From Pseudisothecium myosuroides (Eukaryota; Streptophyta; Bryopsida; Hypnales; Lembophyllaceae), in the NCBI GenBank assembly GCA_951799445.1, contig OX637291.1, forward strand, positions 622,501 to 686,500: a stretch of 64,000 nucleotides of DNA, given 5' to 3'. Every line of letters starts with the position of its first letter. Position 1 is the first letter of the stretch. The notes below the pieces were generated by a model. That model did no database searches. It was not told the DNA's origin and worked only from the letters and a program-made list of their open reading frames with translations. A program made the position numbers and the translations under genes. Shown here piece after piece: positions 1 through 64,000 of this stretch.

Positions 1-1452
1 AAGTCATGCCACATATTTTTCTCATATTTTAAGAAATCCAACAATCTATGGGCCATCAATGCCTTATACATGAGGGGTAGCAAAAAATGATTTGTTTAAA
101 TTATAAAAAGAATTCTCTTTTAGAAGCATATATGATTAGTTATCATTAGTCATGTTATCGTAGACTTTATCATAGTTGTTATAGTTATCATAATTTTATT
201 GAAATTATCATTTATGATTAGTTATGATACTAGCACAAAATTGAAAATAATAGTGAGTACTTTTGTCTTGAATCAGAGGTCTGTACCTATAAAATACAAT
301 TATATCAAGAAGTGATTGTACTAAATGCCATTATTTCTAAATGTCTAGGGTGTTTGCCACTTGTACTTTTTTTCTTCTCTTCTTTTACATACACATTTCA
401 TAACTTCTGGGATTTTAGTTTTTTTTTTAAAGTACAAGGCAGGATTTATTCATGTTTTTATTGTTTCTGTAGTAAATTTATAGAAATAGAGTCTCCATTC
501 ATTGTATGTAATATTAATTTTAAATGTATAGGATCTTTGCAACATCTATATTCTGTTTAATTAATTTGCATACAAATTTTATAACCAAGGGGCTTTGGAT
601 TCTTCAAACTACGAGGCATGAGTTATTCGAATTCATTTCATTATTGTAGTAACTCTATGGGAAGAGCCCTCTAATTTATTGTTCTTCATATAATGAATTG
701 TAAAGGTCTACGGAGTTTGGAACTTGTACAATTTTTTTTCCCTTTTTTTACATACAAACTTCATGACTTTTTGGCTGTCACTTATTTAAAGTATAGGGCG
801 TGATTTATTTATGTTTAATTTATTTTTATAATTTATTTATAATGAAAATGGAACTGAAATTGAATGTGTTCATGAAATCCTAAATGTCTACGGTATTTAG
901 GGTATATAAAATCCATCTAAAACCTTCATGAATGTATTCAGGAATTTGGATAAATGTACATCATTTTGGATGAATGACTGAAATTTCATCCACTGACATA
1001 TTGGAAGTTCCATGCACTTCTAAGGATCTAAACAACTTCATCCTTCCAAAGAATATCGCTTTTTGTAAGGTTGTTTGTTGTAAAAGCGAGCCACCTCTTC
1101 AAATGGACCCTATATTTAGGCCTTAAATGAATGTGACATGGTCCTTAAATAGACCTCTATAGCCATTGAGAGAATCGAAATAAAATCATAATTTATTGCA
1201 AAAGTCAATCATTGGTCTTGATTTCCTCAAATCACTTTAGATATTGCAAGTTGATAGATTTAAGGAGACCTACAATCACAAATAGGTGCCTGCAACAAAA
1301 ATTTCTAAAATTTTTAAAATAATTCAGAAATGCTTCAAAAAATATGGAACCAATTGTGATCGAGTTTGCATCCATTTTTCTTTCTCTAAAGAAAGTTTCA
1401 AAATTTTTTTTTCTTCATGGAAACCTATGGAAAAGACGGACTAGTATTTAGG
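1..1452. other. AT-rich spacer, no gene seen
   Basis: Low-GC sequence with short homopolymers and no open frame that looks like a protein. The only sizeable frame (312-560 +) is a Phe/Cys-rich translation of T-rich sequence. I see no RNA gene, array or repeat structure here. Confidence 0.6.
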
Positions 1453-2150
1453 TTAAACCCTAAACGCCAAAGGCTTGTTTTGAGTCTCTTGGAATTTGCT
1501 ATAAATTGAACAAAAAGCCAACATTTTGATAAATTGAATCAATTTTTCTTGAATAGTAACCGTACAAATTCGAAGTACACATGTTAGAGATCACATAGGC
1601 AAAAAGACCACAACAATTTCATTTAAGGATTTAAAGATTATAATGTTTGATCATGAAGGTGTTAAAACTATGAAAAACTTTGAGCTCTCTTTTTTCATGT
1701 AAAATCTAAAAAGTTGAAGACCAAAAAAATTTGAGGTTGAAAGGTCTAACAAATATAATCCCAATCAATTTTTCAGTTCTCTAAATGTACTCTACAATTT
1801 TTTCGAATGACTTTCTAGTGTGATTTTTTCTCTGAGATCTACACAAAATAGTGAAATTAGGTTGCCTTAACAATTAGGTTGCCTTACAACTTGAAAATTA
1901 CTTCACAAGTCATTATAGTCAACAAATCTTTTTAAAAATAGTTTCATTTGTACACATGGAGGTTCATGAGTTTCAATTACAACAATATCTAATTTAAAAA
2001 TAGTGTATTCTTGTACAATAACTAAAAATATTTATTTAGTGTTAAATGTAGAGAAATTAGTGTGGGGCAACCTAATTTCACTATTTTGTGTAGTGTATTT
2101 TAGGCTCATGTCAAAGCGAGTGTCAAAGAGCCTTTAACACTACGAAAAGA
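1453..2150 (+). mobile_element. truncated TTAA-flanked element (type A), carrying a nested MITE
   Basis: It starts TTAA + ACCCTAAACGCCAAAGGC and matches the element at 54008-54644 for several hundred bases (shared blocks such as CAACATTTTGATAA and CCGTACAAATTC). The TTAA target and CCCTAA-type end fit piggyBac-like elements. The match is lost near 2150, where GC-richer DNA begins, so the right end is missing. It has no transposase and is a non-autonomous relic. A 249-bp MITE interrupts it at 1842-2090. Confidence 0.6.
1842..2090. mobile_element. 249-bp TA-flanked (Stowaway/mariner-type) MITE
   Basis: The ends are 25-bp perfect inverted repeats beginning CACAAAATAGTGAAATTAGG. TA lies on both sides (1840-1841 and 2091-2092). 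The related element at 54 kb reads GATCTAGTGTATTT where this copy is interrupted, which gives the empty site and confirms a TA duplication. A lone end of the same MITE family lies near 32855. Confidence 0.85.
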
Positions 2151-2163
2151 CCGGAGGGGTCCT

Positions 2164-2272
2164 TTTTCACACTTCGGGCAACCTGCCAGGTGCTCTGGGC
2201 GGCGCAAGCAGGATAAAATTTCATCTTTTGTCTCATCAGGCAACTCGACAGGTGCTCATGGCGGCGGGCAGA
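2164..2272 (+). repeat. two diverged direct repeats, about 71 bp apart
   Basis: GGCAACCTGCCAGGTGCTC (about 2168) recurs as GGCAACTCGACAGGTGCTC (about 2239), each followed by a GGCGGCG run. Function unknown. Confidence 0.5.
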
Positions 2273-2574
2273 AGAGAAAATTTGGGATTTTGGCCCGTAG
2301 GATTTGGGGGTCGTCACTCCCCCCACCCTTATGTGCACCTGTTTTTTGACGTAAGTTCCAGAGCTTGTGTGCGTAAGTTCCAGAGCTTGTTTTTTCGGGG
2401 ACTTTTCTCCTTCGGTTCATTGGAGTCTGCCGATCATCTCTTGCTGGAGCGCAGTGCGAAATTGAAGGGGGGTGTCAGTTGCCAAACTGGAGATTCTGAC
2501 GACGGGTTTGCGAGTTAGGTACTTTGTCTTTTTCGCAATTTCGTAGGGTCCGAGTTTGTGAGGAAGTTTTTCGA

Positions 2575-2672
2575 CGTTGAGCGCAAATTGAGCATTTTGA
2601 GCATTTTCCGCATTGAGCGCAAATTGAGCGCAAATTGTGCATTTTGAGCATTTTCCGACGTTGAGCGCAAAT
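2575..2672 (+). repeat. short tandem repeat of GAGCGCAAATTGAGCATTTT units
   Basis: The words TTGAGCGCAAATTGAGC, ATTTTGAGCATTTTCCG and GACGTTGAGCGCAAAT alternate four to five times with small changes. This is a local minisatellite in GC-richer DNA. Confidence 0.65.
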
Positions 2673-4190
2673 CTTCTGTACGTTTTGGTTATAGAAGGAT
2701 TTTCGAAAGTCGTAGCTTAGGGTGTGGGCCGGGTTGTTGTATGTGTTTCAAGGAATGGGTCATAATTTTTTTCCAGTGTCTATTTTCTCGGAGATGAAGG
2801 AATAATTTGGAGTCGTTTTGTTTTAGCCATCTCTTGGATTCGGAAGGTTGAAACTTCGGGGCAATGACCCTCGCAGGTATGGAACTGAGAAAGAGTACCA
2901 CCTTAGGGGTACAACAGAGCAGTATTACAAACAAATGGCCGAGACGATGCACTTCTTATCTTGCGTAGGGATTATTTAGTTTTGTTCCGGCGATGACGGA
3001 GTGATTTGTCTGGTTAATTCCATGAACGAACGAGACCTGAACCTGTGTATATTTTGATTGTACAAGGATTTCCGAAAGTAGTAGCATCTGCTGTGGCAAT
3101 GAAGGGAGTGATTTCTCTGGTGTATTACGTGAACAAAAAAGACCTCAAGTTGCTGACTTCCACATGAAACTGGAGACATTGCAGGGTTTGGCGCCGTGGA
3201 TGACATTTTCTCTCGTCTCAGCGGCGGGATCGCGTGAGTTGGCACCGTGGATTGTATTGGTCGTTGTCATCCTTCGAGCTTCATTTTGGATTGAAGATCA
3301 AGCTTCAAATACGGAACCAGCATTGAAGAAAATCTTGAGGTAACGTCCCCGCATGACCTAATTTCTTCAGATTTGGAGAATAGCTACACCAGCAAGTCAG
3401 AGACGGACCCTCGAAAGCAAGATTTGTGATTCTGTACAATTGCAAATCACCTTGAAATGGCTGCGACCTCATGTTCGTAACTTACATGAGTCGTTTAAGA
3501 ATCATTGGATTTATTAATCAGTTTTCATGATTTGGCTTGAATGAGTAGGCTTCACCAAAGCAAAGCATGAGGGAACAATGCTTGTGTGTGACTTTATCCT
3601 CTTCTTCATATAACTGTGTTTAGAATTTTGTATGAGATTTGCCATGCAATATTTGTTCCATCGAATTTGATATCTTACAAAATGGAATTTGTCAGTTGAG
3701 GGTTTCTTTTGTGGATTGACATTGCAATTTATTCCAATGTTTGTAATTTTTTTTCATTTAGGGTTTAGGTGTTACTTTGAATCTGTAGGTCAGGGAAGAC
3801 AGGAGGTCTAGGAAATTCATGTTTTTTGCCCTCCTGCAATTGACACACAATTCTTTGTCGTGAATTGTATCAGTTCCAAGAGCAGTTGGGGGAGGATTTA
3901 CATCAAAGAAGACGTGGTTGGACGAAGGTATATGCAGTTGGAAGATTCCAGACACTGAACCTATAGGTGAGGATTTTCATTTTCTGTCTGTTGGAGTTGT
4001 ATGCTTCTGATGTTCTGCTTCAATAGTCGATTTGCAGTGCAGATTACATAGATTTAGGGTTCACTGTGTATTTGTTTCTTAAAAATGCCGATAACAGGTA
4101 TGATGCAATTGTCAACGAAATGAGAAGTAAAAACGAGAGCATTACATTCACATCAAATTAGGGTTTAGGGTCATCATGGAACTTATCCTC
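2673..4190. other. no supported gene; diverged internal repeats
   Basis: GC is higher than in the flanking DNA, but the frames are short and unconvincing on both strands. Two related segments (about 2679-2720 and 3040-3085: AAGGATTT(T/C)CGAAAGT(C/A)GTAGC) and two GAGTGATTT(G/C)TCTGGT blocks (about 3000 and 3107) suggest old duplication. This could be the leader or introns of a host gene, but I cannot delimit one. Confidence 0.4.
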
Positions 4191-4193
4191 GAG

Positions 4194-4669
4194 TCGAGGA
4201 TAGCTATCCTCGTCCCGAGGATAAGTCTCGACCACGTCAATAGAGTAAATAACCTATACCGAGACTCGGAGGTCATAAAATATCATATAAAAATAAACGG
4301 AAAAAGCTAAAACAACGCATCAAATTAGTATCCTCGACTTGAGGATAGATAACCAAACAAAACTAAAGAGATAAAACTACATCCTCGACTCAAGGATAAT
4401 GGCCGGACATGCAACACCATCATGTTAAAAAGAAGATTACAAAACACTGAATGCCGCACCAAGCGTAGAGTCGATCCTTGAGTCGAGGATAATACCAGTG
4501 AATAAAAACCCATCACCGAGAAAAATATAACAACAAACAAAATAAAAAGCTATCCTCGGGTCGAGGATACCAGACAGACAACAAACAATATATACAAGGT
4601 AAATCATTAGAAAACAAACATGCAAAGCACAAGCTCCACAGAAGGCCAAGTATCCTCGAGTCAAGGATC
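4194..4669. repeat. cluster of seven CTCGAGTCGAG palindromes
   Basis: Copies begin at 4194 (perfect TATCCTCGAGTCGAGGATA), 4215 (centre GTCCC), 4329 (ACTTG), 4381 (ACTCA), 4474 (TGAGT), 4551 (GGGTC) and 4651 (GAGTCA). The outer TATCCTC and GAGGATA words are best kept; changes fall mainly in the centre. The cluster lies in non-coding DNA just before the first coding remnants of the element, as leader or promoter binding sites would. Confidence 0.85.
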
Positions 4670-4743
4670 AAGGAAAGGCATCACAGAAACTACCTCAAGA
4701 AACTCAAAACTAACATTCTGTTCCTCTATACAGGAACACGACA

Positions 4744-5395
4744 ATGATTGCATTACCAGTCAACGCCTATGACTACTTAGCCACAGAACACTTTCTGCAG
4801 CCGTTCAAGAACCCCCTCAGCGAAGACCATTCATCCACCCCGACCTCGCCTCAAACTATGGAGAGCTCTGGCAGTTCAAAGACGTAGTAGAGTTCTGGAA
4901 CTACGGCGTAAACCGAGCAAAGAACCATGTCTTCCTACGTTGTCGAATGCAGGGCAGCCCAATGTTCCTAAACTGGAACCTCAACGAGAAGGTGTCACTC
5001 GTTGATATTCATCACGAACAGTACATAGCAATTGTGCTGCAACAGGTCGATGACAAAGGAAAAACCTTCCGCATCTGCACTCTGTCGTAACCAGAGTAGG
5101 AGGGGTATGCGGCCAGTTCAACATGGAAATGTTTCTCGAGTTCATCGCCAACACTCACCTAGGATCACTAGCACAAGAATTCAAGGAGAAATTCTGGCCC
5201 TGGAATCCTGAGAATGCATGTATCAACGCCAGAAAGATTGCCTCTATTTTTACTACTCTTGACCGATGCGCTGCACTACGGGTTGAAAAGTCAATCACTG
5301 GAGCATCACGTAGGGATAGAGACCGCAACAAAACTGATGCCGATCCATGCTCGGAATCAGGTATAATGCCGCATGTCAGTGGAGCAAGCAAGTAG
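4744..5395 (+). pseudogene. N-terminal remnant of the palindrome-element protein
   Basis: Two broken pieces lie in series. A short frame opens with MIALPVNAYDYLATEHF at about 4744, then shifts near 4830 into a frame containing FIHPDLASNYGELWQFKDVV and HHEQYIAIVLQQVDDKGK, which ends at a stop near 5090. A third piece (about 5123-5395) reads MEMFLEFIANTHLGSL... and ends Arg/Asp-rich. They read as one protein with at least two frameshifts. I do not recognise a domain. It leads into the ParB-like piece downstream, so it is probably the front of the same reading unit. Confidence 0.4.
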
Positions 5396-5530
5396 GGGCA
5401 GGTTCCATCAGTTGGAAGAAAAAGAAAACAAATCGAATTCGGTCCGGGAGAAGCAAGCACAAAGCGTCAGAAGAATACAAGTGCCGCATGTCCAAGAGCT
5501 GCCGGCAGCTCAGGCTCTGCCCTGACCACT

Positions 5531-6088
5531 GTGACAACAAAAGAGGAAGGAACCCAGGAGGTGCCTGACTACGATAAGTTCGCAGAAGAGCAGAGAGTGT
5601 TCTGGGAAATTCACAAGTCGTGCTACTTATTCGAGTCAAGAACATACAAAGTGCATATTCACAAGTGCGTCCGCGCGAAGGATCAATACGTAATTCAGAA
5701 TATCGAGAATAACGTCCTTCTACAGCCTCCCAAGCATTTCTCAGAGATAAAAAATGGGAGGTTCATGATCATCAACGGTCAGCACAGCGTAATTGTCTCG
5801 CAAGAATTTCAGATCGAGGGGTGTGGAGCTCAAAGAAGAAAAGAGCTTCAGAAGTGGGAGGCGAACTTCGTGTGGTTGCTGGACCCCACCAAGTTGACAA
5901 GGATCTCCGAGTTCCTAAACAGCACGAACCACCTGGAACATGCACAGCCGACGTCGGGTAATCAAATAATTAGTTGCCGCAACACTTGGATCAATCTAAA
6001 GCAGCCGACCAATGTGGCAAACGAGGGCACCAAAGAAACAACAACTCTGTCACCGACCTCGACATGTATCAGGTACAATTCATTTTAG
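5531..6088 (+). pseudogene. element protein segment with a ParB/sulfiredoxin-like GQHS motif
   Basis: This 185-residue frame contains GRFMIINGQHSVIVSQEF (about residues 77-94), which resembles the GxHR-type motif of ParB/Srx-fold proteins. It is followed by a conserved-looking WEANFVWLLDPTKL and a block ending NSTNHLEHAQPTSGNQIISC. In bacteria this fold binds nucleotide and, in ParB, works with palindromic parS sites; here the fold is inferred from the motif only. The frame ends in CAG/GTACAA, a possible splice donor at 6072/6073, and an AG acceptor lies at 6299-6300. The proposed intron holds two palindromes. Neighbouring coding parts are broken, so it is treated as a relic. Confidence 0.45.
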
Positions 6089-6094
6089 AACATG

Positions 6095-6229
6095 ATCCTC
6101 GACCCGAAGATAGACTTGAAATGGCATCGCGAAGAACATGTTATCAGTAGTCATTGATGGTCCTCAAATACAAAGTATACATTAGTTTTAAGATAATTTT
6201 GTTTCATGCTTATTCTCGAGTCGAGGATA
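6095..6229. repeat. two palindrome copies in a putative intron
   Basis: A degenerate copy at about 6095-6112 (ATCCTCGACCCGAAGATA) and a near-perfect copy at 6211-6229 (TATTCTCGAGTCGAGGATA) sit between the possible donor at 6073 and acceptor at 6300. Confidence 0.75.
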
Positions 6230-6300
6230 TCCAGCTTTGCTTAGACCGATATTTTAAATGAGCTAAACTAACTAGTCCCTCGCACTGCAGCAATTTCTAG

Positions 6301-7560
6301 GTCTGATTGTGAAGCGATTCCAGAACATCGATCCAGAGAAGGACGGCTCTCATGTCAAAGGACCGTCGGACATCAAAAACGAGATCCGCATCATTACGTT
6401 GCCAGATGACATCTATAGGCTATGGGCGGAATTCTTAAACAAACATTCCGAGGGAAAATTGATCGACCCAATGACATGTAAGCCATTTCGGGATGCAAGA
6501 AATTTCAACTTGAAGACTATACGCTGAAGCGGGAATTCTTCAAGCACATGGGTCACTTTACGGATTTGGACTGCCAAGCGTTTGCAACGCATTTGCTTGG
6601 CGACACCCCTGGTCGGACCTTGACTTACCCAAAAGTTTCAGTAAACAAGACGAAGCACCCGATTCCAAACAATACATTCGCCACGGAGTGGGTAGAGCGT
6701 CGAAAACACAAGAAGGTGGTCCAGGATGAGCTTATGGAACTGAAGCCCTCACTTAGTTGGAAAGACAACTATTCAAACGTCATTGACGAGAAGTGGCGGG
6801 ACTAGAAGCGCAGACACAGGTTCTCCTCGGCCACCTGGGATTGGCTACTAAGCGAGATACCACAGTCGTTTCTAGCTAAGCGCCTGGCGAAAGAGGGGAA
6901 GAACAGATTTGCGGAAGACTTTGCAGACAAATTCAAGGAACACTTGCCCATGCTCCAAGGCTTCATGGAGGCAAAGTACCACCTCCGTCCATGCTCAGGG
7001 TCGATTTAGATACAGGACCACAACATGGTTTCGCTTTCGCTGATAAAGAGTATTGCTGTGAAGTACGTCAAGCGGATATTGAACTTCGGCATCATGGACC
7101 TTCGCAAGGCTCCGAAGGGAAAGTACAATCCCACAAAACCAGCACCCCTTCTACCGTTTCTGAAGGCCATGAAGAAAAACGTGGAGCCGCCGATGACAAC
7201 CCCGAATGTGTGGATGTGGATAGTGACAGATAATCGGGACACAAAGACCGCCACAGATTTCATCACGGCCGAGTTTAAGGAATTTGAGTGTATGGTATCG
7301 TCGTACGTCCCAGTTATGGGAGAGCGGCTCAACAATATAACTACGCAAGCCAATAATCCAGAATTGCCACTCTTGTTTCTCTTCAAGAAAAGGAACGAGC
7401 ACACGGAGTCAATGAAGAACATGATGAAAACAGAGTATACTGCTTCAGAGAGGCTCGAGTACTACTAGCCAAAGACGACAAAGAATAACGAGCACAAGTG
7501 GAGGAGCTTACCCAGCGAACTGCAGATGGAATTAAATATTGATATTCTGCAGAGTTCTTC
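6301..7560 (+). pseudogene. long element protein segment, broken by TAG stops and a frameshift
   Basis: It opens after a possible acceptor with IVKRFQNIDPEKDGS and shifts frame once near 6520. It then stays in one frame to about 7560 except for TAG codons at 6803, 7007 and 7466. Blocks either side of each TAG read as one protein: SWKDNYSNVIDEKWRD, WDWLLSEIPQSFLAKRLAKE, MEAKYHLRPCSGS, MDLRKAPKGKYNPTKPAP, MTTPNVWMWIVTDNRDTKTA. All three in-frame stops are amber. I do not recognise the domain. Its position after the GQHS segment suggests one large protein of the element. Confidence 0.45.
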
Positions 7561-7646
7561 AAGGTCAGAAGAGAACTGTGTGGGCATATACATGGGAACA
7601 AAGTGTATGCTGGCAGCAAAGGTATCCAACTAAACCCTCGAATTCT

Positions 7647-7772
7647 TATCCTCGAGTCGAGGATATCTATCACCTCTTCCAAAATGAGGTGTCTGTAATT
7701 GAATGGTTACATGTCTCCCTCGTCCCTAGGTGGTGTCGTTACAGATGTCTCTGCAATCCTCGAGTCGAGGAT
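7647..7772. repeat. two palindrome copies between coding segments
   Basis: A perfect 19-bp copy lies at 7647-7665 and a 17-bp copy at 7756-7772. Both sit in a stretch that looks intronic; the next exon follows TTCACTTGCAG at 7839-7849. Confidence 0.85.
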
Positions 7773-7849
7773 AAATGTCACTGATTAGAAATCCCCATTG
7801 ATTAGTAATGATGAATTTCTAAATCTAACTTCCTCGTTTTCACTTGCAG

Positions 7850-9132
7850 ATGTATAGACTGCATTACTGGGGAATTGCAAACGATGTTCTCAGTTCAAAA
7901 TACTGGGAGTTTGCGATGCTGGCTGACAAATTAGACTACAATGACTTCCTGCATGACAACTCCCTTTACAAGCCCTTCTTTATCAGGCCTCTAAATGTCA
8001 GGCTACCTCCGAAGAAAGCCGTCGATAGCCGTCGAGGGAGGAGGAGGAAGAGATCTGTACTGATACCAGTGAGGGATCTGAGGATGAAACAGCCTCACAG
8101 GTTTCCAGAGGAGGGTCCGATCCTGGATTACCAGAAATTGAGGAGTTCGGGTCCAATCGGGTTCAGCGACAGCGAATCCTAAGTGATGATGTTGGTGATG
8201 AAGAAGACACTCTTGAAATCCATGTCACTGAAGGTGAGAGCGTTGGTCTTAGGATTGAAGCTCACAAGCCGGGTCCCTCCACTGAACCTCATGACATTGA
8301 GGCTTCAAATCCCACCTTTGGACTTGTCAAGGTTTCTGGTGTCGTGGATGTGAGTGGTGATAAATCTGACTCGAAATCCAACCCCATGGTGGCAGTTGTG
8401 GAAGAGATTTCCAGTGCAACGGTTCTCCCCGACGTCATCAAAGATGCATCCAATTCTCGTGGGAAGCAGAAGGGAGGAAAAAAGAAAGCTAAGGCGGTCA
8501 ATGTCAACACCAGGGAGAAACAAGTTATATCCGTAGCGGACATGGAGAGCAAAGACGTCGAGATGGAGGAGTTGAGGAAGAAATTGGCCGCATACGACCG
8601 AATGTACGCCAGTAAGAAGGATCCTCGAGTCGAGGATGATCAACCGATCGGCAGTGCAGCTAGTGGTGACAGTGTTCAGCCTTTGCCTCAGAACCCGGTC
8701 ACTGATTCCATTGAATGTGCATCCCAGCAACGAACCGCTGCTCCTGTCCAACTCTCCTCCCCTCCAACTGAGAAGGATGCTATCCATCCTGCTGTGGACA
8801 ACGCCTACAAGACTCCAATGATCCTAAATACTGACGAGGTTCAGAACCATCCTCGAGTCGAGGATAATCTTGTCGAGAGTTGCCCTCAGCCTTTAGAGGC
8901 AGAGGAGGAGCGACTTCCTGAGTACAACAATCCTCTTGTTGAAGAGGAGCAGGTGGATTATGAGAAGGAGGAGGTCTTAGTGGATTACGAGGAGGAGAAG
9001 GGGGATGACCTAGAGGGGGTGGAGTTGACAGATGGACAAGGCGATCCTTCCACAAACAAGGACGACCACCCTGAGGCAAAGATTGTGACTAAGGTAATCT
9101 CTCGTGAACCCTTTGACCCTTATAAATACTAA
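7850..9132 (+). pseudogene. element protein segment with acidic, Lys-rich tail containing two in-frame palindromes
   Basis: It starts after a good acceptor (TTCACTTGCAG) with MYRLHYWGIANDVLSSKYWE. Near 8020 the sensible frame shifts by one base into a strongly acidic run (REEEEEEICTDTSEGSEDE...) that stays open to the stop at 9132. That tail is rich in Glu, Asp and Lys and has low complexity, like a chromatin or scaffold tail. Two palindromes (8621 and 8849) lie inside it and are translated as DPRVEDD and HPRVEDN. I do not recognise a domain. One frameshift makes it a relic, though the long open acidic tail suggests recent decay. Confidence 0.45.
8621..8865. repeat. two palindrome copies inside coding sequence
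   Basis: ATCCTCGAGTCGAGGAT occurs at 8621-8637 and again at 8849-8865, both in the same reading frame and giving the peptide PRVED. The surrounding acidic tail is not otherwise repeated. Confidence 0.85.
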
Positions 9133-9559
9133 TGGGTCCAGGAAATACTGCTTGGTGGATGCGATTTGTGACCTCGATCAACCTATCATTTTCGATGAAG
9201 TGACTCTTATTTCTATTCATTCTGGTTTGACAGGGGGGATCGGACATTTTGTGATTTTGTGGCGTCGGCGTCTCTCGCCTCACTGACCACGACTTTAGCT
9301 TATAGTAGATATTAAACTGTATGTAGGTTTAACTTGTGCAGATCACCAGCTTTAGATTACATATATATTCTACGGGTGTATAATTTTTTGACCATAATAT
9401 AAATTACGTTCTTACAGCAAATGCCATTGCCGTCCCCTAATTATTTCGTTTTCTTCATGTTTCTTGTGGCCAGCCCAATTTTATTAAAAGTGTGCACCGT
9501 CCGCTCGCAATAAAACCACCAATTTCTGGAGGAATTTTGCATTTGATTAGTGCCATTCA
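9133..9559. other. gap between element coding parts
   Basis: No protein-like frame. It is probably intron or spacer before the HAD gene. Confidence 0.4.
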
Positions 9560-9914
9560 GTGCTTTATCCCGCTTTCTGGCTCACCTGGTTCTGCATTCA
9601 TTCAGGTAACTCCTTTTCTATGGTGTATTTCTATGATCAGGTAGTAGCGGAGGGCGGCGGAGACATTCTACCCAAGGGTGTATCCGCAGTAGTCGCCCCA
9701 CCGCGGCGTAAATGGCTGAACATCGTTTTGGACATAAACGGGATTCTCTGTCAATGCACGCCTAGGTCCCTCCACAGAGACTTATGTACTTATACCAAAA
9801 AAGGCAAATCAATTCCGGTAGTGAAACCTACTATGGTAGGTTCAAAAGCCATCTTCCCTCGTCCACGGGTGAAGGAATTCCTGCAGGAGTTATCCCTTAT
9901 CGCGAACCGGGTTG
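9560..9914 (+). pseudogene. HAD (FCP1/NIF-type) phosphatase-like protein, N-terminal half, cut by insertion
   Basis: The frame contains WLNIVLDINGILC, the motif I position of the FCP1/NIF branch of HAD phosphatases, then VGSKAIFPRPRVKEFLQELS. It breaks off inside a hydrophobic strand at ...IANRVV. Removing 9915-18264 plus one GGTTG duplication joins it in frame to VIWSSM at 18270, the expected motif II strand. FCP1-type enzymes use DxDx(T/V); here the second Asp is Asn. The start is uncertain: the frame is open upstream, and an exon may begin at VVAEGGG near 9640. It is inactive as a gene because of the insertion. Confidence 0.7.
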
Positions 9915-10249
9915 TGTGGGCACAAGATTACCCACCCTTGGTAATAAAGCGAACACCGACCAGGTTCTATGCCTTTATCTACAATTTTTAATATATGGGG
10001 GTGATGTGAGCGCGGTCCACTGTGTCTTCCAAGCAATGGATCTTTTTTGCTAACGTTTTCTAAGTGTCGTGGATGGCAGCGAATAATTAGAATGCATGTA
10101 ATAACTCACAAGGTAACTGCAAGCTCAGGGGTAATGGTAAACTTCTAACTCCCTAACTATCTATCCTATGTCGAGGGTCGACTGAGTAGTTGGCGTCATT
10201 TCTAACGTCCCTAACTACGTAAAAAAGGGGAACCCTTATGTTCCTTCCA

Positions 10250-10960
10250 TGAACCTCCAAGGCTATCTTGGGTTTTTAGAACTCCACCTAGAATTTCTAC
10301 TTCCAAAAGCTACCCCTAAAGTTCCAACTTCGGAATGTAACTCTAGATTTTACTTCTTTAACTTGATTCTAAATATTAACTACCGACTTTTGCTCTATGT
10401 TTTAACTTTTAATTCTAAGTTTTTACTCCTAAATTAACTCTAAACTCTACCCTTGAATTTTAACTCTATGTTTTAACTTTTAACTCTAAGTTTTTACTCC
10501 TAATTTATTCTAAAGTTTAACCTTTAAATTTAATCTTAACTTTTGACTTTTGACTTTTGACTTTCTACTCCCAAATTTAATCCTATCGTTTTAATCCTAG
10601 ATGAACTCTAAATGTTACTCCAAGTTATACTTCTAAATTTCTACTCTATTCCTAACTCAAAAATCTACTTCCTAAGTTGATTTTTCAATTCTACTGTTGA
10701 CCTCTACTTTCTACTCTAATTTTGACTCCCTAAGCAACTCTAAACTCTTACATGAACCTATCCTAAGATTTGACTGGAGAGTTTAAACCCCTAAGTTAAA
10801 ATTCCAAATTAATTCTATTTTTTAACTCCCCAAAGTTAACTCTAGATTTTAACCTTTGAGGTTTAACTTTTAAAAATTAAAATGTAATTTGACTCTAATT
10901 CTAACTGCTAATTAATCCCTAATTTTAATCTAAATCCTCTTTCTACCCTACATTCCTAAG
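10250..10960 (-). repeat. low-complexity AACTCTAA/TTTTAACT region (putative intron)
   Basis: Irregular repeats of words such as TTTTAACTCTAAG, TTTTTACTCC and AACTCTAAA. The same style of sequence occupies the equivalent place in the other two copies (21050-21900 and, reversed, about 60350-60850). It lies just after the splice donor of the conserved 63-bp exon. Confidence 0.7.
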
Positions 10961-11226
10961 TTCCGTCCATGGTTCTTTTTGGATGAAATTTTATTCAAAA
11001 TTCCTCCGTTCTACCCCCTACCGCTTAACTTAGCCTAACGCGGTCAGTTTACGGTCGAATCTTAAGTGTAATATGTTTTTGGAAACCTCTATCACTAATC
11101 TATAACTTTTTGAATCTAAACTTCTGATTTGCACTAATCTCAGGTGCTAATCACGCTCTAAGGGCTGATTAGGAAAATAAATGCTAATTAGAAAAAAAAA
11201 CATCAAAGATTAAATCAAAAACTCAC

Positions 11227-11289
11227 CTCTTCACTACTGGTGTCGGAAATAACTTCGTCCACGTCCACGTGTACGTCCTCATGCTCCAT
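11227..11289 (-). CDS. 63-bp acidic first exon of the TGTGGG-family element, copy 1
   Basis: Reads MEHEDVHVDVDEVIS followed by DTSSEE, then a GTGAGT donor. The same 21-codon exon with the same donor occurs at 22077-22015 (minus) and 60018-60080 (plus). Changes between copies keep the acidic character and the VD(E/D)VIS core, which argues for coding use. The downstream exon has not been identified; the low-complexity region follows. Function unknown. Confidence 0.5.
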
Positions 11290-11862
11290 GGTGGTCTTTG
11301 GTTTTGTTTTGAATTTTCTCCAAGTTCACCGCTTATTTAGAAGTTATTACAATTTTTGGATGATCGAAACTCCTTCTTTCCTCTTCTCCTTTCTTTTCTT
11401 TCTTCCTCTTTCTTCTACTCTAGCACTATTCCACCTAAGCCTTTATGAGTCTTACACTACGGTTTCAAACTCCAAAGAAGTGTTTAAGAGGCCAACTATC
11501 CTCTTACACAATTTGCCTTTGTGTCATCCTAATCCTCCTCCCAACGGTCACCACAAATTCTCAAGATTTCCCTCCCTAAGTCTACCTAGGCTTAGACCTA
11601 GGTCACTATTTATCGTCTCTCTCCTTTTTGTTCTCTACTTCATCTCCTTCTTTCTAATCTCCCTCTATTGCTCATGTGTGTATTTGGTTGGTTAGAATGG
11701 AGGTTTCAAGTGTGCGTGCAGGTGTGACGTGGAGGGTACAATTATGTGTGTAGGAGTGATGTGAGGTGTTGACTCTCTTCCTTCCCCTCCCTTTGTTCTT
11801 TAGTCACAACTTGGAAGTTCTGGAATTTTGGCCTTGGATCCCCACTGGGTTTAACTGGTTTT

Positions 11863-11907
11863 CTAAACTAGCTCTATCTCTGATTTCCTAAACTAGATCT
11901 ATCACTG
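11863..11907 (+). repeat. tandem repeat interrupted by the 3.48-kb insertion, left part
   Basis: Units of TTTCCTAAACTAGATCTATC type. The same units continue at 15398-15510 on the other side of the nested element, so the insertion landed inside a tandem array. Confidence 0.75.
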
Positions 11908-13044
11908 GTTCCTGTCGTACGCGCAATCTAGGCGTAAGTATCCTTAACACCAAAATGATGATAAGATAACACAAAATATCGTCCCAGGAGATTCTAGTAT
12001 GTTTCAGCAAGCTAAGGAGTTTCCGAGTCGTGATCCAAAACAACAAAACCCCAAGCAACACCTCTTTCTTTTCCTATTTCTGACACAATGGTCTTCCGGA
12101 TCCCAATCCGGATCTATCCCTTTCCGGTTTCCGGTTTGATCCAGATTTCGGGTCTCACTTCTTAACTCTAACTGGTTTTCTATTCCCCTGTTTTATCCTC
12201 AGGGTGTCCGCCTTTGATCTTTTAGAGGGGTAGGAACGCACCACTCATAGACATCTATTTCTCTGCACACCACTTCACACAAAACAATCCTAACCGAGTT
12301 TTTATTGTAGAATAGAGAAAGTAATCATCCTCACAATTCCCCGGGTAGCTTGCCCGGAAAACAGGTCACTCAGAATTGCATCCTTCCGCTTCTACTACAA
12401 CGACAGATCAAGGAAGCCGGAACTGAAAGAGATTCGTGCATCTATCTACCAGACTGATCCTATGGTTGGCAGACCTTCCGGTGAGTGGGGATTTTCCGCT
12501 GGCGGTCGCTTATCTCCGCTCGGAATCCTCCCTGGATTCTGGACTCGCATCCGCACCACTACTTAGAACCGGATCACCGTTACGGTAATTTAAAGGTACC
12601 ACGCGCAAGTCCTTACTCACAAGTCTAGTGAAGTTTCCTCACAAACTTACTCGCTCAAATCAGGTCTAACTAAGTCTCAACCCGGATTCCCCCTCACCCA
12701 CCTTCTCTCACACTTTTGACACTCCATAAACAACTCAAAGAAACGTGCACATAGCCAGAAATCCGAATGTCCACTTAGTGGCTCAGATTTAGAGAAAAGA
12801 GAATATGCACATAAACTAATGCACACAAAATGGCAAGGCTGGAATCAAAGGGCAACAAGCTGCCCTTCACTTAAAAAGCCCTAACAAAAAGCCAAAAAAA
12901 GAACACCTGAAAATCCAGGTGACCAATCAGTAACCAACCGTAATATCCGGAAAGTTCAAAGTCAACTACTTCCTAAGAATCCGGAACCGGGTCCCACGGA
13001 AAATCCGCTCCAGATTAAAAATCCTAAAACTACAAACATACTAA

Positions 13045-14946
13045 CTACTTTCCCCGCTTTGATTTCTTCGAGCTGCTACTTGGCCCTGCAGGTGGTTTCC
13101 TGCTCCCTTTCGGTGGAGTAGACTTCGTTGCAGCCCGGGTCGGAATCTTCCGCTGGATCGGCTGCGGGTCGTCATCCAAAGCCGTCTCATCCCCGGAAGT
13201 GAATTCTCCCTTCTCGGACTCTTGGATCATCTCCACTCTGGCCTCTCGCTCTGGCGAATCGTCCAGCTGAATCGGTGTTGTACTCTTCTTGGGCGATGCC
13301 TTCTGCATATGAGTAAAGTCGATCGGATTGGTCCGAGCCGGATTTGACAAGGCCCCCATCCGATGGATTAAATCGCTCTGGACGGATGTCCCGGATGCCG
13401 GAACAGAACTCCCTGCTTCTACCGGAATCGACTGGACACTCCTCGTCTGGCTGAACTTAGTGGTCTTCATCTGGATCCGTGCTTGACCTGGAGTAGGTCT
13501 TGGGGATGCGGGTAAACTCATCCCTGACCCCGGCTTCTGGGGCGTCTTCAATAAGTCGACGTTGGGCAGCTCCGGAAAGTGGGTGAAGTCCAAGGGCTTG
13601 TTGGGGTCGAGGTGCCCCAACAGTTGCGCCATCTCCTTCAAAATTCCCTCCATCCGGGCCTGGAAGTCCACCAAGATGGTCACCACCTTGGACCCGGATA
13701 AGTGGCCTATACCACTCAACTGATTGGTGAAGAGTCGGGATTTGACAACAGCTTCCGCGGGCTGTTCCACCAACGCGGTCAGATTGTGGACGAGTTGGAG
13801 AGCTTCTGCCTCCTTTTGCCGTGCAACTGCGGCATCCATATCCGCCCAGTTCACCCGACATAACAGGTCATCCCTTTCCTTCTCCAAGCTCTTGATCCGC
13901 TCGTCCTTCTCACGAAGCAGATCCGGGCTCGGTAGTTTCCGGATCTGATTTATGATATCTTCCGGCTCCACCTTCAGCTCTGCAGCAATCCCTAGGATCA
14001 TGTCGGACATCCCGAAATACATGTGCTTGGCCTCCTCCATCCACTGCGTTCCGGCGTCGAAGAAGTCCGACTGCATTTCCGGTTTCGGGGGTTGACTCGG
14101 CTCTCCTTTTTCCGGGGTCAACTGTTCCACCCTCGAGTTTGGATTGGTCAACTTCCTTCTCTTCTCCCGCTTGTCGACCAGGTCCTGCTGCTACTGTTCT
14201 TCTTCCTCGTCTTCGTCTTCTTCTTCTTCCTCCTCCTCTCCCTCAATTGGAGTATCCGGTGGAATTTCGTGCGTGAGACCATACTTTACTATTTCTAATC
14301 CGGTGTTGTAAATCACCATCTCTTCACTCGTCAGCACCTCTTGATGGTGATACAGGTGAAACAGGTACGGACTGAGAAGACTCGGCTTTCCTTTCCCTAC
14401 ATGCGACACGAGCTTCTTTACTATCCCGGCTAGAACTTTCCCCTAGTGGACTACCTTATCTTCTAAAGCCCCAAAGATAGTGTTGGCCACCGTAACCGTA
14501 ACTCGGGTGGGCTTTTCCGGATACATGATCGGAATCAAAAATTCCAACACCCGTTTCTGCCTAGCGTCCTTACAGTCACTCACTGGGTATCCGTCCTTAG
14601 TGGTAACCGGATTACGGAACTTCCCAATCCCGTACGTTTCTACCCGAGATCCTAATCTGGTCCCATTCTTCTCAAACCCGTATACGTCAGCCCATACATC
14701 CGCCGTCCATGCTCCGGGTTGGCCTCTCACAATTAACTCGAACTGATTCGGAACCCCTGTGATCAGCTGCTCCAGCATCTCTGCGTTCTTAACATTCCAC
14801 GGTCGGTGGATCAAACCTACGCACCCCATCCGGGTCAGATCTGTCTCTAACTCCTTCCGGTGCGTTGGGTCGGTGGGAATAGCCGGTCTAACTATCCGAG
14901 CTGAGACAGAAGGTCGATGCGCTACCGGTTTGCTGGACTCCGCCAT
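13045..14946 (-). pseudogene. gag-like ORF of a retroelement, one frame with two amber stops
   Basis: A single minus-strand frame of about 634 codons. It opens MAESSKPVAHRPSV, is interrupted by TAG at 14443-14445 (after ALEDKVVH) and again by TAG at 14191-14193 (CAG-TAG-CAG-CAG, after an acidic EEEEDEDEEEEQ run), then stays open to 13045. The last third is basic and Ser/Pro-rich and ends SSSSKKSKRGK. A heptad-like Lys/Glu segment follows LREKDERIKSLEKERDD. This layout (structured N-part, acidic hinge, coiled segment, basic tail) fits gag-like proteins of plant transposons, but no zinc knuckle or enzyme domain is seen. CAG-to-TAG is the change expected from deamination in a CHG site. Confidence 0.5.
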
Positions 14947-14995
14947 AGTTCACCGACACCGACTACTAAATCCGGTGCAATCGGCACCAACCTCA

Positions 14996-15392
14996 CCCAT
15001 CTCTCTCTGTCGCGATCTCTAACTCACCACTCTTTCTCTCAGCTAAGTGCGCAAGACAATCAGCAAAGTGAAGAATGAGGAAGATTAGGTCTGGCGAGGG
15101 TTTAAGTACTAGTCGAGCTACCGACCGTTCCCCTTGGCGAACGGAAAGAGGTCCGTTCCCGTAACGGTTCCCTAGCGGCGTAGGTCGGATACCTATTCCG
15201 TAGCTCGTTCCGATCCGACCTAACTCGGATTTAAGATCCGTTATAGGATCTGGATCTCGGATTCTAACTATCCGGAATTTGTCTGTATTCGGATCTAATT
15301 TCCTTCTTCCTACCAAAATTTTGAAATTTTTGCCTAACTCCTAACCTATTTCTATGCTATACCTCTCCCTTATGAGTTTCCGTACTCCCACA
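14996..15392 (-). other. leader of the gag-like element
   Basis: Upstream sequence of the gag-like gene. Repeated CCGTTCCC/GGTTCC and GGATCT words are present, but I cannot place a TATA box with confidence. Confidence 0.3.
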
Positions 15393-15397
15393 GTTCC

Positions 15398-15510
15398 CTA
15401 AACTAGATCTATCACTGATTTCCTAAACTAGATTTATAACTAATTTTCTAAACTAGATCTATCACTGATTTCCTAACTAGATCTATAACAAATTTTCTAA
15501 ACTAGGTCCT
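15398..15510 (+). repeat. tandem repeat of CTAAACTAGATCTATCACTG units, right part
   Basis: Four to five units of about 27 bp; alternate copies read GATCTATCACTGATTT and GATTTATAACTAATTT. It continues the array seen at 11863-11907. Confidence 0.8.
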
Positions 15511-15689
15511 GATTAGTAGAGAGTTTTTTCAAACAAAAAAAACCAAAGTTGGGGCCCCGCAGGGCATCATTCCGTTTTTGGTCCGAAATCAGCCATAATG
15601 TATGTGAGTCATGGTCCAGTCTACCAAATCGCAAAATCGGCCCAAGGTGGGCGCTGGACAGGCAGTGTACCGACCTTGGGTACCGGCCT

Positions 15690-15870
15690 TGTACCGGCTG
15701 TGGCTGGGCTCCCCGTTACTGCCGCTGGGCTCCTCGGTACTGCCGGCTGGGCTCCCGTTACTGCCGCTGGGCTCCCGGTTCTGCCAGCTGGCTCCCCGTT
15801 ACTGCCGCTGGGCTGACTGGTCCGCTGGCTGGCTGGTCCACTGGACTGGCTTGGTCCGCTGGTTGGCTTG
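15690..15870 (+). repeat. GC-rich minisatellite
   Basis: Imperfect 18-22 bp units such as GGGCTCCCGTTACTGCCGCT, followed by GGCTGGCTGGTCC words. All three frames stay open across it only because stops are absent from the unit, so it is not a gene. Confidence 0.7.
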
Positions 15871-16164
15871 GTATGCTAGCCACCACCAAATTTTTAATCA
15901 CCTCAATGGGTTCCCTCAAGGGAACCCACTTAGCAAATAAAAATTGGAATTTTAGAAAAAATTAGTGCTAGAGTCAAGGCTTTGCCGTCCGGGGGTTAGG
16001 CCCAAATTTGTGAAGCAAGACACTCGGCTTAACAAATCATGTATACAAGGGCTAGGCAGCTAAACTTGGCCCACCACTTCCTACTTCCTACTAGACTCTA
16101 ATATCTTGGAAGCTAAACTCTGGAGGTTTCCACAAAGGTCTTGGAAACTAGACTTTGGAACTAA

Positions 16165-16520
16165 ACACGGGGGAAGTGCAAAGCTTCGCCGTTAAGTTGG
16201 TTTTAATACCAACTTTAGGACTTCTTGGCACCTCGGGGGTTCAAAGCTTCGCCGTCTACACTTTTAACACACGTTTTAGGACTTCAACTTGTCACTAGTT
16301 CAAAGCTTCGCCGTTTCCAAGGGGGGTCCACACAATGAGAGAGACTTTAGAAGAGGGAAAACAACTAAACTTTTAAAGAAGAACATACACAAGTTCAAAG
16401 CTTCGCCGTCCCGGAGGGGGGTCCATTCAACAAGGAGAAGATTAGAAGAGGGTTGGGGATAACTTTAGAAAACATGCACAAAGGAGGTTCAAAGCTTCGC
16501 CGTCCCGGAGGGGGGTCCAC
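16165..16520 (+). repeat. spaced array of CAAAGCTTCGCCGT motifs (copy 1)
   Basis: Copies begin at about 16177, 16240, 16298, 16392 and 16489, giving spacings of roughly 63, 58, 94 and 97 bp. Later copies extend into CCCGGAGGGGGGTCCA. A relaxed copy (CAAGGCTTTGCCGTC) lies near 15976. The same array with nearly the same spacings is at 23401-23735. Confidence 0.8.
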
Positions 16521-16960
16521 TCAACAAGGAGAAGGTTAGAAGAGGGTGTAAGAAAAAACACAAAGAGAAAACACACAAGTTAGACCACGTGGCAACACAA
16601 AGCTTACACGCTAAAGGCCCCCCAAAGCGGCATCACCAAGGTACGGTGGGGGGTGACTTTAGGATTAGTGCACGATACAAAAAAAAAGACTCTTAAACTT
16701 CACAAGTTAGACCACAACACGTACAAGAGGGAGAGAGAGGCTCTCCACTTACAACAAGATGCCAACAACTTCACAAAAGAGTACACAAAGCAAGGTAGAA
16801 GGACCCCCAAGGACCTTCAAAGCTTGAAAATAAGCAACAATGGAGCCAAAAATGCTCCGAAAACACCGTAGAGGTTTTTGGCTTCAAACGCTAAAATATC
16901 CAAAATAACTTGGACCCACGGACCCAAAACAAGAATTGGGGGTGTTCTAGAGAGAGAAAT
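16521..16960. other. element sequence without a supported gene
   Basis: Purine-rich, CACAAAG-rich sequence following the motif array. The open frame at 16653-16871 is Lys/Thr-rich and low in complexity, and I do not believe it. Confidence 0.4.
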
Positions 16961-16977
16961 GGGGCCCTTATATAGGT
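16961..16977 (-). promoter_or_regulatory. possible TATA box of the 8.35-kb element
   Basis: On the minus strand ACCTATATAAGGGCCCC is a classical TATATAAG box followed by a CT-rich stretch. It lies upstream, in transcription direction, of the conserved acidic exon at 11289. Not tested. Confidence 0.4.
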
Positions 16978-18264
16978 TTCCAAGGGCTCACCCCTCCCTC
17001 TAGAGTTCTAAGGTAACTTTATCAACGGGGATTTTCATCCTTATCCTCAAAGATTTTCATCCTACATCCTAAATTTCTACTTCTACCATCTATGTTGGAC
17101 CAACATCCTAACCTTTGGAGATTAGCTCCAATCGCCAAACAGATTGCGCCATTGGATCCAGATCGTCGTGTTTAGTCCTAGACCTCCCTACCCCTGGACC
17201 GAGGCCAAAAACCTATCGTAGGCTAATTTAGTTTAAAAATCAAATCGTGGTAAAATCCTAGATCTTGGGGGTCTCTTATTTTGAGAAATGTGAATAGCCT
17301 AGGGTCTCCGGTAGGTGCGAGAGAGTCGGGAAGGACTTTTGGTTGACTTCGTTTCGCCATTGTATGGTCCCGGGATGCCGGTCAACGCGGCGGGGACCCC
17401 GCCACGTGGTTAATTCCCGAGGAATCTCGCCGGTTTGGGTACTTGCCGCTATCGGAATGTCGTGAAACTTCACGGAGCGCATTATTAACATAAACCAAGC
17501 TAGTCTAATTTTTAGTGAGATTTTATTGTAACCTAGGTAATTTTCATGAAATTCCCGTTGGAGATTAGGGGGGTTGACCACCCGGAAAAAGGTTCTTCTG
17601 CAAGTCGGAAGATGCTGGGATTTTTCACGTGACCTCTCAGGGAGTCGCATGAAAGACGTGCGGGTGTGTTTCCGTACCTAGCACGATTGGTCAATGGAGA
17701 TTTAAACTGGACATCCCCTTGAATTAGCGACGGTGCGGGAATCTTCTGCAGGTGGAGGAATCTTGGCGAACCGATTTCGCCATTGGACTCCTGGCATGGG
17801 ATTCACCCTAGAACACCATCCTTGGGCTGTAGATTCCTCCACGGGCCCGGTCTTGCGTGAGTGGCTCCTGCATGCTAACAATCGGGATTTTGGAAATTCG
17901 TCGATCTAATGGGGAATTCTAAATCTAACTCTAGGACCTGACCTAGTGGCCTCGCTGTAGATCCCTCGGACCGACCTAGCCATGAATCGCCACATTCATG
18001 GTGGGATTTAGCCCTTTTGGGGCTGTGTGACTCGAATCCTTCAAATCTAACCTTTTCGTTATTTCTACACCATTTTTAGGCAAGGTTTGGGGGAATCTAA
18101 GTAAAAAACACAAATCTAGACCAAATACTATAATGGGTATGACACAACCCTATTTCAGTTCTATACTCTTTTTATGGATTTTTCTATATTTTTATCAACT
18201 TTAAATTGCAAATTTCCAAAAAAAATAATTCTACGAGTCCCAAGTGACAAATTGGGAGCTCACA
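16978..18264. other. distal part of the 8.35-kb insertion, no gene seen
   Basis: A 124-codon minus-strand frame (17650-17276) is present but has no recognisable motif. The rest is non-coding up to the CACA end. Confidence 0.4.
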
Positions 18265-18830
18265 GGTTGTCATCTGGAGCTCCATGGTGAAGAAAAATAT
18301 GGAGGACGTTGTCGGGTACCTGTTTGAGGGAATCAAGGAACCCTTCGATATACTAGGACAGGAGCAGTGCGGTAGGATTGAGGTCGCTAAGGGGAAATAT
18401 TTGACCCACCCAGATAACCAGAACAAGTACCTTTTCCTCAAAGTTTTAGAGGATGAGTTGTTCTCGAATCCCAGTGGCACGACATCGTTTCACGCCAACA
18501 ATACCCTTCTTATTGACGACTCTCCCGAGAAGAGTGTGTGTAACGAAAGGGGGAATGCAATTTTCTTGAGAACGTGGATCCATGGTCAAGAGGACGATGA
18601 CATGCTCCTTGGCTCCCTGGCTTCAACGCCTGCACGAGGAATGTAGTCCGACAAAACTGCTCGAATATGTGAACAATAATCGGATAGGACATGATCCGCT
18701 CCCTTCGAATTCGCAAATGCATTCCTATATTTTGCAGGGGATGTGGGAGTCTGCAGAGAAGATGGGGACTCGATTTGAGCTTTGGGGAATGAACTATGTG
18801 ATCGATTGCAGGAGTCCTAGACCATAGACT
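18265..18830 (+). pseudogene. HAD (FCP1/NIF-type) protein, C-terminal half
   Basis: Continues the protein cut at 9914. It has the VIWSSM strand, then DILGQEQCGRIEVAKGKY, FLKVLEDELFSNPSGTTSF and NTLLIDDSPEKSV, where the DD pair matches HAD motif IV. Near 18600 the frame shifts: the true sequence runs on as APWLQRLHEECSPTKLLEYV and ends FELWGMNYVIDC... at about 18830. The copy on the minus strand at 58759-58055 has the same order of blocks. In known proteins this fold dephosphorylates Ser/Thr, for example in the RNA polymerase II tail; that role here is inference, and the motif I Asn makes activity doubtful. Confidence 0.65.
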
Positions 18831-19031
18831 AGGAAATTTTCTTCCCTTAGATTAGGAAGGGTAGTGTTTGTAAATAGGGGACGCAAACCTTTCGGACTTC
18901 TATTTTCAAACTTCCTTTGCGCCGAATTTTTGAGCTCTGTAAATTTTTAAACTTGTAATATATTAGTTTTACTTGCCGGGTTAAAACTGTGTAATGATGT
19001 TTTGCGGTCGCGGTTTTCCTTACCACTTTGG

Positions 19032-19050
19032 TATGCTCGAGTCGAGGTTA
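19032..19050. repeat. degenerate palindrome in a putative intron
   Basis: TATGCTCGAGTCGAGGTTA, just before the acceptor TTTGTTTCAG at 19087. Confidence 0.65.
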
Positions 19051-19087
19051 TTGAGTTTATCGTCCTTCCATTCTTCCTTTGTTTCAG

Positions 19088-19912
19088 GTGGGAGGATCCA
19101 ATTTGAACTTGCCGTCTTTGGAGAAACGACTGACAAGGAGTCTACGTTCAGGATCAGAGGCGTCACTCTCCAGATTGTCGAATTCAACTGGGGGAAGCTG
19201 CTTGCCGTCTGCTTTTTCAAGGCCTTACATGTTGTGCTCTGCCACGGACGCGGCTTCGGCGGCAATTGATTTTTCTAAGGGAAATGTGGAGGAGGGTGTT
19301 GTCGACAGCCCTCCTAGTCGAGGGCCGGTGAGGGTTCCTATTTGCTCGCTGTCTCCTTTGAAGCAGACATCATTTACGACAGGGCGAGCACGTTTATATT
19401 CGCCAACTCCGCGGACTGAGTCCACACCGCACAGGAAGCTGTACGCGGATGTAAACCGAATGGATTCCACTCCGTCAGATAGAAATAGAGTGTCCGAATT
19501 GGGTTCATTTATGGTTGACAAACTACCTCGACCCGAGGATAGTGGGTCAATCCCCTCGCAATCTCATAGAAGCGGATCTATGAACTCAAATGGCACTTTT
19601 TTCAGACGTAGGATTCTACGTGACAGTCGGTGCGCTGCCAACTCTTATCAATTAGGAAATGGGCATGTGTACATAAACAATGTCAATAGGAGGCAGAATA
19701 AGATATCTCCTCGACCTTCTAAATCTCTGAAGAACTTCAACATTCCTCGGAGCACGCTGAAACAAAAAGTGAAGGAGAGTAAGTCATTGTCTTTGGGGGC
19801 GTGCGGCGACTTCATGAATGGAAGTGGGCCTCTGAGGCATTCTCGACGCGAGGATATCTTGAGAGCATGGGCAAAAGAGAAAGCGATGGAGGCAGCAAAG
19901 ATCTCTCTATAA
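19088..19912 (+). CDS. Ser/Arg-rich tail protein of the palindrome element
   Basis: Open for about 274 codons after a good acceptor (TTTGTTTCAG/GTGGGAGG). Rich in Ser, Arg and Pro with no enzyme-like domain. Blocks such as SGSIPSQSHRSGSMNSNGTF, FRRRILRDSR, YQLGNGHVYINN and RHSRREDILRAWAKEKAMEA recur in the copies at 24516-24298 (minus), 42054-42272 (plus) and, more diverged, about 57620-56950 (minus), so it is a conserved part of the element. Two degenerate palindromes lie in it (19524-19541 giving PRPED, 19839-19856 giving SRREDI). It is probably the last exon of the gene that includes the HAD domain. This is the best preserved copy in the window. Confidence 0.5.
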   Translation: MGGSNLNLPSLEKRLTRSLRSGSEASLSRLSNSTGGSCLPSAFSRPYMLCSATDAASAAIDFSKGNVEEGVVDSPPSRGPVRVPICSLSPLKQTSFTTGRARLYSPTPRTESTPHRKLYADVNRMDSTPSDRNRVSELGSFMVDKLPRPEDSGSIPSQSHRSGSMNSNGTFFRRRILRDSRCAANSYQLGNGHVYINNVNRRQNKISPRPSKSLKNFNIPRSTLKQKVKESKSLSLGACGDFMNGSGPLRHSRREDILRAWAKEKAMEAAKISL

Positions 19913-20664
19913 AGCTTAAGACATGGGTAGGCAGATCATGCGTGTCAAGGATACCATGTGGTTAGTATAAATAGAATAGTCATTGTTATTAATGAAACTG
20001 ACATTCCTAGAAATAGAATACAAAAGGTATAATGAGCGAAGCGAAGTAGACCTCTCCATTTATACACAAGAAATAGTTCTGAAGTATATTCCTACTCTTT
20101 AATGTAAATTTCTTTTTTGGAGTAAAGCAACTTACTTTTTGCCATCTCTTGTATTTGGCTTTGAATGTTCTATGCCTTTTGCTTGTCGGAAGTCCATACT
20201 TTCTATTTTGGTCATATATTTGCCCTAATTTATCTTTGCCTTCAACAATTATATTCTAAATATAGGCCCCAAAAAGTGGGACATAGTTGTCTCAATTTAT
20301 GCATTTCGTGTCATTTTAATGAATACGGCCTTCATTGTGCAGGTAGAGGCAAACAAAATGCGACCAGTACAAGGACCAATACTTGAAAGATATTTTCAGC
20401 GCCTTTGGGCCGGTTGCCAAAGAAACTATCTAGAGACCACCCTCTTTTCCGCGGCCAAGTTCAAAGTCGGAGTAACTCTTGAGGGGTATCCCTTAGAAAG
20501 TAGCCGCCCAGACCTTGAGTCTGGAATCGCCTCTAGTATCGAAAAATGGCTCAGATGATCCCAAGTCAGAGTCCTCTCCGGAGCCCTTCACATGCAACAC
20601 TTGTTAGTCAACATGCATTTGTAACCTAGTATTTTCAGCTCCCGGTAGACGCACCAAAACTGTG
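19913..20664 (+). other. 3' flank of the palindrome element with a possible small exon
   Basis: 19960-20340 matches 43456-43880, so it belongs to the element. After TTCATTGTGCAG (20330-20341) a short frame (to about 20556) reads VEANKMRPVQGPILERYFQ...; it may be an exon but I do not recognise it. Confidence 0.35.
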
Positions 20665-21049
20665 GGCGCAAAATTATCCACCTTTGATAATAAAGCGAAT
20701 ACCGACCATGTTCTTAGCTTTTATCCACTTTTTTAATATAAGGGGATGTTGTGAGCGCGATCCACTGTGCCTTCCAAGCAATGGATCTTTTGCTAACGTT
20801 TCCTAAGTATCGTAGATGGGCAAAAGAAATGCCTAGAGATGCATGTGGTAACTTCCAAGCTAACTGCCAATGATCAGGGGTGATGGTGATTTAATGATGA
20901 ACTTCTAACTTCCTAACTATCTATTCTATGTCTAGGGTTGACTGGATAGTTGGCGTCATTTCTAACGTCCCTAACTACGTGAAATGGGAACTCCTATGTT
21001 CCTTCCATAAACTCCTAAGACTATCTTTTGTGTTTTAACGTTCTACCTG

Positions 21050-21900
21050 GAATTTCTACTTCAAAAGACTAACCCTAAATTTTAACTTCTACTCTAAATT
21101 TTGACTTCCAAATGTAACTCTAGATTTTTACTCCTTTGACTTGATTTTAAATTTTAACCTCCAAATTTGACTCTATGTTTTGACTTTTGACTCTAGGTTT
21201 TTACTTCTAAACTAACTCTAAAATTTACCCTCGAATTTTAATTCTATGTTTTGATTTTTTACTCTTGGTTTTTACTTCTAACTAACTCTAAAATTTACCC
21301 TCGGAATTTAACTCTATGTTTTGACTTTCAACTCTAAGTTTTTACTTCTAAAATTAATCCCAATTTTTAACCTCTAGGTTTGACCCTGCATTTGCACTTT
21401 CAATTCTAGATTTTCTACTTCTAGAACTAACTCTAAATTTTCTACTTCTAGAATTAATTCTAAAATTTAACTTCTACTTCTAATTTTTACTTTTACTTTT
21501 AGCTTTGATTTTTACTATCTAATTTTTATTCCAAATTTTAACTTCTAAGTTTAATCCTAAATTTTAACCTCTAATTCTAACTCTAACTTTTAATTCCTGA
21601 TTTCAAACTTTAATTTCTATTTCTATTCTTTTAAATCTACCTCCTAAATTGACTCTAACTTCCACTTCCCAATTTATCCTAAACTTTTTACTTTTAATTT
21701 CTACTTTCTACTCAGATTTTTAACTCCTAATTAACTCTAAATTTTTACTTTTTTAAACTACCCTAAGATTTCACTTGAAAATTTAACCCCTAATTTTGAA
21801 CTTCCAAATTAATTTTAACTTTTTAACTTCTCAATTTCACTTCAATTTTCACCTTCCAAATCTAATCCTACTTTACTTCCTAATTTACGAATCCCTAAAT
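21050..21900 (-). repeat. low-complexity intron-like region of copy 2
   Basis: Same style as 10250-10960: TTTTGACTCTAGGTTTTTAC, AACTCTAAAATTTACCCTCG and relatives, repeated irregularly. Confidence 0.7.
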
Positions 21901-22014
21901 CTAAACTTCTATCTTCCACTAATCTAATCTTGCTAATCACGGACTAAGGTCTAATCAAGAGAAATTAAGGAGTAATTTTAAAAAAATCCACCAAAGGTTA
22001 GTTTAATTACTCAC

Positions 22015-22077
22015 CTCATCGTTGCCGCTGTTGGAAATAACGTCGTCTACATCCGCATGCACATCCTCATACTCCAT
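22015..22077 (-). CDS. 63-bp acidic exon, copy 2
   Basis: Reads MEYEDVHADVDDVIS followed by NSGNDE and a GTGAGT donor. Same length and frame as the copies at 11289 and 60018. Confidence 0.5.
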
Positions 22078-22749
22078 GATAATCTTTTGTTTTGTTTGAT
22101 TTTTTCCAAGCTCACTGCTTAATTTTAGAAAATTAGTACACCCTTGCGATCTAAACTCCTTCTTTCCCTTCCTCCTTTCTTTTCTTTCTCCCTCTCTCCT
22201 TCTACACTAGTACTATTCCACCTAAGCTTTTATGGAGCCTTATACTATGGTCTCAAATTCCGAGGAAGGTTTAATGTGCCTCCTACCCTCTTACACAACT
22301 CCACCTTTGTGTCTTTCTAATCATCCCTCCAACGGTCACCACGAATTCTCAAGATTTTCTTCCCTAAGCTTACCTAAGCCTAGGCCTAGGTCACTATTTA
22401 TCGTCTCTCACCTTCTCCCGCATATTTCATCTCCTACTTCCTAATCTCCTTCCATTCTTGTTTTTGTCGTTTGTGTGGTGAGAAATTTGGAGCGCTTGTT
22501 TGCAAGTGTGTGCTGAAAGTGCTGTCTCTATTCTTTCCTCTTCCTTTTTCCCTTCTCCCTCTTTTTTTTCCTAATTTCTCTCTCCCTACTCTAAACCTCT
22601 AGTTTATAGAGTCCTAATCCCCCATTTTTTCAGGGTGAAAAAGAAGAAAAAAACCCAAAAAAAACCCCGAGTTGGGGCCCTGGCTCTAACCCCAGCTGCC
22701 TGCTTGACCCCCTGGCTGGCCGGCCAAACGGCTAGCTGGCTGGGGGGGT
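22078..22749. other. CT-rich leader region of copy 2
   Basis: Matches about 11290-11700 of copy 1. The short plus-strand frame there (22232-22444) has a conserved counterpart in copy 1 but lies antisense to the element gene and is CT-driven; no gene called. Confidence 0.4.
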
Positions 22750-22752
22750 TGG

Positions 22753-22895
22753 CACTAGTAGAAAATAGGCTATAAATGACTTGTCCACAATGACTGCAGT
22801 AGTCACTTTGCAGTCATATTGTAGTCATTGTGAACAAAAAATGACTATTGGAGTCATTGTGGACAAGTCATTTAGGACCCTGTTTTCTACTAGTG
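22753..22895. mobile_element. 143-bp CACTA-type MITE
   Basis: Ends CACTAGTAGAAAA...TTTTCTACTAGTG, with a 3-bp TGG duplication on both sides (22750-22752, 22896-22898). Inside are repeated AGTCAT/ATGACT words. It has the hallmarks of a non-autonomous CACTA element and shares its subterminal words with the larger CACTA end at 61436. Confidence 0.9.
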
Positions 22896-23139
22896 TGGAT
22901 TTTTTTATTTTTATAAAAAAAATCATTTTTAATTTTTTTTTTTGAACTATTGACTCCTACTACTCCGATGGGTTGGTTCTGATGGTCTGGTTTTTCGATC
23001 ATCTAGTTTTCCGATGGGCTGGTTTCTTATAATCTGGTTTCTGATGGTCTGGGTTCCGATGGTATGGTTTCGAATGGGCTGGTTTCTGGTGGGCTGGTTT
23101 TAAAACTTGGATTTGGACTTGCAAAAGTCTAAAAAAAAA

Positions 23140-23310
23140 TTGGGTTTGCTAAAATCTAAGGAAACTGGGTTTGCTAAAACTAAGGGAACTAGATTTGCTA
23201 AAACTAAAGGAACTGGGTTTGCTAAAACTAAGGGAACTGGGTTTGCTAAAACTTGGGGGAAATTGGGTTTGTTAAAACTAAGGGAACTGGGTTTGCTAAA
23301 AACTAAGCTT
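23140..23310 (+). repeat. tandem repeat of GGGAACTGGGTTTGCTAAAA units
   Basis: About six units of roughly 24 bp. The peptide-like frame across it (GFAKTKGT repeated) is only the repeat translated. Confidence 0.8.
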
Positions 23311-23394
23311 TTTTAACAACCTACATATCTTGGAAGCTAAACTCTGGACATTTCCAAAAAAGGTCTTGGAAACTAGACTTTGGAACTAAGGATT

Positions 23395-23750
23395 AGGGAG
23401 GTTCAAAGCTTCGCCGCTCAATTGGTTTTAACACCAACTTTAGAACTTTGTAGCATTCCTGGGATTCAAAGCTCCGCCGTCCGGGACTGTTTAACACATA
23501 CTGTAAGACTTGGATCACGTCACAGGTTCAAAGCTTTGCTGTCTCCAAGGGTATTCCACACACAAAGGGATACTTTAGAAGAGGGTAGAAAGAAACACTT
23601 AGAGAAAACATACAACAAAATCAAAGCTTCGCCGTCCGAAAAGGGGGTCCACACACAAAGGGAGACTTTAGAAGAAGGTAGAACCAAAACACTTAGAGAA
23701 AACACACAACAAAGTCAAAGCTTCGCCATTCCGGAGGGGGGTCCACTTAA
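23395..23750 (+). repeat. spaced array of CAAAGCTTCGCCGT motifs (copy 2)
   Basis: Copies at about 23403, 23466, 23527, 23622 and 23716, some changed (AGCTCCGCCGTC, AGCTTTGCTGTC). The spacing of about 63, 61, 95 and 94 bp matches copy 1. Confidence 0.8.
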
Positions 23751-23795
23751 CAAGGAAAACATTAGAAGAAGGAAAAATACTTAAAGAGGACATTG

Positions 23796-25185
23796 AAAGC
23801 CAAAAAATGTAGTTGAGCAAGGTGCAAAAAAACTTGATTCCTTCACTTTAAATGCAAATATCTTGCAATCTACACGGTCAAAGTTTCTGAAATTTCTTCC
23901 ACACATTCTTACACTAGTCTAGTACAAGATCCTATGGTTAAATATGCCAAAAACACATTAACCTTTTTTTTTGCTCTTCGCTATAGAAATGGCAGTTTTG
24001 AGTGATTTTTGATGGAAAATTGGCCTTGGGACTTTAGGGGTTAATAGTAATCACATAGTTTCCTTCACACCTATGAACTACCTAACCATGGCTTGTCCTT
24101 TACAAAGTGATCTTTACTACCTCTATTGCTTTCTCCTTTGCCCTTCTTCTCAAGATATCCTCGCGCCGAGAATGCTTGAGAGGTCCACTCCCATTGATGA
24201 ACTCTCCGCACGCCCCCAAAGACAGTGACTTCCTCTCCTTCACTTTTTGATTCCGCGTGCTTCGAGGAATCTCGAAGTTGGAAAGAGATTTAGAAGGTCA
24301 AGGAGGCATTTTTCTCTGCATCCTATTGTTTATGTAGACATGCACATTTCCTAATTGGTAAGTGTTGGTTGGCCGGCAACTATCACGTAGAATCCTATGT
24401 CGAAAAGAAGTGCCACCTGAGTTCATAGATCCGCTTCTAAGAGACTGCAAGGGGATAGACCCACTATTTTTGGGACGAGGAAAGTTGTCATTCGTGAATG
24501 AACCCAATTGGGCCATTCTATTCTCATCTGCCTATGTGGAACCCACTTTGTTGACATTTGCATACAGCTTCCTGTGTGGTGTGGCCTTAGTCCACGAAGT
24601 TGGTGAATATAAATGCTCATACCCTAGCAAAGATGTCGTTTGCTTCAACGAGGGGGGGTGAGCGTTTATTTACCCGCCCTTGATAAATAATCGAGTACAA
24701 TCAGGTTCTTAGTAAACTAGGTCCGATTTTATCTATGGGTGTCTAGTGTCAATCCATTGTGCCTTTCAAGCAATAAATCTTTTCTACATTCTTAACGTTT
24801 ATAATTGTTTTGTAAAGAAAACAAGAACTTAATTGGAATTACAATGACTTTCCTACCTAATTCAAGCTAAGAGGTTACGGTGGTTTTGGAAACAAGGTGG
24901 TTACAGTCTAAATTTAGCTACTCCAAGGATTAGGGCAATTCATGCCATTTTCAAAAAACATACAATACTACTCTATCTGACCTTTCTAGCAAAAAATATC
25001 GATGGATGAAGTTTAGCCTTTAAGAGGTCGTTTAAGCTTCATCCCTCTTTTTAGACTTGTTACCCATTTGATTTGATGTTGGATTTTTGTCTCTAGTTTT
25101 GGATTATTGGATTCCATTTAAGTTCCAAGTTGGGCAAAGTTGGATCAATTTAGCTTGACTTCATCCATTCCCTAGTCTAAACTTC
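23796..25185 (+). repeat. left arm of a 1.39-kb inverted repeat
   Basis: Its reverse complement is 41385-42774, also 1390 bp. A 99-codon frame inside is identical between the arms. Differences are few and gather at the inner end (about 24960-25185), mostly C/T and G/A. The arm holds the last 245 bp of a TTAA element, a tail fragment of the palindrome element and the TGAGCG-starting end of a TGTGGG-family element (24659 on). Its outer edge cuts through the TTAA element, so this arm is the derived copy. Confidence 0.9.
24298..24516 (-). pseudogene. tail-protein fragment of the palindrome element (left arm)
   Basis: Seventy-two codons reading ...NFPRPKNSGSIPLQSLRSG...FRHRILRDS...YQLGNVHVYINN. 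Matches the Ser/Arg-rich tail at 19088-19912. The frame is broken on both sides. Confidence 0.6.
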
Positions 25186-26070
25186 TTCCTTGATTTCCTT
25201 CTAGAATTTAAGTAACCTGGGCGGGAGGAACATCTCCATACAAGGCCTTTCCTATCAATTTAGTAAAATTCATTTACCAAAACAGATATCAACTTGGCAT
25301 AACATCTTAGTTAACTTTGTAAGAAGATTTTCTAATGTACCAATATAAATCACATCAGATCAAATACATGGTAAAGTTTTCAATAAAATTTCTTTGAGCT
25401 AGACTACAAATCTCATCTTGCCAAATAAATTAAATCCTGCCATCAAAAAGATTTAGAACCTCCCAAAACTTAAGAAAATCAAGGTCTTGGATGAGCTGCC
25501 AAGTTGAATAGTTTTAAAGAGGCTGTGAACCTCACCTACACCCATACAATCCAATGAACACGAAATTAGTTAGAATGCACATGCAATGCATCTTCAATTC
25601 ACAACATGTCATTGCAATCACAGTAGAAAAATAAACCAACATAGCTCAAAACATCTCACAAGAGAGAAACCATCAAATCATAATGTAACATCTTGTCAAT
25701 CACACAAAACTTGTGAAGAAGCCATCTCTAACCACACTCCAAGCTCCAAAATCACCTCCTGACTACTTGTACAAACTACCAACAAAAACACATATGCAGG
25801 TTGCAGAGAAGTAAGGCCCAAGTATTTAAATTAGAAAGTTCCCGCCATAGCCATGGCCATTACAAAAAAATTCGGGCTTCCAAAAGGCCTTTACAATTAG
25901 TTTTTTCATAGCCGTCAAGCTCCAAGATACGTTACTATTCCCATATTACCGTGCAAAGCCCATCACGGGCAGCTTGGAGATCAGCGGTTGAGATCTTGTT
26001 CTGTTTCTTACCTGCCCGATCCTCTCATCATTCCGGTAGATACTTCAACTGAAGCCCATGCAGATTTGAT
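25186..26070. other. spacer, no gene seen
   Basis: AT-rich unique-looking sequence with no protein-like frame and no clear repeat. Confidence 0.5.
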
Positions 26071-26162
26071 TCTCGCGCCTTTGCTGGCTCAAAGTTCGCG
26101 CCATATTCTATCCGCTACCAAAGTTCGCGCCATATTCTCTCCTGGCGGCTGGAATTTGGCGC
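26071..26162. promoter_or_regulatory. cluster of four E2F-type sites
   Basis: TCTCGCGCC (26071), GTTCGCGCC (26094), GTTCGCGCC (26123) and TTTGGCGC (26155) fall within 92 bp. E2F/DP factors bind TTTSGCGC-type sites in promoters of S-phase genes. The middle two lie in a direct repeat of CAAAGTTCGCGCCATATTCT type. The local rise in GC fits a promoter. Which gene it serves is not clear; the nearest candidate is the spliced frame at 26559-27458. Confidence 0.5.
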
Positions 26163-26558
26163 TTTATTCTGCCGCCTTTTGCAATTGTAGTATTTCACTG
26201 CAATAAATCCGTGCACTCAATGGCTTGCATTTGTCCGTGGTTTTGGCGTCTTTTACTGTAAAACGATTTGCCAGGAAGCTGTGTGAGTGAATTCTTTTGG
26301 TTCTACTTGGTCTTGCAGCCTCCCCGCTGTGGACAATGTTGATCACCTTGTATGCTCTATTGGAGTTGATGTTGATAGCGTAATTCTCGTTGTGAGCCTA
26401 GCAACCAGATTTATGTTTGCTCTTCTTTCGCTTCTGTAACGTCTGTTTATTAGTATTTGGCTTATAAATCTATGACAGAATTATTGTTGTGAAAATCTGG
26501 GGTGGTACTGTAATTTGGCAAGGTTGTAACTGAGATACTTGGGGTTTGTACTTGACAG

Positions 26559-27458
26559 AGAGCCGGTATGTTAGCACTTCACTCAATTAGCAGTAAGCTA
26601 CACCAGCCGCTGCTTTACCAAAACAAGCACTTCAGTTGGTTAATTGTCTCAGGAGTACACAAGTACGGTGGTGCCGTTCGAGATCGAGATGACGCCTCCG
26701 CGCACAAGACCGCACAATGTCAAGTAAGTGCATGTTCTTTAACTTGTTTAATTGTTTGTTGCAACTCCCTTGAATGCGATTTGTAAAGGCTGAAATATTG
26801 TGACTGTATACATGATCCCGTAATTGAATCCGAAGGGGAAAGAAACTAAGTAAATGAAGATGCATACGGTATGGTAGATCTACGGTGTGTAACACATATT
26901 GTGCTATGAATTCCGAAGCTTCCTTCGCCTAGTCCTTCAAAACTGTGCTATGGATATTGTGCTATGAATTTTGAAGCTTCTTTCGGGAATTATTCGTATG
27001 AGTTTGCAGGAAATCGTCAACCTAGCTTTGATCGAAGTAATTTTTAGGGATTGTTTTCTTTGCTTCTTGTGCTCCAGCTGGTTAATATAAAATCAAGTTA
27101 GAGATTACTCAGAGTCTCAGATGCATCTCTCGATCTTTCTGCTGCTACTTCTTAGTATTAATGGGATTGAAAATTGAAGATCCTTTGAGGCACGTGGTTG
27201 TACATGAAGTTACTGGGAAACGTAATGAACTCGATCTCCAAGCATCCTCGCTCATCTCATATATATAAATTGGTGTCTTTGAAAGAACTCAGGCTTTGTT
27301 GGCTGTGGACATTGTTGATTTTTTTGTAGTTTGACAAGGCCGTAACTGAGATACTTGAGGTTTGTACGTGACAGGAGGGATTTGTGCATAATATGGTGGA
27401 ATGTATTGTTGATTTACATCGTATCGATCTTCATCTCTCTGACCTCAAGATAGTCCAG
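26559..27458 (+). CDS. candidate spliced gene or lncRNA (two exons, phase 0)
   Basis: Exon 26559-26723 (165 bp, after TTGACAG, before GTAAGTG) and exon 27375-27458 (84 bp, after GTGACAG, before GTAAGAA) are both multiples of three and join in phase 0. The joined reading runs RAGMLALHSISSKLHQ... to HLSDLKIVQ. I recognise no domain. Sequence just before the two exons is itself duplicated (GTAACTGAGATACTTG at about 26527 and 27342), and GCTGTGGACA(A/T)TGTTGAT occurs near 26328 and 27303. The acceptors may therefore be copies of one another. Downstream continuation is unclear: the next possible acceptor leads quickly to a stop. It follows the E2F-site cluster. It could equally be a non-coding transcript. 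Confidence 0.3.
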
Positions 27459-27690
27459 GTAAGAATTGAACATATTGTCATTATATTGCGAGCTTGCGAA
27501 GCACTCTTGGTATTCATGGATGCAATATTTTTTCTCTGTACGTTACTCAGTATTAACCTTCACTTCCATCAGATTTGATCTAGGGTTCGAGGATATTGGC
27601 GAAATCCATTTCTATGGTTCTTGTAGCAGGGCCGAGGCTTCCTTTTTTTTTGCCTTCCTTCATGGTATGTACTCTTTCCCCTGTTTGTAA

Positions 27691-28488
27691 TGATGCTATA
27701 CAGGCCTTCATTGTTTCGGGAAGCTAAATCAATTGAGTGCATCCTGACAACTCTATTCTATATTGGTCGTTCAGAACTTCAGATGGATTCAATTTAATTT
27801 GACGACTGTGCCTCGAAGATTGTACGTGACTGCATGGTGGTCCGGTGATCCAGTGATCAAGATGATTGTTTGGAGAAGTGCATGGTGATCCACTGATCGA
27901 GACGATCGTTTGGAGAAGATCGGAGATGTTCGAGCATGTGATCTTCCCTCAACAAGTAACCAAAATCGAAGGCATAAATAAAAAAACACATTGTTGCTTT
28001 ATCGTGTATGACGTTACTGTTTTCCTCAAAAGTCCATTCTCATATGACACCATTCTCATATACGAAAGAAAGACACAAACGGGAGTCAACAGCAAATTAT
28101 AGAATGACTGAGAAGGATCCACTGCTTTCTTCAACCTGGCGCAACCTGGATCTCATCGCGCACCTCATGAGATTCATGTCAGTGAGATCCACTGGTAAAG
28201 TTGCCCATTGTCCATGTGCACGAAATAATTGACCCCTGCTGTTAAATAAAATAATGTGAATATATTGAATAGATCAAAAAGAATATTCATGATGTCCTCT
28301 TGTCCAAAAGACTAAAAATTAAAGCTCAACTGAAGTGGTAACCGTATTCAATTCCTTACCGCTGCAACGTTGTCAGCTCATATTCCTCAACCAATGAATT
28401 GCAGCCCTTGCAACTCGATGAACTGCAGCCTGTGCAACCGCCGACACTTCAGCTTCCTTGCTGAATCTTCACTCATGAAGCTTGTATT
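27691..28488. other. upstream region of the DDE gene, no gene seen
   Basis: Moderate GC, several short frames, none convincing. The word GGTGATCCA(C/G)TGATC is duplicated (about 27844 and 27887). No RSS-like or Transib-like terminal heptamer pair was recognised. Confidence 0.4.
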
Positions 28489-31400
28489 ATGAAGGTTGAT
28501 ATGGAAAGTACTGAACCTCCGGTCAGGGTTCAGGTGTCTCTACATCCTAAGTACAAGCCGCTGGTAGTTAGAGGACGCTTCATTCACGAACAAACACCTA
28601 GATCAGAATTTGCTGAAAAACGAAAGCGTGGTGACACAAATCTGGACTTATGGCTGGATTCTTCCATATACCCACTAGACCCTTCAACTGGAAAACGACC
28701 AAAGTTTAATGACGTGAGAACTCTTCTAGAGTATGTAGGCGACGGAGAGAATGGACTCTTGGGTTACACACGTAACTTGCAAAATCCTGAAACGGTGACA
28801 AGAGCCATAGTTGATCGATGCAGAATTGAATTTGAAATTGAAAGTCTAAGGAAACTTTTGGATGAGAAACAACAAGAATTCGACTCATTACAACAGCAAG
28901 TGGGGGAGCATCAAAATAGTATTGAACGTAGCCATGCAACAGAATGCTCAGCTCTTCGCAATGAAATTCAAACTTTGCAGTTTGAATTTTCCGCACTTCA
29001 GAGTACATCAACCACTTTAGTAGCGTCTCTTAGTGCGGACCTTGAAGAAAGTATGCAATCAGAAGCAAACCTAGAGTCTGATATAGATGCAATTCAAAAG
29101 CAACACGCTGAGAAAAATGCGATGCTTGTTCAAAGTCATGCAGCAGAGGTACAGAAGCTCACAGTAGATTTAAAGCATGAAAGAAAGTGTGTCGCAATGT
29201 TAGAAAAAAAGTGCAGTCGATTGCAGTCAACACCAGTCCCAAGGCCTCGCAAAGACTTGTCAGATTTGTCTCAGTCTAGTGGTCATGCCAAAAAGCAGAG
29301 GCGACTAGTTCGATCTATTCTTGCAGGAGCTACGATGAAAAGAATTCAAGAAGGTAATCTTGCAAATCGTACAAAACAAAGATTGTGTGGCTCCGAAGAC
29401 AGTCAAATTCAATCAGGAAAAGTGCTTGCAAGAATTCTTTCAAAAAAAGAAGTTAGTGTCATGTTAAAGGCTCCGTGCATGCACTCAGTGACAACAAGCA
29501 TCGCAAACGATTGTTTGGAGAGGATTGGATCCACATTAAGTCCAGCTGAAATTGTTGAAACGATGGACAGAAGCGGGATCACGGATCATGGTTACACAAC
29601 AATTTATAAGCAGTTCCAAAATGGTGTCAAGTCTGCTGGTTCTGGGTTGCGAATCGGGTGCTTACCAAAGCCTTACCATGTTACATTACTTCGGAAAGAC
29701 ATGAATGCGAAGCTTCAAGACTTTGTAGGGGATTATTACTCTATACACAACAATTTGGAAATCATGCCGGGTCCACGGTCAAAGAAAAAGGACCCAATTC
29801 GATTGAAATTGAGTGAAAAGAATTCCTTTTTTGTTGACGTCGAAGTTGTACAAAGGACGATGGTCCAGTTGTACGACTTCACCCCAACAGGTATGCATGA
29901 CTTTCTGTGAATTCATTGATTTTTTAAAATATTTTGATTCTCCTGCCTATCTCATTGTTCTATAATTGGAGGAAGGTAATAAGATTTACTGAACTTGGTC
30001 ACCACTAACAAACCTCCCTCATTGATAATGTGATTTTTTGATACTTTCCATACTTGACCTCATTACCTCTACTCTTTTCAAGGGCATGTAGTGCCTGCAA
30101 CACCGATTGGATTCTCAAAACATCTGATACTATTCATAGCGGTTGATTTTTTTTCTATCTTTTAAAAACTAATTTAGTTAGCCATTCATTTTGAAGATAA
30201 TAAATTTCCATTAATTGAATTGTCCAAGTTGCGCTTCCGTGGAAGATCCTTCAAAACCGATTTGATTCTCAAAATTCTCAGATACTATTCACTTGGTGCA
30301 GGATTCTCAGATGAATAGTATTTTACACTTATAGTAATTTACCAGTGTCACTCCCATACATGTAATCAGGACGCTCATTCACACAGAAATTTATTCAGAA
30401 TAAGAGGTGAGTGACCGACACCCATTGATGTGGACATAGCAACCACTACTTGTGGTAACGGTTGAAAATAACCCGATTAAAGCCTGTAACTCTCATCAAG
30501 TCGGCATTGTGATGTATTGAATGAACCTCAACAACTCACTTATTTGTAGTTGAAGGAATTGCAGAGCGGTACAAATCAAAATCAGGGGAAACATTTGATC
30601 TTGTTCAGAATCACCCTCAGGTTCATTCGCCACCTACTCCTTACGCTCCTTGAGCTCTGGAGACCGTCTCCTGCAAAGTCCACAAACCAGAGACTAGTTG
30701 TCAGAATAGCTAGCTCATACAGAAGTTTTGAGGAAGGAATCACGGACCTTGTCAAGTTCGCAACGCTACAGGGTTTCTAAACAATCGAGGGAAGCCAAAA
30801 TTGCTGACGCAATATTCGTCTCTGATACTATTCATCTGAGAATCCTGCATGTGATACTATTCATAGAATTCGTTGTTTTACATGTCTCTTAAAAACTTAG
30901 TTTCAATGATTGTTAGTTTTGATGGTTGTTCCACTTGTGTGTTATTCTTGCAGAATTAGCAGGAAAGCCTCTCATATTCGTCTTGAAATTAGACGAAGCT
31001 GAAATAGTGCATGGGCAAAAGCTAGAAAGACTAAGCATAACTATAATGAACCGTGCATTAGATTCTGAAATGACTGAGGATAATCCACAATACTTTGCTG
31101 TACAAAGTGAACGAGAGATATGGCCGATTGGATGTTTTCAAGTCGAAAAAGAATCTCATGAGGTACTGTCTTGGGTTCTTAGCCAAACAAAGATTCCTGC
31201 CTTGATTTCCGCACAAAGAGCTGGACAACTGTTAATAGTCCCTGGAGTTGGCGAATTCTCTGTGGAATGGCATCTTTCAGCTGACATGAAAACACTGAAA
31301 TGTATGTTTGGTTTGGGGCATGGAGCATGTGCCAAATATCGATGCATATATTGTTCACAAGAGCGTGTTAAGACCGTTATTGGAACCCCAGGTGAAGCTC

Positions 31401-32676
31401 TAGCTTCATTTAGTAGACGGGGAGGAAACACTTGGAAGGGTGGTTTGTTTTCATCAGCAATACAGTCAAAACCTGTAAGTACTGGAGCAGAGTCTTCACG
31501 TTGGAAGCCTATCCTAGATATTCCCCTTGAAAGAGTTCACATGTGTACTTTGCACGCATTCAACCGGATCATTGAGAAAATTGTCCACTTACATTTCCAG
31601 TTCATTTGGACAATTCGAGACAAGGATCTAAAGAATCAAGCAACTGAAGAGATGCAAAAAGTTGTATCATCAACAGGTGCACATGGAGGCAATGTTCTTA
31701 TATTTAGAAATGAACAACTATCTGGAAAAAACAACAATGTGCCAAGTAAGCCATCATTCAATGGAGTGCACGCCGCAAAGTTCTTCCGACAATCAATTTT
31801 GTCACAAGGTTCAGATAAATTGTATAAAGATGTTGTGTCGGCTGAGCGGAACTTCATTGATGGTGGGTTGTCTAAGAAGGAAAAATTGGCAGTATGGCAA
31901 GGCCTCGATGACTTACGGATATACTTCACAAGTCTAAAGTTAAATGATGAGTTGAGACAAAATTTCAAGAGTATAGTCGAAAAATGGGGACGAGAGTACA
32001 TCTCAGCTTTTGGTGAAACACATGTGACACACTACATAGTAAGTGCATCCACTATTGCTTATGTATGTACTTTTAATGAGAAAATAAGAAACAAATAGTA
32101 AATTAAATTGTTATATAAATTAAATTAAATTAAATGCAAATTTGATTGACATTGACACTAATTAAACTTTTTTAATTGAAAACATGGCAGCATCTCTTAG
32201 TCAAGCATGCGCCATGGTTTATTGCACAATATGGTAGTCTTTCCGTCTGGTCTTGCCAAGGTATGGAATACAGCCACTATGCTGCTAAAGCTGCCTATCA
32301 AAGGCATACCCAACATGGAGGGGGGAGATCAAAAAAGTCACCTATAGTGCAAACATACCAACACTGGTATCGAATTATTCAACACCGATTTAGAGAGAAA
32401 AACAAGATGGCAACCGAAACAATTCTTCAAGATGATGGTGGCCTTACAATAGAAGCACGCATACAAAAGAGGCGAGAGGCATGCATTACTTCATCTGCAA
32501 ACGAACATAGTCGTCTATGGCGGCAAAAGTGTGATCGTGTGGGTTCAAGATGGGTGCCACAAACAAGTCCATCGGTGAATGATTCTAGCGAATCCAATAT
32601 TCCAGGCCAGAACTACTATGCCTACTCATCTAATACTTCAATTAGTTCAATCGTCTGTCCGCTTGCATTGATGTGA
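28489..32676 (+). CDS. RAG1/Transib-like DDE recombinase-transposase protein (three exons, 990 aa)
   Basis: Exons 28489-29890, 30954-32038 and 32191-32676 join through GT-AG introns with the frame kept (2487 + 486 nt). Residues about 105-250 form a coiled coil, followed by a basic KKQRRLVRS stretch. The second half has, in order: D481 in KLDEAEIVHG; D578 in LSADMKTLKCMF; C598-x2-C601 (RCIYC); a VHMCTLHAF...KI block; a FNGVHAAKFF block; H830-x4-H835; and E855 in SCQGMEYSH, 20 residues after H835. This is the D...D...C2C...H4H...E layout of the RAG1/Transib catalytic core; C2C...H4H is also known in CMC-group transposases. No stop or frameshift is visible. The ATG used is the first in frame; an upstream exon cannot be excluded. 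It may be an intact transposase or a domesticated gene. It is unlike the decayed elements around it. Confidence 0.7.
30298..30851. mobile_element. 554-bp inverted-repeat element in intron 1
   Basis: TGCAGGATTCTCAGATGAAT (30298) returns reversed at 30826-30851 (26 bp in all). Further GATACTATTCA copies lie outside at about 30129, 30282 and 30852, and the sequence after 30126 resembles that after 30852. Intron 1 thus grew by duplication and/or a MITE-like insertion. Confidence 0.5.
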
Positions 32677-32730
32677 ATTCAAACAAAGTCCTCATTAACA
32701 AGCACCTGCTTACACAGAGACCAAAATTAA

Positions 32731-33150
32731 TTGATGCACAAATTTTTCCAAGTGCAAGTTTCATTCAGTTGAATTAACGACTTATGTTGCGGGTGCAGAT
32801 CAATGAGTTTGCGAAGCTGGGAAGTGACCAGCTTGTGCCATATTACAGCTTGTGGGCAACCTAATTTCACTATAGTTTGTGTGGTTCATCTGAATCCTAC
32901 TCAGGAGTCTGCAGATGTTGTTGGGTTTTTTCATGTTCCTGTAAGTTTTGGCGGTGACTGTTACTTTGGGCACTAGTCATCATCCAAGTTTGATTGACAT
33001 TGATGCACAAATAAAAAGCAAATTTGATTGACATTGATGCACAAATTTTTCCAAGTGCAAGTTTCATGCAGTTGAATTAACAACTTATGTTGCGGGTGCA
33101 GATCAGTGAATTTGTGAAGCTGGGAGGTGACCACCTTGTGCCATAGTACT
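32731..33150 (+). repeat. about 120-bp direct repeat 3' of the DDE gene
   Basis: TTGATGCACAAATTTTTCCA...GTTGCGGGTGCAGATCA...CTTGTGCCAT occurs at about 32731-32845 and again at 33019-33145 with small changes. Between them lies a lone end of the TA-flanked MITE family (GGGCAACCTAATTTCACTAT, about 32855-32885). Confidence 0.75.
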
Positions 33151-33544
33151 CTGATATCCTTGGAGTTGTGCTTCTCTCTATATCTGATTAGGAAGAAAAG
33201 ATACGAGTGGTACGTTTATAGCAATCTATGCTTGCAGAGCTATCCTGTCTTAGCACCTTATGGCTGAACTTACTTATGATAGAGAGATTTTCCATAGACT
33301 CGTTAAGAAGCTTTTTTGTAACAGTCTTTTTTTACTCTATTATCTCTTATTCTCTTATTATCTATTGCCTTACAATTTGCTGTAGAGTTTTTATTCACAT
33401 GGTATAGAGAACGACGTGGTAATTGAGAGTTAACTTCTAGATCACATACCGAGATTACTAACATCCTTCCGCACACTTCTGGTAGTATATTGGGAAATCA
33501 TCTCCTTCTGAAGCCTTACTGTAGCACCACCTGTTAAAGTAATT
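33151..33544. other. no feature seen
   Basis: AT-rich sequence; no protein-like frame or repeat. Confidence 0.4.
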
Positions 33545-33650
33545 GCAAGTTCAATTAGCAAGTTCAATTAGCAAGCTGTAAAGTTCAATTAGCAAGTTCA
33601 TTACCAAGTTCAATTAGCAAGTAAAGTTCAATTAGCAAGTTCAATTCAAG
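33545..33650 (+). repeat. tandem repeat of AAGTTCAATTAGC units
   Basis: Six or more 13-bp units with short spacers (GTAAAG, TTACC). Confidence 0.8.
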
Positions 33651-34090
33651 TAATTACACGTCCTACAGACTTTGAAAAGAATTAAAGATGTACCTCTAGA
33701 TGAACGTTCATCTGGAGAGAATTAGCAGCTGTAAAGCAATCAGAAGTACTGCTACACCTCATGATAGCAAATTAAAGCTCTCCTATCCACATATCAATGC
33801 TCAACACTCAACAGGTCAATTGGAAAACATTTTATATATATCAGAGAAATTATTTCAATAAATCCTCTTGGGCACACATCTGCAAGAGTTTAACCTACAT
33901 ATGTGCGCAAGATCCTCCATACAATTGGCTAACTCGATGCAGCTCATTGAGCTACTAGACCTCAAAAGCTACAACCTTGTTCAAATCCGCGCAGTAGTTG
34001 GTGAGAGCTCCCTCTTCAAATAATAAGAATAATAGTATGTCACTTCAAGCTGAGCTACAAGTGGATCATCACGTTCAAATTGACAAAATG

Positions 34091-34483
34091 TCACTGCTCT
34101 AATCCGGTAACAGCGCCAGCGTCCATAAGGCTAGAAACCGTAACAGTGCCAGAGTCCAGAAGGCCAACAGCATCAGGAAAGAGTAAGGCCCGTGGACGTA
34201 CACAAAATGGTAGTAAGGCGGCACGATGAAGTTGATGGTGTAGATAATGTAACAACAGATTATGACGGTCATGATTAGGGCCACCACGGCCAGCAGCAGG
34301 TGGAAGAGGATGGACCCCACTTTCTTCACCAAATGCATGACTAATTGAATCCCAGGCATCCTTCATGCGTGAATCCCAGGCATCCTCCACCGGCTCCTTC
34401 ATGAACTCATCTTGAGAAGTCCTGAGAAATCCTGAGAAATCTATAGCCCGTCTCTTACTGATTACCCAGTAGCTGCACTGCAT
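34091..34483 (-). pseudogene. unrecognised membrane-protein-like fragment
   Basis: Two overlapping minus-strand frames make sense only in series. The first gives DEFMKEPVEDAWDSRMKDAWDS; the second, shifted, gives a hydrophobic stretch (SILFHLLLAVVALIMTVIIC, then YIIYTINFIVPPYYHFVY and FLMLLAFW) with two to three likely membrane spans. GATGCCTGGGATTCA occurs twice in tandem. If this is one gene, it is frameshifted. I do not recognise the family. It lies between two convergent genes, in the minus direction. Confidence 0.25.
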
Positions 34484-35257
34484 GGAATGCTCCGAAATAT
34501 ATCAAATCCAGCTCCAACACTATCCATCAGAAGTGCAAGTGCAGGGATTGATACACAATTAAAACCCAACATAATGCCCTGTAACGCAAGATGAACGCAA
34601 CATAATGATAGGTGAGCAAAATATTGTTAGAATGCAAATCTCTGTGGACAATACACCCAACCCGGCAATCCTCATGCAAGTATATCAGCAAACAAGGTAC
34701 TCCAATGGCTATTTCGTAACTTCAGCCCCATTCCAAAACAGACTTGTCCCGCTCTACCCTATAACCAATGAAACATTAGCTATATGATCACCAAGAACTT
34801 CATTACAAAGAATACCAAAGATTTACCAGGCAATGAATAGCTCCCTTTTCAGACCCCAAGTAGCTCCCCTCATCAGAAAATGGTGATACTGGTGCCAAGA
34901 TGCTTAACAGATAAACTTTCACATTCTCCACCGTGTAACAGTAAGTAGAATTGTTCAAGTCAATAGTGGATTCACAACACAAGAGGTACCTCTTGTTGGG
35001 GAGGACATTCAGTCAAGCACACTTCTCCTCAAATTGGTAGTGCCAAATTTAGATAAACTAACGAGTTTGAGTATGGAGCAGAGACTACTTAAAGGGGTAC
35101 CAAGAATTCTTCACTTGAGCTTACAATCTTTTGCATATCGATTCACAACATGAATATCCGCAGCTATAGGAGTCATTTCTCTAAGCTTTATTCAGTGGCA
35201 AAGTTGCATTTGGGAAGGCAGTGTGACTACATTGTTGCACACAGTAATATGGTGCGC
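34484..35257. other. spacer downstream of the minus-strand gene
   Basis: No protein-like frame that I would defend. Confidence 0.4.
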
Positions 35258-36713
35258 CTACTCATCTGGTACAACATTCAATATTGTTGGAGGTATAATA
35301 TCTGCTGCAATCCAATTTTTTTCATGCCTGCGATTCACCTGCAACATTCAATAATAGTATTAGACCTAGAATCCAAGTTAAAATCACAAGAAGATAAAAA
35401 TAATGAAACAAAATTTTTGGAAAATTCTTACCTTTTTAGATTGCTGATCCTCATACACAATATAGAATGTGAAGTCTGAGGGTAGGTTTGATCCAAGAGC
35501 CATTTCAACTTCAGACCTCAGGGATGTAAGGGTCCAGTTGTGGCCAACCTCGAGCTCTTGTTGCCAATCACCCATCTTGCATAAAACTTTCACAATGTTA
35601 ACAGATCCGGTTTGATCAATTGGTTGCCATACTCCACCTTCCTTCAACCGTAGCCTATTGAATTGAAAATTAGAGTACAATGTGCTACGGCCTATGTGAT
35701 ATTTAAATATCACTGAAGCTAAATCCACGCAACATTTGATTGCATCTGCTCCGATGCATACCTTCTCATCCCAACCTTTGTCCATAAGAGAATCAAAGAC
35801 AATCCTTGTCAAGTCTTTGAACACAAACAAGGTGCGGGTTCTGTGAATGCTTGTTGCAACTGCAAACAAGTCTACCATGACATTGATAGGCATAAACCAA
35901 CTAATATGTGTAGCCTTGCTCCCTGTGCTTGGTTTCATGGAGGATAAAAAATCCTCTCTCATTTGTAATCTAAATGCTTCTGTCGTTGCCATGTCAGGTA
36001 ATGGCCAAGAAGGGTCTTCAAAGGATGGCAAAGGGATTGTTTCCAGTCGACCATATCCCCCAGAAGTACTAGGATGGTACCAAGCATTATAGAAATATAC
36101 TGAGTCTTCAAGTAGTTGCTTGTGATTACGAGAACCTTTATTTGACTCTCCAACTTCAGCATGATAGACACAAAGGACTCGAAGAACACTTGATGGCTTA
36201 ACCCAATCTTCATATTTTGACGGATACAAATCTGTAGAGAAATAAAAGAATACTCAGATTCACACAATGTTATGACTATTAGTTCATGACAAGAAACAAC
36301 TAGAAGATTGTTAGTTCATTGTTAATTACATGGCTGGAAAAAAAATACTTACAATTGCAGGCTCCATCCAAGATGGAATCTTCAAGATTGAGCTTCAGTT
36401 GTTGTCGAGTATAGGCATGTTGTACTAGAATTGCTTGAACTCTTGATGAATCAGGGCAAACTTTGAACTTTAGAACCTTTGCTTTATAATCGCCGTGCTT
36501 TTTGGCCTCACGAGCATGACCGCCTCTCTTCTCAGGTTCTAAAGCTATCCAAGAATTTACTTCTATCTTGGTGGGTATATATTCACCATCTTTGTCTTGA
36601 AGATGGTTCAAAACTACGCTTTGAACAAAGCTCCTTGGTCTCATCTTTCTTGAAACTGTACACTTGGTTTGTACCTGTGAAGCTGCACATGCACCACAAA
36701 CTCCATAAACCCA
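35258..36713 (-). CDS. unrecognised spliced gene converging on the DDE gene (3' three exons)
   Basis: Exons (minus) 36713-36353, 36231-35432 and 35338-35258 join through GT-AG introns. The frame is kept (1242 nt including the TAG stop), giving 413 residues; the 5' end is incomplete because exon 1 here starts at an acceptor (CTCCTTGTTTTAG). It opens WVYGVCGACAASQVQTKC, a Cys pair that could bind metal. Its C-terminus (WTLTSLRSEVEMALGS...PSDFTFYIVYEDQQSKKVNR, then AADIIPPTI) resembles ubiquitin-like or doublecortin-like folds in pattern only. The middle has no motif I know, and no Kelch repeats are seen. No internal stops. Tail-to-tail with the gene at 28489, with about 2.6 kb between them. Confidence 0.5.
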
Positions 36714-39085
36714 CTAAAACAAGGAGCAAAACAGGTGATGTTAGCTGTGAAGAAGCTGAATTCCAGTAAATGAGCATCCTCCAGCAGCCACTAGAAGAAA
36801 GAGCAGGTCAATTACCTTTTGTTTGTATTCTCAATCAGCGAGATGGACCACTCGAGCATTGAATTCCTAGAATCGGAAATTCATACAGGCTCTCTTAATA
36901 GCATCCACCTGGGAAGCGATCCACATTGCTCCCAATTACATGTTATGCATACAAAGTAGAACCAGTTCAAATAACAACACACGCCCTTATGACAACTAGA
37001 GATAGGTCACAGTTATATTTGGCAGTAAATCCATGCAATCAGTGGCTAGCAGTCACAATAATCTTTGAAACCACCTTTACAACAAGTACTCTCGTCACCT
37101 CGAGGAGATAAGATCACTCACCCTTGTAAGGACAGAAACCCTAATTTTTCTCCTGTTCCGATAGAAACCCTAATTCATCTTCCTTCTCAGTTTGTGCCCG
37201 TTCCAATGATTTGGTGATCTGGCATTCAAATCACCGTGAAAAATGTCACATGATGTGCCAGTTCCAAGCCTATGTGCCCCTCCAAACGACCTTTTATATG
37301 ATACTAGGTATTGACAAGGTTACAAGTTCTCTAGGTTCACAAAGGAATCGTTGTTCAAGAACCATATTCCAATATCCCTTTCTAACACCTACCAACAACG
37401 GAATTGGAAGCAAAGCAGAGCAGACGAAAACAAGAAATTTACTAGTGAAACCAATGGATTACCAACTCAGCAAACAGACTTACTGTAATACCCGCTTCTC
37501 CATAAGCTGAACATAGAGTATTGAATCGAAAGAAACAAAGAAGTTGTTGTTCAACTCTAAATTCCACTCTTACGTCATCCACAGAAGTATACAAACATGG
37601 ACGAACATGTGGGCAAGCACGTAGCCTAAGGCACAACCCACCAAGAACAAAACCAACCACAAAGTCATCGCCACCTCCTCGACTGCGCAGGTGAATCAGA
37701 ATGATCAATAGTTACTCAAACGAATTTGAGTTACAGACTCTTTAAAACTACACTTAAAAGTGATGCTCTTTACATATTATAAATCCGTGTAGGCAAATTA
37801 GATTCAGACAGGATGCCAGGACAAAAAATTAGGGTATCTGTCATTCAACACGATGCAAAGAATTGTCAACAAAAATTGGACATACAACAAAGTTAAAATT
37901 AAATACCTCAATGGCAATCTCTTCGTTTTCAACCTGTTCCTCGTCAACTTGGCGCTCCAACGACGCCACTTTCAAAACTCCGATCAGAAACTACATCCAG
38001 CTGAGCCTAATTTTGGCGCACGGAGTCTCATATCTCATACTTTTCAGAATTGGGATACTACGAAATTATCTCAGTCAAGGTGCTTCCACGAGATAAATTG
38101 CATTTGCAATACACAAACCCTAGTTTTTACAACTTCTTGTCTTCTTCCTAAGTTACGACATAAAGCTATAATACTTCCATTTTTATTAGCACAAACAAAA
38201 GAACAGATTCATTGCAACATGAAAGCACGACTAGCTCGAGCCAGGGAGGACCTGCATAGAATGAAGTGAGCTTCGAGTGCGCCAAATGCAGCTTATCGGG
38301 CTTCCCGCGGCCTTCCCGAGTTCCCGCCAAGCACCACACGCATCGAAGCAACATGCAGTCTACACGTGGTCGAAGCGGGAGTTCTTTCTTTCAGCTCGGG
38401 CAAGGCTGGGCAACTGCCTAAAAATATCTGAACCCCCTCTTGCGGAGAGGGCCCTACTAAGACCTCAAAATTCTTCTAATGCAAATTCAAATTCAAATAA
38501 GAGCGGACTATGCAATGGCACTCAAAGTGGCTCGTCAAGTCCAACACCTTAGGCCAAGACTGGTCAAATTAGTTGGGCCTACCCCCACCTATATTTTTAC
38601 TTAGGTCCATACATACAAACTATAAATTGTCATCCAAATAGTATGGCAAAACTTCTAAAGTAGTCACTTCATATGGCAAAACATATGTGTGAGTGACAAA
38701 GATTTCATAGATAAGGATTTGGCCAAATCACTAGTCCAAAATACTATCTATAGGTTTGAGTCCAAATTAATTACATGATGACTAATTTAGACTCAAAGTT
38801 CACCAGAATATGGTTCCATCATAGAAACCATAGACAAAGTAAATTGGTAAAATACAAATACAAATTGAATTACCTTAACCTTGGATTTAATCCACAAAAA
38901 AGGTCATATAGGTAAAACTTGACTCAAATGAACCAAGAGGAATATAATTCTATGAGGTCACTTTAAAAGAATGTATTTGTCTAGAAGGAAGGGAGGGGCT
39001 CAAAATAAAAAGAAATGTACTAAAAAGGTAACATTTAAAATCTAATATTATTACCGATAAAGTCCAGAAAAATCATAGCCCTTAA
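36714..39085. other. upstream region of the minus-strand gene; no further exon fixed
   Basis: Two telo-box-like AAACCCTAA words lie here (see 37136-37176). Around 38270-38470 GC rises. The open frames (37442-37708 minus, 37853-38269 plus) have no recognisable domain. First exons of the gene ending at 35258 may be here. Confidence 0.35.
37136..37176. promoter_or_regulatory. pair of telo-box motifs
   Basis: GAAACCCTAATTTTT and GAAACCCTAATTCATC, about 33 bp apart. The AAACCCTAA telo-box is common in plant promoters and 5' leaders of growth-linked genes. It could belong to the first exon or promoter of the minus-strand gene. Confidence 0.35.
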
Positions 39086-40806
39086 CCTCTAAAGGACCGT
39101 TTGTTCCCTCGGGGGACAATTTGGGTCCGAGTAGGTTCCTATTGTCTCAATTTGTAGTGAATTTGTTTGGATTTTTTTGAAGTTGTGTAGTTTTGTGAGA
39201 GCTTTGTGGATATATAAATTGTATTTAAATCGGTGCCCAGGAGCAGAAGTTATGGCACAATAAGCCAAAAATGGAGATCAGCAGGCAGCCAAAAAAAAAT
39301 CACAAAAAGTCAAAATAATTTTTGGGTATTTTTTTCCTAAAATATTATATTTTTGTCTACATGTGAAGATTTGATTCATTCAATTTGGACTTGTGATGAA
39401 AAAATTATGGACAATCTTAGTTTTTTGAGCAATCTAAGCATCTTTTTGAAAAAATAACCTATTGGATTCATTTCTGAATGCATTTTTTACAATTTTCAAA
39501 AAAAATTTGTTGGACATGGCTAAATCTGCTTGCTTGAACACTCGGGGGGGGCACCTAGTATTTTACTACAAACCACGTGCGAACAAGTGGTTTCTAATGA
39601 ACTATAATTTTCAACTTAAAATTTTGAGGGTTGCTTAATAATGACTATAGGTTTCTATTGCCAAAATTTCAAACTAAAATAATAGTTGAAATGATTTGTA
39701 CAAGAGGTTGAAAATGGCCTAAAATGGCATGTTTTTCAACTCAAATATTTATAGAGATCACATTTAGATGACCATTGCATCAATACTCAACTCAAAATGA
39801 ACTTTCAATAGAGAGCTATTTTTAGGAATTTTTTGTTCATTTTTTAGACAATTTTTTAGGATATAATATAGAGGTGTGAAAGTTATTTTTCAGTTGTACA
39901 ATGTATCTAATTACTTCAAAAATTTGTAACTAATTATCATTAACAAATAAAAATATCAATAATTCAAAACATAAACTTTTGAAGTAGGAAAATCTAGTCA
40001 TATTTTTTTTATTTCATTTTATTTAAATTTTAGGATATAATATAGGGGGTCCAAAGTTTTGTTCGCACGTGTTTTCTAATGGACACTCTAAGTGACCCCT
40101 CTGAGCTTGAACAATCTCACCATTGGAATTATTGTGTTTCAATTCCATCTTAACCCTGTAAGGACGCGGGGGGTGATCCTGGAAATCATGCATTGTATAA
40201 CCGTGAGAGTCATTGGAATAAAAAAATCCAAAAGTACTCATTGGAAGTCAAGCTGTTGTAGATGTTTTCCACTTTCCACAAAAAACTCCAAGGATGAATA
40301 GTTGTAGTTCTGTCCTACATTGGAGAATCCCTTGTCATTCATCGGACACTTATGGTCCGCGGCGTCCTTACTGGGTTAAAGTTATTAATGGTTTTGTTTT
40401 TCCTTCATTCTTGAACCTACTTCTACTTAACAATTTTTTAATGAGTGAAAATTAAGTTTTTTTTTCCTGAAATTTTTTCCTATATTTTCAACTCAAATAT
40501 TCAACATAAAAAGTTAAAAAATCAAAATCAATAGTACAAAAAATTTAAGTTAAAAAGATTCAAAGTCAAAAAAACTAGTCATAGAAGGTGTAAAAAAACA
40601 TTTTTTTTCACTTTGGATGCAAATATTTTGCAATCTACGAAGTCAAAGTTTTTGAAATTTCTTCCATACGTACTTATACTAGTCTAGTATAAGATCCTTG
40701 GTTAGATATGCAAAAAAAAACAATTTTTAAAGTTTTTTGCTCTTTGCAATAGAAACGGCAGTTTCAAGTGTTGTTTGATGGAAAAAAAGCCTTGGTCCTT
40801 TAGGGA
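39086..40806. mobile_element. 1.72-kb TTAA-flanked element (type B)
   Basis: TTAA at 39082-39085 and 40807-40810. Ends CCTCTAAAGGACC...GGTCCTTTAGGGA form a 13-bp inverted repeat with one mismatch. It shares internal blocks (TGCAAATATTTTGCAATCTAC, ATAGAAACGGCAGTTT) with 42530-43451 and 54988-55921. No transposase frame. The TTAA target and CCY ends fit piggyBac-like elements. Confidence 0.7.
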
Positions 40807-41384
40807 TTAAAACCAAACCATAAATTTTCAAAAGCTATTATAAAACCTACCTCACTTTATAGACTTTAACAAGCATATACATAGAAAGGGCCATACCCAC
40901 CACCTTTTTGCACAAACAAAAACATAAAAGTAGACATGGCTTAACAAGAATAAAACTATCTGACTAGGGGTTTAGGGTTTAGGATGCTATCATCCGGCAT
41001 AGACTTAGAAGATGATCTGCGAGAACTGGACTTGTGGCTCACTTTCTGGCACAAGAAGCCAACTAAAACTAGAAATTTGCAATCCAGTTGAATTGACAAT
41101 TACAAGTTCAAAAGCTAAATAAAAAAATGAGACCCCCGTACCTTGAAGGTGGGCAGCACACCTATTTGTTCACCGTACAGTTTCCTTTGTGTTTGGGGAT
41201 TCATTCAAAAGCGATCTAGGGGTGAGGTTCACCTTTGACAGGATTTCAATGAAGGAGGCACCACAAGAGAAAGGGATGGTTTAAGTGAGTTTTTTAGTAT
41301 AGTCCTAGACATAAGATTATAAGTAGCAACCTTTAAGGAGATTTTCAGCAAAATTTTACTTAAAACACATGTGTACGACCTGAT
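40807..41384. other. spacer, no gene seen
   Basis: AT-rich, with GGGTTTAGGGTTTAGG (about 40970), a degenerate telomere-like word. Confidence 0.4.
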
Positions 41385-42774
41385 GAAGTTTAGACTAGGG
41401 AATGAATGAAGTCAACCTAAATTGACCCAACTCTGCCCAAACTTGGAACTTAAATAGAATCCAATAATCTAAAACTAGAGACAAAAATCCAACATCAAAT
41501 CAAGTGGGTAACAAGTCTAAAAAGAGGGATGAAGCTTAAACGACCTCTTAAAGGCTAAACTCATCCATCGATATTTTTTGCTAGAAAGGTCGGATAGAGT
41601 AGTACTGTATGTTTTTTGAAAATGGCATGAGTTGCCCTAATCCTTGGAGTAGCTAAATTTAGACTGTAACCACCTTGTTTCCAAAACCACCGTAACCTCT
41701 TAGCTTGAATTAGGTAGGAAAGTCATTGTAATTCCAATTAAGTTCTTGTTTTCTTTACAAAACAATTATAAACGTTAAGAATGTAGAAAAGATTTATTGC
41801 TTGAAAGGCACAATGGATTGACACTAGACACCCATAGATAAAATCGGACCTAGTTTACTAAGAACCTGATTGTACTCGATTATTTATCAAGGGCGGGTAA
41901 ATAAACGCTCACCCCCCCTCGTTGAAGCAAACGACATCTTTGCTAGGGTATGAGCATTTATATTCACCAACTTCGTGGACTAAGGCCACACCACACAGGA
42001 AGCTGTATGCAAATGTCAACAAAGTGGGTTCCACATAGGCAGATGAGAATAGAATGGCCCAATTGGGTTCATTCACGAATGACAACTTTCCTCGTCCCAA
42101 AAATAGTGGGTCTATCCCCTTGCAGTCTCTTAGAAGCGGATCTATGAACTCAGGTGGCACTTCTTTTCGACATAGGATTCTACGTGATAGTTGCCGGCCA
42201 ACCAACACTTACCAATTAGGAAATGTGCATGTCTACATAAACAATAGGATGCAGAGAAAAATGCCTCCTTGACCTTCTAAATCTCTTTCCAACTTCGAGA
42301 TTCCTCGAAGCACGCGGAATCAAAAAGTGAAGGAGAGGAAGTCACTGTCTTTGGGGGCGTGCGGAGAGTTCATCAATGGGAGTGGACCTCTCAAGCATTC
42401 TCGACGCGAGGATATCTTGAGAAGAAGGGCAAAGGAGAAAGCAATAGAGGTAGTAAAGATCACTTTGTAAAGGACAAGCCATGGTTAGGTAGTTCATAGG
42501 TGTGAAGGAAACTATGTGATTACTATTAACCCCTAAAGTCCCAAGGCCAATTTTCCATCAAAAATCACTCAAAACTGCCATTTCTATAGCGAAGAGCAAA
42601 AAAAAAGGTTAATGTGTTTTTGGCATATTTAACCATAGGATCTTGTACTAGACTAGTGTAAGAATGTGTGGAAGAAATTTCAGAAACTTTGACCGTGTAG
42701 ATTGCAAGATATTTGCATTTAAAGTGAAGGAATCAAGTTTTTTTGCACCTTGCTCAACTACATTTTTTGGCTTT
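41385..42774 (-). repeat. right arm of the 1.39-kb inverted repeat
   Basis: Reverse complement of 23796-25185. Unlike the left arm, it continues without a break into the rest of the TTAA element (to 43451) and the 3' flank of the palindrome element (43456-43880), so this is the parent copy. Confidence 0.9.
41913..42480 (+). pseudogene. tail-protein fragment of the palindrome element (right arm)
   Basis: Plus-strand blocks PRPKNSGSIPLQSLRSGSMN, FRHRILRDS and YQLGNVHVYINN, then after a stop (near 42270) SLSLGACGEFINGSGPL and SRREDILR, match 19088-19912. The 5' part was replaced by a TGTGGG-family end (41913 and below). Broken by a stop. Confidence 0.6.
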
Positions 42775-43451
42775 GAACCTTATTAACATAAAAATTTTGC
42801 TCTAATGATTTTGAATTTCTAATTTTATATGATGAAGAATTGAGTTGAAAATCTAGGAATTTTTTTTTAAAAAGAAACATTTAGTTTTCACTCATTAAAA
42901 AATTGTTAAATAGAAGTAGGTTCAAGATTGAAGGAAAAATTTATTCATTAATAGCTCTAAGATAGGCTTGAAATGTACTAATTTCTACGGTGATATTGTT
43001 CTAGCAAGAAATCTTAACCTTGTAAAACCTTTTTTTTTGAAAAATTGTCAAAATTAAGATCAAAAATGAATCCTACGAGTTATTTTTTCAAAAAGATGCT
43101 CTAATTGCCTGAAAAATAAGATTGTCCATAACTTTTGCATAACAAATTCAAATGGAATGAATCAAAGCTTCCCATGTAGATACAAATAGAATCTATATGA
43201 ACTTATTTTTTGAAATTTGAAATTTAAAGTTTTTGTGAGGATTTTTTTCTGTCCATTGAACTAAAATTTGGGGGTTTTGTGCCATAACTTTTGTTCCCGG
43301 GCACCGACTGAAATAAAAATTACATTTTTGGAAAGCTAATGTGATTTTCTATCTTCACAAAAAAATTCAAAAAATTATGACAAATATTGAGACCATACAA
43401 GCCTGCCCGAAATCCATTTTGTCCCTCAAGGGGACAATGGGACTTTAGGGG
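42530..43451. mobile_element. 922-bp TTAA-flanked element (type B) inside the palindrome element
   Basis: TTAA at 42526-42529; the other side is TTAC (43452-43455), one change from TTAA. Ends CCCCTAAAGTCCC...GGGACTTTAGGGG are a perfect 13-bp inverted repeat. The empty site is seen at about 19965 in copy A, where tail and 3' flank are joined. Confidence 0.85.
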
Positions 43452-43455
43452 TTAC

Positions 43456-43880
43456 TAGAATAGACATTGGAATTGACATTCCTTTAAATAGAATACAGAA
43501 AGTATAATGAGGAAAGCAAAGTAGACTTCTCAATTTATACAGAAGTGAGAGTTTTGAGAGTTTTGAAGTAAATTTCTACTCTTTTATGTAAATTTCTTTT
43601 TTTGTGTAATGCAACATACTTCTTGGCCTCTCTTGTGGATGCACATTTTCATTATGTATTATCCTAGTATATTTGCCTTGAGTGTTGTATGCCTTTTGCA
43701 AAACAAGCTTCTATAAATTTAATTTGCGTCATAGGTTTGCCCTAATTTATCTTTGCCTTGAACAACTATCTTTGAAATATAGGCCCCCGGAAAGTGGGGT
43801 ACGGATGTCTTAATTTATGCATTTTGTCTCATTTGAATGAATATGGCCTTTAAGTCCCAATGTGAATATAGTGCTTTGAG
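43456..43880 (+). other. 3' flank of the palindrome element (copy B)
   Basis: Matches 19960-20340: AATAGAATACA(A/G)AAAGTATAATGA, then TTTGCCCTAATTTATCTTTGCC. Non-coding. Confidence 0.7.
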
Positions 43881-44624
43881 GGATATTTGGAGGATCTTTT
43901 CATTCTCATTGAATTATGAAGGACTAAGGATATGTGAGATGAAAATTCAACCATAAGAAATAGAAGAGCACTTGGATACAACTAAATGTGCAAAGTGTTG
44001 TAGTGATCTACCATGTAGATTGAAAAAAAGTTTATACATACAAATGGCATATTTTGCAATCATCAATGAAGTCTATAAAAATACACAATTTTGATGTGCA
44101 AAATACATGAATATCAAATTATACTCAACAAAATATATGAGTAAAAAAAATTTAGATTCAATGTATCAACAACTATCCTCAATTGAAAACAAAATCTACA
44201 ACAATTACAACAAACTTTTCTTTCAAATGCATGCTTTTATACATGAAAGCTATATGAAAAGTATATTTGAAATCTTCCTTTTTACAAGCCACAACCCCAT
44301 GTGTACAACTCCAACTCAAAATCAACTAACTACTCAAGGTGCTCCACGTGCTTACATACCCTTGCGTTACAAATTTACAACAATTATTTTTCCTATTTAA
44401 TATACTAGGCTCAACTATACAAGAACAACTCCAAGTTGGCATCACAGTTATTCTTGAAGTGCCTATTCTTTTGATACAATGGCCTTGACAATTTAGGTAT
44501 CTTTTAATCCAATCGTCATAAAATATGCCCTTCAACCTCCACTCCACTTCAATCAATGCATCACAAAAGTCCCTACCACTTATGAAGCTTCTAAAGTGAA
44601 GTTTCTACTCTACTTCACTAGAAG
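43881..44624. other. spacer, no supported gene
   Basis: AT-rich. The open frame at 44107-44400 has no recognisable domain. Confidence 0.4.
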
Positions 44625-44768
44625 AACCCCGGGTTGGTCTAAACAAAAAATATGGGCTGAAATTTGTTGAGAACCATGTTTCCAACGCTGGAATCCCAGA
44701 ATTTTGCGTTAAAAACATGGTTCCCAACAAATTTCAACCTACATTTTTTTTTTAGACCAACGCGGGTT
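44625..44768. mobile_element. 144-bp foldback element
   Basis: About 55-bp imperfect inverted repeats: AACCCCGGGTTGGTCTAAAC at one end and, reversed, AACCCGCGTTGGTCTAAAAA at the other, each leading to GAAATTTGTTG(A/G)GAACCATG. Target duplication not clear. Confidence 0.65.
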
Positions 44769-47700
44769 TTTTCTAATGCTTGTAAATTTTGCAAACTCTT
44801 TAATACAAGAAATTCTCAAGTTGAAGTTGAAGGTCTATAACCACAACTCTAAATATGGAGTGATGTGGAAATTTTCTATATATCATAATGTTCTACATTG
44901 TAATACACTACTATTTTGAAAATTTCAGATTTTTGAGCATGATGTGTACGTATTAATTGACATAAATTTTCTTCATATTTTCTTTGAAATCTAAGACATT
45001 AAAGGTTTTAGCATAGTTTGGACATTGTATGAATAAAATATTAATTTTCAAAGTGCTAAAAATAATTAATGGTAATCTGAAATTTTTACAAAACATTTTG
45101 AAAATTTAGAAGCATATATTAGACATGTGATTTCATCTCTGAAAAATATAACCAAAAAAAATCACTCAAAATTAGAGAAGAAGGAGAAGATACAAAGTGA
45201 AGAACTTCTAAGTTTGACCCCAAAGTCATAAGGTAGTGTATTCATGAAGCAACCCTTTAAGATCTGATTGGCCTTTTCAATGGATTTCAGATGCACAAAA
45301 GTATTTTGCATTATTTTTCACTTAAAGAAAAACAAATGCAAAATCTAACACAATTGGTTCCATATATTTTGGAGCATTTATGAGTTACTTATAAATTTCC
45401 AAAGAACTTTGCTATAGGCACCTATTCCTAATTGTAAGCCTTGCAAAACCCACCCACACGCAATTTGAGCAAAGATATGGATTTACCAAAGACAAGCATT
45501 GCGGCATGCAAAAAGTAACACACAAGATTCCAAAATGCAACCATTACTAAATCTAACCCCTAAACGTCTCAGGGGACCAAAAGTTTCATTACATAGTTTT
45601 AAGTCCAATTCAAAGTGTTGTAACTCTTGCATCCGAATTCAATAGAACATGTTCGCAAACTTGCGTTCTCTTTTCTAGTTTGTGTGGTAAAATTTTCAGA
45701 TCAATCCAAGATGTCTTGATTTTTTGGAAGCCAATCAAAGTTTGCAAGTTCAATTTGAGTTTACCAAACTACATTTGATGGCTACAACTTCGGGGGCTTG
45801 TATCTCCTTCATCCAATGTTTGTTTTTAATAAAAATTTGTCGGGTTATGTTCCCCTTGGAGTCTAGTTATTGTGGTAAAATTTTCATATCAATCCAAATT
45901 ATTTTGAATGTTTGCGAGCAATTTGAAGTTCAAAATCCCAAAAATTTTGGATTACAGTGAACCTTTGAGGGCTTGTTTCTTCTTCATACAATGTTTGTTT
46001 CCAATAAATTTTTTTGGAAAAGTTGCACATAATAGTTTAGTTTGTATGGTTAAAATTTCATATCAGTCCAAAAATTAAAGTTACGAGTGACTGAGAAGCA
46101 TTTTAGTTGAAGGAGGTTCAACCTTAAATGTGTTTCTTGCAAGTTTTCTTGCAAGAATTCGGTGGACACTTAGTTCCAAAGTGGACCCACGTTTGCTCTT
46201 ATTCCATCCATTGGCTAAGTATAAACCACTCTCTTCCGTCCTTGAAAGTAGCAATTTCAAGCCCAATCTCTAACAAATCTTAGTACGCTCTCACATTATC
46301 AACAGTCTATTTTAAAATCGCTTACTCTCCATTTCAGACGTTCTTGTAGGGACTTTTTGAAGGAGAGGGTCGCAATAAGAGCCCACTACTGTAGTGAGTC
46401 GTTTGGGAGTTAACTAAACAGAATTGGAGAGAATATTCAGAGAGCACCGACTCGCAAACATTCATCCCTAACAGACATCACGTATTTAATTAGTACGGAC
46501 GGAGTACATTAGTTCTTCGCGTCAACGCTATCGCACAGAGCCTCCATCGGAAATGCAGGGCTTCCGAATTCCGATCTCAACGGAAGAACTAGCAAACCGA
46601 GCACGGCCGCTCCTACCACGAAGAAAACAGATCAGCCCACTGGTGGTGCAAACGGAGGAAGACTCAAACCCTAATCTCTCGTTGTCGTGAATTCTCGTTC
46701 GATTTAGATCTAAGGTTTGAAGTGACCGGTTTCAATCTTTACTTAGGATGCGGCTAAGGATATCCGAGGCTGTCCTTCGCCGGGATTCTTGGATAAGCAG
46801 GGGTTCGTGGTTTTGCTGCAGGCCAGACACCATTTTGAGGGGCGAAGAGGATTCTTGGGACCGTGGATTTTAAATCTTTCAGTTCTGCTGTTGTCACTCA
46901 AGGCCTCAAGGGAACCCTGGATTCTAAAAATTGAACTTTCCGCCTTCATGTACAACAGCTATCTTGCCCGAGTACTCCTGGACAAGATCATCAAAACCCT
47001 AAAACACCGTTGCATGGTGCGACTGCACTACTCAACCTCGACTGTAGAAATCGGGTCTTAGGGTTGGTTGGTGATATGGTGTCTCGCCATGTCGTCTTGC
47101 TGCACCAGATTTACCTGTCCGCTCGTTGAGTCTCCACTGCCAGGTAAACCGAACTTTCAGAGCATGATATCCTTTCTCTGCAGCAAAGTTAATATTTGAA
47201 GCTGTTTGCATATGTTGAGAGTTGTGGGCGTTGTGGGTTCTCTTCCTGCTTGTAGGTTTACTCGATTGGGGAGGGAAGCTCAGATATTGGGGTTGTTCAT
47301 GTGCGATGTTGTGGTTTAGGTTTCTTGCTTTTTCGTGAGTTGTAATATCTGTTGCAGCTTTCTTGCTGGCTTTAGAAGAGTGTGCACGGGATTAGAGAAT
47401 CTTAGAGATTGATACTTTCACATTTGAGGTTTCCCCTGACTACGTTCCAGTCCAGTTTTCTGAAGCTGAAGTCATTTGAAGTTGTTGATGTTGATGTCAA
47501 GCGCTGCAGTTGTTCCTTCCTCCGTGCTTGGTGGCCTGAGAGTTCTTGAGCAGTGTGAAGAATCGAACAGACACAGACGCAAGGGAGCAGAAGGCCGTAA
47601 TTTGTTTGACTGAAGCTAAGTATTAAGGCTCCATACGTCGGTTGTGGTTGATGCAGGGAACTAGTGAGTGTTTTTTTCTCCCAGAACCCTGAGGGCTGAG

Positions 47701-48923
47701 CAATTTGGAGGGGGTTCCGAAAAGCAGGAGGAGATCGTTTTCAGTTAACGGGGAGCGGAAGGTCTCAAGACAGGGATTCATATGTGGAACTTTTGTGTGT
47801 GGACTGAATTGAACTTCTAGTCAATAAACTGGAAGCGGCAGACCTTGGAATTATTGGTGCTGAAGGCGGAGAAGGAGGTTTAAAATCAGACAAGCAATTG
47901 GACAGACTTGAGGATATTGCCAGTCATACATGATACTTTGTGTCTCTGCTGAAGTCGAGTTTTGTTGTGTTCATTGGACGTTGCTGATGTTGAGGTTGGG
48001 TTGGTGACCAAACTAGAATTTCTCTCCCTGCCTGGAGGTTTAGCAATTTGAAGAAGAGAACAAATTCAGTTGAAGGGAGCAGATTGATACTTATATGCTA
48101 TTTTTTCAACTTTTACTCAAGGTTTCAGACATTGCATGGATATGGAGGAGGAGCTCTTTTCAACTGGCTGGGGACATACACTTGAAAGGGGGCCGAAGAG
48201 TTGAGGAGATTCATTCATATACTTTTTCTGATTAAGAAGTTAGGTTTCTATCTGTGGTGTTACTCTGTTGTTGAAGAGGAACCGCTCGAAGTTTGTAGGC
48301 ACCGAGTCACAAGATGTCTGCATTAATGCACCTTTTATTGCATCATAGGCAACAAACGAGAAGCTATTTGGTGCTTGGAGTTGGTGCACGGGTGAGTGAG
48401 TGTTGACTTATGACCATACACCTGTTCTACGGAAGTAGTTGGATGACTTGTGACTTGTTTGAACTGAACTACCGTGGTCATGCTAGCAACTTATGTTTCC
48501 CATACATTTAGGTTCCTCGATAGCAGTATATTTGATCAATACTGTGTTACGCTTCTCCCAAACTGACAGGACGTGAACTTGGTTGGTTGGACGTTAAACA
48601 TTAAATATCAGTACCGATGACTACCTTATGCCCAAACTGCTACCAATTGAATGTGTTTTTTGACTGACTGTCGGGGATTTGTGTGACCAGGATGCCTGTG
48701 TGATCACAGTCTTGAAGTCTCCAAGGCTTGTACACCCATGTTTATTATTTGTCTCAGCCTCCCATGGAGGAAGGAACAGCGGATCAATTAGGTGTTCATC
48801 TTCATCAGTTTGGAGAAAACCCGATGCTTCAGGTATGCTTAATGTGGCCGCTCTCATGTACAGAAGCGGGTGCTTTTTGTCGCTCAGAAAGAACATGAAT
48901 GACATGTCCGAAGTATTTAACAG
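44769..48923. other. long region without a fixed gene; probable leader and introns of the PDF-motif gene in the right part
   Basis: 44769-46480 is AT-rich with an isolated AACCCCTAAACG word near 45553, like a TTAA-element end but without a partner. 46480-48900 has higher GC, AAACCCTAATC at about 46669 (telo-box) and several GT/AG candidates. No domain was found, and the OB-fold expected before a PDF motif was not seen. Confidence 0.35.
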
Positions 48924-49496
48924 TTGAATCAGGCGAAGTGCAGACAATTGAGCAAGATTGGAAGGAGTATTTTGCGGATCCTTTGCAGTGGTGGGACAAC
49001 AGACTTTACAAGGTATCACTAGAAATATATCTAAGGCTACCAATTAGTTGATGTTAGATATTTGTGAAAAGACATTGAGAGGTTATTTATTGCTTTGTAT
49101 AAGGTCTTGGGCACTTTGGTAAACAAGAAGCGTATTACATTTTGATTGGGTTTTGAATTTGAATTGAAGGCTAATTAGATCACTCCAATGCTTAAGGACA
49201 TGTGTTTCTTGATTGTTTTTTCATATTGGATCGTGGGTTGGATCGTGGGTTGTTGGTGTGTATAGATGAATCCCAAATCACCAGACTTTAAACACAAGGT
49301 GACAATGAAAGCGCTCTGGGTAGATGGTTGGTCAACCCCACCATGGGTGAAGGCGATGGTCAAATTGATGACTTTAAGCAAATTACCTTCTGGTGGTGGT
49401 TACCATACCAATGATTCTCTAAAGATTGTACAACCGAATAGGTATTGGCATGAGCATGAGTTATCTTCCTTTGTGACAAGAAATTGGTGCAATTGA
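48924..49496 (+). CDS. OSB-type PDF motif, last two exons (organellar ssDNA-binding family)
   Basis: Exon 48924-49012 ends DWKEYFADPLQWWDNRLYK; a GT-AG intron (49013-49265) follows; exon 49266-49496 continues MNPKSPDFKHKVTMKALWVD and STPPWV. Joined, this is a complete PDF motif (WW-DNR...NP..PDFKHK...ALW), known from plant OSB proteins that bind single-stranded DNA in mitochondria and plastids. Family members carry an OB-fold ahead of one to three PDF motifs; that part was not found upstream, so the gene is partial or its 5' exons are unresolved. A short tail follows the motif, then a stop at 49496. It lies 300 bp upstream of a PPR-DYW gene, same strand. Confidence 0.6.
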
Positions 49497-49797
49497 CTTG
49501 CTAGAGATGATGCTCACACATTGAAGGTGGGTATAATTTGTAATATGTAATATGTTTTGTTAGGTGTAGAGTGAAGTATTGTGCTTTTCAGCGGTATAAA
49601 GACTGCATACATGCATCCAAGTATTTTTAAATTGATGGAGCAAGATTTTTTCACAGTACAAAGTATGAAGGGTTTTCTTATGAAGTGTGTATGGCTGGGT
49701 CAGGTTACCCAAGGGTAAGTTTAGGAGGAGGAACACTTTGCCCGCTAGTGCGAAAGCGTCAAAGCAAGCAGTTCAAGTTAGTGGTGGGAGTACGCGC

Positions 49798-52206
49798 ATG
49801 CAAAGCGCAACGACCGCTAGTGAAGCAATTGATCTTTTGAAGAACCGACTACAACAGGGCATTGCAATAGACTCGTACTCCTATGTTGAAATTCTGAAGC
49901 GGTGCTTGAAGCAGGAAGACCTTCCGGCAGTAAAGCAGGTTCATGAGTGCACCATTGAGAGTGGCATGCAGCAGAATATATATGTGGCAACCAACCTATT
50001 GAGTGGATACATCAGATGTGGGAGACTGGAGGATGCATGCAGAGTGTTTGACGAACTTGCGAAGAAGGATGTTGTTACTTGGACCGTCATGATTGGAGGT
50101 TATGCTCAGCACAGTTGTGTGAAAGACGCCATGGAAGTTTTTCATCGCATGCGAAAGGAAGGTATGCAACCTAATGCAGTTACTTACTTGAGCATCCTGA
50201 AAGCCTGTGAGAGCCCATCAGCCTTGAAGTGGGTCGAGGAAGTTCATGGATATATCAGAGAGGGTGGGTTGGAATCAGATGTTCGTGTGGGGACTTCGCT
50301 CCTTAAAATATATGCAAAGTGTGGGATCATAGAGGAGGCAAGGAACACTTTTAATAAGTTGGCGAGTCGCGATGTGATTACCTGGAATGTGATGATTGGA
50401 GCATATGCCGACAGTGGTGATGGTGAGGAAGCATATCGACTTCTTCTCCAAATGAAACGGGAAGGCTTCAAACCAAACGCAATCAGTTATATGAGTATCC
50501 TGAATGAATGTGCAAGCGTAGGGGCTTTGGAGTGGGTCAGGGAGGTTCATAGCCATGCCCGTGAAGCCGGATTTGAGTCAGATGTGCGTGTGGGCACCGC
50601 GCTGGTGCACATGTATGCGAAGTGTGGCAGTATCGATGATGCGCGACTGGCTTTTGACAAGATGGAGGAACGGGACGTGGTTACTTGGAACGTGATGATT
50701 GGAGGACTTGCGCAACATGGCTGTGGGTTTGAAGCATATCGACTTCTTCTCCAAATGAAACGGGAAGGCTTCAAACCAAACGCAATCACTTATATGAGTA
50801 TCCTGAATGAATGTGCAAGCGTAGGGGCTTTGGAGTGGGTCAGGGAGGTTCATAGCCATGTCCGTGAAGCCGGATTTGAGTCAGATGTGCGTGTGGGCAC
50901 CGCGCTGGTGCACATGTATGCGAAGTGTGGCAGTATCGATGATGCGCGACTGGCTTTTGACAAGATGGAGGAACGGAATGTGATTACTTGGAACGTGATG
51001 ATTGGAGGACTTGCGCAACATGGCTGTGGGTCTGAAGCATATCGACTTCTTCTCCAAATGAAACGGGAAGGCTTCAAACCAAACGCAATCACTTATATGA
51101 GTATCCTGAATGCATGTTCAAGCGCAGGGGCTTTGGAGTGGGTCAGGGAGGTTCATAGCCATGTCCGTGAAGCCGGATTTGAGTCAGATGTGCGTGTGGG
51201 CAATGCGCTGGTTCACATGTATGCGAAGTGTGGCAGTATCGATGATGCGCGACTGGCTTTTGACAAGATGGAGGATCGTAATGTAAGCACATGGACCGCG
51301 ATGATTGGTGGACTTGCAGAGCATGGATGTGGGCATGAAGCCCTGGAAGTCTTTAAAACTATGATTGCAGACGGTGTGAAGCCCAATGAGATCACATTCG
51401 TTGCAGTGTTGTCAGCTTGTAGTCATTCAGGCCTTGTGGATGAGAGCCGCAGACATTTTTTGGCTATGACACAAGATTATGGCATCGAACCTAGTGTGGT
51501 GCTTTGTAACTGCCTGGTGGATGTTCTTGCGCGAGCAGGACACTTGGAGGAAGCAAAGCTCTTGATTGACAACATGCCGGTGGAACCAAATGCTGCAACT
51601 TGGGGAGCCTTGGTCGGTGCTTGTAGAACGTACGGCAATGTGGCGTTGGGCAAACTTGCCGCTTATGAGTGGCTCAAGTTGGAACCGAAGGATGCTTCTG
51701 CATACGTGCTTCTCTCGAATATCTATGCTGCAGCTGGCAAGTGGGAGGAGGTGTTGTGGGTGCGCACTATGATGCAGGAGAGAGGTATACGCAAGGAGTC
51801 AGGGCGTAGCTGGATTGAAGTTGATAACAAGGTCCATGACTTCGTCGTAGGGGATACTTCTCACTCAGAAGCGAAGGAGATCTATGTTGAGTTGAGGAGA
51901 TTGAGTGAGACAATTAAGGCCGAAGGCTACATTCCTGATACCCGGCTAGTGTTGCGGAACATTGAGGAGGAGGAGAAAGAACTTGCTCTTTGTTCCCATA
52001 GCGAGAAGTTGGCTATTGTTTACGGACTCTTGCGGACACCCCCTGGACATCCAATTCGGGTGTTCAAGAACCTTCGAGTGTGTTTAGACTGCCATACAGC
52101 AACCAAGTTTATCTCAAAGGTGACTGAACGAGATATTGTTGTGAGGGATGCCAATCGCTTTCACCACTTCCAAGATGGCGTGTGTTCTTGTGGTGATTAC
52201 TGGTGA
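49798..52206 (+). CDS. PLS-class PPR protein with E and DYW domains (organellar RNA editing factor)
   Basis: An intronless 802-codon frame from the first in-frame ATG (49798). The frame is open 37 codons further upstream without an ATG, so an upstream start or 5' exon is possible; no clear transit peptide is seen from this ATG. A run of P, L and S motifs fills the first two thirds (DVVTWTVMIGGYAQ, ALVHMYAKCGSIDDARLAFD), then E motifs (PNAATWGALVGACRTYGNV, YVLLSNIYAAAGKWEEVLWV) and a DYW domain. The DYW domain holds HSEKLA (deaminase-like HxE, E about residue 736), CLDC (zinc pair) and the terminal CSCGDYW. Such proteins bind organellar transcripts and convert C to U. All catalytic residues are present and no stop or shift occurs, so it looks functional. 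Three P-L-S triplets are nearly identical. Confidence 0.93.
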   Translation: MQSATTASEAIDLLKNRLQQGIAIDSYSYVEILKRCLKQEDLPAVKQVHECTIESGMQQNIYVATNLLSGYIRCGRLEDACRVFDELAKKDVVTWTVMIGGYAQHSCVKDAMEVFHRMRKEGMQPNAVTYLSILKACESPSALKWVEEVHGYIREGGLESDVRVGTSLLKIYAKCGIIEEARNTFNKLASRDVITWNVMIGAYADSGDGEEAYRLLLQMKREGFKPNAISYMSILNECASVGALEWVREVHSHAREAGFESDVRVGTALVHMYAKCGSIDDARLAFDKMEERDVVTWNVMIGGLAQHGCGFEAYRLLLQMKREGFKPNAITYMSILNECASVGALEWVREVHSHVREAGFESDVRVGTALVHMYAKCGSIDDARLAFDKMEERNVITWNVMIGGLAQHGCGSEAYRLLLQMKREGFKPNAITYMSILNACSSAGALEWVREVHSHVREAGFESDVRVGNALVHMYAKCGSIDDARLAFDKMEDRNVSTWTAMIGGLAEHGCGHEALEVFKTMIADGVKPNEITFVAVLSACSHSGLVDESRRHFLAMTQDYGIEPSVVLCNCLVDVLARAGHLEEAKLLIDNMPVEPNAATWGALVGACRTYGNVALGKLAAYEWLKLEPKDASAYVLLSNIYAAAGKWEEVLWVRTMMQERGIRKESGRSWIEVDNKVHDFVVGDTSHSEAKEIYVELRRLSETIKAEGYIPDTRLVLRNIEEEEKELALCSHSEKLAIVYGLLRTPPGHPIRVFKNLRVCLDCHTATKFISKVTERDIVVRDANRFHHFQDGVCSCGDYW
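50428..51285 (+). repeat. 303-bp in-frame tandem duplication in the PPR gene
   Basis: GAAGCATATCGACTTCTTCT recurs at 50428, 50731 and 51034, exactly 303 bp (101 codons) apart. Units 1 and 2 differ at five residues. Unit 3 differs more and diverges after about 51285, where the E region begins. Confidence 0.95.
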
Positions 52207-54003
52207 CTAGGTTGGCAATCTTGACCAATTGTTGGCTATCTTTTTTTTTGAATCTCTTGACCATGATTTTTGCATGCAATTGTAATTTGAAAATTTTCAT
52301 TGTAATTTGTCATCATTTGTGAACAGTTATTGTCTTGATCATTGATTGAAAACAATTGCATTGGTTGGAAATGACTCCAGGGAGGTATTTGTAGAGGTTG
52401 TTATCTTTGCATTTTCTTTAGCGATGGTTTTTGTGAAGTTGAAATCAAAGGTTGGCAAATTTTAGTTAGAATTGACCTAAGACCCCTCTCCGTCCATGCA
52501 ATATGCATCCTTTTGTTGGCAACTTCAAAATGTATTGAGAAGACTATTCCTAGAAAAAGTGTCTAAATGATTGTTTTGAAGTTCTTTGTTCAAGATGGCC
52601 ATGCTAGGAGTTATTTTTTCTTAGTAGCAAGGTCACTCTTGTTGCTATTGCAGTTGATGTGCTTATAAATAGGTAACTCAATTTTTTGTCCGTGCCTTGG
52701 TGTGAATTTTGGAAGTCAATGTTGAGGCTAGGTGATTATAATTAGTGAGATTTTATGTTAGTATGGCTTTGAGCTCAAAAGAAATAAATTGATTTTGATC
52801 TTGGATGTAAGTTTACTATAGTCAAAGTTTTGTGTTTACATGGTACTGTCTTTTCCTTCATTTCTTGCTCTTCTATGTGTTTGGTTGGATTTGTCTTAGT
52901 TGCAATAAGTGCCCCATATACACTTTAGTTTTGGAGGCACTTGTTGGAGAGATTTGGTGTGAGTTTTGGGCTTTTCAATTGTAATAGGGGATCCATGTTT
53001 AGGAATTATGGCTTGGTTGTTACTAAAGTGATTTTTTCTATTAGTGTGGGACACTAATTTACAAAAGACGCACTAGTTGTAATATATTTTCTTTCAAATT
53101 AGTGTGGTATGAAATACTGAGTGTGTTCTACTAATTCCTAGAAAATAAAATTAGTACTTGGCAAATCTATAACCTCTCTACAATCTATAGATGTTGTAAT
53201 TTCTTTAGTATTGTAGTTATAGAAAATAAATTGAGGTAAGGGATAAATCTATAACTTCTTTTAATTTTATTGTGATGCTAGTATTGCACACTTACTAATT
53301 GGATGAATCAATGGTGCTAAAATTAGAGCTAATATTACACGTGAACCTTTGTAACGTTCGTCATTGGAGTCAAATGGGCTTCTAAATGAAGTTACATGTA
53401 TTTGCAACTTCACATTTGGAAATTGTTCAATTAGGTATGTACACATCATAGCAAATTTTCAAGATAAATTAGGATTGTCTAATTACAAGATGTGTCAATA
53501 GAGAAGGTTGAAGTCATTGACTACCTTTAAAGTCAAAATTTGCTGACCAAGAAATTACTCTAGAATCTTAGCACTACAAATGACTAGAATGTATCTTTAG
53601 AAAAGGGCCGAGGACACCGGTTACCACTAAAGTCAAAATTACCAACTAACAAAGAAATTATTCTAGGTTCCTTTAAATTTGTATTGTTGTGGTGAAGTAT
53701 CGTTTTGTTTGTGATGTACATTGTAGGATTCATATTTGTTTCAAGATTTTCCGTGTTTCAATATTTTTTGACAATAAAGTATACATGGGTTTTAGGACTT
53801 GAAAATCCTAAAAACCATAAAAATTATAAGAGTGATAGATTAGCAAAATTGAATTTTAAACAGTAAATAATTTTTCAAATACTTGAAAGCCAACCACTAT
53901 AATTATACAGGTAATGTCTACCTTCATAATAAATTTTGGCCTCATTGGCTCATTACTCTAAAAGTTATCACATAGGACGTGTCAGACGTACAATGTATGA
54001 AGC
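52207..54003. other. 3' flank of the PPR gene, no gene seen
   Basis: AT-rich; no protein-like frame, no clear repeat. Confidence 0.5.
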
Positions 54004-54007
54004 TTAA

Positions 54008-54644
54008 CCCCTAAATGCCCAAGGCTTGTTTTGAGCTTCCTGGAATTTGCTCTAAATTGAACAAAATGACAACATTTTGATAAGTTCTATCAATTTTTTT
54101 TGAATTGTAACCGTACAAATTCAAACTAGACGTATTAGAGATCTCGTAGGAAAAGAAAACACAACAATATCACTTATAAAGTGAAAGATTATAACGTTTG
54201 ACCATGAGGGTGCTAAAACTGCAAAAATCTTTCAATCTTCTTTACACAAGTCAAATCTAAAAAGTTGGTGACCAAAAAAATATGAGGTTAAAGGGCCTAA
54301 CATGTATAACCCCAATCAATTTATGATTTCTTAAAATCTACTCTAGAATTTTTTTAAATGAATTTTGAATGTGATTTTTTCTCCAAGATCTAGTGTATTT
54401 GAGGCTCATTTCTAAGAGCTCTCAACACTACGGGAAGTCAAGATTGCACTAGGTACCCTTAAACAAAATCGTGAATAGAAAAATCACTATCATTTATTTT
54501 CAAGATCGGATTTGCAATGCTAAAACTAGACTTCAAGAAGAACTTTATAAAAATATAAACTACTAAAAATAGCAACTTGATTAGGCTTCATATAACCTTG
54601 AAGTTTTGCAAACACCAGATTCTGGTGCCTTGGGCAGTTAGGGG
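54008..54644. mobile_element. 637-bp TTAA-flanked element (type A), complete
   Basis: TTAA on both sides (54004-54007, 54645-54648). Ends CCCCTAAATGCCCAAGGC...GCCTTGGGCAGTTAGGGG. Internal sequence matches 1453-2150. No coding. Confidence 0.85.
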
Positions 54645-54987
54645 TTAAATAGTCCAAATGTTTTATGCAGTCATTTTTTCAACATACTTGTATAAGGACG
54701 TACATAAGAATCAGTTCATCTATATCCATTTGCAAAAATTGTACAAATATCTTTCATCAATAAAATGTAGATTTCAATATCATCATAATTGTAGTAGTAT
54801 CAATCTACAATGACTTTTTAGGAAAGAACAAACTTAATAGTAGTGCTGAAATATTTTAAAGTATGAAGAATAGGGCCCTCTGTCTAGTATATATTTAACC
54901 CATTAAAAAGACATTCATTAAAATGAGAAAAAATGGATTCTCATTTTAATTGTCTTTCTAAATTTAAAATGTAAAAGGGTTCATTAA

Positions 54988-55921
54988 TTACTAAAGGACC
55001 GTTGTCCCTTTGGGGGACAAATGGAATTTTGAGCAGGTACCTATTGGCTGAAATTTTGCCTTGATTTCTTGAAACTTTTTTTGAAGCTAGAAGAGCTGAT
55101 TAGCTTTGTTGGAATATTATTTTTTTCACAATCGGTGCCTGGAAACAACAATTATGATCAAATAAGCTCAAAACAGGAGACGGGGGTAGCCTAGGCAAAT
55201 AAAAAAAAATTCAAAAATTTGAATTTTTTTTTAATATTTTTTTTCTCGTACATAATACTTTTGTCTATCTGGAAAGCTTTGATTCATTTCATTTGGATTT
55301 GTTATGAGAAAGTTATGGACATTCTTGTATTTCGGGCAATTAGAGCATCTTCTTGAAAAAAAACACTTGTAGGATTCATTTCTGAATGCAATTTTTCAAA
55401 TTTTTCAATTTTTTTTTTTTTGCATGGTTTAGTTTACTTACTAGAACAATCTTACCATTGGTATTAGTGCATTTTAATTCCATCTAAAATATATGAATAT
55501 TTTAGATTTTCCTTCTATCTTGTACCTACTTCTACTTAATAATTTTTTTAAGACTGATAATTAATTTTTTTTAAATTTTTTTTCTCTAGACTCTCAACCC
55601 CATTATCCACTACAAACATTTAAAGCTCAAAACTCTGTAGTGCAGAAATTTTAAGTTAAAAATGTTTAAAGTCAAAAAATCTAGTCCCGCACTCCTGCAA
55701 TGTGCTGAAAAACTTGTTTTTTCCACTTTAAATGTAAATATTTTGCAATCTGCATCGTCAAAAATTCTGAAATTTTTCCCACACTTTTTTATACTAGTTA
55801 GGTGTAAGATACTATGGTAAGATGTGAAAAAAAAACAATTCTCAATTTTCTTTACTCTTTGCTATAGAAATGGCAGTTTTGAGTGTTTTCTGGCAGAAAA
55901 AAGGCCTCGGTCCTGTAGGGG
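54988..55921. mobile_element. 934-bp TTAA-flanked element (type B)
   Basis: TTAA at 54984-54987 and 55922-55925. Ends TTACTAAAGGACC...GGTCCTGTAGGGG. Shares TTTGCAATCTGCATCGTCAA and ATAGAAATGGCAGTTTTGAG blocks with the other type B copies. Confidence 0.75.
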
Positions 55922-55925
55922 TTAA

Positions 55926-56940
55926 ATTGAGACAATCAAGTAAATTGATACTATAATGTATGAAGCCCATTGGTTATTTTACTAAGTTCAAGTACTAATA
56001 GCAACAAGCATACATATTACAAAAGTATGACATTGGTATGCTGGGCCATTAGGAAGTATTTATAGTTTCCTACTGCCTAATACCGTAGGATGGTCTACTA
56101 CTTTTGCTAGTGGAGGATGCAAAAGAGCCCAAGGAGATTTATACAGAGACCATTCATTACATTCAAACAACCCTAAAACGGTTGAGACCAAAGTATAGCA
56201 ATGACACCACCCAGATTCATGTAGAGAATTTATAAATTTCTTGTTATAAAAAATATAAGTGAACCCAACATTGAAAAATGAAAAAAATGTTTACCATAAA
56301 AATACAATACATAAAATTGAGAGAAGGTCTTATTTGTTAAATTGAGACAAAATGGTCATTTTGAGATTTTCAACCCTAAAGTGCAAAGCCCTATGGAATT
56401 CATAGTAAGTTGTTGAACCCAACAATAACTAGAGCCCGAGTTTAGGCAACAATAGCAAGTTGTAAACGAGTTGCTTTAAAAGTTTTAGAATGAGGAAGTG
56501 TAATTACGTCGATAGATCAAAAGACAAGAAAAGTTCTTTCATATATATAATGAATTAGAGGGTATTTGAGAAATAGAAAAGAAAACAAATATACATTCAG
56601 TAAGCTCGAATTATTCGAGAAGTTAAATACACAAAGAGTATGACTGTAACTCTTGCTCAGAATATCATTTGAAATGAATGAATTATATATCGCTAAATTT
56701 TTAGAATCTTTGTAGAAACGAAGAGGCTTACTATTCAAAAAGCACTCTATTTTTGTAACTTCTTTCCATATTTTATTTACTTTGTTATTAATAGTAAAAG
56801 AGGCTCAGAAGTAGAGAGCTTTGAAAACTTGTCTTACTTGCCTAGGCATCGCTATTGGCTGTACAATTGCTCTTTGTTGCCTCAAATGCTTTTTGTTTCT
56901 CTCGGGTTCTAAAGATTTCTTCGTGTCAAGAAGGATATTG
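55926..56940. other. spacer, no gene seen
   Basis: AT-rich; short frames only. Confidence 0.4.
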
Positions 56941-56949
56941 CAGATAGTG

Positions 56950-57620
56950 ATAGTCTAGCGTACCTCCGAGTTCCACACTCCAATCCTTTCACTTCAGCTT
57001 ATCAACACTTTGAGGAACCTCCAAGGTAGAAAACGATTTGGACCCTTGAGGAGGCGGCCTCGGCAGCAACATATAGGCATTGCTTATGTACGGACATCCA
57101 AATACAATTGATGTCAAGCTAAAAAATTGCCGTCGGTCTCAAAGATACCTTTGACTAGGAATGCTGTTGATGGAGGGCAATCGTTTGGCCCCAACTGACA
57201 GTGAAGGACGCAATCGAGTATCTTCAAGCCAAGGTATGCCAGCTGCACTCATTGCTTTGAAATACTTACTCCTTTTTAAATCCCTAGAGTCAGACATTGT
57301 TTGGATTTCACAGGCTTGAGCAGGGTGTGGCGCAGGCGGCACGGAAACATCATCCTCGAGGTGAGGATGCTTCGCACCTTCGTCAACTGGCAGGATCATT
57401 TTCTGTTCCATCGCTGCCTCCGTCTGCGGAGCCGGCGAGAACGACCCTTCTTGAGTTGAGGATGCCCGCTTCAATAGGGACGGGGAGCAGACGAGTATCA
57501 TGGCCGATCTTCAACTCGGGGGACTATCCACGATGTCGTCCTTGATGTCCCCCTTGGAATAGTCTATTGCCGCGGATGCGGCAAAGTGCAACATGTAGGG
57601 CTTTGAAATCAATGTGGTAC
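56950..57620 (-). pseudogene. tail-protein region of the palindrome element (copy C)
   Basis: Reversed, it carries diverged counterparts of the Ser/Arg-rich tail: TTCAAAGCCCTACATGTTGC matches TTCAAGGCCTTACATGTTGT at 19217, and TTGCTTATGTACGG lies where YINN is coded in copy A. Two degenerate palindromes remain (57352-57369 ATCCTCGAGGTGAGGATG; about 57449). A 120-codon frame (57501-57139) is open but does not align along its full length. The order and strand fit the HAD fragment just upstream at 58759-58055. Confidence 0.45.
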
Positions 57621-58054
57621 CACAGCTTCCTCCCTCAGATTTGCTATAGCTCGAGAGCGACTTTTGAGACCTAAAGAGCAGGCTCCGCATTAGCCTCCGC
57701 TTAAAGACAAAAATTTCACACTAGCACCTCCAGCCTACAAGAAGTACAGATTAACTTGTAGAAGTTTCCAGGCCATTCTCTTCCATCTCAAGGATGACCA
57801 CATGCAAATGAATCAAAATCAAAAACAAAAGACACGAATGAGATTTCCCGGGTTACAGGCTGAGACTTTTGAATGTAAATTCAAAACTCAATATATTATT
57901 TACAGATATTTACAAATGAATGTAGCATACAAGATTATGAAATACAAAAATATCATTCCAATTCGATTAGATTTTGCTTGGCATTCTAAGTCCTATGATG
58001 GCCTCGCCCTTTGACTAAATTCTCCTCTAGAAGATTGAAATGGGCCCTTACGTT

Positions 58055-58759
58055 CTAAGCGGACTCTCTCATTGCCTCGATGATACAATTGAAATTGTAA
58101 TCACCAGCAACAAGCAGCCTCAAGCCAATCCAATTGGCCTCGACAAATTCCCATAGCTGCCCCGGTTGGCAGTCTGAGATTAGCCGCCGGAGCCACTGTA
58201 AGAGGTCTTCTATGAGGAACTTGTCCCTCCGCTTCTCATAGTTCCAGGTGTTCACAACAATGGCATTCCCCTTCTCATTATAGACGCTCTTCTCCAAAGA
58301 GTCATCTATGATAAGGGTGTTGTCCGCACTGAAGGACGTGCCCCCACTAGGATTGAAGAACAGTGTCTCAGACAAAACCTTCATGAGGAACACTTTTGGG
58401 CCGAAATGAAGATATTTCCCCAAAGTGTACTGAATCTTCTTGCACTCATTTTGATTTAAGACATTGTAGGGAGGTCTGCACCGGTTGAATATGTGTGCGG
58501 CTATTGGTTCCGCATTGGACTTGAACATTGCAGTCCACATTAGGATCCTGCCTACGATCTCGGAAACTTCTTGAAGGAATTTGGCAACATTCTCCCGAGC
58601 AAATACTGCCTTGGGTCCAATAATTGTGGGAATTCTGTGGCAAACAACATTGTCTTTGACCCTAGAGGGCTTGAATTTCTTTTTTCTGTAATCGCTTGTC
58701 CAAACTTAACAGAGCACTCCGTTCAAGTCAAAGACAATGTTCAACCACTTCCTCCGCGG
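58055..58759 (-). pseudogene. HAD (FCP1/NIF-type) protein, copy C, one stop
   Basis: A single minus-strand frame from PRRKWLNIVFDLNGVLC (58759) to the stop at 58055, with one nonsense codon (TAA at 58708-58706) that replaces the Gln codon (CAA) of copy A. It includes TIIGPKAVFARENVAKFLQE, MWTAMFKSNAEPIAAHIF, VFLMKVLSETLFFNPSGGTS and NTLIIDDSLEKSV. Motif I is again DxN rather than DxD, as in copy A. Motif IV DD is kept. This copy is not split by the 8.35-kb insertion and shows the intact order of the protein. Confidence 0.7.
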
Positions 58760-59762
58760 TTGTAGTACTATATGCAACACATTCCTCGATGCGATCTCTC
58801 TTCCACCCTTCAATTCTACGTGATCATAGCATAACAACAAAAATATGGAATTACCTGTTTAAATGTAGAGGTGGGAGATCCAAAAAATGGGGAATCAGAT
58901 TGAATGCCACACATCAATTGCAGCCTCCCTTTAGGAAGTGCTTTCATTGGCAACAAACGGTGCATGCTCTTATGTTTTTGGGGCTGAGCAAGAAAAACAT
59001 CGATAATGGAATACAATTAGATTGTTGCAAATTTTGATATTGAATCTTGTATATTTTATTTGAATACAAAGTTTATATAACACATCCACAAAATTTGGCT
59101 GTTATCTATAGTGGTAGAATTGTACACTGAACACTATACTACACTAAAATATATGCAACGTAGTCACAGATGGATTCGCCGTCAGCGTCAAGAAATTAAG
59201 GAGTGGAGACGCCATCCTGTCAAGCAGTATGGATACAAAATGAGAAACTTAAACTAGAGGAGGTTCTTGCTATTTCCAAATAGCACACAATTAACTATAC
59301 CTCTAAGTTATTTGGAGTCAATCAAAATCATAAGGATCAGGGAGATGTACCTAAGCAGATTCAATCGATTGCAGATGAGCAGCCTCTTGAACTACCTCAA
59401 TTGTAGCCTCACCCAGGACCTCCACACCCCTGTCTATATCCTCCTTGCTCCCCTTGTAGTCCACCTGTTCCTCCTCAAGAGAGATAGGCGACTCCTAGTG
59501 CTCGACATCCTCCCTGGATGTCTCACACATTGGCGCATTTACTCTTGCAAGCTTACCCTAAACCCTGTCACTCTTATAGAGGCATTTTCGACTCGACTAT
59601 AACCAAGTTCCATTTGGATCGCGCCTATTGCCTGAGAGGGGTCTACATTATCCAGACTTATTACTCCAAATCTTGCTTGGTCAAGCAAGGGCACCATTGG
59701 GAGTTGAGATGCCAGAGTCGACGCCACCAAGTCGTCGTGGGCGAGAGAGACAACGTCGCCAA
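58760..59762. other. mixed element-derived spacer
   Basis: No convincing gene. Frames at 59267-59602 and 59518-59787 show no domain. Confidence 0.35.
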
Positions 59763-59781
59763 TATCCTCGACTCAAGGATC
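59763..59781. repeat. single palindrome copy
   Basis: TATCCTCGACTCAAGGATC, matching the family at 4194-4669. Confidence 0.75.
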
Positions 59782-59859
59782 CGGTAGCCTAGAGATCAAC
59801 TGGCTAACTTCTTACACATTAATTCTCTTGGGTTTTGGAACTAGAGTTGTAAGACGTCA

Positions 59860-61200
59860 TCAATACATTTGGTGGAATAGTATCATCGTAGAAGAAGCAA
59901 GGAGAAAGAAAAAGAAGGAAGGAGGGAAGGAAGGAGGTTAGATCCTCAAGGTTGTAATATTTTCTAAAATTAAGCGGTGAGCTTGAAAAAAATCAAACAA
60001 AAAAATAAAAGACTACCATGGAGCATGAGGATGCGTATGCGTCTGTGGACGAGGTCATCTCTGACATCAGCAGTGAAGAGGTGAGTCTTTGAACTAATCT
60101 CTGGTGTTTTCTCCCTAATTAGCATTGATTTCCTTAATCAATCCTTAATCCACGTTAGCAAGCCGAGATTAGTGCAAATTAGAAGTTTAGATTCAAAAGT
60201 TCAAAGATTAGAAATAGAGGTTTCTGAAAACATATTACATTTAGGATTTGGCTTTGAATTGACCACGCTAGGGTAAGTTGAGCAATAAGGGGTAGGATAG
60301 ATGAATGTGATTAAAACTTCATCCAAAAGGAACAATGGACGAAAATCAAGGATTGTAGAATCTAGGATTAAAATTAGGAATTAATTGGCAATTAAAAACT
60401 AGAGTCAGCTTAAAAGTTTAATCATAGAAGTTAAATTCTAAAGTCAAAATTAGAGTTAACTTTAGAAAGTAAAAATTAGAGTGAAAATTAGGAGTGAAAA
60501 TCCTAGGAAAAAAATAGAGTTTACAACTTAGAGTAGTTTGGAAGTAATAGGTTAGAGTTAATTTAGGAGTCAAAAATCAGAGTAAAAATTAGAAGTTAAA
60601 AGTTAGATTTTTAGTAAAATTTAGAAGTTAGAAGTAATCTAGAAGTTGAACCATAAAATTAAACTTAGAGGTTAAATCTTAGGGTTAATTCTAGAAGTAA
60701 AACTCTAGGATTAAAAGTTAAAATATAGAGATAAAGTTAAATTCTAGAGTTAGTTTTAGAAGTTAAAACTTAGAGTAGAAGTTAAAACTTGGAGTTAGTC
60801 TTTAGAAGTAGAATTCTAGGGTTGGAAGTTAAAACATAGAAGATAGTCTTAGGGTTCATGGAAGGAACATAGGGGTCCCCATTTAAGTTAATTTGGGTTA
60901 TCAGAAATGGCACCAACTACCCTGTCTACCCTAGACATTGGATAGGTAGTTAGAATAGTAGAATTTTACCGTTAAATCACCATGACCCCTGATCATTGGC
61001 AGCTAGTTGGAAGTCATCACTTGCATCTCTAGGCATTTCTTTTGCCCATCCACAAAAAACTTAGGAAACATTAGCAAGATCCATTGCTTGGAAGGTACAA
61101 TGGACCGCGCTCACAACACCCTTGAAATCAAAAGTGGACAAAAGCTAAGAACCTGGTCGTGTTTGCTTCCTTACCAAGGGTGGGTAATCAAGCACCTACA
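59860..61200 (+). mobile_element. TGTGGG-family element, copy 3 (plus strand)
   Basis: The CT-rich (here GA-rich) leader, 63-bp acidic exon, low-complexity intron (60350-60850) and terminal 330 bp follow in the same order as in copies 1 and 2, but on the plus strand. It ends GGGTGGGTAATCAAGCACCTACA at about 61200, the counterpart of the TGTGGG start. The left limit is not fixed. Confidence 0.6.
60018..60080 (+). CDS. 63-bp acidic exon, copy 3
   Basis: Reads MEHEDAYASVDEVIS followed by DISSEE, then a GTGAGT donor. Same 21 codons as the copies at 11289 and 22077, with conservative changes. Confidence 0.5.
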
Positions 61201-61435
61201 AGGCATTAAAAGGGATTTTATTTGCACATTAGATCAACTCAACCTAATTTGTATGTTTGTCCATTTTATGAGTGCTCTACAAGTTTCACATGTTTAAAGG
61301 TTTAGGTGGATACATTGACTTAGACTTCTGTGTGTTCAAACAACGCATTATCTCGTTTATTGATTGAAGTACACATGTCAATTTCAAATCGAGTCAACCT
61401 GAAATCACACATGTAATTTCAAGCCGAGTTGACCT

Positions 61436-62170
61436 CACTACAAGAAAATGAGTGTTTTATGACTGCAAAATATGACTATGTTGAGTCATAAAACCTATAA
61501 ATATGACTCCACCAAAAATCATTGTAGATGACTTGCAATATGACTGCGCCCATTCATTACCGATGAGTCATATTGTGCATCAGTCATATTTTCAATCATA
61601 TGGGTTGGGGGATATAATTAGCCGTATTTTGCCAATGTGGCTTATATTTTGATTATCTTTGGAGGCTTGACTTTCTCAAAACCTGCCCAAGAAAATAAAA
61701 AAAAGCCTACGTGGAATATAACTTCGTTCAGTCATATTTTTGGCTGACGTGGAATATGACTGCAATGAGTCATATTTTGGATGACGTGGCATGTGACTAC
61801 GGTGAGTTATATTTTTTGTTGATGTGAAATATGACTTTTGTGAGTCATATTTTTTGTTGATATAAGAAGTGACTCTTGTGAGTCATATTTTTGTTGATGT
61901 GGAAAATGACTCTCGTAAGTCATATTTTTTGTTGATGTAGAAAATGACTCTCATGAGTCACATTCACTATTTATGTGTTTTTTTATTTGATTTATAATTC
62001 CTATGAGTAATATTTTTGGCTAATGTAGTAGTTCACATGGAATGTTACTAGTAATATTATGATTGAATGTAGTTATATTTTTAAAAGCATAGAGTTACTT
62101 TTTGGCATGACTGTAAGCATTATGTGACTACAACCAATCATATTTTGGCCAAGATTTTTTGTAAAAGATA
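61436..62170 (+). mobile_element. CACTA transposon end with subterminal repeats
   Basis: Starts CACTACAAGAAAA, a standard plant CACTA terminus. It is followed by more than ten paired TATGACT/AGTCATA words spaced about 50-60 bp apart, as in transposase-binding subterminal regions. The opposite end (TTTTCTTGTAGTG) was not found in the window, so the element runs past the end or is truncated. Confidence 0.7.
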
Positions 62171-62624
62171 ACTCAAGAAAATTATATATGTCAAATAAAC
62201 GAGAGTCACATTTCTTAGAATTGTATGCGTGGTTTGTAATTGGGATATTTGAGGTTTATACTAGTTTCAATCATAAACTATAGTCACATTTTTCACACAT
62301 TTTTCATATATGAACATAATGCATTGCAATCATGCATCAATATGGTTTAGTAGCTAAATAAGAGACTCCATCCAATTAAAAATGAGTACTTATAATTTTT
62401 GAGATGCACAACAGATAGTAATATTAAAGAAATAAACTGCAAGAAATAATGTGACATTTCTCAATGACATTTATTTGTCACTAACACAAAACATATTACA
62501 ATGACTCTCTATAAATGTAAATTTTCACATGCTTTTAGGACCTATATTCCTTACAAAAATGTATAGATGTTGTTTCTTTGGTGTTGCAAGTAGCCTTCAA
62601 TAACTTCATTCCAACTTGGTGCCT
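62171..62624. other. no feature seen
   Basis: AT-rich; possibly internal sequence of the CACTA element. Confidence 0.35.
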
Positions 62625-62957
62625 ATAAGGGAACCGACCCATTTCCGACCAGGCACCCATTTTCGATATGTAGACTGTTCTCTTTCCGCTCAACAGAAGA
62701 CTAACAATCATTAATTGTGGCACGGTTCCCAATGCAATTGTGGCGCATTATGATTGGCTACAAGACTCTCAATATTGCAACCAACCCTTGGTGGATTTGC
62801 AATCAGCCCTTGGTCGAAAATAGGGAGGTCTATATAACAAGTATAGGTCAAATAGAATCTTCAGCAAAAAAATTCATAGTAATTATGTTTTGAGTATCAA
62901 TTAATAAGTACTCATTTTTAATTGCTTATTTGGTCGGAAATGGGTCTGCTCCCTTAT
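62625..62957. mobile_element. 333-bp inverted-repeat element
   Basis: ATAAGGGAACCGACCCATTT at the left and, reversed, ATAAGGGAGCAGACCCATTT at the right (27 bp with two to three mismatches). Target duplication unclear. Confidence 0.6.
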
Positions 62958-63017
62958 GTACAATCAAGGAAGGATTAATTTTTAGTGAATGAACAATATA
63001 GTTGAATCTTCAAAGAT

Positions 63018-63550
63018 TTAACTAAAGGTAACACAAAATATGTAGCATATAAGCACAAGTTTAAGATAAGAAAAAGCCATAACCACTGTATCTCTAGAAA
63101 TCACAAATAAATAGGAAGAAAAAATAACAATGGTTATAGAGAGAATAAGAAACAATAGGCAGCAAGTGCTATAAGGTAACAACAAGCAAGAGGTGAGAAT
63201 GATGCAACAAAATGCAAAAATGAAGATGCAACAACAAGCACAAGTTAAGATGCAAAAAATTGCAACAAATAACAAGAAGAAGCAAGAACTAAGATGCAAT
63301 AAGAAGCATGAATAAATATGCAAAAACAAGAAATTAGAAGCAAAAACTAAAGAAGCAACAAGAGGAAACAAGAAATAAGAAACAAAAACTAAGAAGTAAC
63401 AAGAGGACACTAAAAGCAAAGAGCAAGAACTAAGAGGCATTAAGAGGCAAAAGCTAATAAGCAACAAGATGCAAGAATTAAGAAGTAAAAAGAAACAAGA
63501 TCTAAAAGGTATTATCAAGAAGCAAAATCTAAGAGGCAACAAGAAACAAG
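63018..63550 (+). repeat. purine-rich low-complexity tract (AAGAAGCAAGAACTAAGATG)
   Basis: Irregular repeats of AACAAGAAGC, AACTAAGA and GATGCAA words. The open minus-strand frame across it (174 codons, Phe/Leu/Ser/Cys-rich) is the repeat translated. Confidence 0.7.
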
Positions 63551-63554
63551 AACT

Positions 63555-63831
63555 ACATCACAAAGTTTAGACCCTACGGTTTGTCAACAATTATCATTTG
63601 GTTATCACTGTTTCATGGGTTCGCACGTTAATTATAATTTATCGCATCATTACGATGCATTACTTTGCATTGTTACAATGCAGTTGCAAGTATTGCATTG
63701 TAACAATGCAATAACGATGCGAAGTAATGCATCGTAATGATGCGATAAATTGTAATTAACGTGCGAACCAATAAACAATGATAACCACATGATAACTATT
63801 GACAAACCATAGGGTCTAAACTTTTTGATGT
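63555..63831. mobile_element. 277-bp foldback element (MITE)
   Basis: Nearly the whole length is one inverted repeat: ACATCACAAAGTTTAGACCC at the left and, reversed, ACATCAAAAAGTTTAGACCC at the right, meeting around 63690. Each arm contains a smaller palindrome (GCATTGTTACAATGC). Folds into a long hairpin. Confidence 0.85.
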
Positions 63832-64000
63832 AAAAGGTAATAAGAAACGGGTAGAAGTACGCTAATAGGAGCCAATCGTAGACGTTATTGAGGTGCTTAT
63901 AGAGGTCCTTAATGGAATATTCCACCAAACAAATGTCGCTTATTCATTTAAAATAGTCTTTAAGTCATTTGTAATGGATTCTTATTGCAATGTTCTACCA

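Follow-up and report, generated by a model that had tools for sequence, protein, structure and literature searches.

A predicted RAG1-fold transposase with a convergent partner gene in a probably mobile element of the moss Pseudisothecium myosuroides

How a protein with the catalytic residues of RAG1, which rearranges the antibody genes of vertebrates, comes to be encoded in the DNA of a moss is the question raised by a gene in the window, i.e. the whole stretch of 64,000 nucleotides of Pseudisothecium myosuroides analysed here. The gene consists of three exons:

28489..29890, plus strand: transposase exon 1, with a conserved N-terminal DLW motif, a coiled coil and the region ahead of the catalytic core; homologous in other copies
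30954..32038, plus strand: transposase exon 2, with D481 (30992-30994), D578 (31283-31285), C598 (31343-31345) and C601 (31352-31354)
32191..32676, plus strand: transposase exon 3, with H830 (32191-32193), H835 (32206-32208), E855 (32266-32268) and the stop codon

Joining these three intervals yields the product of 990 residues proposed in the initial annotation, with no internal stops and GT..AG at both introns. All seven residues are found at the numbers given there, in the order D, D, C2C, H4H, E, which is that of RAG1. Their mouse counterparts, as given there, are recovered when counted from D600 (D708, C727, C730, H937, H942 and E962) in a mouse RAG1 core sequence that differs from PDB 6v0v at a single residue. 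The structure model of a 33% identical homologue shows a predicted long helix ahead of the core, on its N-terminal side. Also, intron 1 harbors an insertion-like stretch (30297-30849) with perfect 25-bp inverted ends, which is probably a small non-autonomous element inside the transposase intron.

The gene is not alone in its genome. A search of the 388 Mb assembly (222 contigs) recovered 81 matching rows, which were reduced to one per copy, and revealed that the core is encoded in at least 45 places; this is a lower bound because the search scores the best candidates only. Residue conservation was counted in 30 fetched loci of the 45 places, considering only the loci that reach each site; locus L008 was dropped because it is one and the same copy as L033, and L031 and L032 are near-identical. 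Among the copies reaching each site, D481 is kept in 27/28, D578 in 28/29, C598 in 29/29, C601 in 27/29, and H830, H835 and E855 in 28/28 each. Exon ends recur at the same residues as in the window gene, the DLW motif of exon 1 is recovered in family alignments, and other copies of the transposase are open as well. The coding sequence is under constraint (dN/dS below 1), with values of 0.30 and 0.40 against a broken copy on contig 4; in most other comparisons dS was saturated, and two of the usable ones have dS near 2-3.

Evidence on the relation to RAG1 comes from predicted structure and from profiles. Structure searches (Foldseek, VIA-align) with the model of the 33% identical homologue placed RAG1, BbRAGL and HzTransib at the top with a wide gap to the next match, in agreement with the original proposal of a RAG1/Transib-like DDE transposase in a plant. 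The model has a mean pLDDT of 63 and a pTM of 0.50, its RNase H core being confident and most of the H4H...E region lying below pLDDT 50; the RAG1-type fold of the transposase is a prediction. All 8 matches of the family profile in PDB were RAG1 (best E 0.037). A first profile, from which most of the last exon was missing, had matched CHMP3 at E 4e-4 over the coiled coil, and not RAG1. Alignment of the family profile to mouse RAG1 with hhalign spanned 345 columns with the motifs in register, at 20% identity. The profile scored 38.0 against mouse RAG1, 21.3 against reversed RAG1 and at best 23.2 against 60 shuffled RAG1s, so that the profile check suggested initially favors RAG1 over every one of the controls. 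At the sequence level the similarity is weak: the RAG1 family of Pfam was matched in 4 of 7 members below its cut-off, with a best E of 0.046 and an E of 0.11 for the window core (11.1 bits, cut-off 25). In a Pfam search with the whole window protein RAG1 did not appear, the matches being mostly coiled-coil-like families below their cut-offs. A six-frame genome search with PF12940 gave no matches and is uninformative, since none of 14 controls gave any either.

The same comparisons bear on the reading of the element as a CACTA/EnSpm transposon, the common CMC type in plants. Such elements share the C2C/H(3-4)H logic and CA..TG ends (PMC12730594), and the EnSpm-type domain PF02992 (Transposase_21) is abundant in this very genome (at least 150 places). 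However, when six CACTA proteins of the same genome were compared with the family profile, they scored 13.7-24.1 one by one and 19.7 when aligned together, near the shuffled RAG1s, the best of them slightly above the shuffled maximum, and well below RAG1 itself. Also, PF02992 was not among the Pfam matches up to E 10 for the window protein or its relatives. That the element is itself a CACTA/EnSpm transposon is quite improbable.

A search of a protein collection recovered 14 relatives at 30-56% identity, and a profile search 25, of which 21 were new. One of these is from the fern Adiantum nelumboides (P0061, 404 aa), a partial match at E 6e-32 with 39% of the query covered. A scan of viral_contigs with P0002 gave 2 pattern matches, neither of them a relative. 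The remark in the initial annotation that descriptions of RAG1/Transib proteins come mostly from animals is outdated: PMC9435367 reports 39 Transib-like proteins of plants, and also a RAG-like transposon of an alga, a pelagophyte. No RAG1-like transposon of a moss or fern occurs among the literature matches listed, and PMC8355894, examined for six terms, yielded nothing on plants beyond its references.

Downstream of the transposase, and facing it, lies a second gene of 390 aa (minus strand, 36644-35258), which is open in the window:

36353..36644, minus strand: gene 2 exon a (start MRPRSF), present in 5/5 other copies compared
35432..36231, minus strand: gene 2 exon b, from copy comparison and genome search
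35258..35338, minus strand: gene 2 exon c, with the end of the predicted ubiquitin-like domain and the stop codon, from copy comparison

The database protein P0022 is continuous across the predicted gene 2 junction a/b, as is P0045 (898 aa) across predicted transposase junction 2; judged from these sequences, both are consistent with spliced transcripts. Pairing was counted with the 45 transposase places and the best 102 of 143 gene-2 rows (the 41 weakest being omitted), the gene-2 search, like that for the transposase, scoring best candidates only. A convergent gene 2 lies downstream of the transposase at 37 of the 45 places, one of which shares it with a neighbouring copy, and none was found within 25 kb at the other 8. 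Conversely, for 65 of the 102 gene-2 places no transposase place precedes them at a distance of 25 kb or less, and gene 2 may persist or spread without the transposase. In one region of contig 4, two transposase copies with nearly equal scores (1848572-1849666 and 1860556-1861650) lie in inverted orientation, each flanked on its outer side by a gene 2 that is 5,613 bases away in both cases, forming a large palindrome-like duplication.

The C-terminal domain of the gene 2 product is predicted from its model to be ubiquitin-like. No kelch or RAG2 chain occurred among the best 50 Foldseek and best 50 VIA matches of this model, whose first half is of low confidence, and no Foldseek match reached E 0.001. 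A single named moss relative of gene 2 was found among 22, M758_UG238500 of Ceratodon purpureus.

The borders of the element were defined by comparison of copies. Those on contig 1 and contig 3 are 99.48% identical over 18.7 kb, and the identity stops on both sides exactly at 21-bp terminal inverted repeats (TIRs) with 20 of 21 positions matching; the genome copies with shared ends sought at the outset are thus present. A genome search with a 16-base end, allowing at most one mismatch, gave 73 sites compared with 29 for the reversed control, among them a 1,070-bp derivative that carries both ends. Copies of a second subfamily (17.6 and 22.5 kb) end in CATTAGAGAATTTTTGGGGTCACTGAGAGG and its near-inverse, the terminal motifs of the family being CATTAC...GTAATG and CATTAG...CTAATG. 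In the window, the following extent was obtained:

25858..38481, strand not assigned: probable full element of 12.6 kb, comprising left TIR, transposase gene, convergent gene 2 and right TIR; right end firm, left end probable
25858..25888, plus strand: probable left TIR, CATTACAAAAAAATTCGGGCTTCCAAAAGGC, weight-matrix score 20.5, next 14.0
38451..38481, minus strand: right TIR, CATTAGAAGAATTTTGAGGTCTTAGTAGGGC, 18/21 to the family TIR, matrix score 32.7 against a null maximum of 21.4 in 15 random sequences

The weight matrix was built from five family ends outside the window and scored all positions on both strands. Base 38481 is exactly where homology to a copy on contig 8, 94-96% identical, comes to an end. 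The left TIR is the second-best matrix site of the whole window and is only probable because its score falls within the range of random sequences, one of 15 having reached 21.4. The copy on contig 4 has no clear TIR-like site at its left end.

These borders also bear on whether the window copy could be a domesticated host gene pair derived from a transposon, as the initial annotation had allowed. In favor of this, both window genes are open while the left end is degenerate, and dN/dS is below 1. Yet other copies are open too, the 99.5% identical pair is younger, and an active transposon is subject to selection of the same kind; with at least 45 places, TIRs and near-identical copies on different contigs, domestication is very improbable.

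Several other features occur around the element. Outside its TIRs it is flanked by a 1,217-base inverted repeat (23793-25009 and 41561-42777, extending to 25188 and 41382, respectively) that is 100% complementary and a composite of several repeats. Among the best 40 matches listed, this repeat is whole only in the window, twice; it may reflect a recent inverted duplication or gene conversion. Further along, an open frame on the minus strand (58055-58705) matches NIF phosphatase (PF03031, E 2.1e-9), and an 840-residue open frame lies on the plus strand (49684-52206), which by its motifs resembles a PPR protein with a DYW end.

In order to establish how the elements join their targets, empty counterparts of the insertion sites were compared with the filled ones. 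The contig 3 copy is inserted six bases inside a repeat, and at least 38 other places of this repeat continue through the insertion point, the aligned segments being equally long in the two sequences compared. Four of these empty counterparts, checked base by base, read CAGTAG/AACCTC with no base added or lost. For subfamily 2, a single place with 96% identity over 300 bases could be aligned gap-free across the junction. Insertion at these two sites, one in each subfamily, was thus precise, with a 0-bp duplication. A 2-bp AT duplication within CATG, which had been entertained, is excluded by the empty sites, and the 5-bp duplications anticipated at the ends of the copies were not found at either. 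For the other subfamily-2 copy and the 1,070-bp derivative no empty site was recovered, the matches being their own flanks or one-sided repeats; by eye, no duplication is apparent in the flanks of the remaining ends observed. The repeat around the contig 3 copy (24830890 and 24849630) starts with TA-CAGTAGAACCTCTCTAAGTCG and is about 92-96% identical at its 38 or more places; its ends are reminiscent of pogo-type MITEs.

Taken as a whole, the window protein is, with high probability, a DDE protein of predicted RAG1/Transib-like fold that serves as the likely transposase of a two-gene, TIR-bounded transposon with dozens of copies, most of which are accompanied by a convergent second gene, and with 0-bp insertion at both sites for which an empty counterpart is known. 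The element is probably mobile and likely moves by cut-and-paste.

With respect to known systems, the element represents a variant that falls either inside a known clade or next to it. PMC12730594 describes a CMCT clade (EnSpm, Mirage, Chapaev, Transib/RAG1, Plavaka, ESTA, Lanisha) whose ends are mostly CA..TG and whose duplications measure 2-5 bp. The motifs C598-x2-C601 and H830-x4-H835 and the CA..TG termini of the moss family fit this clade, whereas the duplication of 2-5 bp is absent. The same source links ESTA to RAG1 by HHpred and gives TA duplications for ESTA and 3 bp for fungal EnSpm families. ESTA and EnSpm/CACTA thus share with the moss element C(2)C, H(3-4)H and the termini, but differ in their duplications and, for the CACTA proteins of its own genome, in the lack of profile similarity. 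Transposition without duplication is known for Spy, by the title of a paper cited in PMC12730594, although Spy belongs to the PHIS transposase group. The alternative offered in the initial annotation, a sister of RAG1 within the wider C2C...H4H transposases, fits these results best.

If the element were a true Transib of plants, or else a usual RAGL transposon like ProtoRAG, this would account for RAG1, BbRAGL and HzTransib being the best solved structures and for the convergent layout, RAG1L and RAG2L being convergent in ProtoRAG (PMC9435367). This layout is not universal in RAGL: the Aureococcus genes run in the same direction (PMC9435367), and echinoderm RAG1L and RAG2L are head-to-head in a study that also puts Chapaev in the Transib superfamily (PMC4411706). 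The moss element shares with HzTransib the predicted transposase fold and the order D, D, C2C, H4H, E, and with ProtoRAG the predicted RAG1 fold, TIRs and a convergent second gene. In contrast to Transib, it has two genes, a length of about 12.6-22.5 kb, CATTAC/CATTAG ends and no duplication, where Transib makes one of 5 bp. In contrast to RAGL, with its other ends and 5-bp duplications (PMC9435367), its partner is not detectably RAG2, which is absent among the listed matches of a model with a low-confidence first half, and carries a predicted ubiquitin-like C-terminus. Also, the 20% identity to mouse RAG1 falls below the average of 26% printed for RAG1L cores and Transibs combined (PMC9435367). 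This reading is weakened because the insertions are 0 bp, and is unlikely.

Another candidate is Lanisha, a superfamily reportedly proposed by Maumus, McDaniel and Carey in Repbase Reports in 2020. The sole named moss relative of gene 2 is from Ceratodon, the moss genus on which these authors work. PMC12730594 names Lanisha among the groups that, like EnSpm, Transib and RAG1, have C(2)C and H(3-4)H in common, and the described likeness extends to its EnSpm similarity, its place beside Transib/RAG1 and the CA..TG ends of most of its clade. On the other hand, that clade is said there to make 2-5 bp duplications, and the moss element makes none. The family may be, or be close to, Lanisha. It is slightly more probable than not that the element belongs to this already proposed superfamily, in which case the transposon is known, and novelty may be confined to details, namely its RAG1-type fold, its partner gene and its behaviour at the target.

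A mechanism can be proposed for the two-gene transposon. The transposase would bind the CATTA... ends, with D481, D578 and E855 holding two metal ions, and C598/C601 together with H830/H835 holding a zinc that would place the Glu-bearing segment. Excision would follow, perhaps by way of hairpins of the kind that RAG1/Transib form, and the element would then be inserted by strand transfer at target positions that lie directly opposite each other, which would leave no gap and therefore no duplication. The gene 2 product would be a likely accessory subunit, as RAG2 is to RAG1, although apparently a different protein.

The surprising features of the family are its partner gene and its 0-bp insertion. 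A more far-reaching and as yet doubtful reading is that land plants carry a separate two-component RAG1-type recombinase, consisting of a RAG1-fold transposase and a convergent partner that has no relation to RAG2, and able to join DNA without target duplication. If true, RAG1-type enzymes would have recruited a facing partner gene at least twice. Also, if the family is Lanisha, that name would gain a predicted fold, together with a partner gene and a known behaviour at the target. Insertion at 0 bp by a RAG1-fold enzyme would be a test of what determines the distance between the two sites of strand transfer. The question why RAG1 depends on RAG2 gains a natural point of comparison in another convergent partner, with a predicted ubiquitin-like end. 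Beyond shared motifs, the family ties transposons of plants to the V(D)J recombinase of vertebrates through predicted structure.
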